DNA of 64,000 nt from Erythrobacter sp. JK5. Its GTDB lineage: Bacteria; Pseudomonadota; Alphaproteobacteria; Sphingomonadales; Sphingomonadaceae. The notes under the pieces were generated by a model that saw only the letters and a program-made list of their open reading frames with translations, did not search any database and was not told where the DNA came from. The first letter of the stretch is position 1. Each line of letters starts with the position of its first letter. This document shows positions 1-64,000 of the stretch, piece by piece. Location of the stretch: positions 2,108,001 through 2,172,000 of the forward strand of contig NZ_CP073577.1 in the NCBI RefSeq assembly GCF_018205975.1, read 5' to 3'. Position numbers and translations under genes: made by a program.

Positions 1-226
1 CGCGGCAGTTGACCGAATAGGCATCGCTGAACTTGGTCTTTTCGTCGCCGAAGCTCGGGTCGGTCCAGTTGGGCGACGCGGTGCACGGATCGCCGCTGGC
101 GTTGGTTCCGAGCGCGAAGGCGGCGGCAGGCGTTCCCGACTGCCCGGTCGCACAGCCCACCAGCGCGAGGCTCAGGGCCACCCCGCACAGCGCCAGCGTG
201 GTGCGCCGGTTGGCTGGCATCGTCAT
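1..226 (-). CDS. Putative lipoprotein, partial (C-terminus outside window)
   Basis: The reading frame opens with ATG at 226 (a second ATG lies two codons on) and runs off the window edge, so only about 75 codons are visible. The N-terminus has an Arg-rich start, a hydrophobic stretch and a lipobox-like LVGC at about residues 22-25, so an outer-membrane or periplasmic lipoprotein is likely. It starts 7 bp after the stop of the large secreted exoprotein gene and is probably the third gene of that operon. The visible mature part has no domain I can name. Third genes in such operons sometimes encode CHAT or TPR proteins, but nothing here demonstrates that. Confidence 0.6.
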   Translation of the reverse strand, partial: MTMPANRRTTLALCGVALSLALVGCATGQSGTPAAAFALGTNASGDPCTASPNWTDPSFGDEKTKFSDAYSVNCR

Positions 227-233
227 GGATTGG

Positions 234-3200
234 TTATGACTCAATGCAGGCTCCGTCTTGATCGCGTTCGCAGTCGTCTTCGGGTTCAGCCGCAGCATCG
301 GAGAACAAGCCTTCGTTGTTGGTGCCGACCAGCGGGTCGAACGGGACTTGCAGGCTGTCGGCGGTGAGCAGCGAAACCGCTTCGCGAGGAATGGCAATGG
401 TGGTGCTCCCGATGATCGTCGTCACGCAGTCCGCCCCGCTGCCGATGATGCATCCGTTGACGCGCGAATCGGTGATGCTGACGCCTCCTCCGATGATGAT
501 AACATTGCCGCCCGCTAGCGCAGCAGCCGTTCCCACCAATTCGTTGATTTCGCCAAACAATGCAAAGGCGTTGGTATCGTCGGTCGCGTCGAGCGTCAGC
601 GTGCCCGGGCTGCCGGCGCCGCCGAGTTCGACGCCGGTGTAGATCGTTCCGCCATCCGCCGGCAGCGCGGTGTTCTGGAACAGCGCGGAATTGCCGTAGG
701 CGATCCTGATGTTGCCGACCCGCAGATAGACCGGGTCGTTGATCCTTGCTCCGCCCAGGCCGCCCGCAAGCAGCGGGTTGTACAATAGCGAGTTGGCATC
801 GCCGACGAAATTGCTGGCAATCTCGCCGCTGGCGAGACCGGCGACCGCGTCGATCAGCGCCTGCTGGCCAAACACGATATCCTCGCCGCGCAGTTCGAAG
901 GTGGCACCGCCGAAATCGATGGTGGCGGATTCGATATCCATGACGATCCGGTCCGCCAGCATCGACCCGGTGTCCGCGTCGCCGCCAAAGCGGAACAGGC
1001 GCGATGCACCGGCGCCGCTGATATCGCCGGTGATCCGGATGATGCTGTCGGGGCCCCCGCTGGTCGCCAGCACGACTTCATCAGAACCGGTCTGGTCGGC
1101 GAACGAGACATCGCCGATCGCGATCGTGCGATCGACCGCGTCGATGATCAGGGTGCCGACATCGATCCGGTCGAGTTCCGCATCGGACAGCTGGAACCCG
1201 CCGGTGCCCGAACCCAGGCCGATATCCTCTCCCGGTGCGGCGCGCAGCGTGAGGCTGGAGCCGCCGATGGCAACGCCGGCCTGCAGATCGGCGTCGGCGG
1301 CCTCGATCACCGCCGCCCCGTGGTCGAGATTGCCCCGACACTCAGCAGGCCGCCCGTCGTGATTGCGAGTTCGCGCGCTCCGATGCTTGCCAGCGATACC
1401 CCATCGGCAGCTTCGATCGTGGCGTCTCCGCCATTGGTCGTGAGCGCGTCAGTACTGATGCCTCCGGCGCTCGTGAGCGCGACATTCGCGCCCGACACCG
1501 CTCCTGCGACGGTGAGGTCGGTAGGCGGCGTAACGGTACCGATGGAAATGTCACCTGCGCCGCTGTTGTCGCTGTCGGCGGCCGCGCTGGCGAGTGCGAT
1601 CGCCCCATCGGCGTCGAGCCGGATTGCGCCCGTCGCGGCCATCGCTCCGGCCGCAATCGCTGCGGCATCGACTTCAATCGCCCCGGCCGTTGCGGTCACA
1701 TCCTGCGCGCCAAGTTCGCCGATCGCAGTGACACCCACGCTCGCGGCCGTCACGTCACCTGTAAAGTCCACCATCGTCGGGTTCGCCGCGTCGCCGATCC
1801 GCAGGGCACCGCCCGCCGAAACGCCACCGGCGGCAATCGCCCCGGTCGTATCGAGCGCGATATCGGCACTCGCGGTCAGATCGCCGAGATCGAGCGCACC
1901 GCCAGCGGTGCTGTCGACATCGATCGCCCCGCCTGCCGTGGCGGAGATCGAAGCGGTGGTGATCGCCCCGCCGCTTTGCAGCAGTGCATCGCCACCAGCC
2001 GCGCTGACGGCGCCTACGGTGATTTCGCTTGCGGTGAGGCTCGCGTTGCCGCCGGTCGCAGTGATCGCGTCGCCGGTCAGCGTCCCGGCGCTCGCAAGCG
2101 TCGCATTCACACCCGACGCCGCGCCGCTGATGGTCAGCGCGCTCGGCGCAGTTGTCGTCCCGATCGACAGGTCGCCCGCGCCGTTCGCATCGCTGTCCGC
2201 GATCGCGCTGGCCAGGACCACCGCTCCCGCTGCGTCGATCGTCAGGTCGCCGGACGCGGTGGTGGCTCCCGAAGCGACAGAGCCGCCTGCGATCAGGGCG
2301 TTGCCGCCGGTCGCGGCTGCGCTGCCGAGACCGATCGCGCCGCCGCTTTGCACCGAGAGATTGACCCCGCTTGCGGCTCCGGCAACGGTCACGCTGGATG
2401 GAGCGGTGACCGCCCCGATGGCGAGATCGCCGGTGCCGTTCATGTCGCTATCCGCAACAGCGCTGGCCAGCGCCACCGCACCCGCGGCGTCTGCCGTGAC
2501 AGTCCCGGTTGCGGCCACCGCCTGCGCGGAAATCGCTGCGGCGTCGAGGTCGATGGCTCCTGCCGTTGCGGTCAGGTTCTGCGCCGTGAGGGTGCCGGTC
2601 GATGCAACCGCCATGCTTGCAGCGGTGGCGTTTCCGGTGAGGGTAACCGCGCCGGGCGCGGCGGTCGCGCCGATCTGCAATGCGCCCCCGGCTGCGACCG
2701 TATCTGCCGTCAGCGAACCCGTGGTATCGAGCGTGATGCCGGCACCGGCGGTGAGATCCCCCAGGTCGAGTGCACCGCCGCCGGTGCTGTCGACATCGAT
2801 GCCGCCGCCCACCATGCCGACGGCGGTCGCCGTGATCGAACCGGTGGTAACATCGCCGCTCGCCTCGATCACCGCGTTGCCGCCCGTCGCCACCACGTCG
2901 GTAAGGTCGATCGTGTTGGCGCGCAGCGTCAGGTTGCCGTTGGTGGAAAGCCCGTTGATCAGGTTCAGATCGTCGGCCTCGAGCGTAACGTTGGCACCGC
3001 TCACCGAAGTGTTGATGGTCAGCAGGCCGGGCCGCGTTACCGTGCCGATCCGCACGTCGCCCATGCCGTTCATGTCGCTGTCGGCGGTCACCGTATCGAG
3101 GGTAATCGCGGTAGTGGCGTCGGCGGTCACGTCATTGGTCGCCTGAACCACGGTAGCTGTCAGTGTGCCGCCGATCAGCGCCGCGTCGCCGCCGGTCGCC

Positions 3201-6200
3201 GTGACGGTCGTGACATTCATGGTCGTCGCATTCAGCGCCGCGTTCACACCGCTGCTCGCGCCGGTGATGGTCAGCTGCGACGGCGTTGTGGTGCCGCCGA
3301 TCGCGAGGTCGCCCGCGCCGCTGGCATCGCTGTCGGCGACCGCGCTGGTCAGGCTGATCGTGCCCGCCGCATCGAGCGCGACATTCCCGGTGGCCGCGAC
3401 AGCCTGCGCCGCGATCGAACCCGTGTCGATATCGATGTTGCCTGCACTCGCGGTCAGATTGAGCGCCGCCAGCGCGCCGGTCGCGTCGATATCCATGCTC
3501 GCTGCGGCGACATTGCCGGTGAAGGTGACAGCGCTCGGCAGCGCCGTCGCGCCGACCGTGAGCGCGCCGCCCGCCGTGACCGTACCCGCAGCCAGCGTCC
3601 CGGTCGTGTCGAGCGCGATGCCGGTGTCCGCAGTCAGATCGCCCAGCGCCAGCGCGCCGCCCGCCGTGCTGTCGACGTCGATCCCGCCGCCCGAGCCCGC
3701 AGTTACCGCCGTGATCGAAGTGGTCGTAATCCCGCCGCTCGCGGTCAGCTGCGCATCACCGCCGGTAGCGCTGACAGCGCCGAGCGCGATCGAAGCGGCA
3801 TCAAGGTCAATCCCGCCCGCACTCGCGGTCAGGGTGGTTCCGGTCAACGCTCCTGTGGTGTCGATGACGATCGCGGATCCAGGCAGGGTTTCGGCGGCGA
3901 ACACCAGGACCGAGGTTCCCGGCGCACCGAGGAACGACGGGGCAAACAGGTCGACCCCGCTGCCATCGGCGCTCACCGCGCCTTGCAGGTCGACCGCTCC
4001 GCCCGCATCGATGACGATATCGTCGCCAGCCGTTGCACCGGGAATGGTGACGGTGCCGGTGACGGTTTCGATCCGCAGATCCTCGCCTGCCGACAACTGC
4101 CCGGTCGCGACCGATCCGCCCGCATGCAGGCCAATCGTGCCTGCGGTGGGAACACCCGCGAGCGCGGTCGAAACTGCGCCGCTGGCGATATCTCCGGAGG
4201 CCGAAACAAAGATGTCGCCGCTGTTCGCGTTGACCGTGCCGGTTGTGATATCGCCGGAAATTCCGGAGGAATTCAGCGTAACGCTGGAACCCAAGCCGTT
4301 CGACACGACATTGGCCGTGGTCAGGCCACCGGAGGTGGCAGCCAGGGCGATCGACCCGGCGCTCGATGTCACGTCGGCAAGGTTGGTTGTCCCAGCCCTC
4401 GCCGACACACCCGCACCTTCCGTCGTTCCCGCAATCGTCAGGGTTACCGGGGCGGTCGTCCCGCCGATCGCGACGGCGCCGGTGCCGTTGGTGTCGCTAT
4501 CTGCGGTCACGCTCGCCGCAGAGATCGACGTTCCCCCGTCGAGCTCGACGTTGCCGGTCGCCGACAGCGCGCCGAGGACCTGTTGGTTGGCATCGATATC
4601 GATCAACCCTGCGGTCGCGGTGATATCCTGCGCCGCAACCGAGACCGCAGCTCGCAGGGTCACGCTCGCTGCGGCGACATTGTCGGCCAGGCTGATCGTC
4701 TGCGGCGCCGCCGCCGATCCGACGTTCAGCGCTCCGCCCGCATTCACGGCACCGGTCGCGAGCGAGCCGGTCGTGTCGATCGCGATTCCGCTATCGGCGG
4801 TGAGTACGCCAAGATTGAGCGCACCACCGGCGGTGCTGTCCACGTCGATCGAGCCGCCGCCGCCGGACGTCACGGACGTAATCGAAGTGGTGGTCGTGTT
4901 GCCTGCGGACGTCAGCTGCGCATCGCCGCCGGTCGTGCTTACCACTGCTGCGATGATCGAGCCCGCATCGATGTCGATCCCGCCCGCGCTGGCGGTCAGG
5001 TCGGTCGCGGTCAGCGCGCCCGGCGTGTCGATATCGATGTTCGACATCGGCAGGGTTTCGGCCGCGAACAACAGGCTCGATGCGCCCGGCGCGCCAAAGA
5101 AAGAAATCGCGAAGAAGTCTACCCCGGTGCCATCGGCGGTCACCGGGCCGAGCAGGTCGATCGCTCCGGCAGCCCGTATGATCGCATCGTCGCCGACAGT
5201 CGCCCCTGCCAGCGAAACGGTGCTGCCGACGGACTGAACCAGCAGGTCCTCACCCGCTGACAGGATCGCGGTCGTGATCGATCCGCCGGCATGGATACCG
5301 ATCGAACCCGCCGTCGGAGCGCCCACCAGCGCGGTCGAAACCGGCCCGGTCACGACATTGCGTGCGGCCGAAACCAGAATGTCCCCGCCGTTGGAATTGA
5401 TCGATCCGGAGGTAATGTCGCTGGTCGCGCCGCTCGCCCGCAAGCTCACGCCCGAACCGATGTTGTTCGCTACCACGTTGCCGGTCGTCAGACTGCCCCC
5501 GGTCGCGGTCAGAGCCAGCGACTGATTGACGGTGACGTTTCCGGTCTGGACCGTGCCGGTTCCGATCAGGCTCGCCTGGTCGGCAGTAACGGCACCGGTC
5601 GTGATCGTGCTCCCCGCAAAAACGTCGATCGCGCCCAGCGGAGCTGAAAGGTCTTGCGACATGAAGGTTCCGGTAGTGTCGAGATTCATGCTGCCGGCCG
5701 CGACATTGCCGGTAAAGTTGATCGAGGAAGGTATCGCGACACCGCCGACGGTCAGCGCCCCGCCGGCATTGACCGTGCCGGCGCTCAGCGTGCCGGTGGT
5801 GTCGAGCGCGATCGCGTTGTCGGCGCCAAGATCGCCAAGCACCAGCGCACCGCCCGCGGTGCTGTCGACGTCGATATTGCCGCCGACCAGCCCGGCCTCG
5901 ATCGCCGTGATCGACGTGGTGGTGATGGCGCCCGTCGCGGTCAGCAGCACATCGCCGCCCGTCGCGGAAACGGCCCCTGCGGTAATGGTCGGCGCATCGA
6001 TATCGATATCGCCCGCGGTTGCGGTTAGATCGTTGGCGACGAATGGCGCGGTGGTGTTGAAAGCCAGGCTCGCGGCGGTCAGATTGCCGTTGAGGGTGAT
6101 CGTGCTCGGCTGGTTCAGAACACCGATCAGCAGATTGCCACCGGCCACAACATCGCCGAGCGTCAAGGTCCCGGTGGTGTCGAGCGCAATGTCGTTGGTG

Positions 6201-9031
6201 GCCGTGAGGTTGCCGACATCGAGGGCGCCGCCGAAGCCGCTGTCGACATCGATATTGCCGCCGAGACCGCCTGCCTCAGTCGCAGCGATCGAGGTGGTGG
6301 TGATGTTGCCGAAGGAGCTGAGCGTCGCGTCGCCCCCGGTCGCGCTCACCGCGCCCGCGGTGATCGTCGGCGAAAACAGGATCAGGTCACCGTCGGTCGT
6401 GGTCACGTCGAGCAGCACCAGCGGATTGAACGTCGAAAACGCGAAGCTCGCCGCCGTAATGTTGCCGTTGAAGGTTGTCGTGGCCGGAAATGCCGTGCTG
6501 CCGATATCGAGCGCGCCACCTGCGTTGACCTCACCAAGAACGAGATTGCCTGTCGTATCGAGCGTTATCAGTCCATCCGAAGTCAACGGACCTAGCGTAA
6601 CCGCTCCGCCGAGAGTGGAATCGACATCGATTGCCCCGCCCATCCCGCCGGACTCGATCGACTCGATCGAAAGCGCGGAGATGAAACCGGGTGCATTGAG
6701 GGTGACATCGCCGCCGGTTGCGCTGAGATGCCCTGTATCGATCGAGGGCGCATTGATCGTGATCTCGCCGTTGGTCGCGGTCAGATCGCCCGAAGTATAC
6801 GCGGTGACGACATTGATAATGAACTCCGCCGCAGTCTGAGCGCCCGTGATGTTGACGTTCGAGGGCATATTGACGAGGCCGATGTTGATCTGGCCGTTGG
6901 GCGCGTTGATATCTCCGGTCGTCAAGGTGCCGAGCGTATCGATAAACACCCGGCGCGCCGTCAGATCGCCAAGGTTGAGATTGCCGCCGCCTGTCGAATC
7001 GACATCGATATCGCCGCCCGTACCCATCACCCGCGTGGCCGTGATCGCTGTGGTCGTGATATTGCCGATCGCCTGCAGGCTGACGTCGCCGCGAACGGCA
7101 CTGACCGCTGCGGCATTGATCGTCGTGCCGGAGAGGGAAGTGTTGCCGCGCGTCGCGGTGACATTGCCGAGATTGAGCGTCGTGGCGTTCATGGTGACAT
7201 TGTCGCCCGCGCTGGCTCCGGTAATCGTCACCAGCGACGGCGGTGTGATCGTCCCGATCAGCAGATCGCCCGCATCGTTGAGATCGCTGTCCGCCGTGGC
7301 ACTCGTAAGGGTAACGGTGCCCGCCGTATCGATGTTGATGTTGCCGGTTGCGCTGAGTGCCCCGGCGGTGAGCGAGCCGGGATCGATCACGATGTCGCCC
7401 GCCGTCGCGATCAAATCGAGTGCATTGACTGCCCCCGGCGTGTCGAGGTCCATGCTTTCGACAATCACATTTCCGTTAAATGTGATCGAAGAGGGCGCAT
7501 TCGCTGCGCCGACCGTCAATGCGCCGCCGCTGTTGATGGAATCGGTGGTCAAAGCGCCGGTAGTATCGAGGGCAATGTCGCCGTCTGCGCCAAGGGCACC
7601 AAGGACGAGGGTTCCGCCGGCCGTGCTGTCGACGTCGATATTGCCGCCGACCATGCCGACCTGAAGGGCAGTGATCCCATTCGTGAATACGTCGCCAACG
7701 GCTTCGAGCGTGACGTCGCCTGCGGTGGCCGTCACCACCGCCAGATTGAGCGAGCCAGATGTTTGCAGGGTGGTGTTTGCCCCGCTCAGATCGAAAGTAG
7801 CAGTGACGCCGCTCGGCACGGTCGAGGTTCCGATCAACAGATCGCCCGCTCCGCTAGTGTCGCTGTCCGCAGTCGCGCTCTGGAGCGACACGGCACCCGC
7901 GCTGTCGAGCACGATGTCGCCCGTGGCCAGGAAGTCTGTCCCGGTGATCGACGCAGCGTCGATATCCAGGTCCCCTCCCGTCGCGGTCAGGTCGACAACG
8001 CTGACAGCGCCCACAGCGTCGAGATCGAGATCGCTGCCGGATATGTTCGCGGTCGCGGTCAGATCGCCGTTCGAATTGAGAACGACCCGGCCGGTGCTCG
8101 AAAACTGGCCGCCGATCTCGACGGTGGCCGTCGACGGACCCGATGCCACGAGCGCGATCCCGGTGTCGGTCGCAAGGGCAGTCGTCGCAGCGACGGTCGC
8201 ATCGATATCGAGCAACGCGTTGATCACGCCGGCCGCAGTGAACATCGCGAATTCCGCCGATGCGCCCTGGATGCTCCCGTCGATCGATTGTGCCGCCACC
8301 GTCGTCCCGGCATTGACCGTGTAAGTCAGCGGGCTGCCGGGCGTGAAGCTGACATCGACATCGGCGGCGGTGACGAAGATCGCCCGGCCCGTGCCGGCGT
8401 CGAACGATCCGGTCAGGTTGAGCTGTTGCGAGACGAAGGCGAGCGAACCGTCGGTGACAAAGCTGGCGTTGCCCAGCGCCTGCACCGCGCTGGTCGAAAC
8501 GCCCGCGAAATTGAGCGTATTGGTGCCGTTGCCGAACACGTCGGTGGCTTCGTAGAAATCGAAGATGTCCTGATTGGCGACGTCGAGGGTCGATGCGAAG
8601 AACGACCGCGCGTTGATCGCGGTGTCGTTGCCGAACAGGATGCCGTTCTGGTTGATCAGCCAGAAATTGATGTTGGCGGCGTTGATCGTGCCGTTGATGC
8701 TGGACGGATTGCCTCCGATCACCCGGTTGAACAGAGTGGCTTCGCTGAGCGCGAGCCCAGGATCGATGGTAACGTTGACCGTGTCGCCCATCCCGACGTT
8801 GAAATCGGTCCATTCGGCGACGACGACAGCAGCCTCGACCTCGATGTCGGTGGTCGTCGCGTTGGTGTCGGTCACCGTCAACCGGTTGGGCGTGCCCCCG
8901 CTGTCCACCGCCGAACTCAGATCGGCCTGCCGCACCAGCTGGGCATGCGCGACATTGGGAAGCGCCGCGATGGCCGCGACAGCCGTGGTCATGAGCATCC
9001 GGCTGCGAAATTTCCTGCTTGCGACTGCCAT
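234..9031 (-). CDS. Two-partner secretion exoprotein (filamentous hemagglutinin family), frameshifted near the C-terminus
   Basis: This is the secreted TpsA partner of the transporter encoded just upstream. ATG at 9031 follows an AGGAGA ribosome site. Residues 1-30 are a signal peptide ending AHA. The TPS domain that TpsB recognises follows, with the signature NQNGILFG at residues 127-134. The rest is a very long repetitive beta-helix built of Gly/Ala/Thr/Asp-rich units that keep returning to motifs such as IDVDSTAGGAL, ALDTTG and LTATAG. The uninterrupted frame runs to a stop at 1307 (2,574 aa). The frame continues as 234-1310 if one G is restored to the G-run at 1316-1319, giving about 2,932 aa with an acidic, Cys-containing tail. 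Likely an adhesin or surface fibre. No toxin domain is recognisable. Confidence 0.9.
1316..1319 (-). other. Frameshift site in tpsA (G-run short by one)
   Basis: On the coding strand, GGGG here leads straight into a TGA stop. Inserting one G restores a continuous frame reading ISTTGAAVIEAADAD, which matches the repeat style on both sides and makes the total length divisible by three. Sequencing error and true mutation cannot be separated from sequence alone. Confidence 0.75.
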
Positions 9032-9057
9032 GTCGATCTCTCCTGTCGCTACCGGGC

Positions 9058-10809
9058 TCAACGGAACAATGCCGGGAATTTCGTGGTCAGCGAAAACAGC
9101 ACCCGGTCCGGTGGCCGCTCGGTGTCCGAAAACAGCGGCCGGTCGAGCGGTTTTGCGTAGACCACTTCCGCATTGAGCGCCGCGCCGAGCGAAAAGCGCA
9201 GTCCCCCGCCCACCGATTTGAGGGTCCGCCGCGGATCCGGCGTCCCGCGGTCGAGATTCTCGACCTGCACGATGTCGAAGAACCCGAACAATTGCAGCCG
9301 ATGGCGCGCCGATTCGAGCACCGTCGCCCCGAGTTCGGCAAGTCCGCCGATCGCGCGGTCGCCGCTGTTGGCGCCGGGATCGTAACCGCGCCCGATGCTG
9401 AGATTGCCGATCGCGTATTCGTCGAAATTCAGCAGCGGCTCGTCGGTCCACTGCCCCTCCACCCGACCGCGCAGATCGAAGATCGAGCCGGGGAACCAGG
9501 TCACGTCGGCACCGCCTCTAAACACCAGCGCCTGGGCATCGCCGAACGGCCGCGAAGCCGTAAGACCGTCGGTTATTGCGGTGCCGAACTGGTTGCGCGA
9601 GGTCGCGCCAAACACGCCTATGCCCTGGCGCACCTCCAGAAAGCCGCTGTACAGCAACGAGGTCGAACGATCGATCCGGCGGCGCTGGCCGTCCATCTCC
9701 GCGCGAACGAACACGGTCCGGATCGAATCCTTGCTCAGCGGCACCGGCCCGACCGAGGTTTCCTGCTCGATATAGTCGAAGCCGAGCGTAACGTCGGCTG
9801 CCGTCGCCGGGGTGCGGATCAGCGGGTAGGAAACAGACAGATTGCCGACCAGCGTTTCGGTTTCGAGGTCGAGATTCTCGATGCTGGGCCGCGCGGATGC
9901 GAACACCACGTCGACACCCACCCGGATATTGTCACGACCGATCCCGAATTCGTGCCCGCCCTGAACGATGATCTGTTCGTCGAAATCGGCGGTGGTCTGC
10001 GCGGCAACATAGGTGATGTCGGACAGGCCGGTGAGCCCGTAATACTCGAACCGGCCGAATGCGGTTTCGCGGCCGATGCTGCGGGCGTTGGAATTGCGCA
10101 CGTTGAAATAGGCTGCGAACCGTTCGAAATCGACCGAAAGGTTGCCGATGACTTCGCCGGGGGTTTCCCCCGAAGGAGCCAGCGCGAGCCGCACTTCCAG
10201 CCCCGGCATGTCGTTGGCGTTGAGCAGAATCCGCTCGGCCTCGCGCTCGTTCAGCGGATCGAGCTGGCGCAACGGCTCGATCGCCTGGACCAGAGCATCG
10301 CGATAGGGGCCGGCATCGCCGGTGATGCGGATTTCAGAAATGCGGGCCGAGATGACATCGAGCCGCAGCGTCCCGGAAAGCTCCTGCTGCGGCACCTGCA
10401 CGGTCGCAATCCAGCCATCGCGGCGCAGTGCGGCGTTCGCCGCATCGCGCACGTCGCAGATCACCGAAAGCTGGCGTTCGCCTACCGGTGTTTCGACCCG
10501 CGCCAGCGTCTGCGCCAGCTCGGGGGCCAGTTCACCGCCGCGCACGTCGACGAATTGCACCCCGTCCAGCGAAACCGTGAGATCGCTCTCGTCGAACGGG
10601 CAATTGGCGCGCAGCCCGGCATCGCGCTCAACCCGGATATTGGCGCGATCGGACGGACGTTCTTCGGTATCGGGGAGCTCGAGTTCCTGACTGGTCTGCC
10701 CTGTAGACTGGGCCGCAGCCCGATCGGCACCGGCCAGCACAAGCGCAATGGCCAGGCCCGATACCAAGGTAGAACATTTCGTATGCGCAGCGGTCGCGAC
10801 AGACGTCAT
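9058..10809 (-). CDS. ShlB/FhaC/HecB family two-partner secretion transporter (TpsB)
   Basis: This is an outer-membrane beta-barrel that exports the downstream exoprotein. The 583-residue length is typical of the family. It starts with a signal peptide (about residues 1-34, ending AAAQ). A POTRA-like periplasmic region with two Cys follows, then a C-terminal barrel. The conserved loop-6 motif appears as IGRGYDPG, equivalent to the VRGY tetrad of FhaC, and the last residue region FPALFR ends in an aromatic-rich strand as expected for BAM-dependent barrels. Its stop lies 26 bp before the exoprotein start, so the two are one operon, transporter first. The promoter should lie in the 182 bp upstream (10810-10991). 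Confidence 0.9.
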   Translation of the reverse strand: MTSVATAAHTKCSTLVSGLAIALVLAGADRAAAQSTGQTSQELELPDTEERPSDRANIRVERDAGLRANCPFDESDLTVSLDGVQFVDVRGGELAPELAQTLARVETPVGERQLSVICDVRDAANAALRRDGWIATVQVPQQELSGTLRLDVISARISEIRITGDAGPYRDALVQAIEPLRQLDPLNEREAERILLNANDMPGLEVRLALAPSGETPGEVIGNLSVDFERFAAYFNVRNSNARSIGRETAFGRFEYYGLTGLSDITYVAAQTTADFDEQIIVQGGHEFGIGRDNIRVGVDVVFASARPSIENLDLETETLVGNLSVSYPLIRTPATAADVTLGFDYIEQETSVGPVPLSKDSIRTVFVRAEMDGQRRRIDRSTSLLYSGFLEVRQGIGVFGATSRNQFGTAITDGLTASRPFGDAQALVFRGGADVTWFPGSIFDLRGRVEGQWTDEPLLNFDEYAIGNLSIGRGYDPGANSGDRAIGGLAELGATVLESARHRLQLFGFFDIVQVENLDRGTPDPRRTLKSVGGGLRFSLGAALNAEVVYAKPLDRPLFSDTERPPDRVLFSLTTKFPALFR

Positions 10810-10991
10810 CCAGCTTCCCCCGGAAATTGTCAGACCTGCAGACTTATCGGCGCGACCTTGTCTCGTCAGGTGTGCCTAGGGGTATGGACGACCCGAAACA
10901 GAGTCAACCAATCAATAATTCCTGACAAGACAGCGCCTTGTAGGTTTTCGCCACTCTTGGGAGCGCGGGTCGCGGAAACCCCCGGATAAGG

Positions 10992-11555
10992 CTAGGAATC
11001 CTGCCCGTGCTCCTGGCGGGCGATCTCATGGAGCCAATCGGCGTGCCGCGGCGCCTTCTTCGTCCTGCTCCACTCGTCGAGCATCATCGGCGCGACTCGC
11101 TTGAGCTCGGCATATTGCTCGTCGGTTCCGATATCGGCGGCGAGTTCGACGCGGTGGCCGTTGGGATCGAAAAAGTAGATCGACTTGAAAATGCCGTGAT
11201 GCGTCGGGCCGAGCACGTCGATGCCTTCGCCTTCGATGTGAGCCTTCGCCGCCAGCAGCGCAGCTTCGTCGGGCACGCGAAACGCGAGGTGCTGGACCCA
11301 TTGCGGCGTGTTCGGGTCCTTGCCCATGTCGGGCTGATTGGGCAGTTCGAAAAAGGCGAGGATGTTGCCGTTCCCCGCATCGAGGAAGACATGCATGTAC
11401 GGGTCATACTCGCCGGTCGAGGGCACATGGTCCTCGGCGAAGGCAGTGGTGTAATCCATGCCGAGCACGCGACCGTACCACTCGACCGTCTCCCTGGCGT
11501 CCTTGCAGCGATAGGCGGCGTGGTGGACGCCGGCGAGGTTGACAGGGTGGCTCAT
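10992..11555 (-). CDS. VOC family (glyoxalase/dioxygenase fold) protein
   Basis: This 187-residue protein shows the vicinal-oxygen-chelate pattern. An N-terminal HHAAYRCKD segment supplies a metal-ligand His. A central QHLAFRV supplies a second His, and [11 protein letters not shown] supplies the terminal Glu. Its ATG overlaps the stop of hppD (ATGA), so the two genes are translationally coupled, and a role in aromatic amino acid breakdown is a reasonable inference. The exact substrate cannot be read from the sequence. The C-terminal tail (about 40 residues) extends beyond a minimal VOC domain. Confidence 0.8.
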
Positions 11556-12670
11556 TCGGCTGGCTCTTTGGCTTTCGTGTCGAGCACACCGCGCGCGATC
11601 TGGTCGCGCTCGATACTTTCGAACAGGGCCTTGAAGTTGCCTTCGCCAAAGCCGTCATCGCCCTTGCGCTGGATGAACTCGAAGAACACCGGCCCGACCT
11701 GCGCTTCGGCAAAGATCTGCAGCAGCAGGCGCGGCTGACCGCCTTCGGTCGTGCCATCGAGCAGGATGCCGCGCATCTTGAGCGCCTCGGCATCTTCGCC
11801 ATGGCCCGGCAGGCGCTCGTCGAGCATCTCGTAATAGGTCGCGGGCGGCGCGGTCATGAACGGCACGCCGAAGGACTTGAGACGATCCCAGCAGGCGACC
11901 AGATCGTCGCAGATCAACGCGATATGCTGGATGCCCTCGCCGTTGAATTCGCGCAGGAACTCCTCGATCTGGCCCTTGCCGCCCTCGCCCTCTTCATTGA
12001 GCGGGATGCGGATCTTGCCGTCGGGCGCGGTCAGCGCCTTGGAGGTGAGGCCGGTATATTCGCCCTTGATGTCGAAGAAGCGGATCTCGCGGAAGTTGAA
12101 CAGCGTCTCGTAATAATCCGCCCAGTACTTCATCCGGCCGGTGTAGACGTTGTGCGTGAGGTGATCGATCGTGTGGAAGCCTGCGCCTTCGGGGTTGGGA
12201 TCGACGCCGGGCAGGTAATCGAAATCGATGTCGTAGATCGTCAGGCTCTTGCCCTCCGCCCCGGCATAGCGATCGACCAGATACAGGATCGCGCCGCCGA
12301 TGCCCCGGATCGCGGGGATGCGCAGTTCCATCGGGCCGGGTTCGTTGGCGACCGGCTCGGCGCCCGCTTCCAGCAGGTGGTCATAGGCCTTGGCCGCGTC
12401 GCGCACGCGAAATGCCATGCCGCAGGCCGAGGGGCCGTGTTCGCGCGCGAAATACCATGCGGCGCTGCGCGGTTCGTAATTGGCGATGAGGTTGATCCCG
12501 CCCTGACGCCACAGATCCACATCCTTCGAACGGTGCTTCGCCACGCGGGTAAAGCCCATGGCTTCGAAGACCGGTTCGAGCACGCCCTTTTCGGGCGCGC
12601 AGAATTCGACGAACTCGAATCCGTCGAGGCCAGCGGGATTGTCGAACAGATCGTGGGCGTGCTTGGTCAT
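11552..12670 (-). CDS. hppD: 4-hydroxyphenylpyruvate dioxygenase
   Basis: Converts 4-hydroxyphenylpyruvate to homogentisate in tyrosine catabolism (non-heme Fe(II), cytosolic). At 372 residues it has normal length. The three iron ligands are in place: His170 in IDHLTHN, His249 in GIQHIAL and Glu331 in [11 protein letters not shown]. The C-terminal gate-helix region with [14 protein letters not shown] is also recognisable. It is the first gene of a two-gene operon with the VOC protein and is divergent from another VOC gene. A dyad-symmetric sequence lies about 30 bp upstream of the start (12701-12718). Confidence 0.95.
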
Positions 12671-12700
12671 GAAATCGGGTCTCGTACAAAAGTGCCAATA

Positions 12701-12718
12701 TAGTTACGTTTGAAACTA
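12701..12718. promoter_or_regulatory. Dyad-symmetric site in the hppD / VOC divergent region
   Basis: TAGTT and AACTA arms enclose the internal palindrome GTTTGAAAC. The site sits 31 bp upstream of hppD in an AT-rich stretch between divergent genes. A regulator-binding role is inference; the factor is unknown. Confidence 0.35.
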
Positions 12719-12821
12719 AATACGCGTTCGGCGCGCTTTTGTCAAAGCCGTAATTGGGATGTTTGTGCGCGCAATTGCATGTCTCGTGCTTTCCGGGCAG
12801 GCTCATGCGCCGGAGGCACGC

Positions 12822-13349
12822 ATGATCAAGACCAAGGGCATCAATCACGTGGCGCTGGTGTGCCGGGACATGAAGGAGACGGCGGCGTTCTACGCCGACG
12901 TGTTGAAAATGCCGCTGTTCAAGACGGTTCAGCTGCCCGATGGCGGCCAGCACTTCTTCTTCGATTGCGGCGGCGGCAATGCCATCGCGTTCTTCTGGTG
13001 GGAGGATGCACCGCCCGCCGCGCCGGGGATCGCATCGGTCAGGGAGTTCCCCTTCGATGCCAAGACCGCGGTGGGATCGATGAACCACCTCGCGTTCGAC
13101 ATGGCCGAGGAAGAGCTAGAGGCGGCGCTCGATCGGCTTGAAGACGCGGGCGTCCCGCATACCCACGCAGTGTTCAACCACGACGATAGCCCGGCTGGCT
13201 ACGCGCGCGAAAAGCACGAAGGGGTATTCGTACGCTCTGTCTACTTCACCGATCCCAACGGCATCATGCTCGAATTCGCGGCCACGACGAAAAGGTTCGG
13301 ACCCGAGGATATCGCACACGAACCCGCCACGGCGAAGGCAACCGCCTGA
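12822..13349 (+). CDS. VOC family protein
   Basis: A 175-residue VOC-fold protein. ATG at 12822 is preferred to the longer upstream frame because CGGAGG sits at 12811-12816 and the fold begins at once with INHVALVCRD. A second His lies in MNHLAFDM, and the terminal acidic ligand lies in FTDPNGIMLEF. It resembles glyoxalase/extradiol-dioxygenase relatives. The product of the next gene starts on its stop codon (TGATG), so the two are coupled. The substrate is not evident; proximity to hppD suggests aromatic or acyl-CoA metabolism, but that is inference. Confidence 0.8.
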   Translation: MIKTKGINHVALVCRDMKETAAFYADVLKMPLFKTVQLPDGGQHFFFDCGGGNAIAFFWWEDAPPAAPGIASVREFPFDAKTAVGSMNHLAFDMAEEELEAALDRLEDAGVPHTHAVFNHDDSPAGYAREKHEGVFVRSVYFTDPNGIMLEFAATTKRFGPEDIAHEPATAKATA

Positions 13350-13993
13350 TGCCGCGCCTGCGCGAAGTGCCGAAGGGCGAGGCGGACGAGAAGGTGGCGC
13401 TGCCGCTCTATGCGATGCTGTTCGGGACACGCGATCCTGTCACCGAACCGGGCACGGCCACCGGCACTCCGGGCGACTGGTGGACGGTATTCGCCAATTC
13501 GCCTGCGACGCTCAAGCATGCCGCGCAAGGCTTCGCCTATTATCGCTCGCCCGAGCGCAAGCTCGATCCGGTGCTGCGCGAGCTGGGGCAGACCTGGGCC
13601 GGATGGGCGACCGGCAGCCAGTTCGTTTTCTCGCAGCATTGCAAGAGTCTGCGCGGGTTGGGCGTGTCGGAGGAAAAGATCGAAGCCCTGCCGGTCTGGC
13701 AGACAGCGGGATGCTACGACGAGAAGGAACGGCTGGTCCTCGCCTACGCAGATCGCCTCGTGTCGCATGGCGGGCGCGTGCCCGACGCGCTGTTCGCGCA
13801 GGTCCGGGATGCCTTCTCCGACGAGGAGATCCTCGAACTCACCTACATCACCTGCATGTACCACATGCACGCGATCATGAGCCGCGCGCTGCGGACCGAG
13901 TTCGACGATCGTGACGATCCGATTACCGAGGTTGCGGCGCCCGATGACTTCGATGCACTCGATTTCCTCGGCGGGGAGCGCGGGAAAGATTAG
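13349..13993 (+). CDS. Carboxymuconolactone decarboxylase family protein
   Basis: This 214-residue protein is mostly alpha-helical. It has the CMD/AhpD-like core FVFSQHCKSLRGLGVSEEKI, where Ser-Gln-His-Cys occupies the place of the usual Glu-x-x-Cys or Glu-x-x-His motif. A second helical segment contains ELTYITCMYHMHAIMSRAL. It overlaps the upstream VOC gene by one base. Its 3' end meets the convergent thiolase-like gene with a 4-bp overlap. Family members decarboxylate lactones or act as peroxidase-like enzymes; the real substrate is unknown. Confidence 0.75.
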   Translation: MPRLREVPKGEADEKVALPLYAMLFGTRDPVTEPGTATGTPGDWWTVFANSPATLKHAAQGFAYYRSPERKLDPVLRELGQTWAGWATGSQFVFSQHCKSLRGLGVSEEKIEALPVWQTAGCYDEKERLVLAYADRLVSHGGRVPDALFAQVRDAFSDEEILELTYITCMYHMHAIMSRALRTEFDDRDDPITEVAAPDDFDALDFLGGERGKD

Positions 13994-15534
13994 GCCAGTC
14001 GGCCGAAATGCCGCCCGCTATCGTCGCGTGAAACCGAAAGCATTGCACCGAAGGGTGCGCCGCCTTTGAATAGGTCGACCGTCGGCGCGTGTGCCGCATC
14101 TGCACGGATCAGGGCCCTTTTCCCCATGGAGTCGCGGACGATTACCGAACTGATGACTTTCTCTTTTTCTTCCGCCCACGTGTAGCTTTCGACCATCACG
14201 ATGCCTTCGGGGCGATCGGTCATCGGCTCAGGCGTCTGCGGCACTGACATACGATCATAACGAACGCTGTCATTCCAGCTTGCGGGATCGGTCGAGTAAA
14301 TCCCTGTCGCATACTTGCTGAGAACGCCTCCATTCGCACCGACGAGCGCATAGCTGCCGCGGTCCTTGCGCACACGCTGCACAGCCTCGGCGATGGCGTG
14401 GGCTGAATAATTGTTGCCCGCCCCTCCGAAGAACGGCAGCCCTCCCGTCAGGGTCAGCCCGCGGGGATCGTCAGGCGCGATCTCGAAATGATCGATCACG
14501 TTGAATACCGGCGCTGCAAAGCACGAGTAGAGGTCCATACAGGAGATGTCCGACATCGCCTTGCCGGAATGATGGAGCGCGCGCTTGATAGAGGCGATGG
14601 CGGCAGGGCTGCGAGACAGGTCCGGACGGTTCAGGACCTTCAATTCGTCCGCCGTCGTCGAGGCATGGATGTAAACCCACCGGTCTTCAGGAATGCCCAG
14701 CTGCTTCGCTTTCCCGACTGACGAGAGGATGATTGCCGCGCCCTGATTCACCTGGTCGCGCGCCACCGTCATGCGGGCATAGGGTTCGGCGACGATCCGG
14801 TTCCTTTCGGTAATCGTGGCAAGCTCCCCCGCGCTGCGCTCGACCGGAGCCGCAGCATGAGGGTTGGCCGCCGCGACCTCGGTGAACGGCGCGAAAAGTT
14901 CGCCGATTTTTGCCCTGTACGCTTGCGGCGAAAGCCCGAGGCGCGCCCGTCGCGCATTGTCCACGCAGGCATAACCGCCAATCACGCCTTTCGACCCGTG
15001 CGATTGCCACACCTTTTCGAAAATGCGTTCCGGGCCATAGCCGCGATCGTCCATCGCCCCTTCGACTTCCTCGGACCAGTCCGGCCTCTCTCCCCGTTTC
15101 AGGAGGTTGAGCACTGTCGAAATCGCCTCGGATCCGACGATGGCCGCGACATCGTATTCGCAATGGGCGATGCGTTCGGCGACTTCACCGACCATCTTCT
15201 GGTTCGCTTGCCCACCGGTAACTTCAAGGATTGCCATGTCGGGGTTCGCGCCGACTCGCTGCGCGATCGAGCGCGGCGGATTGTTCGATTTGCCGAATGG
15301 CGCAACTGCGCTCGCGTAGGAAATCTCGAACTGCCGGATCGCGACCAGCGTCTCGATCGCCTCCGCAACTTTCGTGTCGGCATGGCAATCGTCGATCGCC
15401 GCCTGCAAGGCCTTTCCGGCCAGGTCCATGTGCGAAAGCGCTTCGTAACCCTCGTCTTGCGGTCGCTCCGAGTGCTGCCCGACGCCGATGATGATCGGCG
15501 TGTTGTCTGACACGGCCACGGGTTCAGTCGACAA
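13990..15534 (-). CDS. Thiolase-like acetyl-CoA acetyltransferase family protein lacking the nucleophilic Cys
   Basis: A 514-residue thiolase-superfamily protein. Where active thiolases have the nucleophile in a CSSG-type loop, this one reads EVTGGQANQKMV, with no Cys. It keeps SCFAAPVFN, GGAGNNYSAHAIAE and a late GANGG loop, as in the SCP2-like subgroup often annotated as acetyl-CoA acetyltransferase. An extra C-terminal domain (about residues 420-514) follows. Its start overlaps the 3' end of the canonical thiolase by 11 bp, so the two are co-translated and may work together in fatty-acid or terpenoid-type beta-oxidation. Catalysis by a normal ping-pong mechanism is doubtful. Confidence 0.8.
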   Translation of the reverse strand: MSTEPVAVSDNTPIIIGVGQHSERPQDEGYEALSHMDLAGKALQAAIDDCHADTKVAEAIETLVAIRQFEISYASAVAPFGKSNNPPRSIAQRVGANPDMAILEVTGGQANQKMVGEVAERIAHCEYDVAAIVGSEAISTVLNLLKRGERPDWSEEVEGAMDDRGYGPERIFEKVWQSHGSKGVIGGYACVDNARRARLGLSPQAYRAKIGELFAPFTEVAAANPHAAAPVERSAGELATITERNRIVAEPYARMTVARDQVNQGAAIILSSVGKAKQLGIPEDRWVYIHASTTADELKVLNRPDLSRSPAAIASIKRALHHSGKAMSDISCMDLYSCFAAPVFNVIDHFEIAPDDPRGLTLTGGLPFFGGAGNNYSAHAIAEAVQRVRKDRGSYALVGANGGVLSKYATGIYSTDPASWNDSVRYDRMSVPQTPEPMTDRPEGIVMVESYTWAEEKEKVISSVIVRDSMGKRALIRADAAHAPTVDLFKGGAPFGAMLSVSRDDSGRHFGRLA

Positions 15535-16792
15535 AATCGTCGACCCGCTCGACGATAATCGCCGGGGCCATGCCGCCCGCCGCGCACATCGTCACCAGCC
15601 CGGTCTTGAGATCGCGCCGCTCGAGCTCGTCGATGATGGTGCCGATCAGGATGGAGCCGGTCGCGCCGATCGGGTGACCCAGCGCAATCGAGCCACCATT
15701 GACGTTGACCTTGTCCCAGTCGAGCCCGAGATCGCGCACGAATTTGGCGGCGACCACTGCGAACGCTTCATTGATTTCGAACAGGTCGATGTCGTCGAGG
15801 CTCATTCCGGCCTTTTCCAGCACCTTCTTCGCCGCCGGCACAGGCGCGTTGAGCATCAGCGTCGGATCGTCGCCCATATTGGCGGTCGCGACGATCCGCG
15901 CGCGAGGTTTGAGACCGTGCTTCTGCGCGTAGGCCTTGGAAGTGACGAGCACCGCCGCCGCGCCATCGACCACGCCCGAGCTGTTCCCGGCATGGTGGAA
16001 ATGCTGGATTTCGACGTCGGGATACTTCTGGTTGATCAGCCCGCGGAAGGTCGTGCCTTTCGCATCGAGCGGCACGTCAGCGATCTTGGTGAAGGCGGGT
16101 TCGAGCTGGCCCAGGCCCTCCATCGTCGTCTGCGGACGCGGATATTCGTCGCGGTCGAGTACCAGTGTGCCATCGTCCAGCGTCACGGGGACGAGCGATT
16201 TGGCGAACCGGCCATCGTCGATCGCCGCGGCGGCGCGCTGCTGCGAGCGGTAGCCGACTTCGTCGAGCTCTTCGCGGGTGAAACCCTCAATCGTCGCGAT
16301 CGCGTCGCCGCAAATCCCCTGATGCGATTGCGGATGCACCGCCTGCAGCCGCTCGTTGTAGCTGCCCATCATCGGCGGCTTGATCCCGGCCTGCATCTTT
16401 TCCTTCGACATCGCGGCGGTCAGGCTCATCATCTCGGTGCCGCCCGCGACGACGCAGTCTTCCATCCCGCTCATCACCTGTGCCGCCGCGAGGTTCACCG
16501 AGGTAATCCCGCCGCCGCAGAACCGGTCGAGCGTCGTGCCGCTGGAGGTGATGTCGTAGCCCGCGTCGAGCGCCGCCATCCGGCCCATGTCGCCCGCCTG
16601 CATCCCGTCCTGGGTCGAGACCGACCAGATCACGTCGTCGACGGTCGCGGTATCGAGCTTGTTGCGTGTCGCAATCGCCTTGAGCACGGTCGCGGCGAGG
16701 TGCTGCGGGTGCTGTTCGGCCAGCGCGCCCTTGCCCTGCTTGCCGATCCCGCGCGGGGTGCGCACTGCGTCGATGATGTAAGCTTCGCCCAT
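15524..16792 (-). CDS. Acetyl-CoA C-acyltransferase (thiolase)
   Basis: Performs the last step of beta-oxidation, cleaving 3-ketoacyl-CoA with CoA. ATG at 16792 follows AGAGGAC and gives 422 residues beginning with the family-typical MGEAYIIDAVRTP; the longer upstream frame lacks support. The nucleophile is Cys92 in DRFCGGG. The C-terminal base pair is present as GHPIGATG (His) and MCAAGGMAPA (Cys). It heads a minus-strand operon with the thiolase-like gene and faces the crotonase/acyl-CoA dehydrogenase operon across a 117-bp promoter region, consistent with one catabolic regulon. Confidence 0.9.
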   Translation of the reverse strand: MGEAYIIDAVRTPRGIGKQGKGALAEQHPQHLAATVLKAIATRNKLDTATVDDVIWSVSTQDGMQAGDMGRMAALDAGYDITSSGTTLDRFCGGGITSVNLAAAQVMSGMEDCVVAGGTEMMSLTAAMSKEKMQAGIKPPMMGSYNERLQAVHPQSHQGICGDAIATIEGFTREELDEVGYRSQQRAAAAIDDGRFAKSLVPVTLDDGTLVLDRDEYPRPQTTMEGLGQLEPAFTKIADVPLDAKGTTFRGLINQKYPDVEIQHFHHAGNSSGVVDGAAAVLVTSKAYAQKHGLKPRARIVATANMGDDPTLMLNAPVPAAKKVLEKAGMSLDDIDLFEINEAFAVVAAKFVRDLGLDWDKVNVNGGSIALGHPIGATGSILIGTIIDELERRDLKTGLVTMCAAGGMAPAIIVERVDDFVD

Positions 16793-16823
16793 GAGGTCCT
16801 CTCTCGAATTATCGAAATTGCGG

Positions 16824-16839
16824 TTGACGTTTCCGTAAG
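16824..16839. promoter_or_regulatory. MerR/LiuR-like operator candidate between thiolase and crotonase
   Basis: TTGACGTTTCCGTAAG lies in the divergent promoter region. It agrees at 12 of 16 positions with the TTTACGTTAACGTAAA-type palindrome I associate with LiuR-type MerR regulators of fatty-acid and branched-chain amino acid catabolism. It also contains a possible TTGACG -35 box. The regulator assignment is inference. Confidence 0.35.
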
Positions 16840-16909
16840 CCTTGCGCACTCCTCACACAAGAATTCAGTTTCAATTCGAAATGCCAAAATGGATAGGGAG
16901 TGAGAGCCT

Positions 16910-17671
16910 GTGAGTGAAGAAGTCCTGACGAGCGTCGAGGACGGCGTCCTGATCGTCACCATCAACCGTCCTGAAGCCAAGAACGCCATGTCCAAGGCGG
17001 CGGCCGAGGGCATCGCGGCGGCGATGGACCGGCTCGACAGCGAGGACGATCTGCGGGTCGGCATCCTGACCGGCGCGGGCGGCACGTTCTGTTCGGGCAT
17101 GGACCTCAAAGGCTTCCTGCGCGGCGAAAGCCCTACGGTCGAAGGCCGCGGTTTCGGCGGCGTGGTACAGGCCCCTCCGGCCAAGCCGCTGATTGCCGCA
17201 GTTGAAGGCTACGCACTGGCAGGCGGCCTCGAACTGATGATCGCCTGCGATCTCGTCGTCGCGCACAAGGATGCGAAGTTCGGCATTCCCGAAGCCAAGC
17301 GCGGGCTTGTCGCTGCGGCGGGCGGCGTGATGATGCTGCCCGACCAGATCCCCGAGCGGATCGCGATGGAACTGGCGCTGACCGGCGACTTCATCGGGGC
17401 CGATCGCGCCTACGAACTCGGCCTGATCAACCAGGTGACCGATGGGGCTGCGCTCGACGCGGCCAAGGCGCTCGCCGCCAAGATCGCCGCCAACGGCCCG
17501 CTCGCGGTCAAGGTGTCCAAGCAGGTGATGAAGGAATCGCGCGGCTGGGCGATGGAGGATCGCTACAAGAATCAGGCGCAACTTATCGCGCCGGTGTTCG
17601 TATCTGAAGACGCCCGCGAAGGCGCCGCCGCCTTCGCCGAAAAGCGCGCCCCGAACTGGAAAGGGAAATAG
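16910..17671 (+). CDS. Enoyl-CoA hydratase/isomerase (crotonase family)
   Basis: A 253-residue crotonase. Translation starts with GTG at 16910, nine bases after AGGGAG. The oxyanion-hole segments GTFCSGMDL and EGYALAGGLEL are clear. Both acidic positions used by true hydratases are retained: Glu in GGLELMIACD and Glu in GIPEAKRG. Hydration of an enoyl-CoA is therefore plausible, rather than only isomerase activity. The acyl-CoA dehydrogenase gene begins one base after its stop. Together with the divergent thiolase pair this supplies dehydrogenation, hydration and thiolysis; a 3-hydroxyacyl-CoA dehydrogenase is missing from the cluster. Confidence 0.9.
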   Translation: MSEEVLTSVEDGVLIVTINRPEAKNAMSKAAAEGIAAAMDRLDSEDDLRVGILTGAGGTFCSGMDLKGFLRGESPTVEGRGFGGVVQAPPAKPLIAAVEGYALAGGLELMIACDLVVAHKDAKFGIPEAKRGLVAAAGGVMMLPDQIPERIAMELALTGDFIGADRAYELGLINQVTDGAALDAAKALAAKIAANGPLAVKVSKQVMKESRGWAMEDRYKNQAQLIAPVFVSEDAREGAAAFAEKRAPNWKGK

Positions 17672-17672
17672 T

Positions 17673-18836
17673 ATGCCCGTAATCGACGTCCCCCAGCCCG
17701 ATTTCATGAACGACGAGGAGATATCAATCTTCGCCGATGCCGTGGGCAAGTTCTACCAGCAGCACGCCCCGGAAAAGCGCGTCCAGAAATGGCGCGATGA
17801 GGGCCAAGTCGAGCGCGAGTTCTGGAACGAGGCGGGCGCAGCAGGCCTGCTCGGCGTTTCGGTGCCGGAAGAATATGGCGGACACGGCGGCGACTTCCGG
17901 CACGATATCGTCGTGATCGACCAACAGGCGAAACACGGCGTCGATGGCTTTGCCGCGAGCCTGCACAACACCATTATCCTGCCCTATCTCGTGCGCCACG
18001 GCACCGAGGAGCAGAAGCAGAAGTACCTGCCCAAGCTGGTGACCGGCGAACTGGTCAGCGCCATCGCGATGACCGAGCCGGGTGTCGGCTCCGACCTCCA
18101 GTCGATCACCACCACCGCGCTCAAGGACGGCAATGGCTACCGCATCAACGGGGCCAAGACCTATATCTCGAACGGCCAGACCGCCGACTTCATCGTCGTC
18201 GTCGCCAAGACCGACCCGAACGAGCGCGCCAAGGGCATCTCGCTCATGCTTCTCGAGACCGAGGGCGCGGAAGGATTCCAGCGCGGCAAGAAGCTCGACA
18301 AGATCGGGCTCGACGCGGCCGATACGTCGGAGCTGTTCTTCGACAATGTGTTCGTTCCGGCGGAGAACGTGCTCGGGGGCGTCGAAGGCCAGGGATTCTA
18401 CCAGCTCATGGGCGAACTCGCGCAGGAACGCCTCGTGATCGCCATGGGCGCTGCAACGGGCATCGAGAAGGCGCTGGAGACCACGATCGAATATGTGAAG
18501 AGCCGCAAGGCCTTCGGTCAGACGATCTGGGACTTCCAGAACACCCAGTTTGTGCTCGCCGATTTGAAGGCGCGCGGCACGGCGGCGCGGGTGTTCGTCA
18601 ACGACTGCATCGGCAAGCTGCTCAAGGGCGAGCTCGACGTTGCCACGGCAGCGATGGCGAAATACTGGGTCACCGAGCTGCAGGGCGAAGTCGTCGACAA
18701 GTGCCTGCAATTGCATGGCGGCGCGGGCTACATCAACGAATACCCGATCGCGAAAATGTACCGCGATGCGCGCATCACCCGGATCTTCGGCGGCTCGAAC
18801 GAAGTCATGAAGATGCTGATCGCGCGCTCGATGTAA
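17673..18836 (+). CDS. Acyl-CoA dehydrogenase
   Basis: FAD-dependent alpha,beta-desaturation of an acyl-CoA. At 387 residues it has full length, with the FAD/substrate loop IAMTEPGVGSDL, the ISNG segment, the ARG/FGQTI helix region and the C-terminal QLHGGAGYINEYP. The C-terminal loop reads FGGSNE, not the YEGT of medium-chain enzymes. The catalytic base is probably Glu252 in QERLVIAMG, the place used by isovaleryl-CoA and long-chain dehydrogenases. It forms an operon with the crotonase and is followed by a palindrome-rich gap and a bidirectional terminator. Confidence 0.9.
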   Translation: MPVIDVPQPDFMNDEEISIFADAVGKFYQQHAPEKRVQKWRDEGQVEREFWNEAGAAGLLGVSVPEEYGGHGGDFRHDIVVIDQQAKHGVDGFAASLHNTIILPYLVRHGTEEQKQKYLPKLVTGELVSAIAMTEPGVGSDLQSITTTALKDGNGYRINGAKTYISNGQTADFIVVVAKTDPNERAKGISLMLLETEGAEGFQRGKKLDKIGLDAADTSELFFDNVFVPAENVLGGVEGQGFYQLMGELAQERLVIAMGAATGIEKALETTIEYVKSRKAFGQTIWDFQNTQFVLADLKARGTAARVFVNDCIGKLLKGELDVATAAMAKYWVTELQGEVVDKCLQLHGGAGYINEYPIAKMYRDARITRIFGGSNEVMKMLIARSM

Positions 18837-19105
18837 AACATCGAGCGCTTTTTGTGCTTTGCGAAGGCGCATCCGCGCCTTCGTCCTCGGTGCTGATCCT
18901 CCCTCACTCCGCTCGGTCGGGCACCTGCGGGCGGCCGCTTGGCCTTGCGACGCCTGCGGCGTCGAACTTAGCCTAGCCTAGCGACTGTGTCGCGGAGCAC
19001 GGTCGCGTAGCGACCGCAAGGGCGACCGCCCGCCCGCAGCGGGTCCGGAGCGAAGCGAAGGACATCTAGCGAGGACGATCGCCCGGATAGGCGATCACAA
19101 AAAAA
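18837..19105. repeat. Non-coding, palindrome-rich gap between convergent genes
   Basis: No convincing gene is present. The stretch contains a series of short hairpins: GAAGGCGC/GCGCCTTC near 18864, GGTCGC/GCGACC near 19000, and GATCGCC/GGCGATC near 19078. It looks like an intergenic accumulation of REP-type palindromes, which cannot be confirmed without the rest of the genome. Confidence 0.4.
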
Positions 19106-19131
19106 GAGCGGCTCGACTGATCGAGCCGCTC
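19106..19131. terminator. Bidirectional rho-independent terminator
   Basis: A perfect 11-bp stem (GAGCGGCTCGA and its complement) closes a 4-nt CTGA loop. The hairpin is preceded by A7 (19099-19105) and followed by CGTTTTT (to 19138). It can therefore stop both the acyl-CoA dehydrogenase operon (+) and the TonB receptor gene (-), which converge here. Confidence 0.9.
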
Positions 19132-19153
19132 CGTTTTTGGTCGGTAGCGCTGC

Positions 19154-21709
19154 TTAGAACTTGGCGCGCAGCACCACGCCGTAAGTGCGCGGTTGCAGCG
19201 AGAAGGCCGACCGCGAGTTCGCCGCACCGCTGCCGCGCAGGGTGGTGTTGAAGGTTACCCCACGCGTCACGTTGTCTGTCAGGTTGTTGACGAAGCCCTC
19301 GATTGCGAACTGGCCATCGTTGAACCGCAGACCGGCGCGCAGGTTGATGAACTCCTTGCCGTCCTGCACGTCGCCGATGATCAGCGGTGCCGCATCGATG
19401 GCCGCCTGCAAGCTGCCGGCAGCCGCGATCTGGGCGGCGCTCGGCGGGACAATCGCTTGGGTCGAGGTGCGCTGATCGTCTTCGAGCCGGATCTGGCCGG
19501 TTGCGAAGAACTCGACCGTGTCGGTGATCGGCTTTTCCCACAGGGCACCGAAGATCGCGACGAAATCGGCTGCGTTGGTCAGGGTGTTGCCACACAGCGA
19601 ATTGACCGTCACCGAAGTCGATGTGCCGGCGCAATCTTCGGGATACCGCGCGTCGAGGATCGTCGCCGAGGCGTTGATCGACAGTTCGGGCGACACCCGC
19701 CACAGGCTTTCGATCTCAAGTCCGGTCGACTTGGCGACCGGGACGTTGAAGGTCTGGAACGCCGTGCCGGTGAATTCGAGCACCTGGAAGTTGCTGAACT
19801 CCTCGTAGAACGCGGCAACGTTGAAGGTCAGCGCATCGTCGATGAGGCGGCTCTTGAACCCGATTTCGTAGGCATCGACCTCTTCCGAAAGGAAGGTCGG
19901 ATCGGCACCTGCGACTGCGGCGGTGGTGTCGAGGTTGATCCCACCCGCCTTGTAGCCGTGCGTGAAGCTCGCATACACGTTGATCGGCGAGCTGAATTCA
20001 TAGCCGAGCCGGATCGTGTAGATCAGTTCCTCATCGCTGAACTCGCTCTGGAAGGTCCGGACCAGCGGGAGCGCGGCAGACTGCGGAAGGTCAGCCGGGG
20101 CGGTAAAGCCGAAACAGCCCAGTCCGATGAAGCTCGGGCGAAGGGCCGCCGGAATGGCTCCAAGCGCGCCAAGCGTCGCCGGGCAGATCTGGTTGTTCAC
20201 CGCCGTCTGCGTGAAGCCGCCGTCCTTTTCTTCCCAGGAATAGCGCGCACCAAGCGTCAGTTCGAGCCCGTCGGTGAGTTCGAAGCTGTTGTGGGTGAAG
20301 ATCGAATAGCTTTGCGCGCTCTGCTGGAACCGGTTGGTGTTGCTCGTCCCCGCCGGATCAATTCCGGTGAACAGAGTCAGCGGATTAGCCCCGAGCGCTC
20401 CTGCGGTCGGCACGAACAGCAGGGCGCCGACGTTTTCGCCGTAATCCTGACCGAGTGCGAAACTCACCGACTGGTCGATTGTCTCATCCGAGTAGTACCC
20501 GCCGATGATGTAATTGAGCTTGCCGTCCATCGCCTCGCCCTGCAGGCGCAATTCGGCAGTGAAGGTCTCGAGTTCGAGCACCAGACCATCGACATCGAAG
20601 ATATCGAGCGCCGTGAAATCCGAATCGTACTGCTCGAAGGATTCGTATTTGCGCCACGAGCCGATGAAGATCAGGTCCGCGCTGTCCGAGATCGGAAACT
20701 CGACTTCGCCGGTTACGCCGAAATTGTCGATGTCGGCAATCGGCGCGGCATTGGCCGATGCGATCCGCTCATTGAGCGCCTTTTCGAAGGTCTTCTGACC
20801 GAACGGATTGGTTGAAACCGTGGGCTGGCCGTTGCCTGCGCTGGGTCCAAGCCCGACCGCTGCGTAGGCCCCGCCGGTGATCAGTGGCGATTGGAACAGT
20901 TCGATCGGGCTGCAGCAGCTCGACTGGCTTTTCGAAAAATCGCCGATGATTCTGCCGCGGAGACCGCTTTCGGTATCCCACCCGATCTGGCCGCGGACCA
21001 GCCACTGGTCGACATCGTTGGAATCGCCGAACGGCGTGCCGTTGCCATCGACCAGCGTTATGAAGCCGTCACGCTCGCGATAGGCACCCGTCAGGCGCAC
21101 GGCCAGAGTGTCCTGGACGATCGGAAGGTTGACCCCGCCCTGCAGGCTGATTTCGTCGAAACTGCCGTATCCGGCGTTCACGAAGCCGCCGAACTCGGAG
21201 ACATCCGGGCGGACGGTCGTAATGTTGAGCGCACCGGCCGAGGTATTGCGCCCGAAGGTCGTGCCCTGCGGACCGCGCAGCACCTCGACCCGTTCGATGT
21301 CGACGAATTCGCTGAGAGCCACGCCCGGACGTGATTGATACGCACCGTCGATGAAAATACCGACTGCGCTTTCAAATCCGATGTTGTTCGACGTTGTCCC
21401 GACGCCGCGAATGCGCAGCACCACGGAACCCGACGCGAGCTGCGCCTGACTGCTCGAAAAGCTCGGTGCCAGCGTCGTGACTTCCTGGATGTTGTCGACA
21501 CCCTGGTTCTGGAGCTGCTCCGGCGTGACAGCGGTCACCGCCAGCGGAATATCCTGCACGTCCTGCGCGCGCCGGGTGGCGGTCACGATGATGACGTTTT
21601 CATTCGGCCTTTGGGCCGCCTGCTCTTCGGCATCTTGAGCAAATACCGGTGCCGTAATCGAACTGCAGGCCATGAGGCCGGCAGCGTAAGCTGCGAGCTT
21701 GCGTGTCAT
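19154..21709 (-). CDS. TonB-dependent receptor
   Basis: Outer-membrane active transporter of 851 residues. ATG at 21709 follows GAGGGAA; the signal peptide ends ...APVFAQ. A TonB-box-like ENVIIVTATRR is followed by the plug domain (RIRGVG, VEVLRGPQGTTFGRN, AGALNI) and a 22-strand-type barrel ending in Phe (RAKF). It resembles the large FecA/CirA-like receptors of sphingomonads whose ligands are often not iron. Proximity to the monooxygenase and a second receptor hints at uptake of a hydrophobic or ketone substrate, which is inference. Palindromic TGCAA elements precede it. Confidence 0.92.
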   Translation of the reverse strand: MTRKLAAYAAGLMACSSITAPVFAQDAEEQAAQRPNENVIIVTATRRAQDVQDIPLAVTAVTPEQLQNQGVDNIQEVTTLAPSFSSSQAQLASGSVVLRIRGVGTTSNNIGFESAVGIFIDGAYQSRPGVALSEFVDIERVEVLRGPQGTTFGRNTSAGALNITTVRPDVSEFGGFVNAGYGSFDEISLQGGVNLPIVQDTLAVRLTGAYRERDGFITLVDGNGTPFGDSNDVDQWLVRGQIGWDTESGLRGRIIGDFSKSQSSCCSPIELFQSPLITGGAYAAVGLGPSAGNGQPTVSTNPFGQKTFEKALNERIASANAAPIADIDNFGVTGEVEFPISDSADLIFIGSWRKYESFEQYDSDFTALDIFDVDGLVLELETFTAELRLQGEAMDGKLNYIIGGYYSDETIDQSVSFALGQDYGENVGALLFVPTAGALGANPLTLFTGIDPAGTSNTNRFQQSAQSYSIFTHNSFELTDGLELTLGARYSWEEKDGGFTQTAVNNQICPATLGALGAIPAALRPSFIGLGCFGFTAPADLPQSAALPLVRTFQSEFSDEELIYTIRLGYEFSSPINVYASFTHGYKAGGINLDTTAAVAGADPTFLSEEVDAYEIGFKSRLIDDALTFNVAAFYEEFSNFQVLEFTGTAFQTFNVPVAKSTGLEIESLWRVSPELSINASATILDARYPEDCAGTSTSVTVNSLCGNTLTNAADFVAIFGALWEKPITDTVEFFATGQIRLEDDQRTSTQAIVPPSAAQIAAAGSLQAAIDAAPLIIGDVQDGKEFINLRAGLRFNDGQFAIEGFVNNLTDNVTRGVTFNTTLRGSGAANSRSAFSLQPRTYGVVLRAKF

Positions 21710-21798
21710 AAAATTCCCTCTCCACAAACCATGTTTCTGGTTTTGTACGCGCAACCCTATCAGGGCGCGGTGTTCTGCCAAGAGTCCGCGACGGGTTT

Positions 21799-21843
21799 TT
21801 GCAATAAGGTGCAAAAATGCAACAATAGACGCTGCAATGCAGC
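21799..21843. promoter_or_regulatory. Cluster of TTGCA/TGCAA half-sites upstream of the TonB receptor
   Basis: TTGCA at 21799, TGCAA at 21810 and 21818, and the near-perfect palindrome GCTGCA-A-TGCAGC at 21831-21843 lie about 90-135 bp upstream of the receptor start. The same half-sites recur upstream of the neighbouring receptor/monooxygenase pair (23960-24007). A shared regulator is suggested but not shown. Confidence 0.4.
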
Positions 21844-21907
21844 ATCGCTGCGCAACTGCAGCATTTGGCCTAATTTTGTTGCGCGGCGCATCTGGCGGGT
21901 GCCGCGA

Positions 21908-23932
21908 TCACCAGCCGTAGCGCAGACCGAACCACACCGTACGCGGTGCCCCCAGATCGATCGACCCACCCGAATTGCGGGTCACGATCGCCTCGTCGAA
22001 CAGGTTCTCCCCGCGCAACACCAGGCTCAGGCGGTCGACCAGCGGAGCCTCGGCGAACAAATCGAGCGTAGTTGCCGCAGGCAGTCGATCGGTTTGCTGG
22101 TCGTCTTCGAACTGAGCGCCGACATGGCGCAGGGTTGCGGCCACCCGCCAACCTTGCGCGGATAACCAGGCAAGCGTAGCCGAGCCGGCGATGCGGGGCG
22201 TTTGCGGCGGGCGGTTGCCGTCGAGCGCCACCGAAGCCCCCTCTCCCGCGATGGTCGCGTCGGTATAGGCAAGCGAGGCATCCAGGCTGAAATCGCCGAC
22301 CACCGCCGCCAGCGCAGCCTCGATCCCCTGCGCCTCGATCGCGGGCAGGTTCTGGCGTTCGCGCAGATTCGGCGCGATGGTCACGTTGGCGATCGCGTTT
22401 TCGACTTCGTTATCGAACGCCGTCAGCGACACCACCAGGGCATCGATCGGCTGCCAGTCGAACCCGATCTCGAACCCTTCGAGCCGTTCATTCACGAGTG
22501 CGGCATTGGCTTGGGTGACGACCGGGAACACCACGAAGGGCCGGTACAGCTCGTTGAGGGTCGGCAGGCGCAGCCCGGTATAGGCGGCAGCCCGCAGTTC
22601 GAGCCGCCGGGTCGCGTAGAACAGGGCGCCCGCGCGCCAGCCGAGCGTCCAGTCCGAACGGTCGGGCGCGAGCGTTTCGCCGATCAGCGATCCGTCGGCA
22701 TCGAGCGCGCGAAAGAACCCGTCCTCGATCCGCGTGTGATCCGCGCGCAACCCGCCCGTCAGCAGCAGCGGCCCGATCTGCCAGTCGTCCTCGACAAACA
22801 CGCCGAGATTGCTGGTGCTGCCTCCCGCCCGACGGCGCTCGCGCAGAGCTCCGGTAAAGGCGCTGTAGGCTTCTTCCTGCAATTCGCCGTCGGATCGGCG
22901 ATAATCGACGCCAAGCCGGACGTTATGCGCCTCGGCCAGAGGGGGACGGATCTCGATCTTCCCGCCCAGCCCGGTCGAGGGCGTGTTGCGCTGGTCGAGG
23001 ACGCGGGTGAAGCGGGTCGAGCTGATCACCACGTTGGAAAAATTGCGCGCCTGGACATAGGCCAGCGCATCGAACTGCCAGTCTCCCCGACCGACCAGCC
23101 GCAGGCTGGCATCCTGCCCTTCGCTGGTGGAATCCGCCCCGTCGAAACGCAGCGTCCGGGAATCGTCGAATACGCGGCCGCTCGCCTGCAATTCAACATC
23201 GGGCGCGAGCGGGGCCACTGCGCGCAGGCCGAGGGTCCAGCTGTCGAACGCGGCGCGGGCGGTGGCGGGCACGCGCTGGCCGGGCGGGGTGGTGAGGAAG
23301 CCCTGGCCCCGGTCCCAGCGCCCGCTGACGACCGCGAATCCGGAACCCAGCTTCTGCGCCACCGCAACGCTCGCTTCGGTCTCCTCGCGATCGTTCGCGA
23401 GCAGGCTCGCCGAAACCGGGCCCAGCGTCGCTGGCCCTGCGCTTTCGAGCTCGATCGTGCCGGCCAGTGCGCCGGCCCCGAACGGTCCGGACCCGCCGCC
23501 GCGGGTCACCCGTATGCCCGAAAGCAGCTCCGGCGCGATCGAAGAGAGTGGTATGTAGCCAAAGAACGGATCGCCGATCGGCACCCCGTCGAGCGTGACC
23601 AGCGCGCGGCTTGTCGCATTGCCGCCGAGCGCGCGCAGCGTCACACCCTGCGCACTGGGATTGGCCGAGCGGCTGTCCGAGCGGCGGAATTGCTGAAAGC
23701 CCGCGACGTTCTGGAGCACGTCCTCGATCCGGCCCGAGCCGCTCGAGATGATGGCTTCGCGGTCGATTTCGGTGACCGAATAGGCCCCGGTCGACAGCGC
23801 CTGTTCCAGCCCGTCGCCGGTAACGATAATCTCGTCCGCCAAATCATCGCCAGATGTGCCGTCTTGCGCAATCAGCGGAGCGGACGCACAAAGGAGAACG
23901 ACAGGCGCGGCGAAGCGGAACTTGGTATTCAT
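21908..23932 (-). CDS. TonB-dependent receptor (BtuB/siderophore-type)
   Basis: A 674-residue outer-membrane receptor. It has a signal peptide (about 1-22), TonB-box-like ADEIIVTGDG, a plug domain with VLQNVAGFQQF, VTLRALGGN and GAGALAGTIEL, then a barrel with the family motif GLRLPTLNELYRPF and a terminal aromatic residue (LRYGW). Length and plug layout are closest to smaller siderophore or cobalamin-type receptors. It is divergent from the monooxygenase gene with a 115-bp shared control region full of dyad symmetry. The substrate is not deducible. Confidence 0.9.
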   Translation of the reverse strand: MNTKFRFAAPVVLLCASAPLIAQDGTSGDDLADEIIVTGDGLEQALSTGAYSVTEIDREAIISSGSGRIEDVLQNVAGFQQFRRSDSRSANPSAQGVTLRALGGNATSRALVTLDGVPIGDPFFGYIPLSSIAPELLSGIRVTRGGGSGPFGAGALAGTIELESAGPATLGPVSASLLANDREETEASVAVAQKLGSGFAVVSGRWDRGQGFLTTPPGQRVPATARAAFDSWTLGLRAVAPLAPDVELQASGRVFDDSRTLRFDGADSTSEGQDASLRLVGRGDWQFDALAYVQARNFSNVVISSTRFTRVLDQRNTPSTGLGGKIEIRPPLAEAHNVRLGVDYRRSDGELQEEAYSAFTGALRERRRAGGSTSNLGVFVEDDWQIGPLLLTGGLRADHTRIEDGFFRALDADGSLIGETLAPDRSDWTLGWRAGALFYATRRLELRAAAYTGLRLPTLNELYRPFVVFPVVTQANAALVNERLEGFEIGFDWQPIDALVVSLTAFDNEVENAIANVTIAPNLRERQNLPAIEAQGIEAALAAVVGDFSLDASLAYTDATIAGEGASVALDGNRPPQTPRIAGSATLAWLSAQGWRVAATLRHVGAQFEDDQQTDRLPAATTLDLFAEAPLVDRLSLVLRGENLFDEAIVTRNSGGSIDLGAPRTVWFGLRYGW

Positions 23933-23959
23933 GGCCGCGGCGCCTAGCCGATTGGGCAG

Positions 23960-24007
23960 TTGCAGTCAGTTGCAAAATGCAATCATGACTCGCATTTGTG
24001 CAATGCG
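23960..24007. promoter_or_regulatory. TTGCA/TGCAA and CGCATT/AATGCG palindromes in divergent region
   Basis: TTGCA at 23960, TTGCA-AAA-TGCAA at 23970-23982, and CGCATT-N5-AATGCG at 23991-24007 lie immediately upstream of the receptor start (23932). They share half-sites with the region before the other receptor. Confidence 0.4.
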
Positions 24008-24011
24008 TGTG

Positions 24012-24027
24012 CTTACATTGATGTAAG
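24012..24027. promoter_or_regulatory. Perfect 7-2-7 palindrome upstream of the monooxygenase (operator candidate)
   Basis: CTTACAT-TG-ATGTAAG is a perfect inverted repeat 20 bp before the monooxygenase ATG. Size and spacing fit a TetR-type operator. No regulator gene is adjacent. Confidence 0.5.
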
Positions 24028-24047
24028 TAGGGAAGAGAGAGGCCCCG

Positions 24048-25556
24048 ATGCTAGCGACACCCCCCGATTTTGATGTCCTCATTGTAGGCGCCGGCATTTC
24101 CGGCATCGGCATGGCCGCGCATATGAAGATGAAGGCGCCGCATCATTCCTTCGCGGTCGTCGAACGGCGCGACAATATCGGCGGCACCTGGGACCTGTTC
24201 CGCTATCCCGGCATCCGCTCCGACAGCGACATGCACACGCTCGGGTTCGATTTCGAACCGTGGAAGCACGAAAAGGCGATCGCCGACGGGCCGTCGATCC
24301 TCGAATATCTCGACCGCATCGCCGATGAACGCGGCATCCGCGAGCATATCCGTTTCGGCCACAAGGTGATCTCGGCCGATTTTCGCGAGGACGAAGCGCG
24401 CTGGCATGTCGAGCTGGAGCGCGATGACGGCTCGCGCACGCAGCTGACTGCGAACTTCCTGTATCTCGGCTCGGGCTATTACGATTACGACGACCCCTAC
24501 GATGCCGGGTTCGACTTCTCCGAGTTCGACGGCGAGGTGGTCCACCCGCAATTCTGGCCGCAGGACATGGATTACACCGGCAAGACAGTGGTGGTGATCG
24601 GCTCCGGCGCGACCGCCGTCACGATCGTTCCGGCAATGGCCGACAAGGTCGACAAAATCACCATGCTCCAGCGCACGCCGACCTGGATGATCTCGCGACC
24701 GGCGAAGGATGGACTGGCGAACCTCCTGCGCAAGATCCTGCCCGAAACCTGGGCCTATGCGATCACCCGTTTCAAGAACATCCGGATGCAGGATTTCACC
24801 TTCAAGGTGGCGCGCGAAAAGCCGGAAAAGGCCAAGGAGAGCCTCTACAAGGGCCTCGAGAAGGCGCTCGGCCCCGATTACGACAAGGCCGATTTCACCC
24901 CGCCCTACAATCCGTGGGAACAGCGGCTGTGCCTGGTTCCGGACTCCGATTTCTTCGAGGCGATGAACTCGGGCAAGGCCGATGTGGTCACTGGCCATAT
25001 CGACCGGTTCGAAGCGAACGGCGTGCGGCTCAAGTCGGGCGAGCTGCTCGAAGCCGACATCATCGTTACCGCGACGGGCCTGAAGATGTGCGTCGCGGGT
25101 AAGATCGCCGTCAGCCTGAACGGCGAGCCGGTGAACTTCCACGAGCGGTTCTATTACAAGGGCTGCATGTTCTCGAACCTGCCGAACTTCGCGGTGGTGT
25201 TCGGCTATCTCAATGCCAGCTGGACGCTGCGGGCGGACATCAATTCGGATTACATCTGCCGGGTGCTCAACCACATGCGCGCGACCGGCACCGACCTCGC
25301 GACACCGGTGCTGACGCCGGAAATGGAAGCCGGGATTGAGGAAGACGACATCTACGATTTCTCGTCCGGCTATATCCAGCGCGCCAAGGCCATCCAGCCG
25401 CGCAACTCGGTAAGCTTTCCGTGGCGGCTCAATCAGGAATACGTGGTCGATCGCAAGCTGATGAAGGAGGACCCGGTCGATGACGGGTTGCTGACCTTCG
25501 CCAGAGCCGGAGCCAATGCACGCGGTGCCGATGAACAGCTGGAAGCGGCTGAGTAA
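24048..25556 (+). CDS. Flavin-containing Baeyer-Villiger-type monooxygenase (EthA-like)
   Basis: FAD- and NADPH-dependent oxygenase of 502 residues. The FAD Rossmann motif is GAGISG (residues 14-19). The BVMO fingerprint FxGxxxHxxxWP is present as FDGEVVHPQFWP at about residues 160-172. A second nucleotide-binding loop reads IGSGATA. The segment GGTWDLFRYPGIRSDSD is typical of EthA-like enzymes that oxidise ketones or thioamides. ATG at 24048 follows a GGGAAGAGAGAGG purine run. It is divergent from a TonB receptor and flanked by a second, suggesting uptake and oxidation of the same kind of substrate. Confidence 0.9.
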   Translation: MLATPPDFDVLIVGAGISGIGMAAHMKMKAPHHSFAVVERRDNIGGTWDLFRYPGIRSDSDMHTLGFDFEPWKHEKAIADGPSILEYLDRIADERGIREHIRFGHKVISADFREDEARWHVELERDDGSRTQLTANFLYLGSGYYDYDDPYDAGFDFSEFDGEVVHPQFWPQDMDYTGKTVVVIGSGATAVTIVPAMADKVDKITMLQRTPTWMISRPAKDGLANLLRKILPETWAYAITRFKNIRMQDFTFKVAREKPEKAKESLYKGLEKALGPDYDKADFTPPYNPWEQRLCLVPDSDFFEAMNSGKADVVTGHIDRFEANGVRLKSGELLEADIIVTATGLKMCVAGKIAVSLNGEPVNFHERFYYKGCMFSNLPNFAVVFGYLNASWTLRADINSDYICRVLNHMRATGTDLATPVLTPEMEAGIEEDDIYDFSSGYIQRAKAIQPRNSVSFPWRLNQEYVVDRKLMKEDPVDDGLLTFARAGANARGADEQLEAAE

Positions 25557-25564
25557 GCGACAGC

Positions 25565-25655
25565 TCGTCATTGCGAGGAGCCGAAGGCGACGCGGCAATC
25601 CAGAGCCGTTGTGCGATCCGCTCTTGATTGCTTCGCCTTCGGCTCGCAATGACGA
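25565..25655. repeat. REP/MITE-like imperfect inverted repeat (91 bp)
   Basis: The ends are perfect 13-bp inverted copies (TCGTCATTGCGAG and CTCGCAATGACGA). The arms continue as imperfect complements containing GCCGAAGGCGA and GCAATC, so the whole element can fold into one long hairpin. The GTCATTGCGAG-type core resembles dispersed intergenic repeats I know from many proteobacterial genomes. Confidence 0.75.
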
Positions 25656-25695
25656 ACCTCTTTTCGTCGCGGCGCACTTCCCCTAACCCCACTCC

Positions 25696-26457
25696 ATGAC
25701 CTCTCCCGACAAGATCTGGACAGCCGGCCTCGTGGTGATCGGCGACGAAATCCTCTCCGGCCGGACTCACGACAAGAACATCGCGCAGGTCGCCAGCTGG
25801 CTGCAGGTGCAGGGCATTCGCCTCGCCGAGGTGCGCGTGGTGCCCGATGTGCAACAGCGCATCGTCGAAGCGGTCAATGCCCTGCGCGCAGCCAACGACT
25901 ATCTCTTCACCACCGGCGGGATCGGCCCGACGCATGACGACATCACCGTCGACGCGGTGGCCGAGGCGCTTGGCGTGCCGGTCGTCATCCATCCCGAAGC
26001 ACGCGCGCTGCTCGAACGCTATTACGCCGACAAGGGCGGGCTAAACGAAGGCCGGCTGCGCATGGCGCGGGTTCCCGACGGCTCGGATCTGATCCCCAAC
26101 CGCATGTCGGGCGCGCCAGGAATCCGGCGCGGCAACGTGGTGCTGATGGCCGGGGTCCCGCACATCTGCGCCGGGATGCTCGATGCGCTGACCGGCAAGC
26201 TGGAAGGCGGAGCGCCGCTGATTTCCGAAACGATCGGCTGCTGGATTCCCGAAAGCGAGGTCGCGCACCTGCTGCGCGAAGTCGAGGAAGCGCACGAGAA
26301 TTGCCAGATCGGCTCGTATCCGTTCTTCCGCGAAGGCAAAGTCGGGGCGAACTTCGTGATCCGGTCGACAAACCGGAACGTGTTGCAAAGCGCGGTCGAC
26401 AGCCTGTGCGACGGGCTGGCCACCAGCGGCTTCGATTTCACGCCGGGCGGGATCTAG
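25696..26457 (+). CDS. Molybdopterin-binding / CinA N-terminal domain protein
   Basis: A 253-residue single-domain protein of the MoaB/CinA (MoCF_biosynth) family. It shows GLVVIGDEILSG near the N-terminus and TTGGIGPTHDD at about residues 74-84, the nucleotide/pterin-binding motifs. The nicotinamide-nucleotide amidase domain of full-length CinA is absent. Stand-alone versions like this are common in alphaproteobacteria. They are usually annotated as competence/damage-inducible protein A or molybdopterin-binding protein, and direct activity is rarely tested. The gene lies just after the 91-bp repeat, with DUF2339 following 21 bp downstream. Confidence 0.85.
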   Translation: MTSPDKIWTAGLVVIGDEILSGRTHDKNIAQVASWLQVQGIRLAEVRVVPDVQQRIVEAVNALRAANDYLFTTGGIGPTHDDITVDAVAEALGVPVVIHPEARALLERYYADKGGLNEGRLRMARVPDGSDLIPNRMSGAPGIRRGNVVLMAGVPHICAGMLDALTGKLEGGAPLISETIGCWIPESEVAHLLREVEEAHENCQIGSYPFFREGKVGANFVIRSTNRNVLQSAVDSLCDGLATSGFDFTPGGI

Positions 26458-26478
26458 GACAGGCAGCGGGGGGACGTC

Positions 26479-29523
<3,045 letters not shown>

Positions 29524-29550
29524 CCCTTCTTTGCTAGGCTCGCGGGCGCA

Positions 29551-30528
29551 ATGACATGCGTCTACATCACCATCGACACCGAGTATTCTTCGGGGTTAGT
29601 CGACGGGCTCGGCCCGGCAGACCGGGCGGAAAACTACGCCCGTTCGATCGCCTGCATCACGCCCGAGGGGCCGGCCGGGATCACCCACAAGCTCAAGGTG
29701 CTCGAGGAATTCGGCCAGAAGGCTGTGTTCTTCGTCGATCCGATGCCGGCGCTGATCTGGGGCGTGGCGTCGATCGAGGATATCGTCGCGCCGATCCTGG
29801 AGGCCGGACAGGACGTGCAGTTGCACTGCCACACCGAATGGCTCGCCATCGCGGGCGCGGCCAACCCGCTGGCCTCGGGGCGAACCGGGCAGAACCTGTT
29901 CGAGTTTCCGTTTGATGAGCAATGCGCGCTGCTTGCCTACGGCCGCGACGTGCTGGTGGCGGCAGGCGCGCCCGCTCCGATCGCCTTTCGCGCGGGCAAT
30001 TACGGCGCGAACGACGATACCCTGCGGGCGCTGGCGGAGATCGGCCTGCGTTACGATTCCAGCCACTGCCCGGCCCTGCCCGAAGGCGCGAGCCGCATCA
30101 GCCTGGGCGAGGAGGACCGCGACCCGGTGCGACTGCACGGCGTGATCGAAGTGCCGGTCGGCAGCATCGGAACGCTCGGCGGCGGACAGCGCCATGCCCA
30201 GATCACCGCGCTGACGCTTGCGGAAATGAAGGCCGCGATCCGCCACGCGCGCGACACCGGGCATCCGTGCTTCACGCTGGTCAGCCATTCGTTCGAGCTC
30301 ATCAACCGCCGCAAGCTGGCGGTGAACAAGATCGTGCGCCGTCGCTTCACCGGCCTGTGCCATGCTTTGCGCGACATGAGGCGCGTGAAAACCGGCACGT
30401 ACCGCGACGACCCGCCCGTTCTGGCCGAAGGGGATGCTCCCAGCGAGCCCCTGCCCGCCAGCCCGGTACGCACCAGTATGCGGCTGGCCGAACAGCTGGT
30501 CTCGAACACGCTCTACGGCGCGCTCTAG
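29551..30528 (+). CDS. Polysaccharide deacetylase family protein
   Basis: A 325-residue NodB-fold protein. The catalytic Asp region is IDTEY (Asp9). The metal-binding His pair is LHCHTEW (His92, His94). FRAGNYGAND and a late LVSHSFEL match the arginine and histidine motifs of the family. There is no signal peptide, so it acts in the cytosol or on a membrane-attached intermediate. The acetyltransferase-like gene starts 9 bp after its stop. The pair resembles deacetylase/FemAB-like genes associated with exopolysaccharide loci, although no glycosyltransferases are next to it. Confidence 0.85.
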   Translation: MTCVYITIDTEYSSGLVDGLGPADRAENYARSIACITPEGPAGITHKLKVLEEFGQKAVFFVDPMPALIWGVASIEDIVAPILEAGQDVQLHCHTEWLAIAGAANPLASGRTGQNLFEFPFDEQCALLAYGRDVLVAAGAPAPIAFRAGNYGANDDTLRALAEIGLRYDSSHCPALPEGASRISLGEEDRDPVRLHGVIEVPVGSIGTLGGGQRHAQITALTLAEMKAAIRHARDTGHPCFTLVSHSFELINRRKLAVNKIVRRRFTGLCHALRDMRRVKTGTYRDDPPVLAEGDAPSEPLPASPVRTSMRLAEQLVSNTLYGAL

Positions 30529-30537
30529 GGTCGGGCG

Positions 30538-31443
30538 ATGCGCAAGGCGACCTCCGTTTCGATCGACTTTACCGTGGGTTCGCGGAGGCTGTTCGCCGTG
30601 CAGCGGCAGCTCGCGTCGTGGTCGTTTGCACTCGAGGACGTGCTGGCCGATGGTGCGCCGGCAATTTCGCCGGAGCCGGGACCGGACGGCCTGCGGGTCC
30701 TGTCGGCTCCGACCGCGTCGATCCCGGATATCATTCGCCAGTATCCCGACCATCTGATCGGTGGGCGGCAGGATTACCGACGGCACTATATCGACATGGC
30801 GGGCTCGTACGACGATTACCTCGCGGGGTTCTCCGGCAAGACGCGATCGACGCTGCGGCGCAAGCAACGCAAGTTGATGGGCGAGGGCTGCCGGATCACC
30901 GAGCACCGCACCCCGGCGGAAATCGAGCGCTTTCTCGAGGCCGCACATCCGCTTTCGGCGAAGACCTATCAGGCGCGGCTGCTCGATGCCGGGCTGCCGG
31001 ACACGCCGGCGGCGCGCGCTGCGATGCTCGAAGCTGCCGGGAACGACCGGATGCGCGCTTTTCTCCTGCACGGGCCGGATGATCCAATCGCGTACCTGTC
31101 GCTGCCGGTGTCGGGGCGGACACTGGTCTATGCGCATCTCGGCTACCATCCGGAATGGGCGCGACTGTCACCCGGCACGGTGTTGCAGATGGAAGCTCTG
31201 GGGCGTCTTTTCGCCGAACAGAGGTTCGCCTTTTTCGATTTCACCGAAGGCGAAGGTGCGCACAAGACGATGTTCGGGACCGACAGCGTGCCCTGCTCGA
31301 GCTTCGTTCTGCTCGAACCGACTATCGCCAACCGCGCCCTGCTCGGCGCGCGCAAGGCGTTCGACAGCCTGATCGCCAGGACCAGAGGCGTGGCGCAGCG
31401 TTCGGGTGCGCTGGGGCGGGTGAGGAGCCTGTTGCGGGCCTGA
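30538..31443 (+). CDS. GNAT/FemAB-like (BioF2-type) acyltransferase
   Basis: This 301-residue protein contains the motif SGKTRSTLRRKQRKL typical of the FemAB-like GNAT group. A C-terminal acceptor-binding half ends in FAFFDFTEGEGAHKTMFGT, a sequence style shared with polysaccharide-linked acetyltransferases. It follows the deacetylase by 9 bp and most likely modifies the same glycan or lipid intermediate (inferred). The last 40 residues are Arg-rich. Confidence 0.75.
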   Translation: MRKATSVSIDFTVGSRRLFAVQRQLASWSFALEDVLADGAPAISPEPGPDGLRVLSAPTASIPDIIRQYPDHLIGGRQDYRRHYIDMAGSYDDYLAGFSGKTRSTLRRKQRKLMGEGCRITEHRTPAEIERFLEAAHPLSAKTYQARLLDAGLPDTPAARAAMLEAAGNDRMRAFLLHGPDDPIAYLSLPVSGRTLVYAHLGYHPEWARLSPGTVLQMEALGRLFAEQRFAFFDFTEGEGAHKTMFGTDSVPCSSFVLLEPTIANRALLGARKAFDSLIARTRGVAQRSGALGRVRSLLRA

Positions 31444-31482
31444 TGAGCGGGATCGAGGCTAAGTCTCGAGGTCGAAAACCGC

Positions 31483-31731
31483 TTATGCGTCGAGTGTGGA
31501 ACGCGGCTCGCCTGCGCTCTGTTCGCGGTACGGTTCGCGCAACCTGCGCAGCTTGACCCGCTGCCCTGCGCGGTGGCGCTCGGCATTCCTGGCGGCGCGC
31601 CCCATCCACACGAACAGCACGAAGCTCAATAGGACGAGGATGGCGAGCAGGATCGTGCGCGTGACATCCAGAAAACCGTATCCCACCGGAACGGTAACCG
31701 CTTCGAGCGCGATTAGCGTTCTCACATTCAT
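31483..31731 (-). CDS. Small single-pass membrane protein, unknown function
   Basis: An 82-residue protein. The start at 31731 is preferred over an upstream in-frame ATG at 31764 because AAGGAG lies eight bases before it. Residues about 18-45 form a hydrophobic helix ([21 protein letters not shown]). A basic cytoplasmic tail follows (RRLREPYRE). No family is recognised. It stands alone between the acetyltransferase (convergent) and the rplA terminator. Confidence 0.6.
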
Positions 31732-31841
31732 CGATACAACTCCTTTGCCAATTGCAATGCGCAAATCGGCAAAGGTTTCCGGTGTGTTTCAATCTGCTGC
31801 CGCGATCCGTCGCGCGCCCGGTGCGTCCGGACGGAAACGCA

Positions 31842-31871
31842 AAGGGCCGCGAGCTTGCGCGCGCGGCCCTT
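31842..31871 (-). terminator. Terminator of the rplK-rplA operon
   Basis: AAGGGCCGCG and CGCGGCCCTT form a perfect 10-bp stem 28 bp after the rplA stop. On the minus strand the hairpin is followed by a modest T-rich run (TTTGCGTTT). Confidence 0.75.
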
Positions 31872-31898
31872 CAGGAATTCGGTCGGTGAAAGAAAAGC

Positions 31899-32591
31899 TT
31901 ACGCGCCTTCCACCTCGGACAGGTCGACCTTCAGGCCCGGGCCCATCGTAGTAGTCAGCGAGATCTTCTTGACGTACTTGCCCTTGGCACCCGTCGGCTT
32001 GGCTTTCACCACCGCCTCGGTCAGCGCCTTGAAGTTCGCTTTCAGGTCTTCGTCCTTGAACGACAGCTTGCCGATGCCGGTGTGGATGATGCCCATCTTC
32101 TCGACGCGGAATTCGACCTGGCCGCCCTTGGCGTCCTTGACGGCCTGCTCCACGTTCGGGGTGACGGTGCCGAGCTTCGGGTTCGGCATCAGGCCCTTGG
32201 GACCCAGCACCTTGCCGAGACGGCCGACCACGCCCATCATGTCGGGCGTCGCGATCACGCGGTCGTAATCGAGATTGCCGTTCTGCATGTCTTCCATCAG
32301 GTCTTCGGCGCCGACCTTGTCGGCCCCGGCGGCGGTCGCCTTGTCGGCGTTGTCGCCGCGCGCGAAGACCGCGACCTTCACGTCCTTGCCGGTGCCGCTC
32401 GGCAGCGAGACCATGCCGCGGACCATCTGGTCGGCGTGGCGCGGATCGACGCCGAGGTTCATCGCGACTTCGACCGTCTCGTCGAACTTCGCCTTGTGCT
32501 CGCGCAGGGTCGAGATCGCTTCGTCGACGCTGTAGAGCTTTTCGTTATCGAGGCCGGCGAGGACCTTCTGCTTCTTCGTCTGCTTTGCCAT
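31899..32591 (-). CDS. rplA: 50S ribosomal protein L1
   Basis: Component of the L1 stalk of the 50S subunit and translational repressor of its own operon in bacteria. At 230 residues it has standard length. The L1 signature region appears as [15 protein letters not shown] near residue 130, and the N-terminus [14 protein letters not shown] is typical of alphaproteobacteria. It follows rplK by 4 bp. The usual upstream partners secE-nusG lie 3.6 kb away because two other genes intervene. Confidence 0.97.
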
Positions 32592-32595
32592 CGGA

Positions 32596-33027
32596 TCAGC
32601 CCTCCACCACTTCGAGGCCCATCGAACGGGCGGAGCCTTCGATGATGCGGGTCGCCATTTCGATGTCGTTGGCGTTGAGATCGGCCATCTTGGTCTGCGC
32701 GATCTCGGCCAGCTGCGAACGCTTGATCGTTCCGGCGACTTCCTTGCCCGGCTCCTTAGAGCCCGACTTGAGCTTCGCGGCCTTCTTGATCAGGAAGCTC
32801 GCCGGCGGCGACTTCGTGGTGAAGGTGAACGACCGGTCGGCATAGACCGTGATCGTGGTCGGGATCGGGGCGTTCTTTTCAAGGTCCTGCGTCGCGGCGT
32901 TGAACGCCTTGCAGAATTCCATGATGTTGACGCCGCGCTGACCGAGCGCGGGGCCGATCGGCGGGCTCGGGTTGGCGGTGCCGGCGGGCACCTGGAGCTT
33001 GATGTAGCCCTCAATCTTCTTGGCCAT
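32596..33027 (-). CDS. rplK: 50S ribosomal protein L11
   Basis: A 143-residue L11 that binds 23S rRNA at the GTPase-associated centre. The N-terminal [21 protein letters not shown] and the C-terminal [22 protein letters not shown] motifs are intact. ATG at 33027 follows AAAGGAGG. It heads the rplK-rplA operon. The promoter must lie in the 367-bp gap upstream, since nusG is not adjacent. Confidence 0.97.
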
Positions 33028-33394
33028 AACTGGCCTCCTTTCTCACTGTCCCCCGGATCAGGGTCCGGGGTCATGTTAAGCGGTCGAGCAGCCCGTTCTC
33101 ACGAACCTCCCGCGTGGAGTTCCCGTCGATGTGATGGGAGCGGCGCAGATAGGCGCGAAGCCAACGGAAATCAACCGAAAGGTGATTCGGTTGCGCAACG
33201 GGCGAAGAGGGCGATTCGCCAGCACGAATTGCGACCGTTTTTCCAAGGGATTCGGTCCTCCGGCTCCCGAGCCGGCACGATCATCCGGAGTAGAATTGCG
33301 CGCGGCGTCATGCTCGTCGGTTTCGAGAAGCCCCTTCAATTGTTAAGTATTCCAGACTATTGCTCTCGCCAAAGACAAACCAAGGGGGCAATCC
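33028..33394. other. Divergent promoter region rplK / PspA gene, with a palindrome
   Basis: No gene is seen. Close to rplK lies CCCCGGA-N6-TCCGGGG (33051-33070), a REP-like element that recurs in related forms elsewhere in the window. The half nearer the PspA gene is more AT-rich and ends with AAGGGGG, the ribosome site for GTG at 33395. Confidence 0.5.
33051..33070. repeat. REP-like palindrome (CCCCGGA/TCCGGGG)
   Basis: A perfect 7-bp inverted repeat with a 6-nt centre. Similar palindromes occur at 37465-37481 and 53916-53933, each just outside a gene, as expected of dispersed intergenic repeats. Confidence 0.55.
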
Positions 33395-34054
33395 GTGATC
33401 CATGTCGCGATCCGTGTACGCGAACTCGTTTCGAGCAATGTCGATAGCCTGGTCAGCAGGGCCGGCGACCAGCGCAAGATGCTGCGGCTGCTGCAATCGG
33501 AGATCGAGGAAACGCTGATCACGCTGTACGGCGACCTTGCGAAGCTCAGGCGCGCGCACGAGCGCAAGGTCCAGACCGCCGCCAAACTGGCGGAAACCGC
33601 GGAAGAGTGGACGGCCAAGGCCAAGGTCGCGGTCGATCACAAGCGTGAAGACCTGGCTCGCGCGGCGTTGCTCACGCGCGAGAGCGACCGCAAGAGGGTC
33701 GCGGCGATGCGTGCCGAGGCCGCCACGCTGGCCGAAGAACTGGCCGAGATCGAAGCGGCCGTCGCCGAACTGGAAACCAAACGCGCGCAAGTCGGGGCGC
33801 GGATCGCGGCTGCCACGGGTGATGCCGAAGGGTCCGCAGACGCGGATGCCGGCAGCGACAGTCGCACCGCCAGAAGGCTGGATCGGATCGACGCGCTCGA
33901 CCGCCGGGCAAGTTTTGCGGAAAAGGAGAGCGACGAGCCGTCGCCCGATGCCGTCGATGCCGAGATCGCCGCGCTCGGGCAGGCCAGCGCGATCGACGCC
34001 GAGCTTGCGGCGATGAAGCAGCCCGCCAAACGCGCTCGCAAGAAGGCGAAGTAA
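33395..34054 (+). CDS. PspA/IM30 family protein
   Basis: A 219-residue, almost wholly coiled-coil protein. Translation starts at GTG with AAGGGGG upstream. The N-terminal helix RVRELVSSNVDSLVSRAGDQRKMLRLLQSEIEE has the amphipathic helix, the acidic/hydrophobic pattern and the EIEETL segment typical of PspA/Vipp1 family ESCRT-III-like proteins. These bind and stabilise the cytoplasmic membrane. A Lys/Arg-rich tail (KRARKKAK) ends it. No pspB/C or pspF is adjacent. Its location inside the nusG-rplK interval is unusual. Confidence 0.8.
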   Translation: MIHVAIRVRELVSSNVDSLVSRAGDQRKMLRLLQSEIEETLITLYGDLAKLRRAHERKVQTAAKLAETAEEWTAKAKVAVDHKREDLARAALLTRESDRKRVAAMRAEAATLAEELAEIEAAVAELETKRAQVGARIAAATGDAEGSADADAGSDSRTARRLDRIDALDRRASFAEKESDEPSPDAVDAEIAALGQASAIDAELAAMKQPAKRARKKAK

Positions 34055-34057
34055 CTC

Positions 34058-36561
34058 CTAGCGCTTCTGCGCTTCCCATTCCCGCCGGATCGCCGCTGCC
34101 TTGCGCCACAGCAGGTCGCGCGAGCGCAGGTCTTCGGCAGTCAGATCGTTGTGCGGGTGGTGCGCGCCGAAATACCATTCGACCCCCTGCCCGCCCGCCG
34201 CCAGATGCGCGCGCATCGCAAGCGCAAGCAACCGGTCGTGGCCGTCGGGCGAATTGGCGTCAGGCACCGCGCCGTCCTGCCATGGTCCGATCTCGTCCAT
34301 GCTGATGACCCACGGCCGACCCGCCTCGCGCGACAGGCGCAGCCATTTCGCCGTCTCGGACCCCACCATCTCGGGATCGGACACCTGGAAGGACAGCCCG
34401 TCGAGACCCGGATAGCCGAGCAGCGGGGTCAGGATTGCATCCTTGTCCACCGCTTCGGAATGGGTGTGGAGCAGGATCGGGCGGTCATAGGGATCGATTG
34501 CCGAAATCCAGTCGATCATCGCCTTGCGCTGCGCAGTGTTCTGGCCTTCGGGCCGCCAATGCACCGGTCCGTTTTCCTCGCCGAGATTCCAGATCAACCC
34601 GTTGTGATGGGCGAAGCGCGCCGCCAGCTCGCTAAGGTAGAACCGCCGCTCGCGCCCGGTGTCGCCGCCATCCATCAGCAGCTCGTTTTCGGTTTCCTGC
34701 AGCACCACATGGAGCGCGATCCCGCGCGCCTGCATGTGTCCGAAAACCCGGTTCCATTGCGCCAACTTGCTGATATCGAAACGGAAGAAGTCGCCGGGTT
34801 CGGCATGCGGCCAGACATCCTTCCCGTCGCCCGCAACATTCCAGGTCAGGAAATACTGCGAATTGACGCCGACAGCGGCGAGATAGTTGATCGCGCCCAC
34901 CAGTCCTCGCCCGCGTCCCGCGCCCCATTGCGGATCGCCCGCGCGCCAATCATTCACATGGGGGGCGAAGCGGTGCAACTCGCTGCCGCTGTCGGCCTCG
35001 CCATCGCGCGCGTTTCCGCCGACCCGCCAGGTGCCGTCGAACCCGGTATAGGCGAGCAGGTTTTCGGGGCTGTTGCTGCCGCTCTTGTACCATCTGCGTC
35101 CACCATTCACGCGCATCGCCCCATCGCGCGCGTGCAAGGGCCCCAGCGCCCGGCCGGTCCAGCCACCCGATCCGTCGCTGTTCTCGGCAACGGCGAGATT
35201 GCCGGACCAGCGCCCTCCCGGCAGCGTTTCGCCCGCGTCCGGGTCGAGATCGATCGCGATGTCTTCTCCGTGTGCGAGTCGAGCGCTCCAGCGCCATTCG
35301 CCCGCATCAGGCGGCGTGAAATGAAGCCGCCAGATCCCGCCCGATTCCGCGCCGCTGTCGGCGGCGTCCCCGTCACCCGCGAAAAAGCCGCGCACGGCGA
35401 TCGGCTCGCCTCCGCTCACCGGGGTGAAGGTCGCCATCAGCCGGTGATCGGTAAAGGTCGTGCGGTCGGCTTCGGCGAACTCCTGCGCGACAGCGAAATC
35501 GAACATCACCGGGTGATGCGCCATTCCCGCAAGCGGCAATTCGGGACCGGGCACCGCGAACGCCTCGATCGAGGTCAGTTCGGGACCGCCGCCACGATTG
35601 CCCGATCCCGACGCGACGAAGGCCTGTCCGTCGGCGAGGACGATACCGGTGCCGTGGCGCCCTGCGATCAGCGCAGGCCACTGGGCTCTCGCCAGCGTAT
35701 CGGGGGCGAACACCTCAACCGCCGCATGCGCCGCCGGCTGCGCGCCGCTTTCCCCGCCGGCATAGACCAGCCTGCCATGCACCACTGCCGCCATCAGCCC
35801 GGCCCGGGGTTCGGCAAGCGTGAAGGCGGGAACAGTTGCCAGCCAGCGATCGTCGGCGATGTCGAAGATGTCGCCCTGCGGCTCGGTCGGCTCGAACCCG
35901 TTGTCGGGATCTTCGCCGGTCCTGCGCCCCCCGGCCGCGAACAGGCGGTTGCCATGGGCGAGCATTTGGAAATGGTCGCGGCGGTGCGCCATGTCGGCAT
36001 GGCGTCGCCACTTGCCGGTGGCGAGTTCGTAGCTGTCGAGCCAGCCGACTGTGCCTCCGAGGTGGCCATTGGTAATCCCGCCCGCCCACCAGATGCGCCC
36101 GCCATAATGGACGACTCCGCCGCCCCCCGCAGGCGGTCTGGCGGCAGCGCGATGCCTTCGGCGAAGCGGTCTTCGCGCGGAAGGTAGCGCCAGACACGAT
36201 CGGGCGGTGTTTCGTTCGGCCAGCCACCGGTAAAGGCGCCAACGATCCAGATTTCATCCCCGACAACGATGGGTTGAAAATGGTGCATCTCGAACGGAGG
36301 CGTCGCACCTTCTGTCCAGGTGCGCGTCGTCGGATCGAAGATATCGACGGGCCTCATCCCGCGTCCGCCGATCAGGTAGAGCTTGCCGCCGAACGCGATG
36401 AAGCCGGCCTCATGCCGCGCGCTTGGCTGCCCTTCGGCGGTGACGGTACGCCACGTCGGCCCGGGTGGAGAGCTCGCACCGGGCGGCGCCGCGATGCACG
36501 ACGACAAGACGAGCGCCGCCAAGGCGGCAAAGGCGAGCCTGAAGATTACCGGCAGTTGCAC
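34058..36561 (-). CDS. Kelch-repeat / DUF5060 glycoside-hydrolase-like lipoprotein, frameshifted
   Basis: Read as one gene with one G restored in the G-run at 36123-36128, this encodes about 834 residues. It opens with a lipoprotein signal (LVLSSC, Cys22). A Kelch-type beta-propeller follows (GGKLYLIGGRGMRPVDIFDP, then after the shift GGRIWWAGGITNG and GNRLFAAGG). Next comes a DUF5060-like Ig domain and a catalytic-type barrel of the DUF4038/GH140-like sort, with ENLLAYTGFDG, WNLGEENGP and SMDEIGPWQDG. A surface polysaccharide-degrading enzyme with a propeller is inferred. Without the repair the two halves are a 255-residue frame (35794-36561) and a frame ending at 34058 that has an internal ATG at 35992. 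Confidence 0.75.
36123..36128 (-). other. Frameshift site in the Kelch/DUF5060 gene (G-run short by one)
   Basis: Six G on the coding strand. A seventh would join PPDRLRGG to GGVVHYGGRIWW in one frame, completing a Kelch blade. The lesion is of the same kind as the one in tpsA. Confidence 0.75.
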
Positions 36562-36615
36562 GCCGCCAGCATGCGGCGGAGCGCAGGATTGGGCAACCGT
36601 GAATTGCCGGCGGTC

Positions 36616-37152
36616 TTACTTGACCAGTTCGACCTGTTCGAAATCGAGCTCGACCGGTGTCGCACGGCCGAAGATCGAGACGCTAACCTTGACCTTCGCC
36701 TTGTCGAAATCGAGTTCCTCGACCACGCCGTTGAAACTCGCGAACGGGCCGTCGAGCACCTTGACCTGGTCGCCGATCTCGTAATCGACGCTGATGTCCT
36801 TCTTGGGCGCGGCCTTGGCTTCCTCGACCCCGCCGAAATAGCGCGCGGCTTCCTTCTCGCTGATCGGTTGCGGCTTGTTGCCGCTCCCCAGGAATCCGGT
36901 CACCTTCGGCGTGTTCTTGACGAGGTGGTAGATGTCGTCGGTCATGTTGAGCTTGGCGAGGACGTAGCCGGGCATGAACTTGCGTTCGACCTGCACCTTC
37001 TTGCCGCGCTTGATCTCGGTCACGGTTTCGGTCGGGACTTCGACCTCCTCGACGCCTTCGGACAGGCCCAGCCGCTCGGCTTCGGCGATGATCGCATCGC
37101 GGACCTTGTTCTCGAAACCGGAATAGGCGTGGATGATGTACCAGCGGGCCAT
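36616..37152 (-). CDS. nusG: Transcription termination/antitermination protein NusG
   Basis: A 178-residue NusG with the N-terminal NGN domain (WYIIHAYSGFENKVRDAI, FMPGYVLAKL) and the C-terminal KOW domain (GDQVKVLDGPFASFNGVVEELD). It couples RNA polymerase with Rho, NusE or the ribosome. It lies 40 bp after secE, as in most bacteria. The next minus-strand genes are not rplK-rplA but the Kelch/DUF5060 gene. Confidence 0.97.
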   Translation of the reverse strand: MARWYIIHAYSGFENKVRDAIIAEAERLGLSEGVEEVEVPTETVTEIKRGKKVQVERKFMPGYVLAKLNMTDDIYHLVKNTPKVTGFLGSGNKPQPISEKEAARYFGGVEEAKAAPKKDISVDYEIGDQVKVLDGPFASFNGVVEELDFDKAKVKVSVSIFGRATPVELDFEQVELVK

Positions 37153-37192
37153 GAATCGTCCTTGAAGATTGAAAGCGTGAAAAGGCTGCGCG

Positions 37193-37402
37193 TCAGATCA
37201 GCGCAAGCAGGAAATTGACCACCGCGCGGAACAGGCTGTCCAGTCCGAGGAAGAAGAGCGCCAGGATCACCATGAAGATGAACACGAAGATCGCGGTCCG
37301 GATAGTCTCCTCGCGCGTCGGCCACACGACCTTGCCGGTCTCCGCGCGCACCTGGTTCACGAATTCGGGGATCGAGGTCTTGCGCTTCTTCTCTTCGGCC
37401 AT
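37193..37402 (-). CDS. secE: Protein translocase subunit SecE
   Basis: A 69-residue single-span SecE. The conserved amphipathic segment VRAETGKVVWPTREET precedes the transmembrane helix (TAIFVFIFMVILALFFLGLD). It clamps the SecY channel. In relatives tRNA-Trp is often directly upstream; here tRNA-Trp is 7.5 kb away because a symporter gene and a transposon lie between. Confidence 0.95.
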   Translation of the reverse strand: MAEEKKRKTSIPEFVNQVRAETGKVVWPTREETIRTAIFVFIFMVILALFFLGLDSLFRAVVNFLLALI

Positions 37403-37464
37403 GATGGCAGCCTTCGTCCTTAACTGCGGGTTCGCTTCCGCTTTCAGGTAGGGCTCCGCGCCGC

Positions 37465-37481
37465 CCCGGACAAGGTCCGGG
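37465..37481. repeat. REP-like palindrome (CCCGGAC/GTCCGGG)
   Basis: A perfect 7-bp inverted repeat with AAG centre, in the 257-bp gap between secE and the divergent AGCS gene. It resembles the palindrome upstream of rplK. Confidence 0.55.
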
Positions 37482-37659
37482 AGGGGCTGGCTGGCTACCG
37501 ATGTCGGAAGACGGCGCAGCCATTACGCGCGGTGTTGCACAAAATCAAGCGTGCCGGGCTTCGTGCGCGGGGGCTAGCCATCGCCGGGCCGCCGCATTAG
37601 CGTGCGCCGCAGTTCAAGGTCGCGACGGGATCGGGCCGCACTGAGGGGACTTTAAGCAC

Positions 37660-39207
37660 ATGGCAGCCAACGAAGCCGGGTCGACATCGCTCGTCGACCG
37701 CGTCGTCAACGTTTCGGACTTCATCTGGGGAGGCGAATGGCAGGGCGAGCAGATCCTGCAGATCGGCGGAATTCCGATCCCGCCGATGACGGTGATCCTG
37801 CTCGGCATCGGGCTGTGGATGATGATCGGTCTCAAGTTCTATCCGATCATCAAGTTCGGCTCGGCGATCAAGGGGCTGTTCGCGGGCCGCAAGGGGTCCG
37901 GTTCGGGTGAAATCTCGCCGTTTGCAGCCCTTTCCACCGCGCTTTCGGGACAGGTCGGCACCGGCAATCTCGCCGGCGTCGCCTTTGCGATCGCGTGGGG
38001 CGGTCCGGGCGCGGTGTTCTGGATGTGGGTGACCGCGCTGATCGGCATGGCGCTGGCGTTTGCCGAAGGCTCGCTCGCGATCCGCTATCGTGAAACCACC
38101 AGCGACGGCACCAAGCGCGGCGGCCCGATGAGCTACATCATGATCGGGCTTGGGCCGAAATACACATGGCTGGCGATCGTCTTCTGCATCGGAACGCTGT
38201 TTTCCGCGCTGGTCACGGGCAACTCGATCCAGTCGAACGAGGTCGCGACCGGGCTCTACGAGCTGTTCGGTATCGAGCGCTGGGTCGGCGGCCTGATCGT
38301 CGCCATCGCGGTGTTCGTCGTCATCATCGGCGGGATCAAGTCGATCGGCAACGTCGCGGAAAAGGTCGTGCCGTTCATGGCCGCAGCCTACATCGTGCTG
38401 GCGATCATCGCGCTGATCCTCAATGCGGGCGACCTGCCCGAAACCTTCAGCCGGATCTTCGCGGGCGCGTTCAACAACCAGGCGGCCGAGGGCGGCTTCG
38501 TCGGCGCAGCGATCATCATCGCGATCCGCGCCGGTGTGGCGCGCGGGCTGTTCTCGAACGAGGCGGGCCAGGGGTCGACCCCGATTGCGCACGCGGTCGC
38601 GCAGACCGACGATCCGGAACAGCAGGGTCGCATGGCGATGCTCGGCACGTTCATCGACACGATTGTGATCTGCACCATGACGGCGCTGGTGATCCTGACC
38701 GTCCAGGGCGATTTCACCGGCGGCGGGCAGGCGGTAGAGCATGTCTGGCAATCGGACCTCAGCACGGTCGAGACCGCCGGTGTGGCCACCACCATCGCTG
38801 CCTACAGCGCGGCTTTCCCGACGCTGATCGCGGGGATCCCGCTGGGGACGCTGGTGGTCAGCGTCGCGCTGATCCTGTTCGTATTCACCACGCTGCTGAC
38901 CTGGTCGTATTACGGCGAGCGCGCGATCACGTTCATCTACGACCGGGTGCCGGGATCGACCCTGCGCGGCGAAAAGGTGCTGCACATCATCTGGCGGGTG
39001 ATCTGGTGCGTCGCGATCTTCGTCGGCGCGACCCAGCCGTCGCAGCTGGTGTGGCGTCTTGGCGATATCTCGAACGCGGCGATGGCGCTGCCCAACCTGC
39101 TGGCGCTCGCGCTGCTGTCGGGCGTGGTGTTCAAGCTGGCCAAGGGCGAGCGGAGCGCGGGGCGCGACTACGGCGCGGAAACGCCCGAAGAGCCGGAGGA
39201 GTACTAG
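37660..39207 (+). CDS. Sodium:alanine/glycine symporter (AGCS family)
   Basis: A 515-residue inner-membrane transporter with about 10-11 hydrophobic helices. The AGCS signatures ALSTALSGQVGTGNLAGVAFA near residue 88 and GLFSNEAGQGSTPIAHA near residue 300 are present. These motifs form the Na+ and amino acid site in the AgcS fold. A GC-rich 8-bp hairpin (39217-39248) after the stop may terminate it. It sits between secE and tRNA-Trp, both on the opposite strand. Confidence 0.93.
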   Translation: MAANEAGSTSLVDRVVNVSDFIWGGEWQGEQILQIGGIPIPPMTVILLGIGLWMMIGLKFYPIIKFGSAIKGLFAGRKGSGSGEISPFAALSTALSGQVGTGNLAGVAFAIAWGGPGAVFWMWVTALIGMALAFAEGSLAIRYRETTSDGTKRGGPMSYIMIGLGPKYTWLAIVFCIGTLFSALVTGNSIQSNEVATGLYELFGIERWVGGLIVAIAVFVVIIGGIKSIGNVAEKVVPFMAAAYIVLAIIALILNAGDLPETFSRIFAGAFNNQAAEGGFVGAAIIIAIRAGVARGLFSNEAGQGSTPIAHAVAQTDDPEQQGRMAMLGTFIDTIVICTMTALVILTVQGDFTGGGQAVEHVWQSDLSTVETAGVATTIAAYSAAFPTLIAGIPLGTLVVSVALILFVFTTLLTWSYYGERAITFIYDRVPGSTLRGEKVLHIIWRVIWCVAIFVGATQPSQLVWRLGDISNAAMALPNLLALALLSGVVFKLAKGERSAGRDYGAETPEEPEEY

Positions 39208-39256
39208 GCAAGCCGGGCGGGCGCATCCGCATCGCAAGACGCGCCCGCATCACGGC

Positions 39257-39406
39257 CTAGTTGCGGCCAAACAGCCGTTCGAGCCAGCTTGGCTCCTCCA
39301 TCGGGCGGATGGGACCATAGGCCAGCGCCCGCAGCGACGGATCGCTGTAGGGGCGCGGGCTGGTCCAGCTGTCGGGCCGCGAACTGCGGAAACTGTAGTG
39401 ACTCAT
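39257..39406 (-). CDS. Small conserved-looking protein (49 aa)
   Basis: ATG at 39406 has TGGAG upstream. The product is 49 residues: an aromatic/Ser-rich start (SHYSFRSSRPDSW), a central LRALAYGPIRPMEEP and a basic amphipathic end WLERLFGRN. I recall similar short proteins in sphingomonads but know no function. Before the transposon arrived this gene lay only about 160 bp downstream of tRNA-Trp on the same strand. Confidence 0.6.
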   Translation of the reverse strand: MSHYSFRSSRPDSWTSPRPYSDPSLRALAYGPIRPMEEPSWLERLFGRN

Positions 39407-39561
39407 TTGGATCTCCAGACTCGTTCCAAAACTCGGTTCGGCGATGAAATCGCACGGTTCGTCTGGCGCGAAGCTGACCGAACCGGTTAGGTTTCATTCA
39501 GGAGAACGGGCGAACGACGCCTGCGGTTCCCCGTCAGGCGGTGTGTGCGTCCGGAGAGAAA

Positions 39562-39569
39562 GGGAAATG
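39562..39569. other. Target-site duplication, left copy
   Basis: GGGAAATG directly abuts the left terminal inverted repeat. The identical octamer abuts the right repeat at 44893-44900. Eight-base duplications are characteristic of IS1595-family transposition. Confidence 0.95.
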
Positions 39570-39596
39570 CGGCCTTTGCCAGCAAACGCACCAAGA
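39570..39596 (+). repeat. Left terminal inverted repeat (27 bp)
   Basis: Exact reverse complement of 44866-44892. Matching stops at the base after each end, so 27 bp is the full perfect repeat. Confidence 0.95.
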
Positions 39597-39638
39597 GCCA
39601 TCTAGCGCTTTCCGCCCGCCCCAGCGATCCTATGGGGC

Positions 39639-40142
39639 ATGGCAAAAACAAACAGACTAGCTTCGAACGAAAGGAAGATGCGTGCCCTCCTTGGTGAGCG
39701 GCGCGATCTGGAGAATCGGATTCAAAAGGCCGAAAAGCTCGTTGGCAACATCGACACGATGAAGGCTCGGCTACAAGAGATCGAGAATCGAATCGAGAAC
39801 GGCATTCGTTGGATTCAGGATGACCATCCGAGTTGGACGCCTGATCATCTCGATCCAAAAAAGCCCTTTGTGCATCATAATCTGATCAAGTTCGGCAACG
39901 GGACCAAGCTGACCCTTGCGATCCTTCGTGAGGCGTTCGAGCCGATGACAGTGCGAGAGATCGCAGCCGAGGCCATCCGCAGAGAGGGTCACGAGACCTT
40001 CACAGATGAAGAGCTTGATACAGCCGCCAATACCGTCAACGCGGGCCTCAAGCGCCAGATTCAGCTTGGAGCCCCCATCTCCCACGATAACCACTACCCA
40101 CGCCGGTGGTTCTCACTCGTGGAAAATGGCGACGAACTATAG
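39639..40142 (+). CDS. Transposon cargo: coiled-coil plus winged-helix-like protein
   Basis: A 167-residue protein. Residues 8-60 form a charged coiled coil (RRDLENRIQKAEKL). Residues about 95-145 look like a winged helix (TLAILREAFEPMTVREIAAEA, then ELDTAANTVNAGLKRQI), reminiscent of HARE-HTH-type DNA-binding or modifier domains. It is the first gene inside the left end. ATG at 39639 sits just after a GCCCCA/TGGGGC hairpin that could mask its GGGG ribosome site. Possible roles are an accessory transposition protein or a regulator; neither is shown. Confidence 0.65.
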   Translation: MAKTNRLASNERKMRALLGERRDLENRIQKAEKLVGNIDTMKARLQEIENRIENGIRWIQDDHPSWTPDHLDPKKPFVHHNLIKFGNGTKLTLAILREAFEPMTVREIAAEAIRREGHETFTDEELDTAANTVNAGLKRQIQLGAPISHDNHYPRRWFSLVENGDEL

Positions 40143-40304
40143 AGCACAACTATAGAAGTTGATTGTGACACGTGATTTTCAAATAAAACTTGAGCTATTC
40201 ACTTTACAGATTGACTATTAATAGCGACTCGGACAAATATGAATGGCCATTGCCAAGACAAAAAACCCTTGCAAGGTCAATATTTTTCTTTAAATGACGA
40301 TTCG
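40143..40304. other. AT-rich non-coding stretch in the transposon
   Basis: No gene is seen. It contains duplicated AACTATAGA elements near the preceding stop and short palindromes (CTATTAATAG, CCTTGCAAGG). It could carry the promoter for the hairpin-rich leader that follows. Confidence 0.4.
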
Positions 40305-40447
40305 TTCGCTTGAGAAAGCGAAACCCCAGAGCGGCGGCAACCGATCTGGGGTCTCTTTCACACGCCCCTTTGTCATAGAAAGGAGGGTGATGTCGTGCGC
40401 ATTACACGCGCCACGCAGCGCTATTACTTGACTCCGATATAGGAGTC
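40305..40447 (+). ncRNA. Candidate structured RNA / leader with three hairpins
   Basis: Hairpin 1 (40305-40322) is a perfect 7-bp stem with a GAGA loop of the GNRA type. Hairpin 2 (40323-40352) follows with no gap: ACCCCAGA pairs with TCTGGGGT around a 14-nt loop and is followed by CTCTTTC. An AAGGAGGG Shine-Dalgarno and a 15-codon ORF come next. Hairpin 3 (40430-40447, GACTCC/GGAGTC) covers the ORF stop. Back-to-back helices with a GNRA loop suggest a folded RNA or attenuator. No known class is recognised. Confidence 0.45.
40395..40442 (+). CDS. Possible 15-codon leader peptide
   Basis: GTG start eight bases after a strong GGAGG gives MRITRATQRYYLTPI. Too short for any family call. The strong ribosome site and flanking hairpins are the only support, so this is tentative. 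Confidence 0.3.
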   Translation: MRITRATQRYYLTPI

Positions 40448-40460
40448 CAGCCGGAAATGA

Positions 40461-40682
40461 TCACTCGGTGAGCCGTAGGGTCTCTACGTTCATCACGGCC
40501 AACGCGGAGAGAAAGAAATCTGCCGTGAAGGACCCTCGGCTCACCTTGTTCCTGATCGACGCCTCGGATGCCTCGATCCCCTCTGCCGCCAACAACTCAG
40601 ACAGATCGGCATAGCTCACCTCGCGCCGGACCATTTCGGCGCGGAGGATTCGGGCTGCCAGCTTATCACCTTTTTGGGACAT
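40461..40682 (-). CDS. DUF6471 family protein
   Basis: With ATG at 40682 the product is 73 residues and begins MSQKGDKLAARILRAEM. The pattern of a helix, YADLSELLAAEGIEASEASI, then NKVSRGSFTADFFLSALAVM is that of DUF6471, a small predicted helix-turn-helix domain often near IS1595-like transposases. It is divergent from the transposase with a shared control region of about 65 bp and may regulate it. A longer frame starting at 40721 is possible but would invade that region. Confidence 0.75.
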   Translation of the reverse strand: MSQKGDKLAARILRAEMVRREVSYADLSELLAAEGIEASEASIRNKVSRGSFTADFFLSALAVMNVETLRLTE

Positions 40683-40714
40683 AAATCTCACATATGACAT
40701 ATTTATCGCCAGAA

Positions 40715-40780
40715 GTGACACAAAGGCTCTTGCGAATCTGGGACATATGTGTCACATCCGATACGAACGTAACGTATCGG
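40715..40780. promoter_or_regulatory. Inverted repeats in the DUF6471 / transposase control region
   Basis: GTGACAC (40715-40721) and GTGTCAC (40749-40755) are inverted copies. CCGATACG-N7-CGTATCGG (40758-40780) is a perfect 8-bp dyad that ends at a GGAGGA purine run. They are candidate operators or mRNA hairpins limiting transposase expression. Confidence 0.45.
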
Positions 40781-41796
40781 AGGAAAAAGCGAAACACTTT
40801 CACACTTCATCGGCTTCCGTCAGCCTTGGTATTCTCGACATCACCGATATGTCCGAGGACGAATGCGAGCGTGCGGTTGAGCTAATCCGGTTCGCTAAGA
40901 CGAACGGAGAGCCACACTGCGTTTGGTGTGATTGCGAGGTCGCCTACAGGATCAATCGGACGGTCAAGAATCGAAAGACAGGCGAAGTTCGCACGCGCCG
41001 CCTATTCAAATGCAAGAAGTGCCTCAAGCAGTTCTCCGTGACATCGGGGACCGGTTTTCATGGCCGGAAGCTCAGCTTTAAGAAAATCCTCCTCGGCGCT
41101 CTGCTGTGGGTGGATACCGAGTCTGGGTTGGCCGGGCTCGAAATGAAACGTCAACTCAAGTGCAATCACAAATCGGGTTGGCACCTTGGGCAACGTCTCC
41201 GCCACACAGCAACCAGTTACGTCACTTCGGAACTGGTGGAAGGTGACTTCGAGATGGACAGCACGTCGTTTGGTGGCAGCGTCCGCAAAGCCAACGAGGC
41301 CGAAGCTCGCAAGAAGCAGCCACGCCGCGACGAATCCAAAGTCACAACTGTCTCGATCCTGAGGGAAAGGAAGCCCGGTGGGCGCGTCGTACCGTTTCTC
41401 GGAAACGAAGCGCAGTTAGCTAGAGTGATCGGTCAGGTTGCCGACATCGAAGGGCGGCCGTTTGTTGACGAACATTCAGCGTGGAACGCCCTCTTCGCGA
41501 TCTTCCCCGAGGTCAAACAGATCAAGCACAAGGACCGTTATTCGGACGGCAAGGGCGTTTCGACGAATTTGGCGGAATCCTACTTCTCACGCTTCAAGCG
41601 TATGTATCGGGGAGTCTACTTCTCGTTCTCCTCGCAATATGCTCACGTCTATAACGGCGAAGGTGCGTGGCGGGAGCGCCACTGCCGTGTCCCGAACGGC
41701 GATAAATTCGTCAATGTTCTGGCGGGCGTGCTCCACCACCCGCCAACACCCATGAAAGGCTATTATCAGCGGACGCGGCGCAGGAAGGCCGTGTAG
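40747..41796 (+). CDS. IS1595-family (ISXO2-like) transposase
   Basis: A 349-residue transposase. It has an N-terminal zinc ribbon (Cys58/Cys61 in CVWC, Cys89/Cys92 in CKKC). An HTH-like segment follows (FKKILLGALLWV...GLEMKRQL). The DDE-type core has Asp171 (EMDSTSFGG), Asp241 (FVDEHSAW), the Asn274/Glu277 segment (STNLAESYF) and Lys284 (SRFKRMYRGVY). This is the DD(N/E)K arrangement of IS1595. The start at 40747 is uncertain: the next in-frame ATG is 40849 and no ribosome site is well placed for either. All catalytic positions look intact. Confidence 0.92.
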   Translation: MCHIRYERNVSEEKAKHFHTSSASVSLGILDITDMSEDECERAVELIRFAKTNGEPHCVWCDCEVAYRINRTVKNRKTGEVRTRRLFKCKKCLKQFSVTSGTGFHGRKLSFKKILLGALLWVDTESGLAGLEMKRQLKCNHKSGWHLGQRLRHTATSYVTSELVEGDFEMDSTSFGGSVRKANEAEARKKQPRRDESKVTTVSILRERKPGGRVVPFLGNEAQLARVIGQVADIEGRPFVDEHSAWNALFAIFPEVKQIKHKDRYSDGKGVSTNLAESYFSRFKRMYRGVYFSFSSQYAHVYNGEGAWRERHCRVPNGDKFVNVLAGVLHHPPTPMKGYYQRTRRRKAV

Positions 41797-41996
41797 TGGC
41801 TACCTTCACGATTCACTTGATAGGCCAGTCGTTGCCGCTCACGATCGATCTCGACTGCCAAAGTGTCGATGAGCTTGCAGAGTTAGTCGCGCAGTCCAGG
41901 TTCGTCCTTGGTCATTTGGAGGACGCCGACGAGGATGGTGTTTGTCGGCGTGTAATGGTGGCGACCGGTCGGATACAGTGCGCAATTGAAGCCTAG
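41796..41996 (+). CDS. Transposon cargo: 66-aa acidic protein coupled to transposase
   Basis: GTG overlaps the last base of the transposase stop (TAGTG), so translation is coupled. The 66-residue product starts ATFTIHLIGQSLPLTID, with alternating beta-strand pattern, then an acidic helix (VDELAELVAQSRFVLGHLED). It looks like a small beta-beta-alpha protein, perhaps a transposition accessory factor. No family is recognised. Confidence 0.6.
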   Translation: MATFTIHLIGQSLPLTIDLDCQSVDELAELVAQSRFVLGHLEDADEDGVCRRVMVATGRIQCAIEA

Positions 41997-42121
41997 ACGA
42001 TCACATATCCGACAAGCAGAAACAGGCCCCCAATTACGAGCGTCATGAGGCCTTTGATCAGATCACGAGCGCCCCGGCTAACAATGGCTGCGAGGATGAG
42101 AAGGCCAATCAACCAGAGCAT
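41993..42121 (-). CDS. Transposon cargo: 42-aa two-helix membrane peptide
   Basis: ATG at 42121 overlaps the stop of the upstream gene (ATGA). The 42-residue product is two hydrophobic stretches (WLIGLLILAAIVS and GLMTLVIGGLFLLVGYVIV) joined by a short basic turn (RGARDLIKG). The 3' end overlaps the convergent 66-aa gene by 4 bp. Small two-span peptides of this kind are often holin-, toxin- or chaperone-like, but no function is shown. Confidence 0.55.
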   Translation of the reverse strand: MLWLIGLLILAAIVSRGARDLIKGLMTLVIGGLFLLVGYVIV

Positions 42122-42564
42122 CAAATCGGCTCGACCGCGCCCGTCCGGACGTTGACCAAGTAGTTAGACTGCCCAGTTCCATCCCGGTTTGTTATGCACC
42201 CAATTCCGTAATGGGATTGGTCAACCTTCAACATCTCGTATGGTATGGCACAAAGATAGCCTTTCACGTTGATTGAAGCGCTCACATAATCCACCGATTG
42301 TCGCCACCGCTTCTCCTCTTCTGGCGATCTGTCCTCATCTCCTGAGAACGCCTCAAGGATGGCCTCTTCCAGAGCCGTAGTGTCATCGGAAGGAGGCTCG
42401 CTACTAATTGCGTCACCGAGGACGGTTGCTTGCGGTTCTGTTTGGGAACCCTTGATCGTCTCACCCTCCTGAGCAACCGAACGCTCACGCCCTGCCTCTC
42501 CAAGGGCAGCCACAAATGCAATGGCCAGAACGATCGCCCCAGAGCCTTTGACCACCCAGTGCAT
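42121..42564 (-). CDS. Transposon cargo: exported or membrane-anchored protein, unknown function
   Basis: A 147-residue protein. ATG at 42564 follows AGGAGG. Residues 7-22 are hydrophobic (GAIVLAIAFVAALGEAG), a signal or anchor. An acidic low-complexity stretch follows (about 40-90). A C-terminal domain with two Cys contains GYLCAIPYEMLKVDQSHYGIGCITN. It shares a transcript with the 42-aa membrane peptide. The gene points away from the C-protein gene, with an 85-bp shared upstream region that contains the C-boxes. Confidence 0.6.
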   Translation of the reverse strand: MHWVVKGSGAIVLAIAFVAALGEAGRERSVAQEGETIKGSQTEPQATVLGDAISSEPPSDDTTALEEAILEAFSGDEDRSPEEEKRWRQSVDYVSASINVKGYLCAIPYEMLKVDQSHYGIGCITNRDGTGQSNYLVNVRTGAVEPI

Positions 42565-42610
42565 TGATTATCCCTCCTGCCAAAAGAATCGCGCCAAAGG
42601 TTAACAGCGG

Positions 42611-42636
42611 GATTCATACTCCGTGGACTGATAGTC
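42611..42636 (+). promoter_or_regulatory. Tandem C-boxes upstream of the controller-like gene
   Basis: Box 2, GACTGATAGTC (42626-42636), is a perfect GACT-N3-AGTC dyad. Box 1, GATTCATACTC (42611-42621), is degenerate. They are separated by CGTG and repeat with a 15-bp period. Sequence, linker and period match the C-box operators that controller proteins of restriction-modification systems bind. Confidence 0.65.
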
Positions 42637-42658
42637 CGCACTGTCGAGATTGGGAAGG

Positions 42659-42898
42659 GTGGACCCATATCTCGACATTCTCGGCCAACGCATCCGCGCC
42701 AAGCGGAAGGAACTCGGCATGTCGCAAGAAGGTTTAGCCAATGAGGCTGGGCTCGATCGCAGCTATGTCGGCCGGATCGAGAGAGGCGAGCACAACCTGA
42801 CCTTTGTCTCGCTGGTGAGGCTGTGTCGGGCGATGGGGTGTGACGTGGCCGCTCTGACGGGCGACATACCAGCAGGCACAAAACAAGGCTTAACCTAA
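42659..42898 (+). CDS. XRE-family controller (C) protein-like regulator, orphan
   Basis: A 79-residue HTH protein (GTG at 42659; a TTG three codons earlier is an alternative). The five-helix XRE fold is clear: LGQRIRAKRKELGMSQEGLANEAG, then LDRSYVGRIERGEHNLTFVSLVRLCRAMG. Size and the DRSYVGRIERGEHN recognition region are those of C.PvuII/C.AhdI-type controllers. Tandem C-boxes lie 22 bp upstream, which supports autoregulation with a delay and leaderless or nearly leaderless expression. No methylase or endonuclease gene is present in the transposon, so its targets must be other cargo genes. Confidence 0.8.
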   Translation: MDPYLDILGQRIRAKRKELGMSQEGLANEAGLDRSYVGRIERGEHNLTFVSLVRLCRAMGCDVAALTGDIPAGTKQGLT

Positions 42899-42929
42899 AC
42901 TTGACTTTAGGTTAAGATTTGAGTATACT
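42889..42929 (+). promoter_or_regulatory. Sigma-70 promoter overlapped by a perfect 11-bp inverted repeat
   Basis: TTGACT (42901-42906) and TATACT (42924-42929) are 17 bp apart, an almost ideal promoter for the gene at 42988. CTTAACCTAAA (42889-42899) and TTTAGGTTAAG (42906-42916) form an 11-6-11 dyad enclosing the -35 box, so a bound repressor would block it. Alternatively the dyad is a hairpin ending the C-protein transcript. Confidence 0.65.
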
Positions 42930-42987
42930 CTGTGTCGCTCGATTGCGATGGGCTAGCGAGCATCCCCACATATTATTGGAAGGTACG

Positions 42988-43206
42988 ATGGCGAAGGAAT
43001 ATCCTAGCCGACGTGAGGATTGGTTCGTCCCACATGAGACGACCCTCAAGCTGCCTGACGGACGCGAAATCACCGTAGACGGCATCCCCTATGAAGGCTG
43101 GGGCACCGCCCCCGGTGTTTGGGGAATTGTCGAAAATTACGAATACACGAAAGAAGGTGGACTAAGGTTCGATTTCGTCCATCGCTGGGTCATTCCTCAG
43201 CGATGA
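42988..43206 (+). CDS. Transposon cargo: 72-aa protein of unknown function
   Basis: ATG at 42988 follows GGAAGG by five bases. The product is 72 residues, rich in aromatics (Trp and Tyr: REDWFVPHE, PYEGWGTAPGVWGIVENYEY), and looks like a compact all-beta domain. It has its own strong promoter under an 11-bp dyad. Its 3' end overlaps the convergent 81-aa gene by 17 bp. No family is recognised. Confidence 0.6.
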   Translation: MAKEYPSRREDWFVPHETTLKLPDGREITVDGIPYEGWGTAPGVWGIVENYEYTKEGGLRFDFVHRWVIPQR

Positions 43207-43435
43207 TGTTGCCCTGTTCATCTAAGGGCACCCCGTTGTTGCGGCAACGCGTCCAATTGGGACAATCGTCTGTCATCATGTCCGAGGCATTCGGATGAGT
43301 GCAACGGTCAGAGCGATCATTGGGGTCTTCTGAGTATCGGCGGTCGGGTATTGGCCCAAATGTGACGACTGCGGCGAAGCCGCAAACATCGCATCGGACA
43401 CCGAAGTGCCTTGCCTCGTAGCGCTGCTGATTCAT
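43190..43435 (-). CDS. Transposon cargo: 81-aa zinc-ribbon-like protein
   Basis: An 81-residue protein with an early Cys-x2-Cys (VRCDVCGFAA) and later Cys residues in RCTHPNAS and DDCPNWTRC, enough for one or two metal sites. The end is acidic (GNIIAEE). No convincing ribosome site is visible. It converges on the 72-aa gene and lies between the controller module and the SLATT operon. Confidence 0.55.
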   Translation of the reverse strand: MNQQRYEARHFGVRCDVCGFAAVVTFGPIPDRRYSEDPNDRSDRCTHPNASDMMTDDCPNWTRCRNNGVPLDEQGNIIAEE

Positions 43436-43497
43436 TTCGAAACGCCCATCACCAATCTAATAGACACGGAGCGGCTATGCGACCTGAGACTTAAAGA

Positions 43498-44073
43498 TCA
43501 GTTGCTTTCGCCACCCTCTTTTGGGCGCGAGGGAGTAGCTGTCTTTTTGATTTCAGGAAAATCGACTTGAAAGGTTCCGAGATGGATAAATAAGCGCTGA
43601 AAACGCCCAATTCTCACTAACCCCTCAGTGATCCCCATGTGCGTTCTGGTTTGATTTTCGCAATCATTCGCGAGCGCTCTCAATTCACTGACACAGTCAC
43701 CTTCGATTTCAGCCCTAGCTTGGTTCCACTCGCGTAAATCATCCTCACTAGGATCAGGCGTAGCGCGAATATCGTTGGCCAGTTTTTCCCAAGCTTTCAT
43801 CCATTCCGCATGGCGAGCACCTGTTGCCCCGAAACCGTAGACTACCTGTCCTATGGCAAGTGCAGAGATCAACAAAGCCGCCAATTGTGCGATGAGAGTA
43901 GGTCCTCCTTGTATAAGGCTAACGAAAACGCTCGTCCCCGCGATGATAGATATGAGGTTCGAGAGTTTATCTAGGCCGATCAAAAAAGAAGCGCGCCGCC
44001 TGTGGTATCGTGCTGAATACTCCGCACGGTATTCCAGTCTGAAGCGCTCGTCGAGGCGCTGCTCTTCATTCAC
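43498..44073 (-). CDS. SLATT-like two-transmembrane protein
   Basis: A 191-residue protein. GTG start overlaps the stop of the upstream gene (GTGA). A basic N-terminal helix (EYRAEYSARYHRRRASF) leads into two membrane spans (about 37-54 and 59-80). A long charged helix follows (ARHAEWMKAWEKLANDIRAT...). This is the layout of SLATT proteins, predicted pore-forming effectors associated with nucleotide-signal and abortive-infection systems. The similarity is by layout and pattern, not alignment. It is the last gene of a three-gene cargo operon transcribed away from tRNA-Trp. Confidence 0.6.
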   Translation of the reverse strand: MNEEQRLDERFRLEYRAEYSARYHRRRASFLIGLDKLSNLISIIAGTSVFVSLIQGGPTLIAQLAALLISALAIGQVVYGFGATGARHAEWMKAWEKLANDIRATPDPSEDDLREWNQARAEIEGDCVSELRALANDCENQTRTHMGITEGLVRIGRFQRLFIHLGTFQVDFPEIKKTATPSRPKEGGESN

Positions 44074-44237
44074 TTTTTGTTCGGTCGAGTAGGAGGCTTT
44101 AGGTTTGAAGTCACCTTTTGCTCGGTGAGCGGTCGGGTGCCTTTACCACTATCACGCAACTCCGTTTTCTGCGTGCTGATGACACTCTTGTCTTGCGATT
44201 TGTCTTTGCCAGCTTTGTTTTCGGGCTTATCAGCCAT
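44070..44237 (-). CDS. Transposon cargo: 55-aa Lys-rich disordered protein
   Basis: ATG at 44237 comes right after the stop of the preceding gene, with GGGG upstream; an ATG at 44249 would overlap that gene. The product is highly charged and low in hydrophobics (MADKPENKAGKDKSQDKS... PPTRPNKK). It overlaps the SLATT-like start by 4 bp, so the two are coupled. It could be an antitoxin-like or nucleic-acid-binding partner; nothing proves it. Confidence 0.5.
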   Translation of the reverse strand: MADKPENKAGKDKSQDKSVISTQKTELRDSGKGTRPLTEQKVTSNLKPPTRPNKK

Positions 44238-44238
44238 A

Positions 44239-44733
44239 TTAGACCCCATTGCTTTCTGCTTGTGTGAGCACATCGGACGACCAGACTTCGGTATTTGGAT
44301 CATCGTCCAAAACCACTTTCCAGCGAGTGAAGCCGATCGCGGTCGTCGGCACCGAAGACCGGATTACCCCATCATTGAGCCGCAAACACTGCCGCATCAT
44401 GGGACGCTCGTTCTGCAATCGAACATAAAGTCCATCCGGTGCGACCCAAGCCGATGTATTTTCTGAATTTGTCGCTGACGATAAGTCAACCTCAGCCCTA
44501 AGCTCATCGACGACGGCTGCATGGCCTGACAGGTTATCGATAAAAACTGTATGCAGGGAATGGCTGCTTGGCGCTTCCCCAGACAAAGGAACGACAACTG
44601 TCGATCTGTCTGGATTTTGTCCATCAAATCTCGCCGACAGGCAAAGCATTCCCTCACCTAAGTAAGGGTAATAGAAGATGCTCCCGACGGGGACTTCTTC
44701 GATATGCTTGATGGCTGGAGTTTTGGTAAGCAA
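44239..44733 (-). CDS. Transposon cargo: 164-aa protein of unknown function, first gene of SLATT operon
   Basis: TTG at 44733 has GGGAGG six bases upstream. The 164-residue protein is predicted mainly beta-stranded (VGSIFYYPYLGEGMLCLSARF, STVVVPLSGEA, HTVFIDNLSG), with a polar C-terminus. It might be a sensor or immunity component for the SLATT-like membrane protein. Upstream is only 132 bp to the terminal repeat and then tRNA-Trp on the same strand, so expression from read-through is possible. Confidence 0.55.
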   Translation of the reverse strand: MLTKTPAIKHIEEVPVGSIFYYPYLGEGMLCLSARFDGQNPDRSTVVVPLSGEAPSSHSLHTVFIDNLSGHAAVVDELRAEVDLSSATNSENTSAWVAPDGLYVRLQNERPMMRQCLRLNDGVIRSSVPTTAIGFTRWKVVLDDDPNTEVWSSDVLTQAESNGV

Positions 44734-44865
44734 ATGGACCTCCCCCGCAACACGATAGTGCGAAAGCCCACACCTGCAACCGACTCAGCATTGATGCTTG
44801 GGGAAACAGCACTACAGCGACTCAAATCGCGATAAAGCCATTTGTGCATTTGCTACCCAATACCG

Positions 44866-44892
44866 TCTTGGTGCGTTTGCTGGCAAAGGCCG
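44866..44892 (-). repeat. Right terminal inverted repeat (27 bp)
   Basis: Perfect inverted copy of 39570-39596. The outer end is followed at once by the target duplication, which runs into tRNA-Trp. Confidence 0.95.
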
Positions 44893-44900
44893 GGGAAATG
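44893..44900. other. Target-site duplication, right copy (overlaps tRNA CCA end)
   Basis: GGGAAATG, identical to 39562-39569. Its last two bases are part of the encoded CCA of tRNA-Trp, so duplication regenerated the tRNA end. Confidence 0.95.
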
Positions 44901-44974
44901 GCAGGGGTGACAGGATTCGAACCCGTGGCCCTCGGTTTTGGAGACCGATGCTCTACCAGCTGAGCTACACCCCT
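44899..44974 (-). tRNA. tRNA-Trp (anticodon CCA)
   Basis: A 76-nt cloverleaf with encoded CCA. The acceptor stem is AGGGGTG/CACCCCT, discriminator G. The D-loop region is TAGCTCAGCTGGTAGAG. The anticodon loop CTCCAAA gives CCA, and the T-arm is GGGTTCGAATCC. The transposon lies immediately downstream of its 3' end. Confidence 0.97.
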
Positions 44975-45084
44975 GCACGGGAAACGGGCCTTTATCCGAG
45001 CGTCACCCGATAGGCAACACAGGATATCGCAGCGATCGGCAGGCATGGCTGGCAAGCGCTTCCGATGGTGCTACATTGTCCGGC

Positions 45085-45813
45085 ATGCATTCGCCCTTCG
45101 ATCCAGCCGCGCGCGCGCCGATCCCGGTCGATACGCTGTTGCTCGCCTATCGCAGCGGAATCTTCCCGATGGCCGATGCGCGCGAAGATCGCGAAGTCTT
45201 CTGGGTCGAGCCGCGCGACCGGGCAATCATACCGCTCGACGGTGTTCGTATATCCAGGAGCCTGCGCAAGGCGATCCGGCAGGACCGTTTCACGGTCACG
45301 TTGGACCGGGCTTTCGAGCGGGTGATCCGCGCCTGCGCCGAGCCGCGTCCCGGGCACGAAGAAAGCTGGATCAGCGAGCGGATCGTCGCCAGCTATCTGC
45401 AATTGCACAGCGCGGGCCATGCACATTCGCTCGAATGCTGGTCCGCACCGCACGACGATCCCGAAGCGGCACCGGATCTGGTCGGCGGGCTCTACGGTGT
45501 CGCGTTCAACCGGGTGTTCTGCGGGGAAAGCATGTTCAGCCGCGCCGACAACGCCAGCAAGGTCGCACTCGCATGGCTGGTCGCGCTGATGCGCCAGGCG
45601 GGCTACGCCCTGCTCGATTGCCAATTCATGACCGAACACCTCGCCTCGCTGGGCGCGGTGGAACTCCCCCAGCCGCAATATCTCGGGCTGGTGCAGCAGG
45701 CCGCCGGCCCGCCCCGCTCAAGCCTGCATGAGGCGCTGGCGCATTTCGTTCAGGGAGAACCGGGTCACTCGCCGGGAAAGCTCATCGCGCAGTCCTTGAC
45801 CCAGACGTCGTAG
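45085..45813 (+). CDS. aat: Leucyl/phenylalanyl-tRNA-protein transferase
   Basis: Attaches Leu or Phe to N-terminal Arg/Lys of proteins for ClpS/ClpAP degradation (N-end rule), in the cytosol. The ATG at 45085 gives 242 residues beginning PFDPAARAPIPVDTLLLAYRSGIFPMA. Family segments include FWVEPRDRAIIPL, ESWI, LVGGLYGVAFNRVFCGESMFSR and LLDCQFMTEHL. Longer in-frame starts would run into tRNA-Trp. Its 3' end overlaps the convergent DUF2155 gene by 49 bp. Confidence 0.95.
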   Translation: MHSPFDPAARAPIPVDTLLLAYRSGIFPMADAREDREVFWVEPRDRAIIPLDGVRISRSLRKAIRQDRFTVTLDRAFERVIRACAEPRPGHEESWISERIVASYLQLHSAGHAHSLECWSAPHDDPEAAPDLVGGLYGVAFNRVFCGESMFSRADNASKVALAWLVALMRQAGYALLDCQFMTEHLASLGAVELPQPQYLGLVQQAAGPPRSSLHEALAHFVQGEPGHSPGKLIAQSLTQTS

Positions 45814-46250
45814 ATCGGGTGCTCGACCACGTTGAGGCTGGGCGATTGCTTGAACAGCCAGCCGGAAAAGACGCGAGTGTGTTGCGACCGTCCGCGCTCG
45901 AGCACTTCGACCTGCACGAATGCGCCGGTTTCCTGCGGCATTTCCCACGGCGCGGTGCGTTCGCAGGCCGACAGCCGCACGATCACCGGCCCGACCTCGC
46001 GCGATTCGCCGGGGCGCATTTCGAGGTCTTCGGTGACATTGTTGCGCTTGTTGAGCAGGCCGATCGTCGCGACCCGCTCTTCCATCGGGGTCGCGCCTTC
46101 GGCATCGATAACCGGCGCGGCGGCAGCCGCATTTCCCTGCGAAGTTTCGGATTCGCCGATCGGCACTTCGACCGTTTCGGGCTCTTGCTGGTCACCGCCG
46201 CATGCGGCGAGCGCGAACAGCGCGGCAGCGACAAGGGGCGGACGCAGCAT
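45765..46250 (-). CDS. DUF2155 domain-containing lipoprotein
   Basis: A 161-residue protein with a lipoprotein signal (LFALAACGG, Cys17). The C-terminal DUF2155 domain is typical: APWEMPQETGAFVQVEV and FSGWLFKQSPSLNVVEHPIYDVWVKDC. The family is common in alphaproteobacteria and often sits beside the NDUFA12-like gene, as here (8-bp gap). Function is unknown; an envelope role is likely. Confidence 0.88.
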   Translation of the reverse strand: MLRPPLVAAALFALAACGGDQQEPETVEVPIGESETSQGNAAAAAPVIDAEGATPMEERVATIGLLNKRNNVTEDLEMRPGESREVGPVIVRLSACERTAPWEMPQETGAFVQVEVLERGRSQHTRVFSGWLFKQSPSLNVVEHPIYDVWVKDCAMSFPGE

Positions 46251-46258
46251 CGCGGCGT

Positions 46259-46678
46259 TCAACCTTCGGGCGTCCAGGCCTCGTAATCGCCGACCGCGCG
46301 GGCGCGCTTGCCGCCGCGTTCGAGCGCACCCTGAGGACGATAGGCCGCGGGCGTTCCGGTGGCGTTGGGCGTGTAGTCGGTTTCCCACACCTTGGGTGGC
46401 GGGAGATGGCTTTCGGGCACATCGTCGAATGCGCCATGCAGCCAGCCGTGCCATTCGGCGGGCACGCGGCTCGCATCATTGGCCCCGGCATAGATGACCC
46501 AGCGCTTCGCATTCTGGGTGTAGGATCCGGTATTCGGACCGTCCTTCGCCTTGGCGCGGTAGTACTTGTTGCCTTGCGCATCGGTGCCGACATGCTCGCC
46601 GCCGACGCGGCTCGCCCACCACTGCGTGCCGAGCGTGGCACCATCCCACCAGGTGAATATCTTTCCGAACAGGCCCAT
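46259..46678 (-). CDS. NADH:ubiquinone oxidoreductase NDUFA12-family accessory subunit
   Basis: A 139-residue protein starting MGLFGKIFTWWDG (ATG at 46678). It has the B17.2/NDUFA12 signatures GTDAQGNKYYR, RWVIYAG and PAEWHGWLHG and the DYTPNATGT tail. In alphaproteobacteria this is an accessory subunit of complex I at the membrane-arm/quinone junction. The other nuo genes are not in the window. Confidence 0.92.
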   Translation of the reverse strand: MGLFGKIFTWWDGATLGTQWWASRVGGEHVGTDAQGNKYYRAKAKDGPNTGSYTQNAKRWVIYAGANDASRVPAEWHGWLHGAFDDVPESHLPPPKVWETDYTPNATGTPAAYRPQGALERGGKRARAVGDYEAWTPEG

Positions 46679-46723
46679 GGCCGGGCGGTTAGCGGATATG
46701 GCCGGGTGAGCCAAGCCGGAAAC

Positions 46724-47239
46724 TCAATCGGGGAGCGTCCATTCGACCCGGTCGCCCGGGACAATTCCGAGCGCTTTGGCGCGGCCCGCGCGCAATTCGA
46801 GCACCGCGATCGACAGCCCATCCGATGGTACCGAATCGAGCGAGTATGGCACGGTGTCGGCGGCGATGTTGCTGATCCGCCCGTCGACCCCGACAAAAAT
46901 GATATCGAGCGAGAGCGGGGTGTTCTTCATCCAGAAACTGCGCGCCTGCGGCTCCTGCGAGGGGAACAGCATTCCTTCGAAATCGCCAAGTTCAGTGCGG
47001 AACATCAACCCCTTGGCCTGCGCCTGCGGCGTGTCGGCGAGCTCTACCCTGAAAGGGATGCGTTTGTCGCCGCGTACCACCGCGAGATCGATCAGATTGA
47101 GGCCCGAAACCGGATGCGTGGCCACTGCGGTATCGGATATCTGCGCTGTTTCCGATGCCTGCGCCAGTGCCGGCCCGGTTTCGGCCTGCGAACATGCCGC
47201 CAGCACCAAAACGCCAGCCAGCGCCGCCAATCTTACCAT
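46724..47239 (-). CDS. DUF192 family lipoprotein
   Basis: 171 residues from ATG at 47239. The N-terminus is a lipoprotein signal (GVLVLAACS). The DUF192 core is complete: AKGLMFRTEL, GMLFPS, SFWMKNTPLSLDIIFVG and LELRAGRAKALGI. Function unknown. Its start overlaps the end of recX by 7 bp, so the two are likely cotranscribed. Confidence 0.9.
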   Translation of the reverse strand: MVRLAALAGVLVLAACSQAETGPALAQASETAQISDTAVATHPVSGLNLIDLAVVRGDKRIPFRVELADTPQAQAKGLMFRTELGDFEGMLFPSQEPQARSFWMKNTPLSLDIIFVGVDGRISNIAADTVPYSLDSVPSDGLSIAVLELRAGRAKALGIVPGDRVEWTLPD

Positions 47240-47877
47240 GGTCCGTCCTCCTGCCGGTCGCCGGTTTCGCCGTCCTGCGCTTCTACCAGCCAATCTTCGA
47301 TATCGCCGATAGCTGCTGCCTCGACGATGAACCGCGCGTGCCCGAAGTCATGGCCCGCGCGCAACATTGCGGCAATCTGTTTCTCTTTCGCGGCGCGTTG
47401 CGTGTCCGCGGGAGCCGCGTTGTCGATGCGGTGCCCGAACGCGCCGAATCCGCGCTTTTTCGCCAGCAGGATCGCCGCGCGGCGACTGTCGGCTTCCCCC
47501 GGCGCATGGTCGGTGCGGATCTGCTCATCCACCCCTGCAGCCCACAGCGCCTGTTCGACCCGCCGCTTGCCGTATCCGCGCGCGGTGAGATCGCGACTGC
47601 GCATTCGTGCATAGGCTTCGTCATCGACATAGCCGAGCTCGATCAGCCGCGCGACGAGCGCTTTCACGTCGAGCGCGCGGTCGCGGCCATCCTCGCCTTC
47701 GGCGATGCCGCGCTCACGTATCTTGCGGGCGAGATAGGCTTCGAGTTTTGCGCCGGTGGTGGCGTAACGAGCGGCATAAGACAGCGCGAGATCGCGCAAC
47801 GCGGTCTCGTCGAGCGGGCGCTTGCGGTTGCTTTTTCCGCGACGACCCGAGGGTGATTTAGTTTCAGATGAAACCAT
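47233..47877 (-). CDS. recX: RecX family regulatory protein
   Basis: A 214-residue RecX-like protein. Helical repeats are visible (ALRDLALSYAARYATTGAKLEAYLARKI, LIELGYVDDEAYARMRSRDLTARGYGKRRVEQAL). RecX binds and inhibits RecA filaments. The N-terminus is basic (GRRGKSNRKR). A Cys-free, acidic C-terminal extension follows the core. recA is not adjacent, as is usual in sphingomonads. Confidence 0.8.
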   Translation of the reverse strand: MVSSETKSPSGRRGKSNRKRPLDETALRDLALSYAARYATTGAKLEAYLARKIRERGIAEGEDGRDRALDVKALVARLIELGYVDDEAYARMRSRDLTARGYGKRRVEQALWAAGVDEQIRTDHAPGEADSRRAAILLAKKRGFGAFGHRIDNAAPADTQRAAKEKQIAAMLRAGHDFGHARFIVEAAAIGDIEDWLVEAQDGETGDRQEDGPW

Positions 47878-48008
47878 TTTGCCTTATTGGTGCCACAGTC
47901 CTTATCAAATGGGAAAAATTGGAGCGCCGCGGAAAGCCATCCCGTGCGCGTTGGGGATATGATAGGACGCGCAGGGCCGCGCCGCAAATTACGGGTATCG
48001 CGAAGAAA

Positions 48009-49742
48009 ATGACCGACGCCGCAATGACGCCGACGCCGAACGACTGCGGGTTACCCCGCATTCGTGCGCAATTTGCAACCTTTCACGAGGCGATCGATTA
48101 CGCTGCGCGCAGCGAAAAGGGACTCAATTTTCACGATATGCGTGGACAACTCGAGCGCGTGTATCCGTACTCCGAAATGCGCGCGGATGCGCTCGAAATG
48201 GGTCGGCGACTCGTTGCCAGCGGGATCGGCAAATGCGATCGCGTAGCGTTGATCGCCGAAACTGGCCCCGAGTTCGCGGCACTGTTCTGCGGCTGCGTGT
48301 ATGCCGGGGCGTGGCCCGTGCCATTGCCCTTGCCGACCACGTTCGGCGGCAAGGAAAGCTATATCGACCAGCTCGCGGTGCAATTGCAGAGCTCTGACCC
48401 GACGATCCTGATCTTTCCCGAAGAGATCGGCGAAATGGCGCAGGCTGCCGCCGCGCGCCAGGGTTGCAAGGGCGAAAGCTGGCAGGATTTCGCACAGCGC
48501 CCCGCGCCCGAATGCGACTTCCCCGAAACCGGCCCCGAAGACATCTGTTACCTGCAATATTCCAGCGGCTCGACCCGGTTTCCGACCGGAGTGGCGGTGA
48601 CGCACGAGGCGTTGCTGCATAACCTCTACGGTCATTCGACCACGATGCATCTGGGCGCAAACGATCGCTGCGTCAGCTGGCTGCCGTGGTATCACGACAT
48701 GGGCCTGGTCGGCTGCTTCCTGTCGCTGATCGCCAACCAGGTATCCGGCGACTATCTCAGGCCCGACGCCTTCGCCCGCCGACCGCTGGCATGGCTCGAC
48801 ATGATCAGCCGCAACAAGGGCAATACGCTGTCCTATTCGCCGACGTTCGGTTACGACATCTGCGCGCGCCGCATTTCGAGCCAGAGCCACGTCGCCGAAC
48901 GCTTCGACCTGTCGCGCTGGCGGGTCGCGGGCAACGGCGCCGACATGATCCGCCCCGACGTGATGCAGCAATTCGTCAATGCCTTTGCCGATGCCGGGTT
49001 CAAGGCCAGCGCCTTCACCCCGTCCTATGGCCTCGCCGAAGCCGTGCTGGCAGTTACGGTCATGCCGCCGGGCGAAGGAATACGCGTCGAACTGGTCGAG
49101 GAAGAGCGCCTGTCGGGCACCCCGCGCGACATTTCGCGCCCGGCGCGCTACCGCGCGATCGTCAATTGCGGCAAGGCGCTGCCAGACATGAAGGTCGAAA
49201 TCCGCGGCGAAGACGGCCATGCCCGCGGCGACCACCAGATCGGCAAGGTCTGGTGTCACGGCCCCAGCGTGATGCATTCCTATTTCCGCAACGAGGAAGC
49301 GACCGAGGATTGCCTGGTGGATGGTTGGCTCGACACCGGCGACATGGGCTATCTGGCGGATGGATATCTGTTCATCGTCGGGCGCGCGAAAGACATGATC
49401 ATCATCAACGGCAAGAACCACTGGCCGCAGGATATCGAATGGGCGGTTGAGCAGCTGCCCGGCTTCAACCACGGCGACATCGCCGCTTTCGCGGTCGAGA
49501 CCGACAATGGCGAGGAAGCCCCGGCGGTGCTGGTGCATTGCCGCGTTTCCGATCCCGTAGAGCGCGTGAAACTGCGCGAACAGATCGCCGACAAGGTGCG
49601 TTCGGTGACCGGCATGAGCTGCGTCGTCGAGCTGGTTCCGCCGCGAACGCTGCCGCGAACCTCATCGGGCAAGCTCAGCCGCGCCAAGGCCAAGAAGCTG
49701 TACCTGTCGGGCGAGATCGTGCCGCTACAACTGGCGGCGTAA
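48009..49742 (+). CDS. Fatty acyl-AMP ligase (FAAL)
   Basis: A 577-residue adenylate-forming enzyme. The start at 48009 is chosen because the family fold begins soon after; the frame is open further upstream, overlapping recX. The P-loop-like motif is YSSGSTRFPTGV. FAAL features include SWLPWYHDMGLVG, PLAWLDMISRNKGNTLSYSP and the TGDMGYLADGYLFIVGRAKDMIIINGKNHWPQDIE hinge region. It activates fatty acids as acyl-AMP for transfer to an acyl carrier protein. No PKS or ACP gene is next to it. Confidence 0.9.
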   Translation: MTDAAMTPTPNDCGLPRIRAQFATFHEAIDYAARSEKGLNFHDMRGQLERVYPYSEMRADALEMGRRLVASGIGKCDRVALIAETGPEFAALFCGCVYAGAWPVPLPLPTTFGGKESYIDQLAVQLQSSDPTILIFPEEIGEMAQAAAARQGCKGESWQDFAQRPAPECDFPETGPEDICYLQYSSGSTRFPTGVAVTHEALLHNLYGHSTTMHLGANDRCVSWLPWYHDMGLVGCFLSLIANQVSGDYLRPDAFARRPLAWLDMISRNKGNTLSYSPTFGYDICARRISSQSHVAERFDLSRWRVAGNGADMIRPDVMQQFVNAFADAGFKASAFTPSYGLAEAVLAVTVMPPGEGIRVELVEEERLSGTPRDISRPARYRAIVNCGKALPDMKVEIRGEDGHARGDHQIGKVWCHGPSVMHSYFRNEEATEDCLVDGWLDTGDMGYLADGYLFIVGRAKDMIIINGKNHWPQDIEWAVEQLPGFNHGDIAAFAVETDNGEEAPAVLVHCRVSDPVERVKLREQIADKVRSVTGMSCVVELVPPRTLPRTSSGKLSRAKAKKLYLSGEIVPLQLAA

Positions 49743-49744
49743 GC

Positions 49745-51319
49745 TCACTCGCTTCCCACTTTCCCCCACTGCGCGCGCAAGGTGCCGGGTGCAGTCTGCA
49801 CGGTAACGTCGACTCCGCTGCGGGCGAGAATTTCCGCGGCCATCGATCCCTGTTCGGCATCGCCCACCAGCACGACAGGCAGGTCGATCCGCGTCGCCGC
49901 CCAGGCAATCGTGCTGAGCGCGCGCGCGCCTTCGATCGTGGGTCCGCTATCCTCAAATGCGATTGCGGATGGCAGCGGTGCGACCGGCGGCACCAGTTCG
50001 ATGGTCCATTCCGGTTCGGTCGCGGCGATGCGCTGTTCGAGAATGCGATAGGTGGTGAGCGTCGCGTCCTCCAGTTCCTGCGCGCGCACCGTCGCGCGGC
50101 GGCGGGTGCGATCGACCGTCACGTCGCTCTCGGTCACCCCGGCAACCAGGGCAAGCCGCCGCGCCAGCATTTCCGCGCGTTCGACCGCTGCGGCCTCCTC
50201 GTTGGCGCGGGCGGCGGTCAGCTGCGCCTGCTCGGCGGCGCTGGCGCTGGTTCCGACCTGGAACTGCGTCAGGGTCAGCTCGATGTCCTGACCGAGCCGC
50301 GACGAGAGCGCCCGCTCGATTTCCGATTCGGCATCGTTGCGCAACACCGGGGTCAGCATCGTCGCATTGACCGCAATCGGGGCAGCGGCGAACTCGATTT
50401 CAATCTCGCTCAGCCGCCCGCGCCCCTGGAAACTTTCCTCGATCTCGGCGCGCACGATCCGCTGCGCGTTGGTCTGCCACGCGATCTGCTGCAGCGAGAA
50501 TGCCAGCGGCACCGCCAGCCCGATGAACACCGCAGCCACCGCCACATTCTGGAACAGCGTGTTGCGCGAGCTCAGCGACGTCTTGAAGCCATACAGGCGC
50601 GCCATCCCCCACGCCGTCAGCGCGATGGTGATGAGGTTGGTCACGTAAAGCAGCAGCGCACCCGAAAACACCGTCCAGTTCCAGGTCGCAAGGCCGAAGC
50701 CCACGGTCGCGAGCGGCGGCATGAGCGCGGTGGCGATCGCCACGCCGACGATCGTGCCTTCGCGCCCGCGAATCATCGCATAGGCGCCCGCCAAAGCGGA
50801 GAACAGCGCGACGAACAGGTCGAACAGGTTGGGCTGGGTGCGCGAGGCGATCTCGGGCGTGATCGTCTGGATCGGCGAGAGGTAGACCAGCACCGCCGTC
50901 AGCCCGATCGCCATCAGCGTGCCCCAGCCCAGGCTGCGCGCCGATTGCTTGAGCCATTGGTAATCGCCGATCGCCAGCGCGAAACCGAGGCCCATGATCG
51001 GACCCATCAAGGGCGACAGCAGCATCGCCCCGATCACCACCGCCGGAGAGGACAGCAGCAGGCCGAGCACCGCGATGCCCGCGCTCATGGCGGTCATGAA
51101 CATGTAGCGTTCGGACATCGCGCAGTCTTCGCGTCGCTTCTCGATCACTTCGGCCTGGTCGACCGTGCCGATGACGTCGCGCAGCCACCAGCGGCGCAGG
51201 CTGAACACCACGCTGCCGAAACTCGATCGCTGCTCGGTCGCGCGGTTCGCCGCGTCACGCTCGGGCGTTTCGCTTGGAGCGAGGGGTTCGGAGGGCTGTG
51301 AAGAGGTCGCGTCGTTCAC
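49745..51319 (-). CDS. DUF389 (TIGR00341-like) membrane protein
   Basis: A 524-residue inner-membrane protein. After a soluble N-terminus (about 60 residues) there are some six to seven hydrophobic spans, including the family motif VVIGAMLLSPLMGPIMGLG and VGVAIATALMPPLATVGFGL. A C-terminal soluble domain (about 330-524) has alternating strands and helices. Function unknown in bacteria. It converges on the FAAL gene with a 2-bp gap and diverges from telA. Confidence 0.9.
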   Translation of the reverse strand: MNDATSSQPSEPLAPSETPERDAANRATEQRSSFGSVVFSLRRWWLRDVIGTVDQAEVIEKRREDCAMSERYMFMTAMSAGIAVLGLLLSSPAVVIGAMLLSPLMGPIMGLGFALAIGDYQWLKQSARSLGWGTLMAIGLTAVLVYLSPIQTITPEIASRTQPNLFDLFVALFSALAGAYAMIRGREGTIVGVAIATALMPPLATVGFGLATWNWTVFSGALLLYVTNLITIALTAWGMARLYGFKTSLSSRNTLFQNVAVAAVFIGLAVPLAFSLQQIAWQTNAQRIVRAEIEESFQGRGRLSEIEIEFAAAPIAVNATMLTPVLRNDAESEIERALSSRLGQDIELTLTQFQVGTSASAAEQAQLTAARANEEAAAVERAEMLARRLALVAGVTESDVTVDRTRRRATVRAQELEDATLTTYRILEQRIAATEPEWTIELVPPVAPLPSAIAFEDSGPTIEGARALSTIAWAATRIDLPVVLVGDAEQGSMAAEILARSGVDVTVQTAPGTLRAQWGKVGSE

Positions 51320-51523
51320 TGGTCTGGTTCGTTCCCGCTTGAGGCCGCGCGTTTACGAGCAAATTGCGACGAACGGAAGCACCGACGCAAATGATTGGAC
51401 GCAAGGCCGTGAAACAGGCATTCTTGAAACTCGTGTTTTAGATCACTAATACAGTCAGGAAAGATCAGGGCCGCGTACCGGGACGAATGGAGCGGGGCGC
51501 GCAGGAGGGAGCAGACGAACCGC

Positions 51524-52756
51524 ATGAACACCGAGACTTCGCCCGAAACCAAGCTGGCCACCGCGACCAAGACCGCGACCGATTTCGAGCTGAGCCCGCC
51601 CGATCCGGTGCCGGTGGTCGCTCCCGAAAAGGCGGCGGGTCTGGTCCCGGTCACCACCGAACAGAAGTCCAAGCTCGATACCAAGGTCGACGCCTTCGTC
51701 GACGATCTGGTGTCGCAGGATGCCAACTCGCCCGCATTCGGCGAGAAGGTCGATCAGATCACCCGCATGGGTCAGGAACAGATCCGCGCCGCCGCCGGGC
51801 ACTCGAACCGATTTCTCGATCGTCCGGTACGCGCGATGGACGCCGACAGCAGCGTCGGCAGCGATCTTGCCGAATTGCGCCGCACGGTCGAGGATCTCGA
51901 TCCCGGCCGCAAGAACAAGCTGCTGACCCCGCGCAAGCTGTTCGGCATCATCCCGTTCGGCAACAAGCTGAAGAACTATTTCGACAGCTACACCAGCGCG
52001 CAGGGCCACATCCAGGCGATCCTCGAACGGCTCGATTCCGGCAAGAAGGAGCTCCATCTCGACAACGCGGCGATCGACACCGAGCGACAGAAGCTGTGGG
52101 AGGCGATGGGCGAATTGGAGCAGATGATCCACATCGCCAAGACGCTCGACGAACGGCTGGAAGCCAAGGCGCTGGAGCTCGATTCGTCCGATCCGGCCAA
52201 GGCCAAGGCGCTGCGCGAAAGCGCGCTGTTCTACGTCCGCCAGCGCACGCAGGATCTGCTGACGCAGATGGCGGTCAGCGTGCAGGGCTATCTCGCGCTC
52301 GATCTGGTCAAGAAGAACAATATCGAACTGGTGAAAGGCGTCGACCGCGCCAGCACCACGACCGTGGGCGCGCTGCGCACCGCCGTCACCGTGGCGCAGG
52401 CAATGACCAACCAGAAGCTGGTGCTGCAGCAGATCACCTCGCTCAACCAGACCACCAGCGACATCATCGATTCGACCAGCACTTTGCTGCGCGAACAGAC
52501 CGGGCAGATCCACGAACAGGCAGCGGCGAGCACGATCCCGCTCGAAACGCTGCAGCGCGCCTTCCAGAACATCTACGACACGATGGACGAAGTCGACGAG
52601 TTCAAGGTCCGCGCGCTGGCGAGCATGAAGGAAACCGTCAACGTCCTGTCCAGCGAAGTCGAAAAGTCGAAAGGCTATATCGCCCGCGCCGAAGGGCAGG
52701 CGCAGGCGCAGGCCAAGGTCGCTTCCGAACCATCGCTGCTGGCGCTCGATAGCTGA
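51524..52756 (+). CDS. Toxic anion resistance (TelA) family protein
   Basis: A 410-residue, mostly coiled-coil protein of the TelA family. Motifs include LFGIIPFGNKLKNYFDSYTSAQGHIQAIL and FYVRQRTQDLLTQMAVSVQGYLALDLVKKNN. The usual partner XpaC follows 11 bp downstream. TelA relatives are linked to tellurite or envelope stress resistance; the molecular role is unclear. The N-terminal 50 residues are Pro/Thr-rich. Confidence 0.9.
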   Translation: MNTETSPETKLATATKTATDFELSPPDPVPVVAPEKAAGLVPVTTEQKSKLDTKVDAFVDDLVSQDANSPAFGEKVDQITRMGQEQIRAAAGHSNRFLDRPVRAMDADSSVGSDLAELRRTVEDLDPGRKNKLLTPRKLFGIIPFGNKLKNYFDSYTSAQGHIQAILERLDSGKKELHLDNAAIDTERQKLWEAMGELEQMIHIAKTLDERLEAKALELDSSDPAKAKALRESALFYVRQRTQDLLTQMAVSVQGYLALDLVKKNNIELVKGVDRASTTTVGALRTAVTVAQAMTNQKLVLQQITSLNQTTSDIIDSTSTLLREQTGQIHEQAAASTIPLETLQRAFQNIYDTMDEVDEFKVRALASMKETVNVLSSEVEKSKGYIARAEGQAQAQAKVASEPSLLALDS

Positions 52757-52767
52757 CAGGAACCTCC

Positions 52768-53583
52768 GTGAGCGATACGACCAGGCATTCGGACCAGATC
52801 CTGAACGCGGCGGGCCAGTCGCTCGCCGTGCAGCGCTCGGGCGGGACGCATCGCCCCGGCCCGCCGATCGGGAAGGGCTCGGCCGACGTCCGGCTGAAGA
52901 CGTGGATCAAGCGCGCGGGCTATTTCGGGGCGGCGCTGGTGGCGATCATGGTCACGGTGTCGATCGCGGGCATGATCCTCGGCGGGATCGGCTTCTGGGG
53001 CGTCGTGGCGGCGTTCTTCGCGATCCTCGGCGCGGCCTACATTTTCTCGCAATATCCCAGAGTGAAGGTGCCCAGGCGCGGCGAACTGAAGCAGGGCAAC
53101 CCCAAGCAGATGGTTGCGCGCCTCGAACTCTGGCTCGAGGCGCAGCGCCCGGCGCTGCCAGCGCCTGCGGTCAAGCTGGTCGAGCAGCTTGGCGTGCAGC
53201 TCGACGCGCTCGGGTTGCAGCTCGAAACCATCGACGCCGGGCATCCGGCGATGAACGAGGTGCGCGAGCTGGTGGGCGAGTACATCCCCGAAACGATCGA
53301 CAATTACCGCAAGGTGCCCGAGCACATGCGGTCGGAAGAGCACGCCGGAAAGACCGCCGACCAGCGCCTGACCGAAAGCCTGACCAAGCTGTCGGGCGAA
53401 GTCGACCGGGTGACCCGGCGGCTGGCCGAGGGCGCGCTCGACGATCTGGCGATCAAGTCGCGCTATCTCGAATACCGCTATGGCGGCGACGAACTGATCG
53501 CCGATATGCGCGGTGACGAAGGTTCCGGCGTGCCGCTGCCGGACTTCACGACGACACGCGAAACAGACAAGCAGTCGCGCTGA
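52768..53583 (+). CDS. XpaC-like (5-bromo-4-chloroindolyl phosphate hydrolysis) membrane protein
   Basis: 271 residues from GTG at 52768. A soluble N-terminus precedes two closely spaced transmembrane helices (GYFGAALVAIMVTVSIAGMI, FWGVVAAFFAILGAAYIF). A long helical cytosolic part follows. This is the XpaC layout, and its position after telA fits the conserved pair. The enzyme name is historical and not proof of hydrolase activity. Confidence 0.8.
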   Translation: MSDTTRHSDQILNAAGQSLAVQRSGGTHRPGPPIGKGSADVRLKTWIKRAGYFGAALVAIMVTVSIAGMILGGIGFWGVVAAFFAILGAAYIFSQYPRVKVPRRGELKQGNPKQMVARLELWLEAQRPALPAPAVKLVEQLGVQLDALGLQLETIDAGHPAMNEVRELVGEYIPETIDNYRKVPEHMRSEEHAGKTADQRLTESLTKLSGEVDRVTRRLAEGALDDLAIKSRYLEYRYGGDELIADMRGDEGSGVPLPDFTTTRETDKQSR

Positions 53584-53586
53584 CCG

Positions 53587-53889
53587 ATGCGCGTCACTCT
53601 GCCCCATACGCTCGGCCGCGAGGAAGTGCGCCGCCGCATGCACGAACACGGGCACGAGATCGGCAGCTACTTCCCGCCCGGAATGGCCACGGTCGAGACA
53701 AGCTGGCCCGACGAAGACCGGATGGATCTCGAGATCACCGCCGTGGGCCAGCGGATCGACGGTCGGATCGAGGTGCACGAGGACCGCGTGGTGATCGAGA
53801 TGGACCTGCCGCCGCTGCTCGGGTTCCTGCGCGGCACGCTGGAACGCGCGGTGCGCAACCACGGGGGCAAGCTGCTCGAAAAGCCGTAA
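53587..53889 (+). CDS. Polyhydroxyalkanoic acid system family protein
   Basis: A 100-residue protein that matches the small PHA-system (PHA_gran_rgn) family in length and pattern: LGREEVRRRMHEHGHEIGSYFP, then beta strands (DGRIEVHEDRVVIEMDLPPLLGFL) and a basic helix. Its role in granules is not established here, and no phaC or phasin gene is near. It begins 4 bp after the xpaC stop, so it probably shares the telA transcript. Confidence 0.75.
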   Translation: MRVTLPHTLGREEVRRRMHEHGHEIGSYFPPGMATVETSWPDEDRMDLEITAVGQRIDGRIEVHEDRVVIEMDLPPLLGFLRGTLERAVRNHGGKLLEKP

Positions 53890-53915
53890 ACGGCAGATCC
53901 CGAACTGCGGCCGGT

Positions 53916-53933
53916 CCCGCACGGTGATGCGGG
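53916..53933. repeat. REP-like palindrome (CCCGCA/TGCGGG)
   Basis: A 6-bp inverted repeat with a 6-nt centre, in the 140-bp gap before bphO. It belongs to the same loose class as the palindromes before rplK and secE. Confidence 0.45.
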
Positions 53934-54029
53934 GTCCAGGCCGGTCGAGCCGGTTTGCACGAACGCAGCGCATCTGTCATCTGCAGTGGGCGGTCGCCTT
54001 GGACAATGCGGCTAGCACTGAAGCGAGGA

Positions 54030-54641
54030 ATGGAGACCATCGGCATCCCGGCGAGTACCGACAATCTGCGTGCGCACCTGCGGGCCGAAACGGCGGGCGC
54101 GCACGACATTCTCGATCGATCGATGCGATCGCTCGGCGGATGGACGTCTCGCACTGACTATGCGGCGTTTCTGGCGTTGCAATATGCGGGCCGCGCCCCG
54201 GTCGAAGCCTGGTTATCGGACCACGCGCCGTCCCGTCTGCAGCCCCCACCGCAATGCTCGCTCATCGTACGGGACCTCGCTGCATTGGGTGCCCCGCAAC
54301 CTGCAGCCGGGCTGCCGTTCGCGCCTGCGGCCCAGCGGCATTCGGAGGCTGGGGCGATCGGTGCGGCATGGGTGCTTGCAGGCTCGGCGCTCGGCAATCG
54401 CACGATACTGAAAGAGCTGGATCGCAGCGGTCGCCTGAAAGGCAGCGCGGGTTGGCCGCACGGCTTTCTCGGCGATCAGACGATGCTCGCCTTCTGGCAA
54501 GGCCTCCGCCGCGACCTCGAACGGCCAGCCTCACCCAGCGACGTCGAAAGCGCGAGCAGCGCCGCTAAAGCGGTCTTCGATCATTTCATCCGGTGCGCGC
54601 AACCAGTGGGCGAGGCCGTGCGCGAAGGGGCCCGCGCTTGA
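54030..54641 (+). CDS. bphO: Heme oxygenase (bacteriophytochrome-associated)
   Basis: Produces biliverdin, the chromophore for the next gene product. The 203-residue start at 54030 has a close GAGGA; ATG at 54006 is an alternative. The fold pattern RAHLRAETAGAHDILD supplies the proximal His region, and GAAWVLAGSALGNRTI corresponds to the distal Gly-rich helix. The stop overlaps the phytochrome start (TGATG), giving tight coupling. Confidence 0.8.
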   Translation: METIGIPASTDNLRAHLRAETAGAHDILDRSMRSLGGWTSRTDYAAFLALQYAGRAPVEAWLSDHAPSRLQPPPQCSLIVRDLAALGAPQPAAGLPFAPAAQRHSEAGAIGAAWVLAGSALGNRTILKELDRSGRLKGSAGWPHGFLGDQTMLAFWQGLRRDLERPASPSDVESASSAAKAVFDHFIRCAQPVGEAVREGARA

Positions 54642-57268
54642 TGAATATCCCAGCGCAATCAACCGACCTCACCGAATGCGATCGCGAGGCGATTCATCTG
54701 ATTTCGGCAATCCAGCCGATCGGGGGTCTCATCGCGGTCACTGGCGACTGGCTGATCGCGCACCGTTCCGCCAATTGCGCCGAAATGCTCGGGGTGGAGC
54801 ACGATCCCGTGGTGGGCAGCCGGCTCGAAGACACGTTCCAGCCCCGCGCGGTCGATTCGCTGCGCGATGCGGTCCGGCGGCTCGATTCCGATGACGGGGT
54901 CGAGCGGGTGTTCGGCCTGCGCCTCACCCACGGTGGATCGCTGTTCGATTGCGCGCTGCATTGCAGCGGCGGGAAGGTCGTGATCGAATTCGAGCCGCAT
55001 GCCGAAGCCGATTATGCCGATCATCTTTCGCTGATCGGACCGGTGCTGGCGCAGCTCGAACCCATTCGAGACATGGAAACGCTGTGCGACAAGGCTGCCA
55101 CGCTGGTGCGCCAGATGCTCGGATACGACCGGGTTATGATCTACCGTTTTCACCCCGATGAGAGCGGGGAAGTGATCGCCGAAGACCGGCGCGACGATCT
55201 CGAACCCTATCTCGGCCTGCGCTATCCGCGGGCCGACATCCCGCAGCAGGCGCGCGCGCTGTTTCGCCGCAACAAGGTCCGGATCATCGCAGACATGGGG
55301 GCAGAGCCGGTCCCGGTGGAACCTGTGCGAACAATCGACGGCGAGCCGCTCGACCTGTCGATGAGCGTCCTGCGCGCCCATTCCGAAATGCATGTGCGGT
55401 ACATGCGCAACATGGGCGTCGATGCGTCGATGGCGATCGCGCTCGTGCGGCAGGGGCGGTTGTGGGGCATGATTTCGTGCCACCATTACGCGCCGCTCAC
55501 GCCGCCCTATTCGCTGCGCACCATAGCCGAGATGTTCGGACAGATGTTTTCGATGATGCTCGACCGGTTGCTGATCAACCGGTCGGAAGCGCTGCGTGCC
55601 CGCGGCAGGCACCTGCACGATCAATTGATGGTGCGGCTCGCAGGGGGGACTTCGCTGGCCGACAGCCTGCCGATGCTCGAGGATGTGCTGCGCGACGTCA
55701 TCGATCACGATGGCGCATCGATGCTGATCGACGGCGTGTACAGTTCGCGCGGGCTTGCGCCCAGTGAAGACCAGTTCTGCGGGATGGTCCCACGCCTGGC
55801 CGGCGCACCTATCAGCACGATTATCGCCAGTTCGTCGCTGCGCGAGCTGATTCCGATCGCAGGCGAGTTTTCCGACGAATTGGCAGGTGCCCTGATCCTG
55901 CCGGTGTCGCGCAATGCGCGCGATTATCTGGTGTTGTGGCGCCGCCCCCTTACGCAGACGGTGACTTGGGCAGGAAATCCCGAAAAAGCGGTTGCCGCGC
56001 AGGGCGAACGGCTCGAACCGCGCGGGAGCTTTTCGGCCTGGGAGGAAACCGTCCGCCATCGCTGCGCGGACTGGAGCGAAGACGAATTGGCCATCGCCGA
56101 AAGCGTGCGGGTGACGCTGCTCGAAGTGGTTCTGCGAATGAGCGACGAGGTCTCGCGCGAACGCGCCCGCGCGCAGGAACAGCAGGAATTGCTGATTGCC
56201 GAACTCAATCACCGGGTGCGCAACATCCTCAACCTGATCCGCAGTCTCGTCACGCAGTCACAGCATGATGCACTCGACGTCGCGAGCTTTGCCGGGATCA
56301 TCGGAGGCCGGATCAGCGCGCTGGCTTCCGCGCACGACAACATCACCCGCGAAAACTGGTCTCCCGCGCCGCTCTCTGCGTTGTTCGAAACCGAACTGGC
56401 AGCCTACATCAGCGAAAAGCGCGAAAGGTTCGACCTGCAAGGGGAGGAAGTACTGGTCAAGCCGGAGGCCTACACCGTGCTGGCGTTGGTAGTGCATGAA
56501 CTGGTCACCAATTCGGCGAAGTACGGCAGCCTGTGCGATCGCCATGGCACGTTGAAGGTCGATCTGTCGCGCAACCGAACCGGCGATCTCGAAATCCGCT
56601 GGCGCGAAAGCGGCGGCCCTCCGGTGAAGCCTCCCAAACGCCGCGGTTTCGGTTCGACCATCATCGAACGCTCGATCCCCTTCGAGCTCAAGGGCGAATC
56701 CGATCTGCGGTTCAAATTGAGTGGCCTCGAGGCCGATTTCCTGGTGCCCGAGCGCTTCATCGTTCCCTTCACCGAGAACAAGGGGTCGAAAACCAGTGCA
56801 GTCGCGGGGGCTCCGACATCCGAGCCCAAGGCGGCAGAAGGAATGGCGCTGCCGCAGCACGTTCTCGTCGTGGAGGACAGCATGATCATCGCGCTCGACA
56901 CCGAAGAAACGCTCAAGCGGCTGGGTGTTCCATCGGTATCGGTTGCCGGCAGCGTCGCGAGTGCACTCGAGGCAATCAGGCAGCGCACCCCCGATCTCGC
57001 GATCGTCGATTTCAATCTCGGAATCGAATCGAGCGAGCCGGTGACCAAGCTGCTGCGGGAACGCGGCGTGCGATTCGTGCTCGCCACGGGCTATGCCGAG
57101 ATCGAAGGGCGGATTGCCGATCTCGGCGCCGAACGACTGTTGAGCAAGCCCTACGGTCGCAGCGAAATCGAGGAATTGCTGATCTCCGAAGCGGCGGCTC
57201 AGGCGGAGCGCGAGAGCAGCGTCACCTCGGCAGCTCCGAAATCGACCGTGTCGAGCGACGGGGCGTAG
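54641..57268 (+). CDS. bphP: Bacteriophytochrome HWE-type histidine kinase with C-terminal receiver
   Basis: An 875-residue red/far-red photoreceptor. Cys13 (ECDREAIH) is placed for the biliverdin thioether bond. PAS-GAF-PHY modules follow, with the GAF signature PRADIPQQ (Asp199), a conserved His in SEMHVRYMRNMG and WGMISCHH. The PHY tongue has PRGSF (about residue 460). The kinase core carries His524 in ELNHRVRN (HWE/HisKA_2) and the HELVTNSAKYG ATPase motif. A receiver domain ends the protein with Asp790 (VDFNLG). Its 3' end overlaps the convergent mannose isomerase gene by 70 bp. Confidence 0.92.
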   Translation: MNIPAQSTDLTECDREAIHLISAIQPIGGLIAVTGDWLIAHRSANCAEMLGVEHDPVVGSRLEDTFQPRAVDSLRDAVRRLDSDDGVERVFGLRLTHGGSLFDCALHCSGGKVVIEFEPHAEADYADHLSLIGPVLAQLEPIRDMETLCDKAATLVRQMLGYDRVMIYRFHPDESGEVIAEDRRDDLEPYLGLRYPRADIPQQARALFRRNKVRIIADMGAEPVPVEPVRTIDGEPLDLSMSVLRAHSEMHVRYMRNMGVDASMAIALVRQGRLWGMISCHHYAPLTPPYSLRTIAEMFGQMFSMMLDRLLINRSEALRARGRHLHDQLMVRLAGGTSLADSLPMLEDVLRDVIDHDGASMLIDGVYSSRGLAPSEDQFCGMVPRLAGAPISTIIASSSLRELIPIAGEFSDELAGALILPVSRNARDYLVLWRRPLTQTVTWAGNPEKAVAAQGERLEPRGSFSAWEETVRHRCADWSEDELAIAESVRVTLLEVVLRMSDEVSRERARAQEQQELLIAELNHRVRNILNLIRSLVTQSQHDALDVASFAGIIGGRISALASAHDNITRENWSPAPLSALFETELAAYISEKRERFDLQGEEVLVKPEAYTVLALVVHELVTNSAKYGSLCDRHGTLKVDLSRNRTGDLEIRWRESGGPPVKPPKRRGFGSTIIERSIPFELKGESDLRFKLSGLEADFLVPERFIVPFTENKGSKTSAVAGAPTSEPKAAEGMALPQHVLVVEDSMIIALDTEETLKRLGVPSVSVAGSVASALEAIRQRTPDLAIVDFNLGIESSEPVTKLLRERGVRFVLATGYAEIEGRIADLGAERLLSKPYGRSEIEELLISEAAAQAERESSVTSAAPKSTVSSDGA

Positions 57269-58002
57269 AGACACTCGCCCGCGCCGGCGCTGATATCGCC
57301 CCGTGCCCGCACCTCGCCCGCAAGCGGCAGCACCAGCAGCCCGCCCGGATAGACCGCGCGCACCGAGGCATCGGGCGCGCCTTCGATCCGGTCGAGCCGG
57401 AAATGCGCCCCGTCGATCAGAGTCGTGCCACGGCTCGCGACCGACCCGCGATGCTCCTGGCCGTAGGGCGCGCCATGCGCCACCGCCACGGCACGATCGA
57501 GATGCAGATCGCGGGGGCGACCGTAATCGTAGAGCCGAAAGGTGGTATCGCTGGTCTGCTGTACTTCCACCAGCGCGAGGCCCGGCCCGATCGCGTGCAC
57601 CGTGCCCGCCGGCAGGTAGAACACGTCGCCCGGCGCTGCATCGTGCCAGGTCAGCAGGTTCTCGATCGATCCGTCCCGCGCGGCAGCGGCGATCTCCTCG
57701 GGCGCGATCGCCGCGTCGAAACCGATCGCCAGTTGCGCGCCCGGCTCGGCGTCGAGCACCAGCCAGCACTCCTCCTTGCCGTTTTCGCCGGGGAGAGCAT
57801 CGGCGTCGGAGGGGTGCACCTGAACCGACAGCTTCTCGCTGGTGAACAGGTACTTCACCAGCAGATCGGGCAGTTCGGCGGGCGGCTCGAACCAGATTTC
57901 ACCGATCCGCTTGCCATCCGGCGCGGCAAAGGGCGCGGGCAGCGTCTCGCGACCCCAGATCTTTTCGACCATTTTGGTGGGAAGTCGCCGCGCACCGCTC
58001 AC
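57199..58002 (-). CDS. manA: Mannose-6-phosphate isomerase (class I type)
   Basis: 267 residues. Interconverts fructose-6-P and mannose-6-P. Zinc-ligand motifs are VQVHPSD, KEECWLVLDAEPGA and the GTVHAIGPG segment. It is shorter than Escherichia coli ManA, as is common in alphaproteobacteria. It starts on the stop of the pyrophosphorylase gene, so the two form a GDP-mannose precursor operon. Confidence 0.87.
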   Translation of the reverse strand: MSGARRLPTKMVEKIWGRETLPAPFAAPDGKRIGEIWFEPPAELPDLLVKYLFTSEKLSVQVHPSDADALPGENGKEECWLVLDAEPGAQLAIGFDAAIAPEEIAAAARDGSIENLLTWHDAAPGDVFYLPAGTVHAIGPGLALVEVQQTSDTTFRLYDYGRPRDLHLDRAVAVAHGAPYGQEHRGSVASRGTTLIDGAHFRLDRIEGAPDASVRAVYPGGLLVLPLAGEVRARGDISAGAGECLYAPSLDTVDFGAAEVTLLSRSA

Positions 58003-59042
58003 TGGTTTGCCGCTCCCGGCAGCTTGCCTACGTTCTGCGCACCCTCGCGGGTGGTTACCAGCACTTCACCGTCGCTGACGATGATGCACACATCATCGAG
58101 ACCGACCGCCGAAATGCGCGGACCGTCGCTCGACGCCATGACATTGCGGCAATCGGCGAGATCGGCGGTTCCGCGCACCGAGTTGCCCGCGTCGTCGCGC
58201 GGCAGGGCATCGTGGAGCGCTGCCCAGTTGCCGATATCGGACCAGCCCATATCCGCCGGTACCATCGCCGCGCGCGCGGTGTTTTCCATCACCGCATAGT
58301 CGATCGAGTCGCCCTCGATTGCGGCGAATATCTCGGCTGCCGGATGGAAGCGCGAGCCCTCGTCGCGCCCGCCGGCAACCGCCTGAGCGACGCGCTGCGC
58401 CATCGCCGGCCGATGCTCTGCCAGTTCGACCAGCAATGCTCCGGCGCGGAAGGCGAAGATCCCGCCGTTCCAGCTGTATTCGCCGCTGGCAAGATAGGCC
58501 TTTGCCCTTTCGAGGTCGGGCTTTTCGACGAATTGCGCGATGCGGTAGCCGCCCGGCAAGGCTTCGCCGCGATGGAGATAGCCGTAACCGGTTTCCGGAT
58601 GCGTCGGCGCGATCCCGAACGAGACCAGCCAGTCGTCACGCGCCAGTTCGGCGGCAGCGAGCGCGGCGGCGCGGAACGCGGCTTCATCGGCGATATGATG
58701 GTCGCTCGGGCACACCAGCAGGATCTCGTCGTCCGGGATCAGCGCGGCGGCAAGCGCGATCGCCGGGGCAGTGTTGCGCCCCATCGGCTCGACCACCAGC
58801 CGGTGTTCGCGCCCTGCCCCGATCTGCGCCTCGATCAGGTCGACGTGCTGCGCGCCCGCAACCACCATCGGCGGGGCGAACCGATCGTGACCGGCGACGC
58901 GTCCCACGGCCTGTTCGAACAGCGTCGTTTCGCCGATCAGCGGCAGGAACGGCTTGGGCTTGGCCTTGCGGCTGACGGGCCACAACCGCGTGCCGCTGCC
59001 GCCGCACAGGATGACCGGATGGATCGTGACGGGGGTGTCCAT
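57999..59042 (-). CDS. manC: Mannose-1-phosphate guanylyltransferase
   Basis: A 347-residue nucleotidyltransferase making GDP-mannose for surface polysaccharides. The pyrophosphorylase signature is ILCGGSGTRLWPVSRKAKPKPFLPL. Further marks are FVEKPD and the MENTARAAMVPADMGWSDIG core. The ManA-like isomerase, fused in many bacteria, is here a separate gene (ATGA overlap). The phosphomannomutase is not in the window. Confidence 0.93.
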   Translation of the reverse strand: MDTPVTIHPVILCGGSGTRLWPVSRKAKPKPFLPLIGETTLFEQAVGRVAGHDRFAPPMVVAGAQHVDLIEAQIGAGREHRLVVEPMGRNTAPAIALAAALIPDDEILLVCPSDHHIADEAAFRAAALAAAELARDDWLVSFGIAPTHPETGYGYLHRGEALPGGYRIAQFVEKPDLERAKAYLASGEYSWNGGIFAFRAGALLVELAEHRPAMAQRVAQAVAGGRDEGSRFHPAAEIFAAIEGDSIDYAVMENTARAAMVPADMGWSDIGNWAALHDALPRDDAGNSVRGTADLADCRNVMASSDGPRISAVGLDDVCIIVSDGEVLVTTREGAQNVGKLPGAANQ

Positions 59043-59128
59043 GGCCCGGCGCTATACCAGCGCCCGCCGCCGTGGCCAGCGGGTTTTGAGCGCGCCGTGC
59101 ACAACCTGCGCCGGCTGGTGCGGGCGTG

Positions 59129-59845
59129 TCAGAACCACCGCTGGCGCCAGTAGAACGGCGCGGCCACCGGATTGCCATTCGCATCCTGCGCCGGGCGGAA
59201 ACCGAGCCGCTGTTCGACCAGCTGGCAGGTAATCCGGTCGGCTTCCGGATCGGGGCTGGGCCGGTATACCGAGCAGCTGCGCGCGCGGCCATCGACGCCG
59301 ACGGTGACCTTCACGATCACCTCGGTCCCGCGCCGCGCGGCGCGGCCGCCGGGCGGCACCGGATAGTCGCGCGCGTTGTTGATCGATCCCGAAATGTGCA
59401 CCGGCTTGGAAACCGCGATCCCGCCGCGGCCCCCGCCGCGATTGCCGCTGCCGGTGCCGAGCCCGGTACCGGCCGCACCGGTGCCGTCGCCGCTGTCGCG
59501 CGCGCCCGAGCGGCTGGCGGTCCCGGTCGAGGACGCCCGTGGGCGCGGCTCGGGCGAGCGCTCGATCCGCGGCGTCGGCGCGGTGACCGGCTGGGGCACT
59601 GCCTCCTTTCCCGGATCACCCTGCGCACCCTCGTCCGGTTCGGGCCGGTTTTCGGGTGGCGGAGGCTCGGGCGGAGCGGTGATCGTTACCGTGAAGGCCG
59701 ACACCACCTCGCGCTCCACCGAAGCGGTGAAATCGGGAACCAGCGCCCGCGCCAGCCCGTAGATCGCAGCGATATGCAACAGGATGATGGCGAAGATCAG
59801 CGGCCAGCTTGGCCGCCGCTTCACGCCCGAATACCCTCGTGCCAT
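59129..59845 (-). CDS. TonB family energy-transducing protein
   Basis: 238 residues from ATG at 59845. One N-terminal membrane helix (PLIFAIILLHIAAIYGLARAL) is followed by a Pro/Glu-rich linker and a Gly/Arg-rich stretch. The C-terminal TonB-like domain contains GGRAARRGTEVIVKVTVGVDGRARSCSV and QLVEQRLGFRPA. It would couple the proton motive force to receptors such as those at 19-24 kb and at the window end. exbB/exbD are not adjacent. Confidence 0.85.
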   Translation of the reverse strand: MARGYSGVKRRPSWPLIFAIILLHIAAIYGLARALVPDFTASVEREVVSAFTVTITAPPEPPPPENRPEPDEGAQGDPGKEAVPQPVTAPTPRIERSPEPRPRASSTGTASRSGARDSGDGTGAAGTGLGTGSGNRGGGRGGIAVSKPVHISGSINNARDYPVPPGGRAARRGTEVIVKVTVGVDGRARSCSVYRPSPDPEADRITCQLVEQRLGFRPAQDANGNPVAAPFYWRQRWF

Positions 59846-59973
59846 CGCTGTCCGTCCCTCCCGTCTGCTCCGATTCGGACCGTTTTGGTGCCAATTGCCG
59901 CTCTTACGGTAACGCTCCGGGTCTATAGCGAGCCTCGGGTTACAATGCGACGGAGCGTCCAATCGAGCGTGCG

Positions 59974-62895
59974 ATGAGGGATACGGGCATCGTCGGTCCC
60001 GGCGCCAGGGCGCTGGGCCGCTTGGACGCGCGCAGCTTCGCTGCAGCGGCAATCGGCGCGCTATGTTTCTGGTTGCTTGCGGTGGCGAGCCTGTCGTTGC
60101 TGCGCTTCGATTCGACGCTTGCGGCGGTGTGGCTGCCCAATGCCTGTGCGGTGGCGTTTCTGCTGCGTGCGCGGCTCGCCAACGAATTGCCGTTTCTTGC
60201 CGCGATCCTGGCTGCCAGCACCATCGGCAACACCATGGGTGGCACCGCCGTAGAGGTCGCTGCGGTGTTCTCGTTCGCGAACGTGATCGACATCGCGGTG
60301 GTTACCTGGCTCACCCGGCGAAGCTGCGGCCTGCGACCCGACATGACGCGCATCGAACATCTCGCCCGTGTCGTGTGGGCGGGAGGGCTGGTCGGCCCGG
60401 TCCTGTCGGCCTCGCTCGCAGCGTTCGCGATGGGGCCGGACAGTGCCGCGATCCGGGACGGCGTGGTCAGCTGGCTCCTGACTGACAGCATGGGCATGGT
60501 GCTGATCGTCCCGACCGTGCTGCTGGTCTTCGACGCATTGCGAAACCGGGTCCGGTCGCGCGGAGCCGAGCTGGCGGAACGCACCGCGCTGCTGATCACC
60601 GGGTCGGTGTTCGTCTTCATGGTGTTCAGGCAGACCGGTTATCCCTTGCTGTTCCTGATCCCGCCGATCACCCTGCTGCACGCCTTTAGGCTGGGCAGCC
60701 TGGGGACGGCGCTGTTCGTCGCCTTGGTCGCGCTGATTTCGACCACCATGACCTGGGCGGGCTACGGCCCGATCGCGCTGGCCAGCACCTCCGATGAGAC
60801 CCGGTTGCACCTGATCCAGGCCTTCGTCGCCGCCAATTTCCTCACCGGCCTGCCGGTCGCCGCGGTGCTCGCGGGCCGCAACCGGATCATGGAGGAGCTC
60901 GATTCCGGGCGGCGCGAACTGGCGCTGCTGACCGAAAACGCCACCGATGCGCTGATGTGCTTCGACCTGGCGGGGGTCTGCACCTATGCCTCGCCTTCGG
61001 TCGCGACCGTGCTCGCCGAACCGATCGACACCTTTCTGGGCCAGCGGCCATCCGATCGCGCCCATGCCGACGCCCACGACCGGATCGTGCAGGCGCAGCA
61101 ACGGCTGATCGACGGGGAATCGGAAAACGAGCGGTTCACCTATCGGCGGCTGCACGACAGCGCGGCTGGAACCCCGGTGTTCCTCGAAGCGGAATGCGCG
61201 ATCGCGCTCGACCCCGACAGCGGCGAGCGCGAAGGTATCGTGGTTTCGATCCGCGACGTTACCGAGCGGGTCGAGCTCGAACTGCAGCTGACCGGCGCGA
61301 GGCGCCACGCCGAAAACGCCGCACGCGCCAAGTCCGAATTCCTCGCCAACATGAGCCACGAGATCCGCACGCCGATGAACGGGGTGCTCGGGTTCGCCGA
61401 GCTGATGCTGCAGGGCGATCTCGATGCGGACCAGCGACGCCACATCCAGATGATCGTCGAGTCCGGGCGATCGATGATGCTGCTTCTCAACGATATACTC
61501 GACCTGTCGAAGATCGAGGCGGGACAGATCGCGATCCACCACGCTCCGGTGGACCTGGCGGCGACGATCGAGGAATGCGCTGCGCTGCACCGCCAGGCAG
61601 CCGAGAAGAAGGGGCTGAAACTGCACGTCGCGCGCGAATTGCGCCGCGATGGCAGCGTCGCGGACGAGCTGCCCTGGGTCTCCACCGACGGCCTGCGGCT
61701 GCGCCAGATGGTGCTGAACCTCGTCGGGAACGCAGTCAAGTTCACCGAAAAGGGCCAGATTCACATCGGCTACGCGGTCACCGATCAGGAGATCACGGTG
61801 CGCGTCGCCGACACCGGGATCGGGATCACCGCAGCCCGGCTCGAATCGATCTTCCAGCCGTTCACGCAGGGCGAGAGCGATACCGCGCGACGCTATGGCG
61901 GGACCGGGCTGGGACTATCGATCAGCCGCCAGCTGGCCGAACTGCTCGGCGGGTTCATCGATGTCGAGAGCCAGCCCGGTGTCGGTTCGTGCTTCACGCT
62001 CACGCTTCCGGCCACGCAAGCCAGTCCGGACTGCGCCGCCGAGGCCGAGCCATCCGCGCCCTTGCTCGGCCCCGAAATGTTCCCGCAATCGGCGCGCATC
62101 CTGCTGGCGGAAGATCACGACGTTAACCGCGAACTGATGGTCGAGATGCTCGAGCGGTGCGGCCTTTCGATCGAGATCGCGCAGGACGGGAATGAAGCGA
62201 TTTCGCTGGTGATAGACGGATTGATGCGGGACCGCCCGTACGATCTCGTGCTGATGGATATACAGATGCCGGGCTGCGACGGGTACGAGGCGACCCGCGC
62301 GATCCGCGCCGAGGGCATCGGGCCGGGCACGCTGCCGATCATCGCGCTGACCGCCAATGCGTTCCCGCAGGATATCGCCGAGGCGCGCACTGCCGGAATG
62401 CAGGCGCATCTCGCCAAACCGATCGATTTCGCGGACCTCGCGAAAGCCCTGCAACGCTGGCTGCCGACCCGGATCATCGATCTGGATGGCGCCCCCGATG
62501 TGGCGGATTGCGATAGCGGCGGGCAGGACGAAACACCCAATCCAGCGAAATCGCGGCGGCCGACCGAAATGCGCTCGCCCGAGCTGACCCGGCGGTGGCA
62601 GGAGCGTCGCGAAGCCGCCATCGAAGCCGTGCGCGCCGCGCTCGCCAGCGGGATGCTCGGCTCCGCTGCGGCCAGCGCTACCCAGCGAGACGAGCTCGCC
62701 GCGACGGTGCACAAGCTGGCCGGAACCGCAGCGATGTTCGGCGAACCCGAACTGGGCGACCAGGCCGCCGCGCTCGAACGTGCGCTGAGGCTCGATCTGG
62801 GAGGGGACGTGCGGGAGATGCTGGCCGGCGAGCTGCTCGATCGCGCCGACGACAGCGATGGCGGGACGGAGCGGCTCGGCGAGGCTAGCGGCTAG
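59974..62895 (+). CDS. MASE1 hybrid sensor histidine kinase with receiver and HPt
   Basis: A 973-residue sensor. The N-terminal MASE1-type region has about eight to ten membrane helices (up to residue 300). A PAS domain follows (ALMCFDLAGVCTYASPSV). HisKA carries His462 in NMSHEIRTPMNG, and the ATPase has LNLVGNAVKF and DTGIGI. The receiver has Asp762 in LMDIQMPG. An HPt-like end has His913 in HKLAGTAAMFG. All elements of a phosphorelay are in one chain. The signal and partner regulator are unknown. It is divergent from the TonB-family gene. Confidence 0.9.
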   Translation: MRDTGIVGPGARALGRLDARSFAAAAIGALCFWLLAVASLSLLRFDSTLAAVWLPNACAVAFLLRARLANELPFLAAILAASTIGNTMGGTAVEVAAVFSFANVIDIAVVTWLTRRSCGLRPDMTRIEHLARVVWAGGLVGPVLSASLAAFAMGPDSAAIRDGVVSWLLTDSMGMVLIVPTVLLVFDALRNRVRSRGAELAERTALLITGSVFVFMVFRQTGYPLLFLIPPITLLHAFRLGSLGTALFVALVALISTTMTWAGYGPIALASTSDETRLHLIQAFVAANFLTGLPVAAVLAGRNRIMEELDSGRRELALLTENATDALMCFDLAGVCTYASPSVATVLAEPIDTFLGQRPSDRAHADAHDRIVQAQQRLIDGESENERFTYRRLHDSAAGTPVFLEAECAIALDPDSGEREGIVVSIRDVTERVELELQLTGARRHAENAARAKSEFLANMSHEIRTPMNGVLGFAELMLQGDLDADQRRHIQMIVESGRSMMLLLNDILDLSKIEAGQIAIHHAPVDLAATIEECAALHRQAAEKKGLKLHVARELRRDGSVADELPWVSTDGLRLRQMVLNLVGNAVKFTEKGQIHIGYAVTDQEITVRVADTGIGITAARLESIFQPFTQGESDTARRYGGTGLGLSISRQLAELLGGFIDVESQPGVGSCFTLTLPATQASPDCAAEAEPSAPLLGPEMFPQSARILLAEDHDVNRELMVEMLERCGLSIEIAQDGNEAISLVIDGLMRDRPYDLVLMDIQMPGCDGYEATRAIRAEGIGPGTLPIIALTANAFPQDIAEARTAGMQAHLAKPIDFADLAKALQRWLPTRIIDLDGAPDVADCDSGGQDETPNPAKSRRPTEMRSPELTRRWQERREAAIEAVRAALASGMLGSAAASATQRDELAATVHKLAGTAAMFGEPELGDQAAALERALRLDLGGDVREMLAGELLDRADDSDGGTERLGEASG

Positions 62896-62941
62896 CGGCC
62901 AGGGCGACGCGGCCGGGTGCCGGAGACGCGGCAAAAAAAAA

Positions 62942-62965
62942 CAGCGGAGCCCGAAGGCCCCGCTG
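62942..62965. terminator. Bidirectional rho-independent terminator
   Basis: A 10-bp stem with one A-C mismatch and a CGAA loop, flanked by A9 (62933-62941) and a T5 run from 62967. It serves the kinase gene (+) and the convergent TonB receptor (-). Confidence 0.88.
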
Positions 62966-62992
62966 CTTTTTCTGTATCGACAGTGCGACGAA

Positions 62993-64000
62993 TCAGAATT
63001 CGTAACGCGCACCGATCTGGATCCGCCAGGCCGACTGGCCGATGCTCAGGAAGTTCTGATCGTCCGGGTTGAAGCCCGAGATGATGTAGCGTCCCTGCGC
63101 ATCGACACCGCCATCGACCAGGTCGACGAAATCGCCGCGTGCACGCAGCACGTTCCAGCTGCTGTCGAGCAGGTTGAGGAAGTTCGAGAAGTCGGCGAAT
63201 ACCTCGATCCGGTCTTCGGTGATCCCGGTCAGGCTGCCAAGGAACGGCAGTTCCTGGCTGATGCGCATATCGAGATCGAAGAACCAGTCGTTGTTGCAGG
63301 TGTTGCGCGCGATCGACTCGCCCGGAGTGAACTTGCATTGGCTCCCGACCTCGCTCGTGTCGAGGTAGTTGAGCAGTGCAGTCACCGCAGCCGGGTCCGA
63401 GGACGGCGAAATGTTCGGATCACCAACTCCGGTCGGGATGTAGAGCAGCGCGTTGTCCGAACCCGACGAGCTGTCGTTGAACACGCCGCCGCCATCGAAG
63501 GTGAGGCTGTAGGGCAAGCCCGAACGCGCCCGGAAGAAGAACCCGATATTGGTATCGTACCCTTCGAAGAATTCCTCGCGGAAGTTCACCGCCGCGGTGA
63601 AGTTGTGGCGGTTTTCGAAGTTGGAAGTCGACACCGCAGGATCCTGGCGATCGAACGCGGTGGTGATGTCGTAGGACGACGTCGCGGTCGACGATCCGTT
63701 GTTGCGGTTGTTTTCCGAGTCGGTGAAAGCGTAGCCGAGATTGATCCGGGTGCCGCCGCCCGAGGTGAACAGCCCGCCCTGGAAATTCTTCGACAGGATC
63801 GCCGAAAACACGTGGCTGTCGTAGCTCGGCCCGTTGGTCAGCTGGATTTCGTCATCGCGACGGGTGCTGAAACACGCTGCCGTGACATTGCTGTATACCG
63901 GCGGCGTTCCACCGGTCCCTGCGAGCACGGCATTGCATCCGGTCGCCGTCGGATCGATCGCGGCGTAGATCGGACGACCATCGACGGTGAAACCGCCGTT
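62993..64000 (-). CDS. TonB-dependent receptor, Oar-like, partial (N-terminus outside window)
   Basis: Only the last 336 codons are seen, all in one open frame from the window edge. The barrel features include FRARSGLPYSLTFDGGG, FFDLDMRISQELPFLG and a terminal aromatic (IQIGARYEF). The segment VFADFSNFLNLLD and low-complexity Ser/Asn loops fit the Oar/OmpA-related TonB receptors. The plug domain is outside the window, so its substrate class cannot be judged. Confidence 0.85.
   Translation of the reverse strand, partial: NGGFTVDGRPIYAAIDPTATGCNAVLAGTGGTPPVYSNVTAACFSTRRDDEIQLTNGPSYDSHVFSAILSKNFQGGLFTSGGGTRINLGYAFTDSENNRNNGSSTATSSYDITTAFDRQDPAVSTSNFENRHNFTAAVNFREEFFEGYDTNIGFFFRARSGLPYSLTFDGGGVFNDSSSGSDNALLYIPTGVGDPNISPSSDPAAVTALLNYLDTSEVGSQCKFTPGESIARNTCNNDWFFDLDMRISQELPFLGSLTGITEDRIEVFADFSNFLNLLDSSWNVLRARGDFVDLVDGGVDAQGRYIISGFNPDDQNFLSIGQSAWRIQIGARYEF

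Follow-up and report, generated by a model that had tools for sequence, protein, structure and literature searches.

Among DDE transposons, the best-known cases of protein-guided site choice are the Tn7-like elements, which employ an AAA+ adaptor. Phages and genomic islands have integrases that target tRNA genes and insert at their 3' ends. According to one account (PMC10293859), Tn7-like elements with TnsF, as well as Tsy, insert at comM, the conserved region being Walker B, and TnsD of CAST I-D homes near tRNA-Leu. IS110 and IS1111 pair a DEDD enzyme with a bridge- or seekRNA guide, as two papers describe (PMC11208160, PMC11187229). Within the IS1595 family, ISApl4 is 712 bp long and occurs 39 times in one genome, with a preference for A/T-rich duplications (PMC12561309). 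Insertion sequence copies with passenger genes have been termed 'transporter ISs' (PMC3129680, citing Siguier 2009).

We analysed a stretch of 64,000 nt from Erythrobacter sp. JK5 (NZ_CP073577.1, positions 2,108,001-2,172,000), hereafter the window, whose numbering is used throughout. The chromosome carries here an element of 5,323 bp (39570-44892), and the features that bear on its movement are as follows.

39562..39569, no strand: target duplication of 8 bp, GGGAAATG, left copy (repeat comparison)
39570..39596, + strand: terminal inverted repeat of the left end, 27 bp, 100% complementary to its counterpart on the right
39639..40142, + strand: ORF1, 167 aa, proposed target selector, with predicted N-terminal long helices and C-terminal winged-helix-like domain
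40461..40721, - strand: DUF6471 protein, 86 aa, divergent from the transposase (Pfam PF20075, E 3e-25)
40747..41796, + strand: IS1595-family DDE transposase with zinc ribbon, 349 aa (Pfam, NCBIfam)
44866..44892, - strand: right 27-bp terminal inverted repeat, 100% complementary to the left end
44893..44900, no strand: target duplication, right copy, of which the last two bases form part of the tRNA CCA end
44899..44974, - strand: tRNA-Trp (cca), the target, left intact (tRNA detection)
44913..44923, - strand: T-arm GGTTCGAATCC, candidate recognition sequence (site alignment, in which L064 is the window element)

An earlier note on this DNA had described a complete, cargo-bearing IS1595-family transposon, and most of that description stands: the 27-nt inverted repeats are free of mismatches, the octamer GGGAAATG lies on both sides, the length and the DUF6471 gene are as claimed, and the GC content is indeed lower (0.53, against 0.60-0.71 per kilobase elsewhere in the window). 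The family assignment is borne out by the transposase, which scores above the cut-offs of Pfam PF12762 (DDE_Tnp_IS1595; 74.8 bits, cut-off 27), Pfam PF12760 (the N-terminal zinc ribbon; 28.5 bits, cut-off 25.4) and NCBIfam NF033547 (IS1595; 83.9 bits, cut-off 75). The window element shares with IS1595-family insertion sequences a DDE transposase, terminal inverted repeats and 8-bp duplications, and insertion sequence copies with passenger genes are on record. Compared with ISApl4, the elements considered here are large (1.9-10.3 kb), encode an additional putative selector protein and recur at fixed conserved sites.

The 27-bp end has two matches genome-wide, both of them the ends of this element, and a first search of genome contigs with the window transposase yielded no confirmed match. 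The group rests on 72 fetched loci, 13 of which lacked bounds and four of which (L048, L081, L096, L097) had bounds that we judged spurious, leaving 55 bounded elements including that of the window. The ends are not a product of chance, because the same type of end recurs in all 55, and the duplication is an exact 8 bp in 53. The DUF6471 protein, probably a regulator, is present in 49/55. Insertions recur, exact to the base, at tRNA 3' ends, at two positions in comM, at two in an NfrB-like glycosyltransferase gene and in a GTCATTCC repeat. Ten elements adjoin a tRNA detected by ARAGORN, all in one register; L084, where ARAGORN finds none, was labelled as tRNA by site similarity. Both orientations and five tRNA isotypes are represented, so repeated targeting is needed.

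In the window, the right-hand duplication shares two bases with the end of tRNA-Trp and so takes in the CA of its CCA, an overlap that the earlier note does not mention. The duplication starts 23 nt from the start of the T-arm (GGTTCGA), and we infer that the T-arm GGTTCGAATCC is the recognition sequence of this element; it could instead be read by the transposase. In a comparison of 30 loci from genomes of the same genus (29 after leaving out the window's own), all 29 have tRNA-Trp without this element and adjoining an aat homologue, and 10 have, on the other side, the symporter found to the left of the element in the window. Among the matches listed to the joined site of 176 bases, all except the window's own start at base 23 or later, so the exact empty sequence foreseen earlier was not seen.

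The insertion target follows ORF1. We had set the target labels, judging by the insertion sites, when the ORF1 family was yet to be recognised; 39 elements were labelled and 16 unlabelled ones left out, and three were dropped for a missing or broken gene, giving 36 rows. In these same 36, the target is shared with the nearest neighbour in 34 cases by ORF1, in 13 by the transposase (about 6 expected at random) and in 11 by DUF6471, and the label changes needed on the respective trees number 6, 18 and 18. (We do not build on a previous comparison of 35 against 12 changes, in which both rows and labels differed.) Prediction extends this to new sites. The 80 named loci include 16 new ones whose ORF1 homologue best matches a labelled element; the target was predicted correctly in 11 of the 12 that pass a threshold (40% identity over 100 aa) set after viewing the results table, and in 11 of 16 without it. 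The failures were L165 above the threshold and L107, L111, L167 and L182 among the weaker matches; L046, L085, L053, L075 and L092 likewise fall within a target clade of the ORF1-family tree yet are inserted elsewhere. Base-exact targeting that tracks ORF1 is the most unusual property of these elements, and one that the earlier note did not report.

A family member is encoded just inside one end in 55/55 bounded elements (133-192 aa). Nine of the 72 loci are without a detected homologue; for six of these a contig end is no more than about 1.3 kb away, and for L045, L048 and L081 it is farther. ORF1 itself gave a weak HARE-HTH match under the Pfam cut-off, and 53 family members scanned against Pfam gave few matches, all weak. 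A protein search returned only two homologues (90 and 86% identity), none were found in plasmids, a Foldseek search with the ORF1 model (pTM 0.48) had no match at E 0.001 or better, and among solved structures there was no relative at a convincing E-value.

Comparison across the group brings together the ends, the duplications, the recurrent sites, an ORF1 family member in every bounded element and a target that tracks ORF1 rather than the transposase. On these sequence comparisons we put the probability at roughly 0.8 that the element is a site-specific IS1595 transposon in which a separate protein, ORF1, steers the transposase to a conserved host sequence. Because the target follows ORF1, not the transposase, and ORF1 predicts new sites, the data suggest that ORF1 is a modular, exchangeable target selector, like TnsD or TnsF of Tn7 without the AAA+ adaptor. 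We infer that it itself binds the target DNA and contacts the transposase. The transposase would cut and join the 27-bp ends and create the 8-bp duplication, while ORF1 would bind a conserved host sequence and hold the transposase at a fixed distance from it. In the window, the T-arm GGTTCGAATCC would be bound and the duplication would begin 23 nt past its start, so that the tRNA stays whole; other versions of ORF1 would send related elements to comM, the NfrB-like gene or the repeat.

It could be argued that the transposase recognises several sites itself and that ORF1 is a mere regulator hitch-hiking beside the insertion site. ORF1 starts at a median of 68 bp from an element end, a natural position for a regulator; nearest neighbours by transposase share targets more often than at random, and the transposase tree groups the labels to some degree (18 changes as opposed to 22.8 after shuffling, with three changes for the tRNA class). 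Yet near-identical transposases occupy different sites, two that are 95% identical (elements L039 and L043) lying in different genes, comM and the glycosyltransferase gene; a gene family beside the opposite end tracks the site in only 3/17; and the repeated targeting noted above speaks against it as well. We regard this explanation as unlikely, and the transposase as sole determinant was rejected on the 18 label changes against six for ORF1.

Target choice through a guide RNA encoded in the element, the mechanism of IS110/IS1111, is very improbable. Our elements resemble those families in that close relatives choose different sites, and the fast switching recalls the description in PMC11187229. 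However, the enzyme is a DDE transposase of the IS1595 family, not DEDD, flank and element show no contiguous match above background, the non-coding parts share no excess of 6- to 10-mers with the site, and Rfam found nothing over the element except the neighbouring tRNA; these comparisons gave no sign of a guide, and shorter or split guides would fall outside them. Near-random insertion with the tRNA and comM sites as tolerated survivors can practically be dismissed, for although 16/55 elements have no recurrent target, recurrence is exact to the base pair and zero in a random comparison, and all seven tRNAs adjoining 87 element ends in named genomes stand at the same 6-nt gap (that of L146 read at its other end, locus L154 on the same contig, with the complementary 8-bp duplication).

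Steering by ORF1 would most resemble Tn7-like systems (TnsD, TniQ, TnsF), which use a dedicated protein to choose a conserved site in the chromosome; here the likeness comes from sequence comparison. The putative selector differs in being small, with helices and a winged-helix-like domain, and no AAA+ adaptor or TniQ was found: the 13 ORFs of the element scanned gave no Pfam match to a TnsB-type transposase, the TnsC ATPase or TniQ/TnsD. Insertion is at the tRNA end itself, as against 30-33 nt past the tRNA in Tn7-like elements (PMC10293859). Nor did Pfam find a recombinase domain in these ORFs; in contrast to the integrases of phages and islands, the element has inverted repeats and an 8-bp duplication, which indicate DDE transposition.

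The remaining ORFs, mostly cargo, are as follows.

41796..41996, + strand: 66-aa ORF overlapping the transposase stop; its cluster (family 6) is in 8/11 tRNA-class elements, window element counted
41993..42124, - strand: 43-aa hydrophobic ORF
42121..42564, - strand: 147-aa protein (family 28), relatives in two further tRNA-class elements
42650..42898, + strand: XRE-type HTH regulator, 82 aa (family 11), relatives in four further tRNA-class elements
42988..43206, + strand: 72-aa ORF without Pfam match
43190..43435, - strand: 81-aa cysteine-containing ORF, no family above cut-off
43498..44073, - strand: 191-aa protein, weak SLATT_4 match (E 8e-4, 19.3 bits, cut-off 55)
44070..44303, - strand: 77-aa small ORF, uncertain start, without Pfam match
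44239..44733, - strand: 164-aa ORF without Pfam match

The controller-like regulator noticed earlier is supported: in PADLOC (10 ORFs) the XRE gene alone matches well, to generic control-protein HTH models; a 2TM match was weak. The SLATT-like protein falls far under its cut-off, and a mobile defence or conflict module found no support in the window cargo, no model exceeding its cut-off except the HTH domains of the XRE gene. Genes of type I restriction-modification, a C5 methylase and Panacea-domain proteins are present in other elements, and defence-type cargo therefore occurs in the group.

In titles and abstract starts among the matches listed, from a search with subscription journals and preprints mostly outside its reach, we found no description of IS1595 elements targeting tRNA genes or comM, and the word DUF6471 was absent from the literature so covered. 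It is likely that these elements represent two-part, protein-guided targeting outside Tn7, in which an IS-type DDE transposase is combined with an exchangeable protein of about 150 aa having at least five specificities (the tRNA T-arm, two comM sites, the NfrB-like gene and the GTCATTCC repeat), independently convergent with Tn7-like elements on comM and tRNA genes. If so, an element in which one small, swappable protein steers a single transposase would amount to a second and simpler solution. One would then have to ask how the transposase couples to its selector without an ATPase, and the element would offer a compact candidate for targeted DNA insertion. The natural swaps of ORF1 make the selector idea directly testable. 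Our results suggest that an unrelated mobile element has reached comM and tRNA ends again.

The earlier note had described a transposon with flawless 27-bp ends, a target duplication and an IS1595-family transposase, and our analysis bore this out: the ends are perfectly complementary (39570-39596 versus 44866-44892), the duplication GGGAAATG adjoins both, and the transposase scores above cut-off in Pfam, for both the DDE and the zinc-ribbon domain of IS1595, and in NCBIfam, for IS1595. The reduced GC content was also confirmed, at 0.53 over 5,323 bp. The 27-bp end has no further match elsewhere in the 3.34-Mb genome. The main features are as follows.

39570-44892: the element (also locus L064)
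39639-40142, plus strand: ORF1, 167 aa, the proposed target selector
40461-40721, minus strand: DUF6471 gene, divergent from the transposase gene
40747-41796, plus strand: transposase gene
44899-44974, minus strand: tRNA-Trp

The same genome carries a second, ordinary IS1595-type transposase (G000:C1:516657-517445), and ARAGORN reports a tRNA-Met of unusual length, 101 nt, at 13817-13917 of the window.

The last two bases of tRNA-Trp lie inside the right-hand duplication, and we therefore compared the sites of related elements. Searching 298 genomes of the family turned up transposase relatives in 32 (E 1e-20), and an alignment of 23 of them, A1, was used for wider searches. Full-model matches scoring about 340 bits or higher numbered 36 in one sample (35 of its 396 genomes) and 18 in another (16 of 385), the two samples partly overlapping; a separate lower group at about 140-230 bits comprised other IS1595 transposases and some fragments. 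We fetched 72 loci, the window's own included, and searched each around its transposase for an inverted repeat adjoining an 8-bp repeat. Bounds were obtained for 59; four of these were judged spurious and 55 kept. These elements measure 1,944-10,259 bp (median 3,750); the duplication is exact in 53 and all 20 of 20 end bases are identical in 35. In nine pairs compared, relatives have the DUF6471-transposase core in common but differ to its left and right. One Rhodobacteraceae locus (L147:6028-7023) has two inward-facing ends 996 bp apart and no transposase on its 8-kb piece, possibly a non-autonomous derivative. L284:8946-18727 is an element from a different class of the same phylum; it has the duplication GAAAAATT, a weak homologue of ORF1 and two transposases.

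Apart from the window's own, all 29 same-genus loci (30 fetched) have tRNA-Trp adjoining an aat homologue without this element. Ten of the 29 also show, on the other side of tRNA-Trp, the symporter that lies to the left of the element in the window. At one of the 29 loci, L240, tRNA-Trp is followed immediately by a different end-like sequence, CTTATGGCGCAAAAGAACCAA; neither transposase nor ORF1 was detected in L286, the stretch fetched at that site.

Target sites recurred across the group. At ten of the 55 elements ARAGORN called a tRNA (Trp, Gln, Ser, Pro or Arg), without exception with its 3' end at the element and its last two bases within the duplication, and in all ten the T-arm GGTTCGA starts 23 nt before the duplication; an eleventh, L084, sits at a 3' fragment resembling a tRNA. 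The remaining recurrent sites are the Walker B codons of comM (n=7), a second comM position (n=9), two positions in an NfrB-like glycosyltransferase gene (n=4 each) and a repeat with GTCATTCC (n=4); 16 elements had no recurrent target. The gene names come from NCBIfam and Pfam matches at four of these sites, two for comM and two for the glycosyltransferase. When 195 flanks, 110 of them belonging to the 55 elements and 85 to named loci, were clustered without labels, the comM, repeat and tRNA sites and one glycosyltransferase site were regained; the other was joined in only two of four cases, and L047 and L142 formed a separate tRNA pair. The clustering also gave an extra recurrent site, GGNACNTCNAAYCATTT, in four named genomes (L119, L127, L153, L171). 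An equal number of random 38-mers yielded zero pairs at the same threshold. Two elements with sister ORF1 proteins, L041 and L086, each lie at the centre of a short palindrome.

What target choice follows is the ORF1 family. ORF clustering placed one family, of 133-192 aa, in all 55 elements, reading inward from a start within 130 bp of one end in 52. In the ORF1 tree the repeat class is a single clade, another holds the eleven tRNA-class members plus two unlabelled elements, and both glycosyltransferase sites group in one clade. For the 36 labelled elements in which ORF1, transposase and DUF6471 were all usable, the six target labels required 6 changes on the ORF1 tree (minimum 5) versus 18 on each of the transposase and DUF6471 trees, and 22.8 to 22.9 when shuffled. 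Nearest neighbours shared a target in 34 cases for ORF1, 13 for the transposase and 11 for DUF6471 (random, about 6); with all 39 labelled elements, ORF1 agreed in 37, or 39 when sites in one gene were merged. A gene family beside the opposite end agreed in only 3 of 17 (random, 3.0); proximity to the site therefore does not account for the tracking by ORF1. L039 and L043, with transposases at 95% identity and ORF1 proteins at 33%, have comM and glycosyltransferase targets, respectively. L070 lies at a tRNA-Gln; its transposase shares 88% identity with that of a repeat-targeting element, and its ORF1 about 50% with two tRNA-class proteins. These pairs show directly what would be a swap of selector.

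Some results count against this reading. Five elements (L046, L085, L053, L075, L092) belong to a target clade of the ORF1 tree yet are inserted elsewhere in the genome. In L085, however, GGTTCGA stands exactly 23 nt from the duplication and ARAGORN finds no tRNA; this site suggests that the DNA word itself is what is read. Outside the 55, an ORF1 homologue was present in 8 of 17 loci; of the nine without, six are no further than about 1.3 kb from a contig end, and the other three (L045, L048, L081), with related transposases, may use another targeting partner.

As an independent check, a pattern search with the ends gave at least 80 loci in named genomes. Among the matches listed, a tRNA lay within the outer 150 bp at 7 of 87 ends (two in genomes already used), always by its 3' end and exactly 6 nt away. 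Also among the matches listed, 16 new loci had an ORF1 homologue with a labelled element as best hit: the predicted site proved right for 11 of the 12 that reached 40% identity over 100 aa (L165 was wrong) and for none of the four weaker matches. Across the phylum, an ORF1 alignment search found the family in 18 of 398 genomes; twelve places were fetched, 11 of them from this set, and 8 of those 11 had a related transposase near ORF1.

The earlier note had also suggested a possible mobile defence or conflict module. The window's cargo lends this no support, as no family exceeded its cut-off there except the HTH domains of an XRE gene. Across the 55 elements, 131 cargo ORFs reach 120 aa; we scanned 119, and these include type I restriction-modification, cytosine methylase, Panacea-domain and Schlafen-type genes; some members therefore carry defence-type cargo. 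The sister elements L047 (10.3 kb) and L085 (9.0 kb) both have type I restriction-modification genes.

ISApl4, also of the IS1595 family, uses many sites, with duplications preferably A/T-rich (PMC12561309). Among the papers listed by a literature search that took in only a minority of subscription journals, none seemed to describe the present targeting. Tn7-like elements find their sites via TnsD, TniQ and TnsF, with comM insertion by TnsF and Tsy and homing near tRNA-Leu by CAST I-D (PMC10293859). The present group arrives at such sites too, using other proteins.
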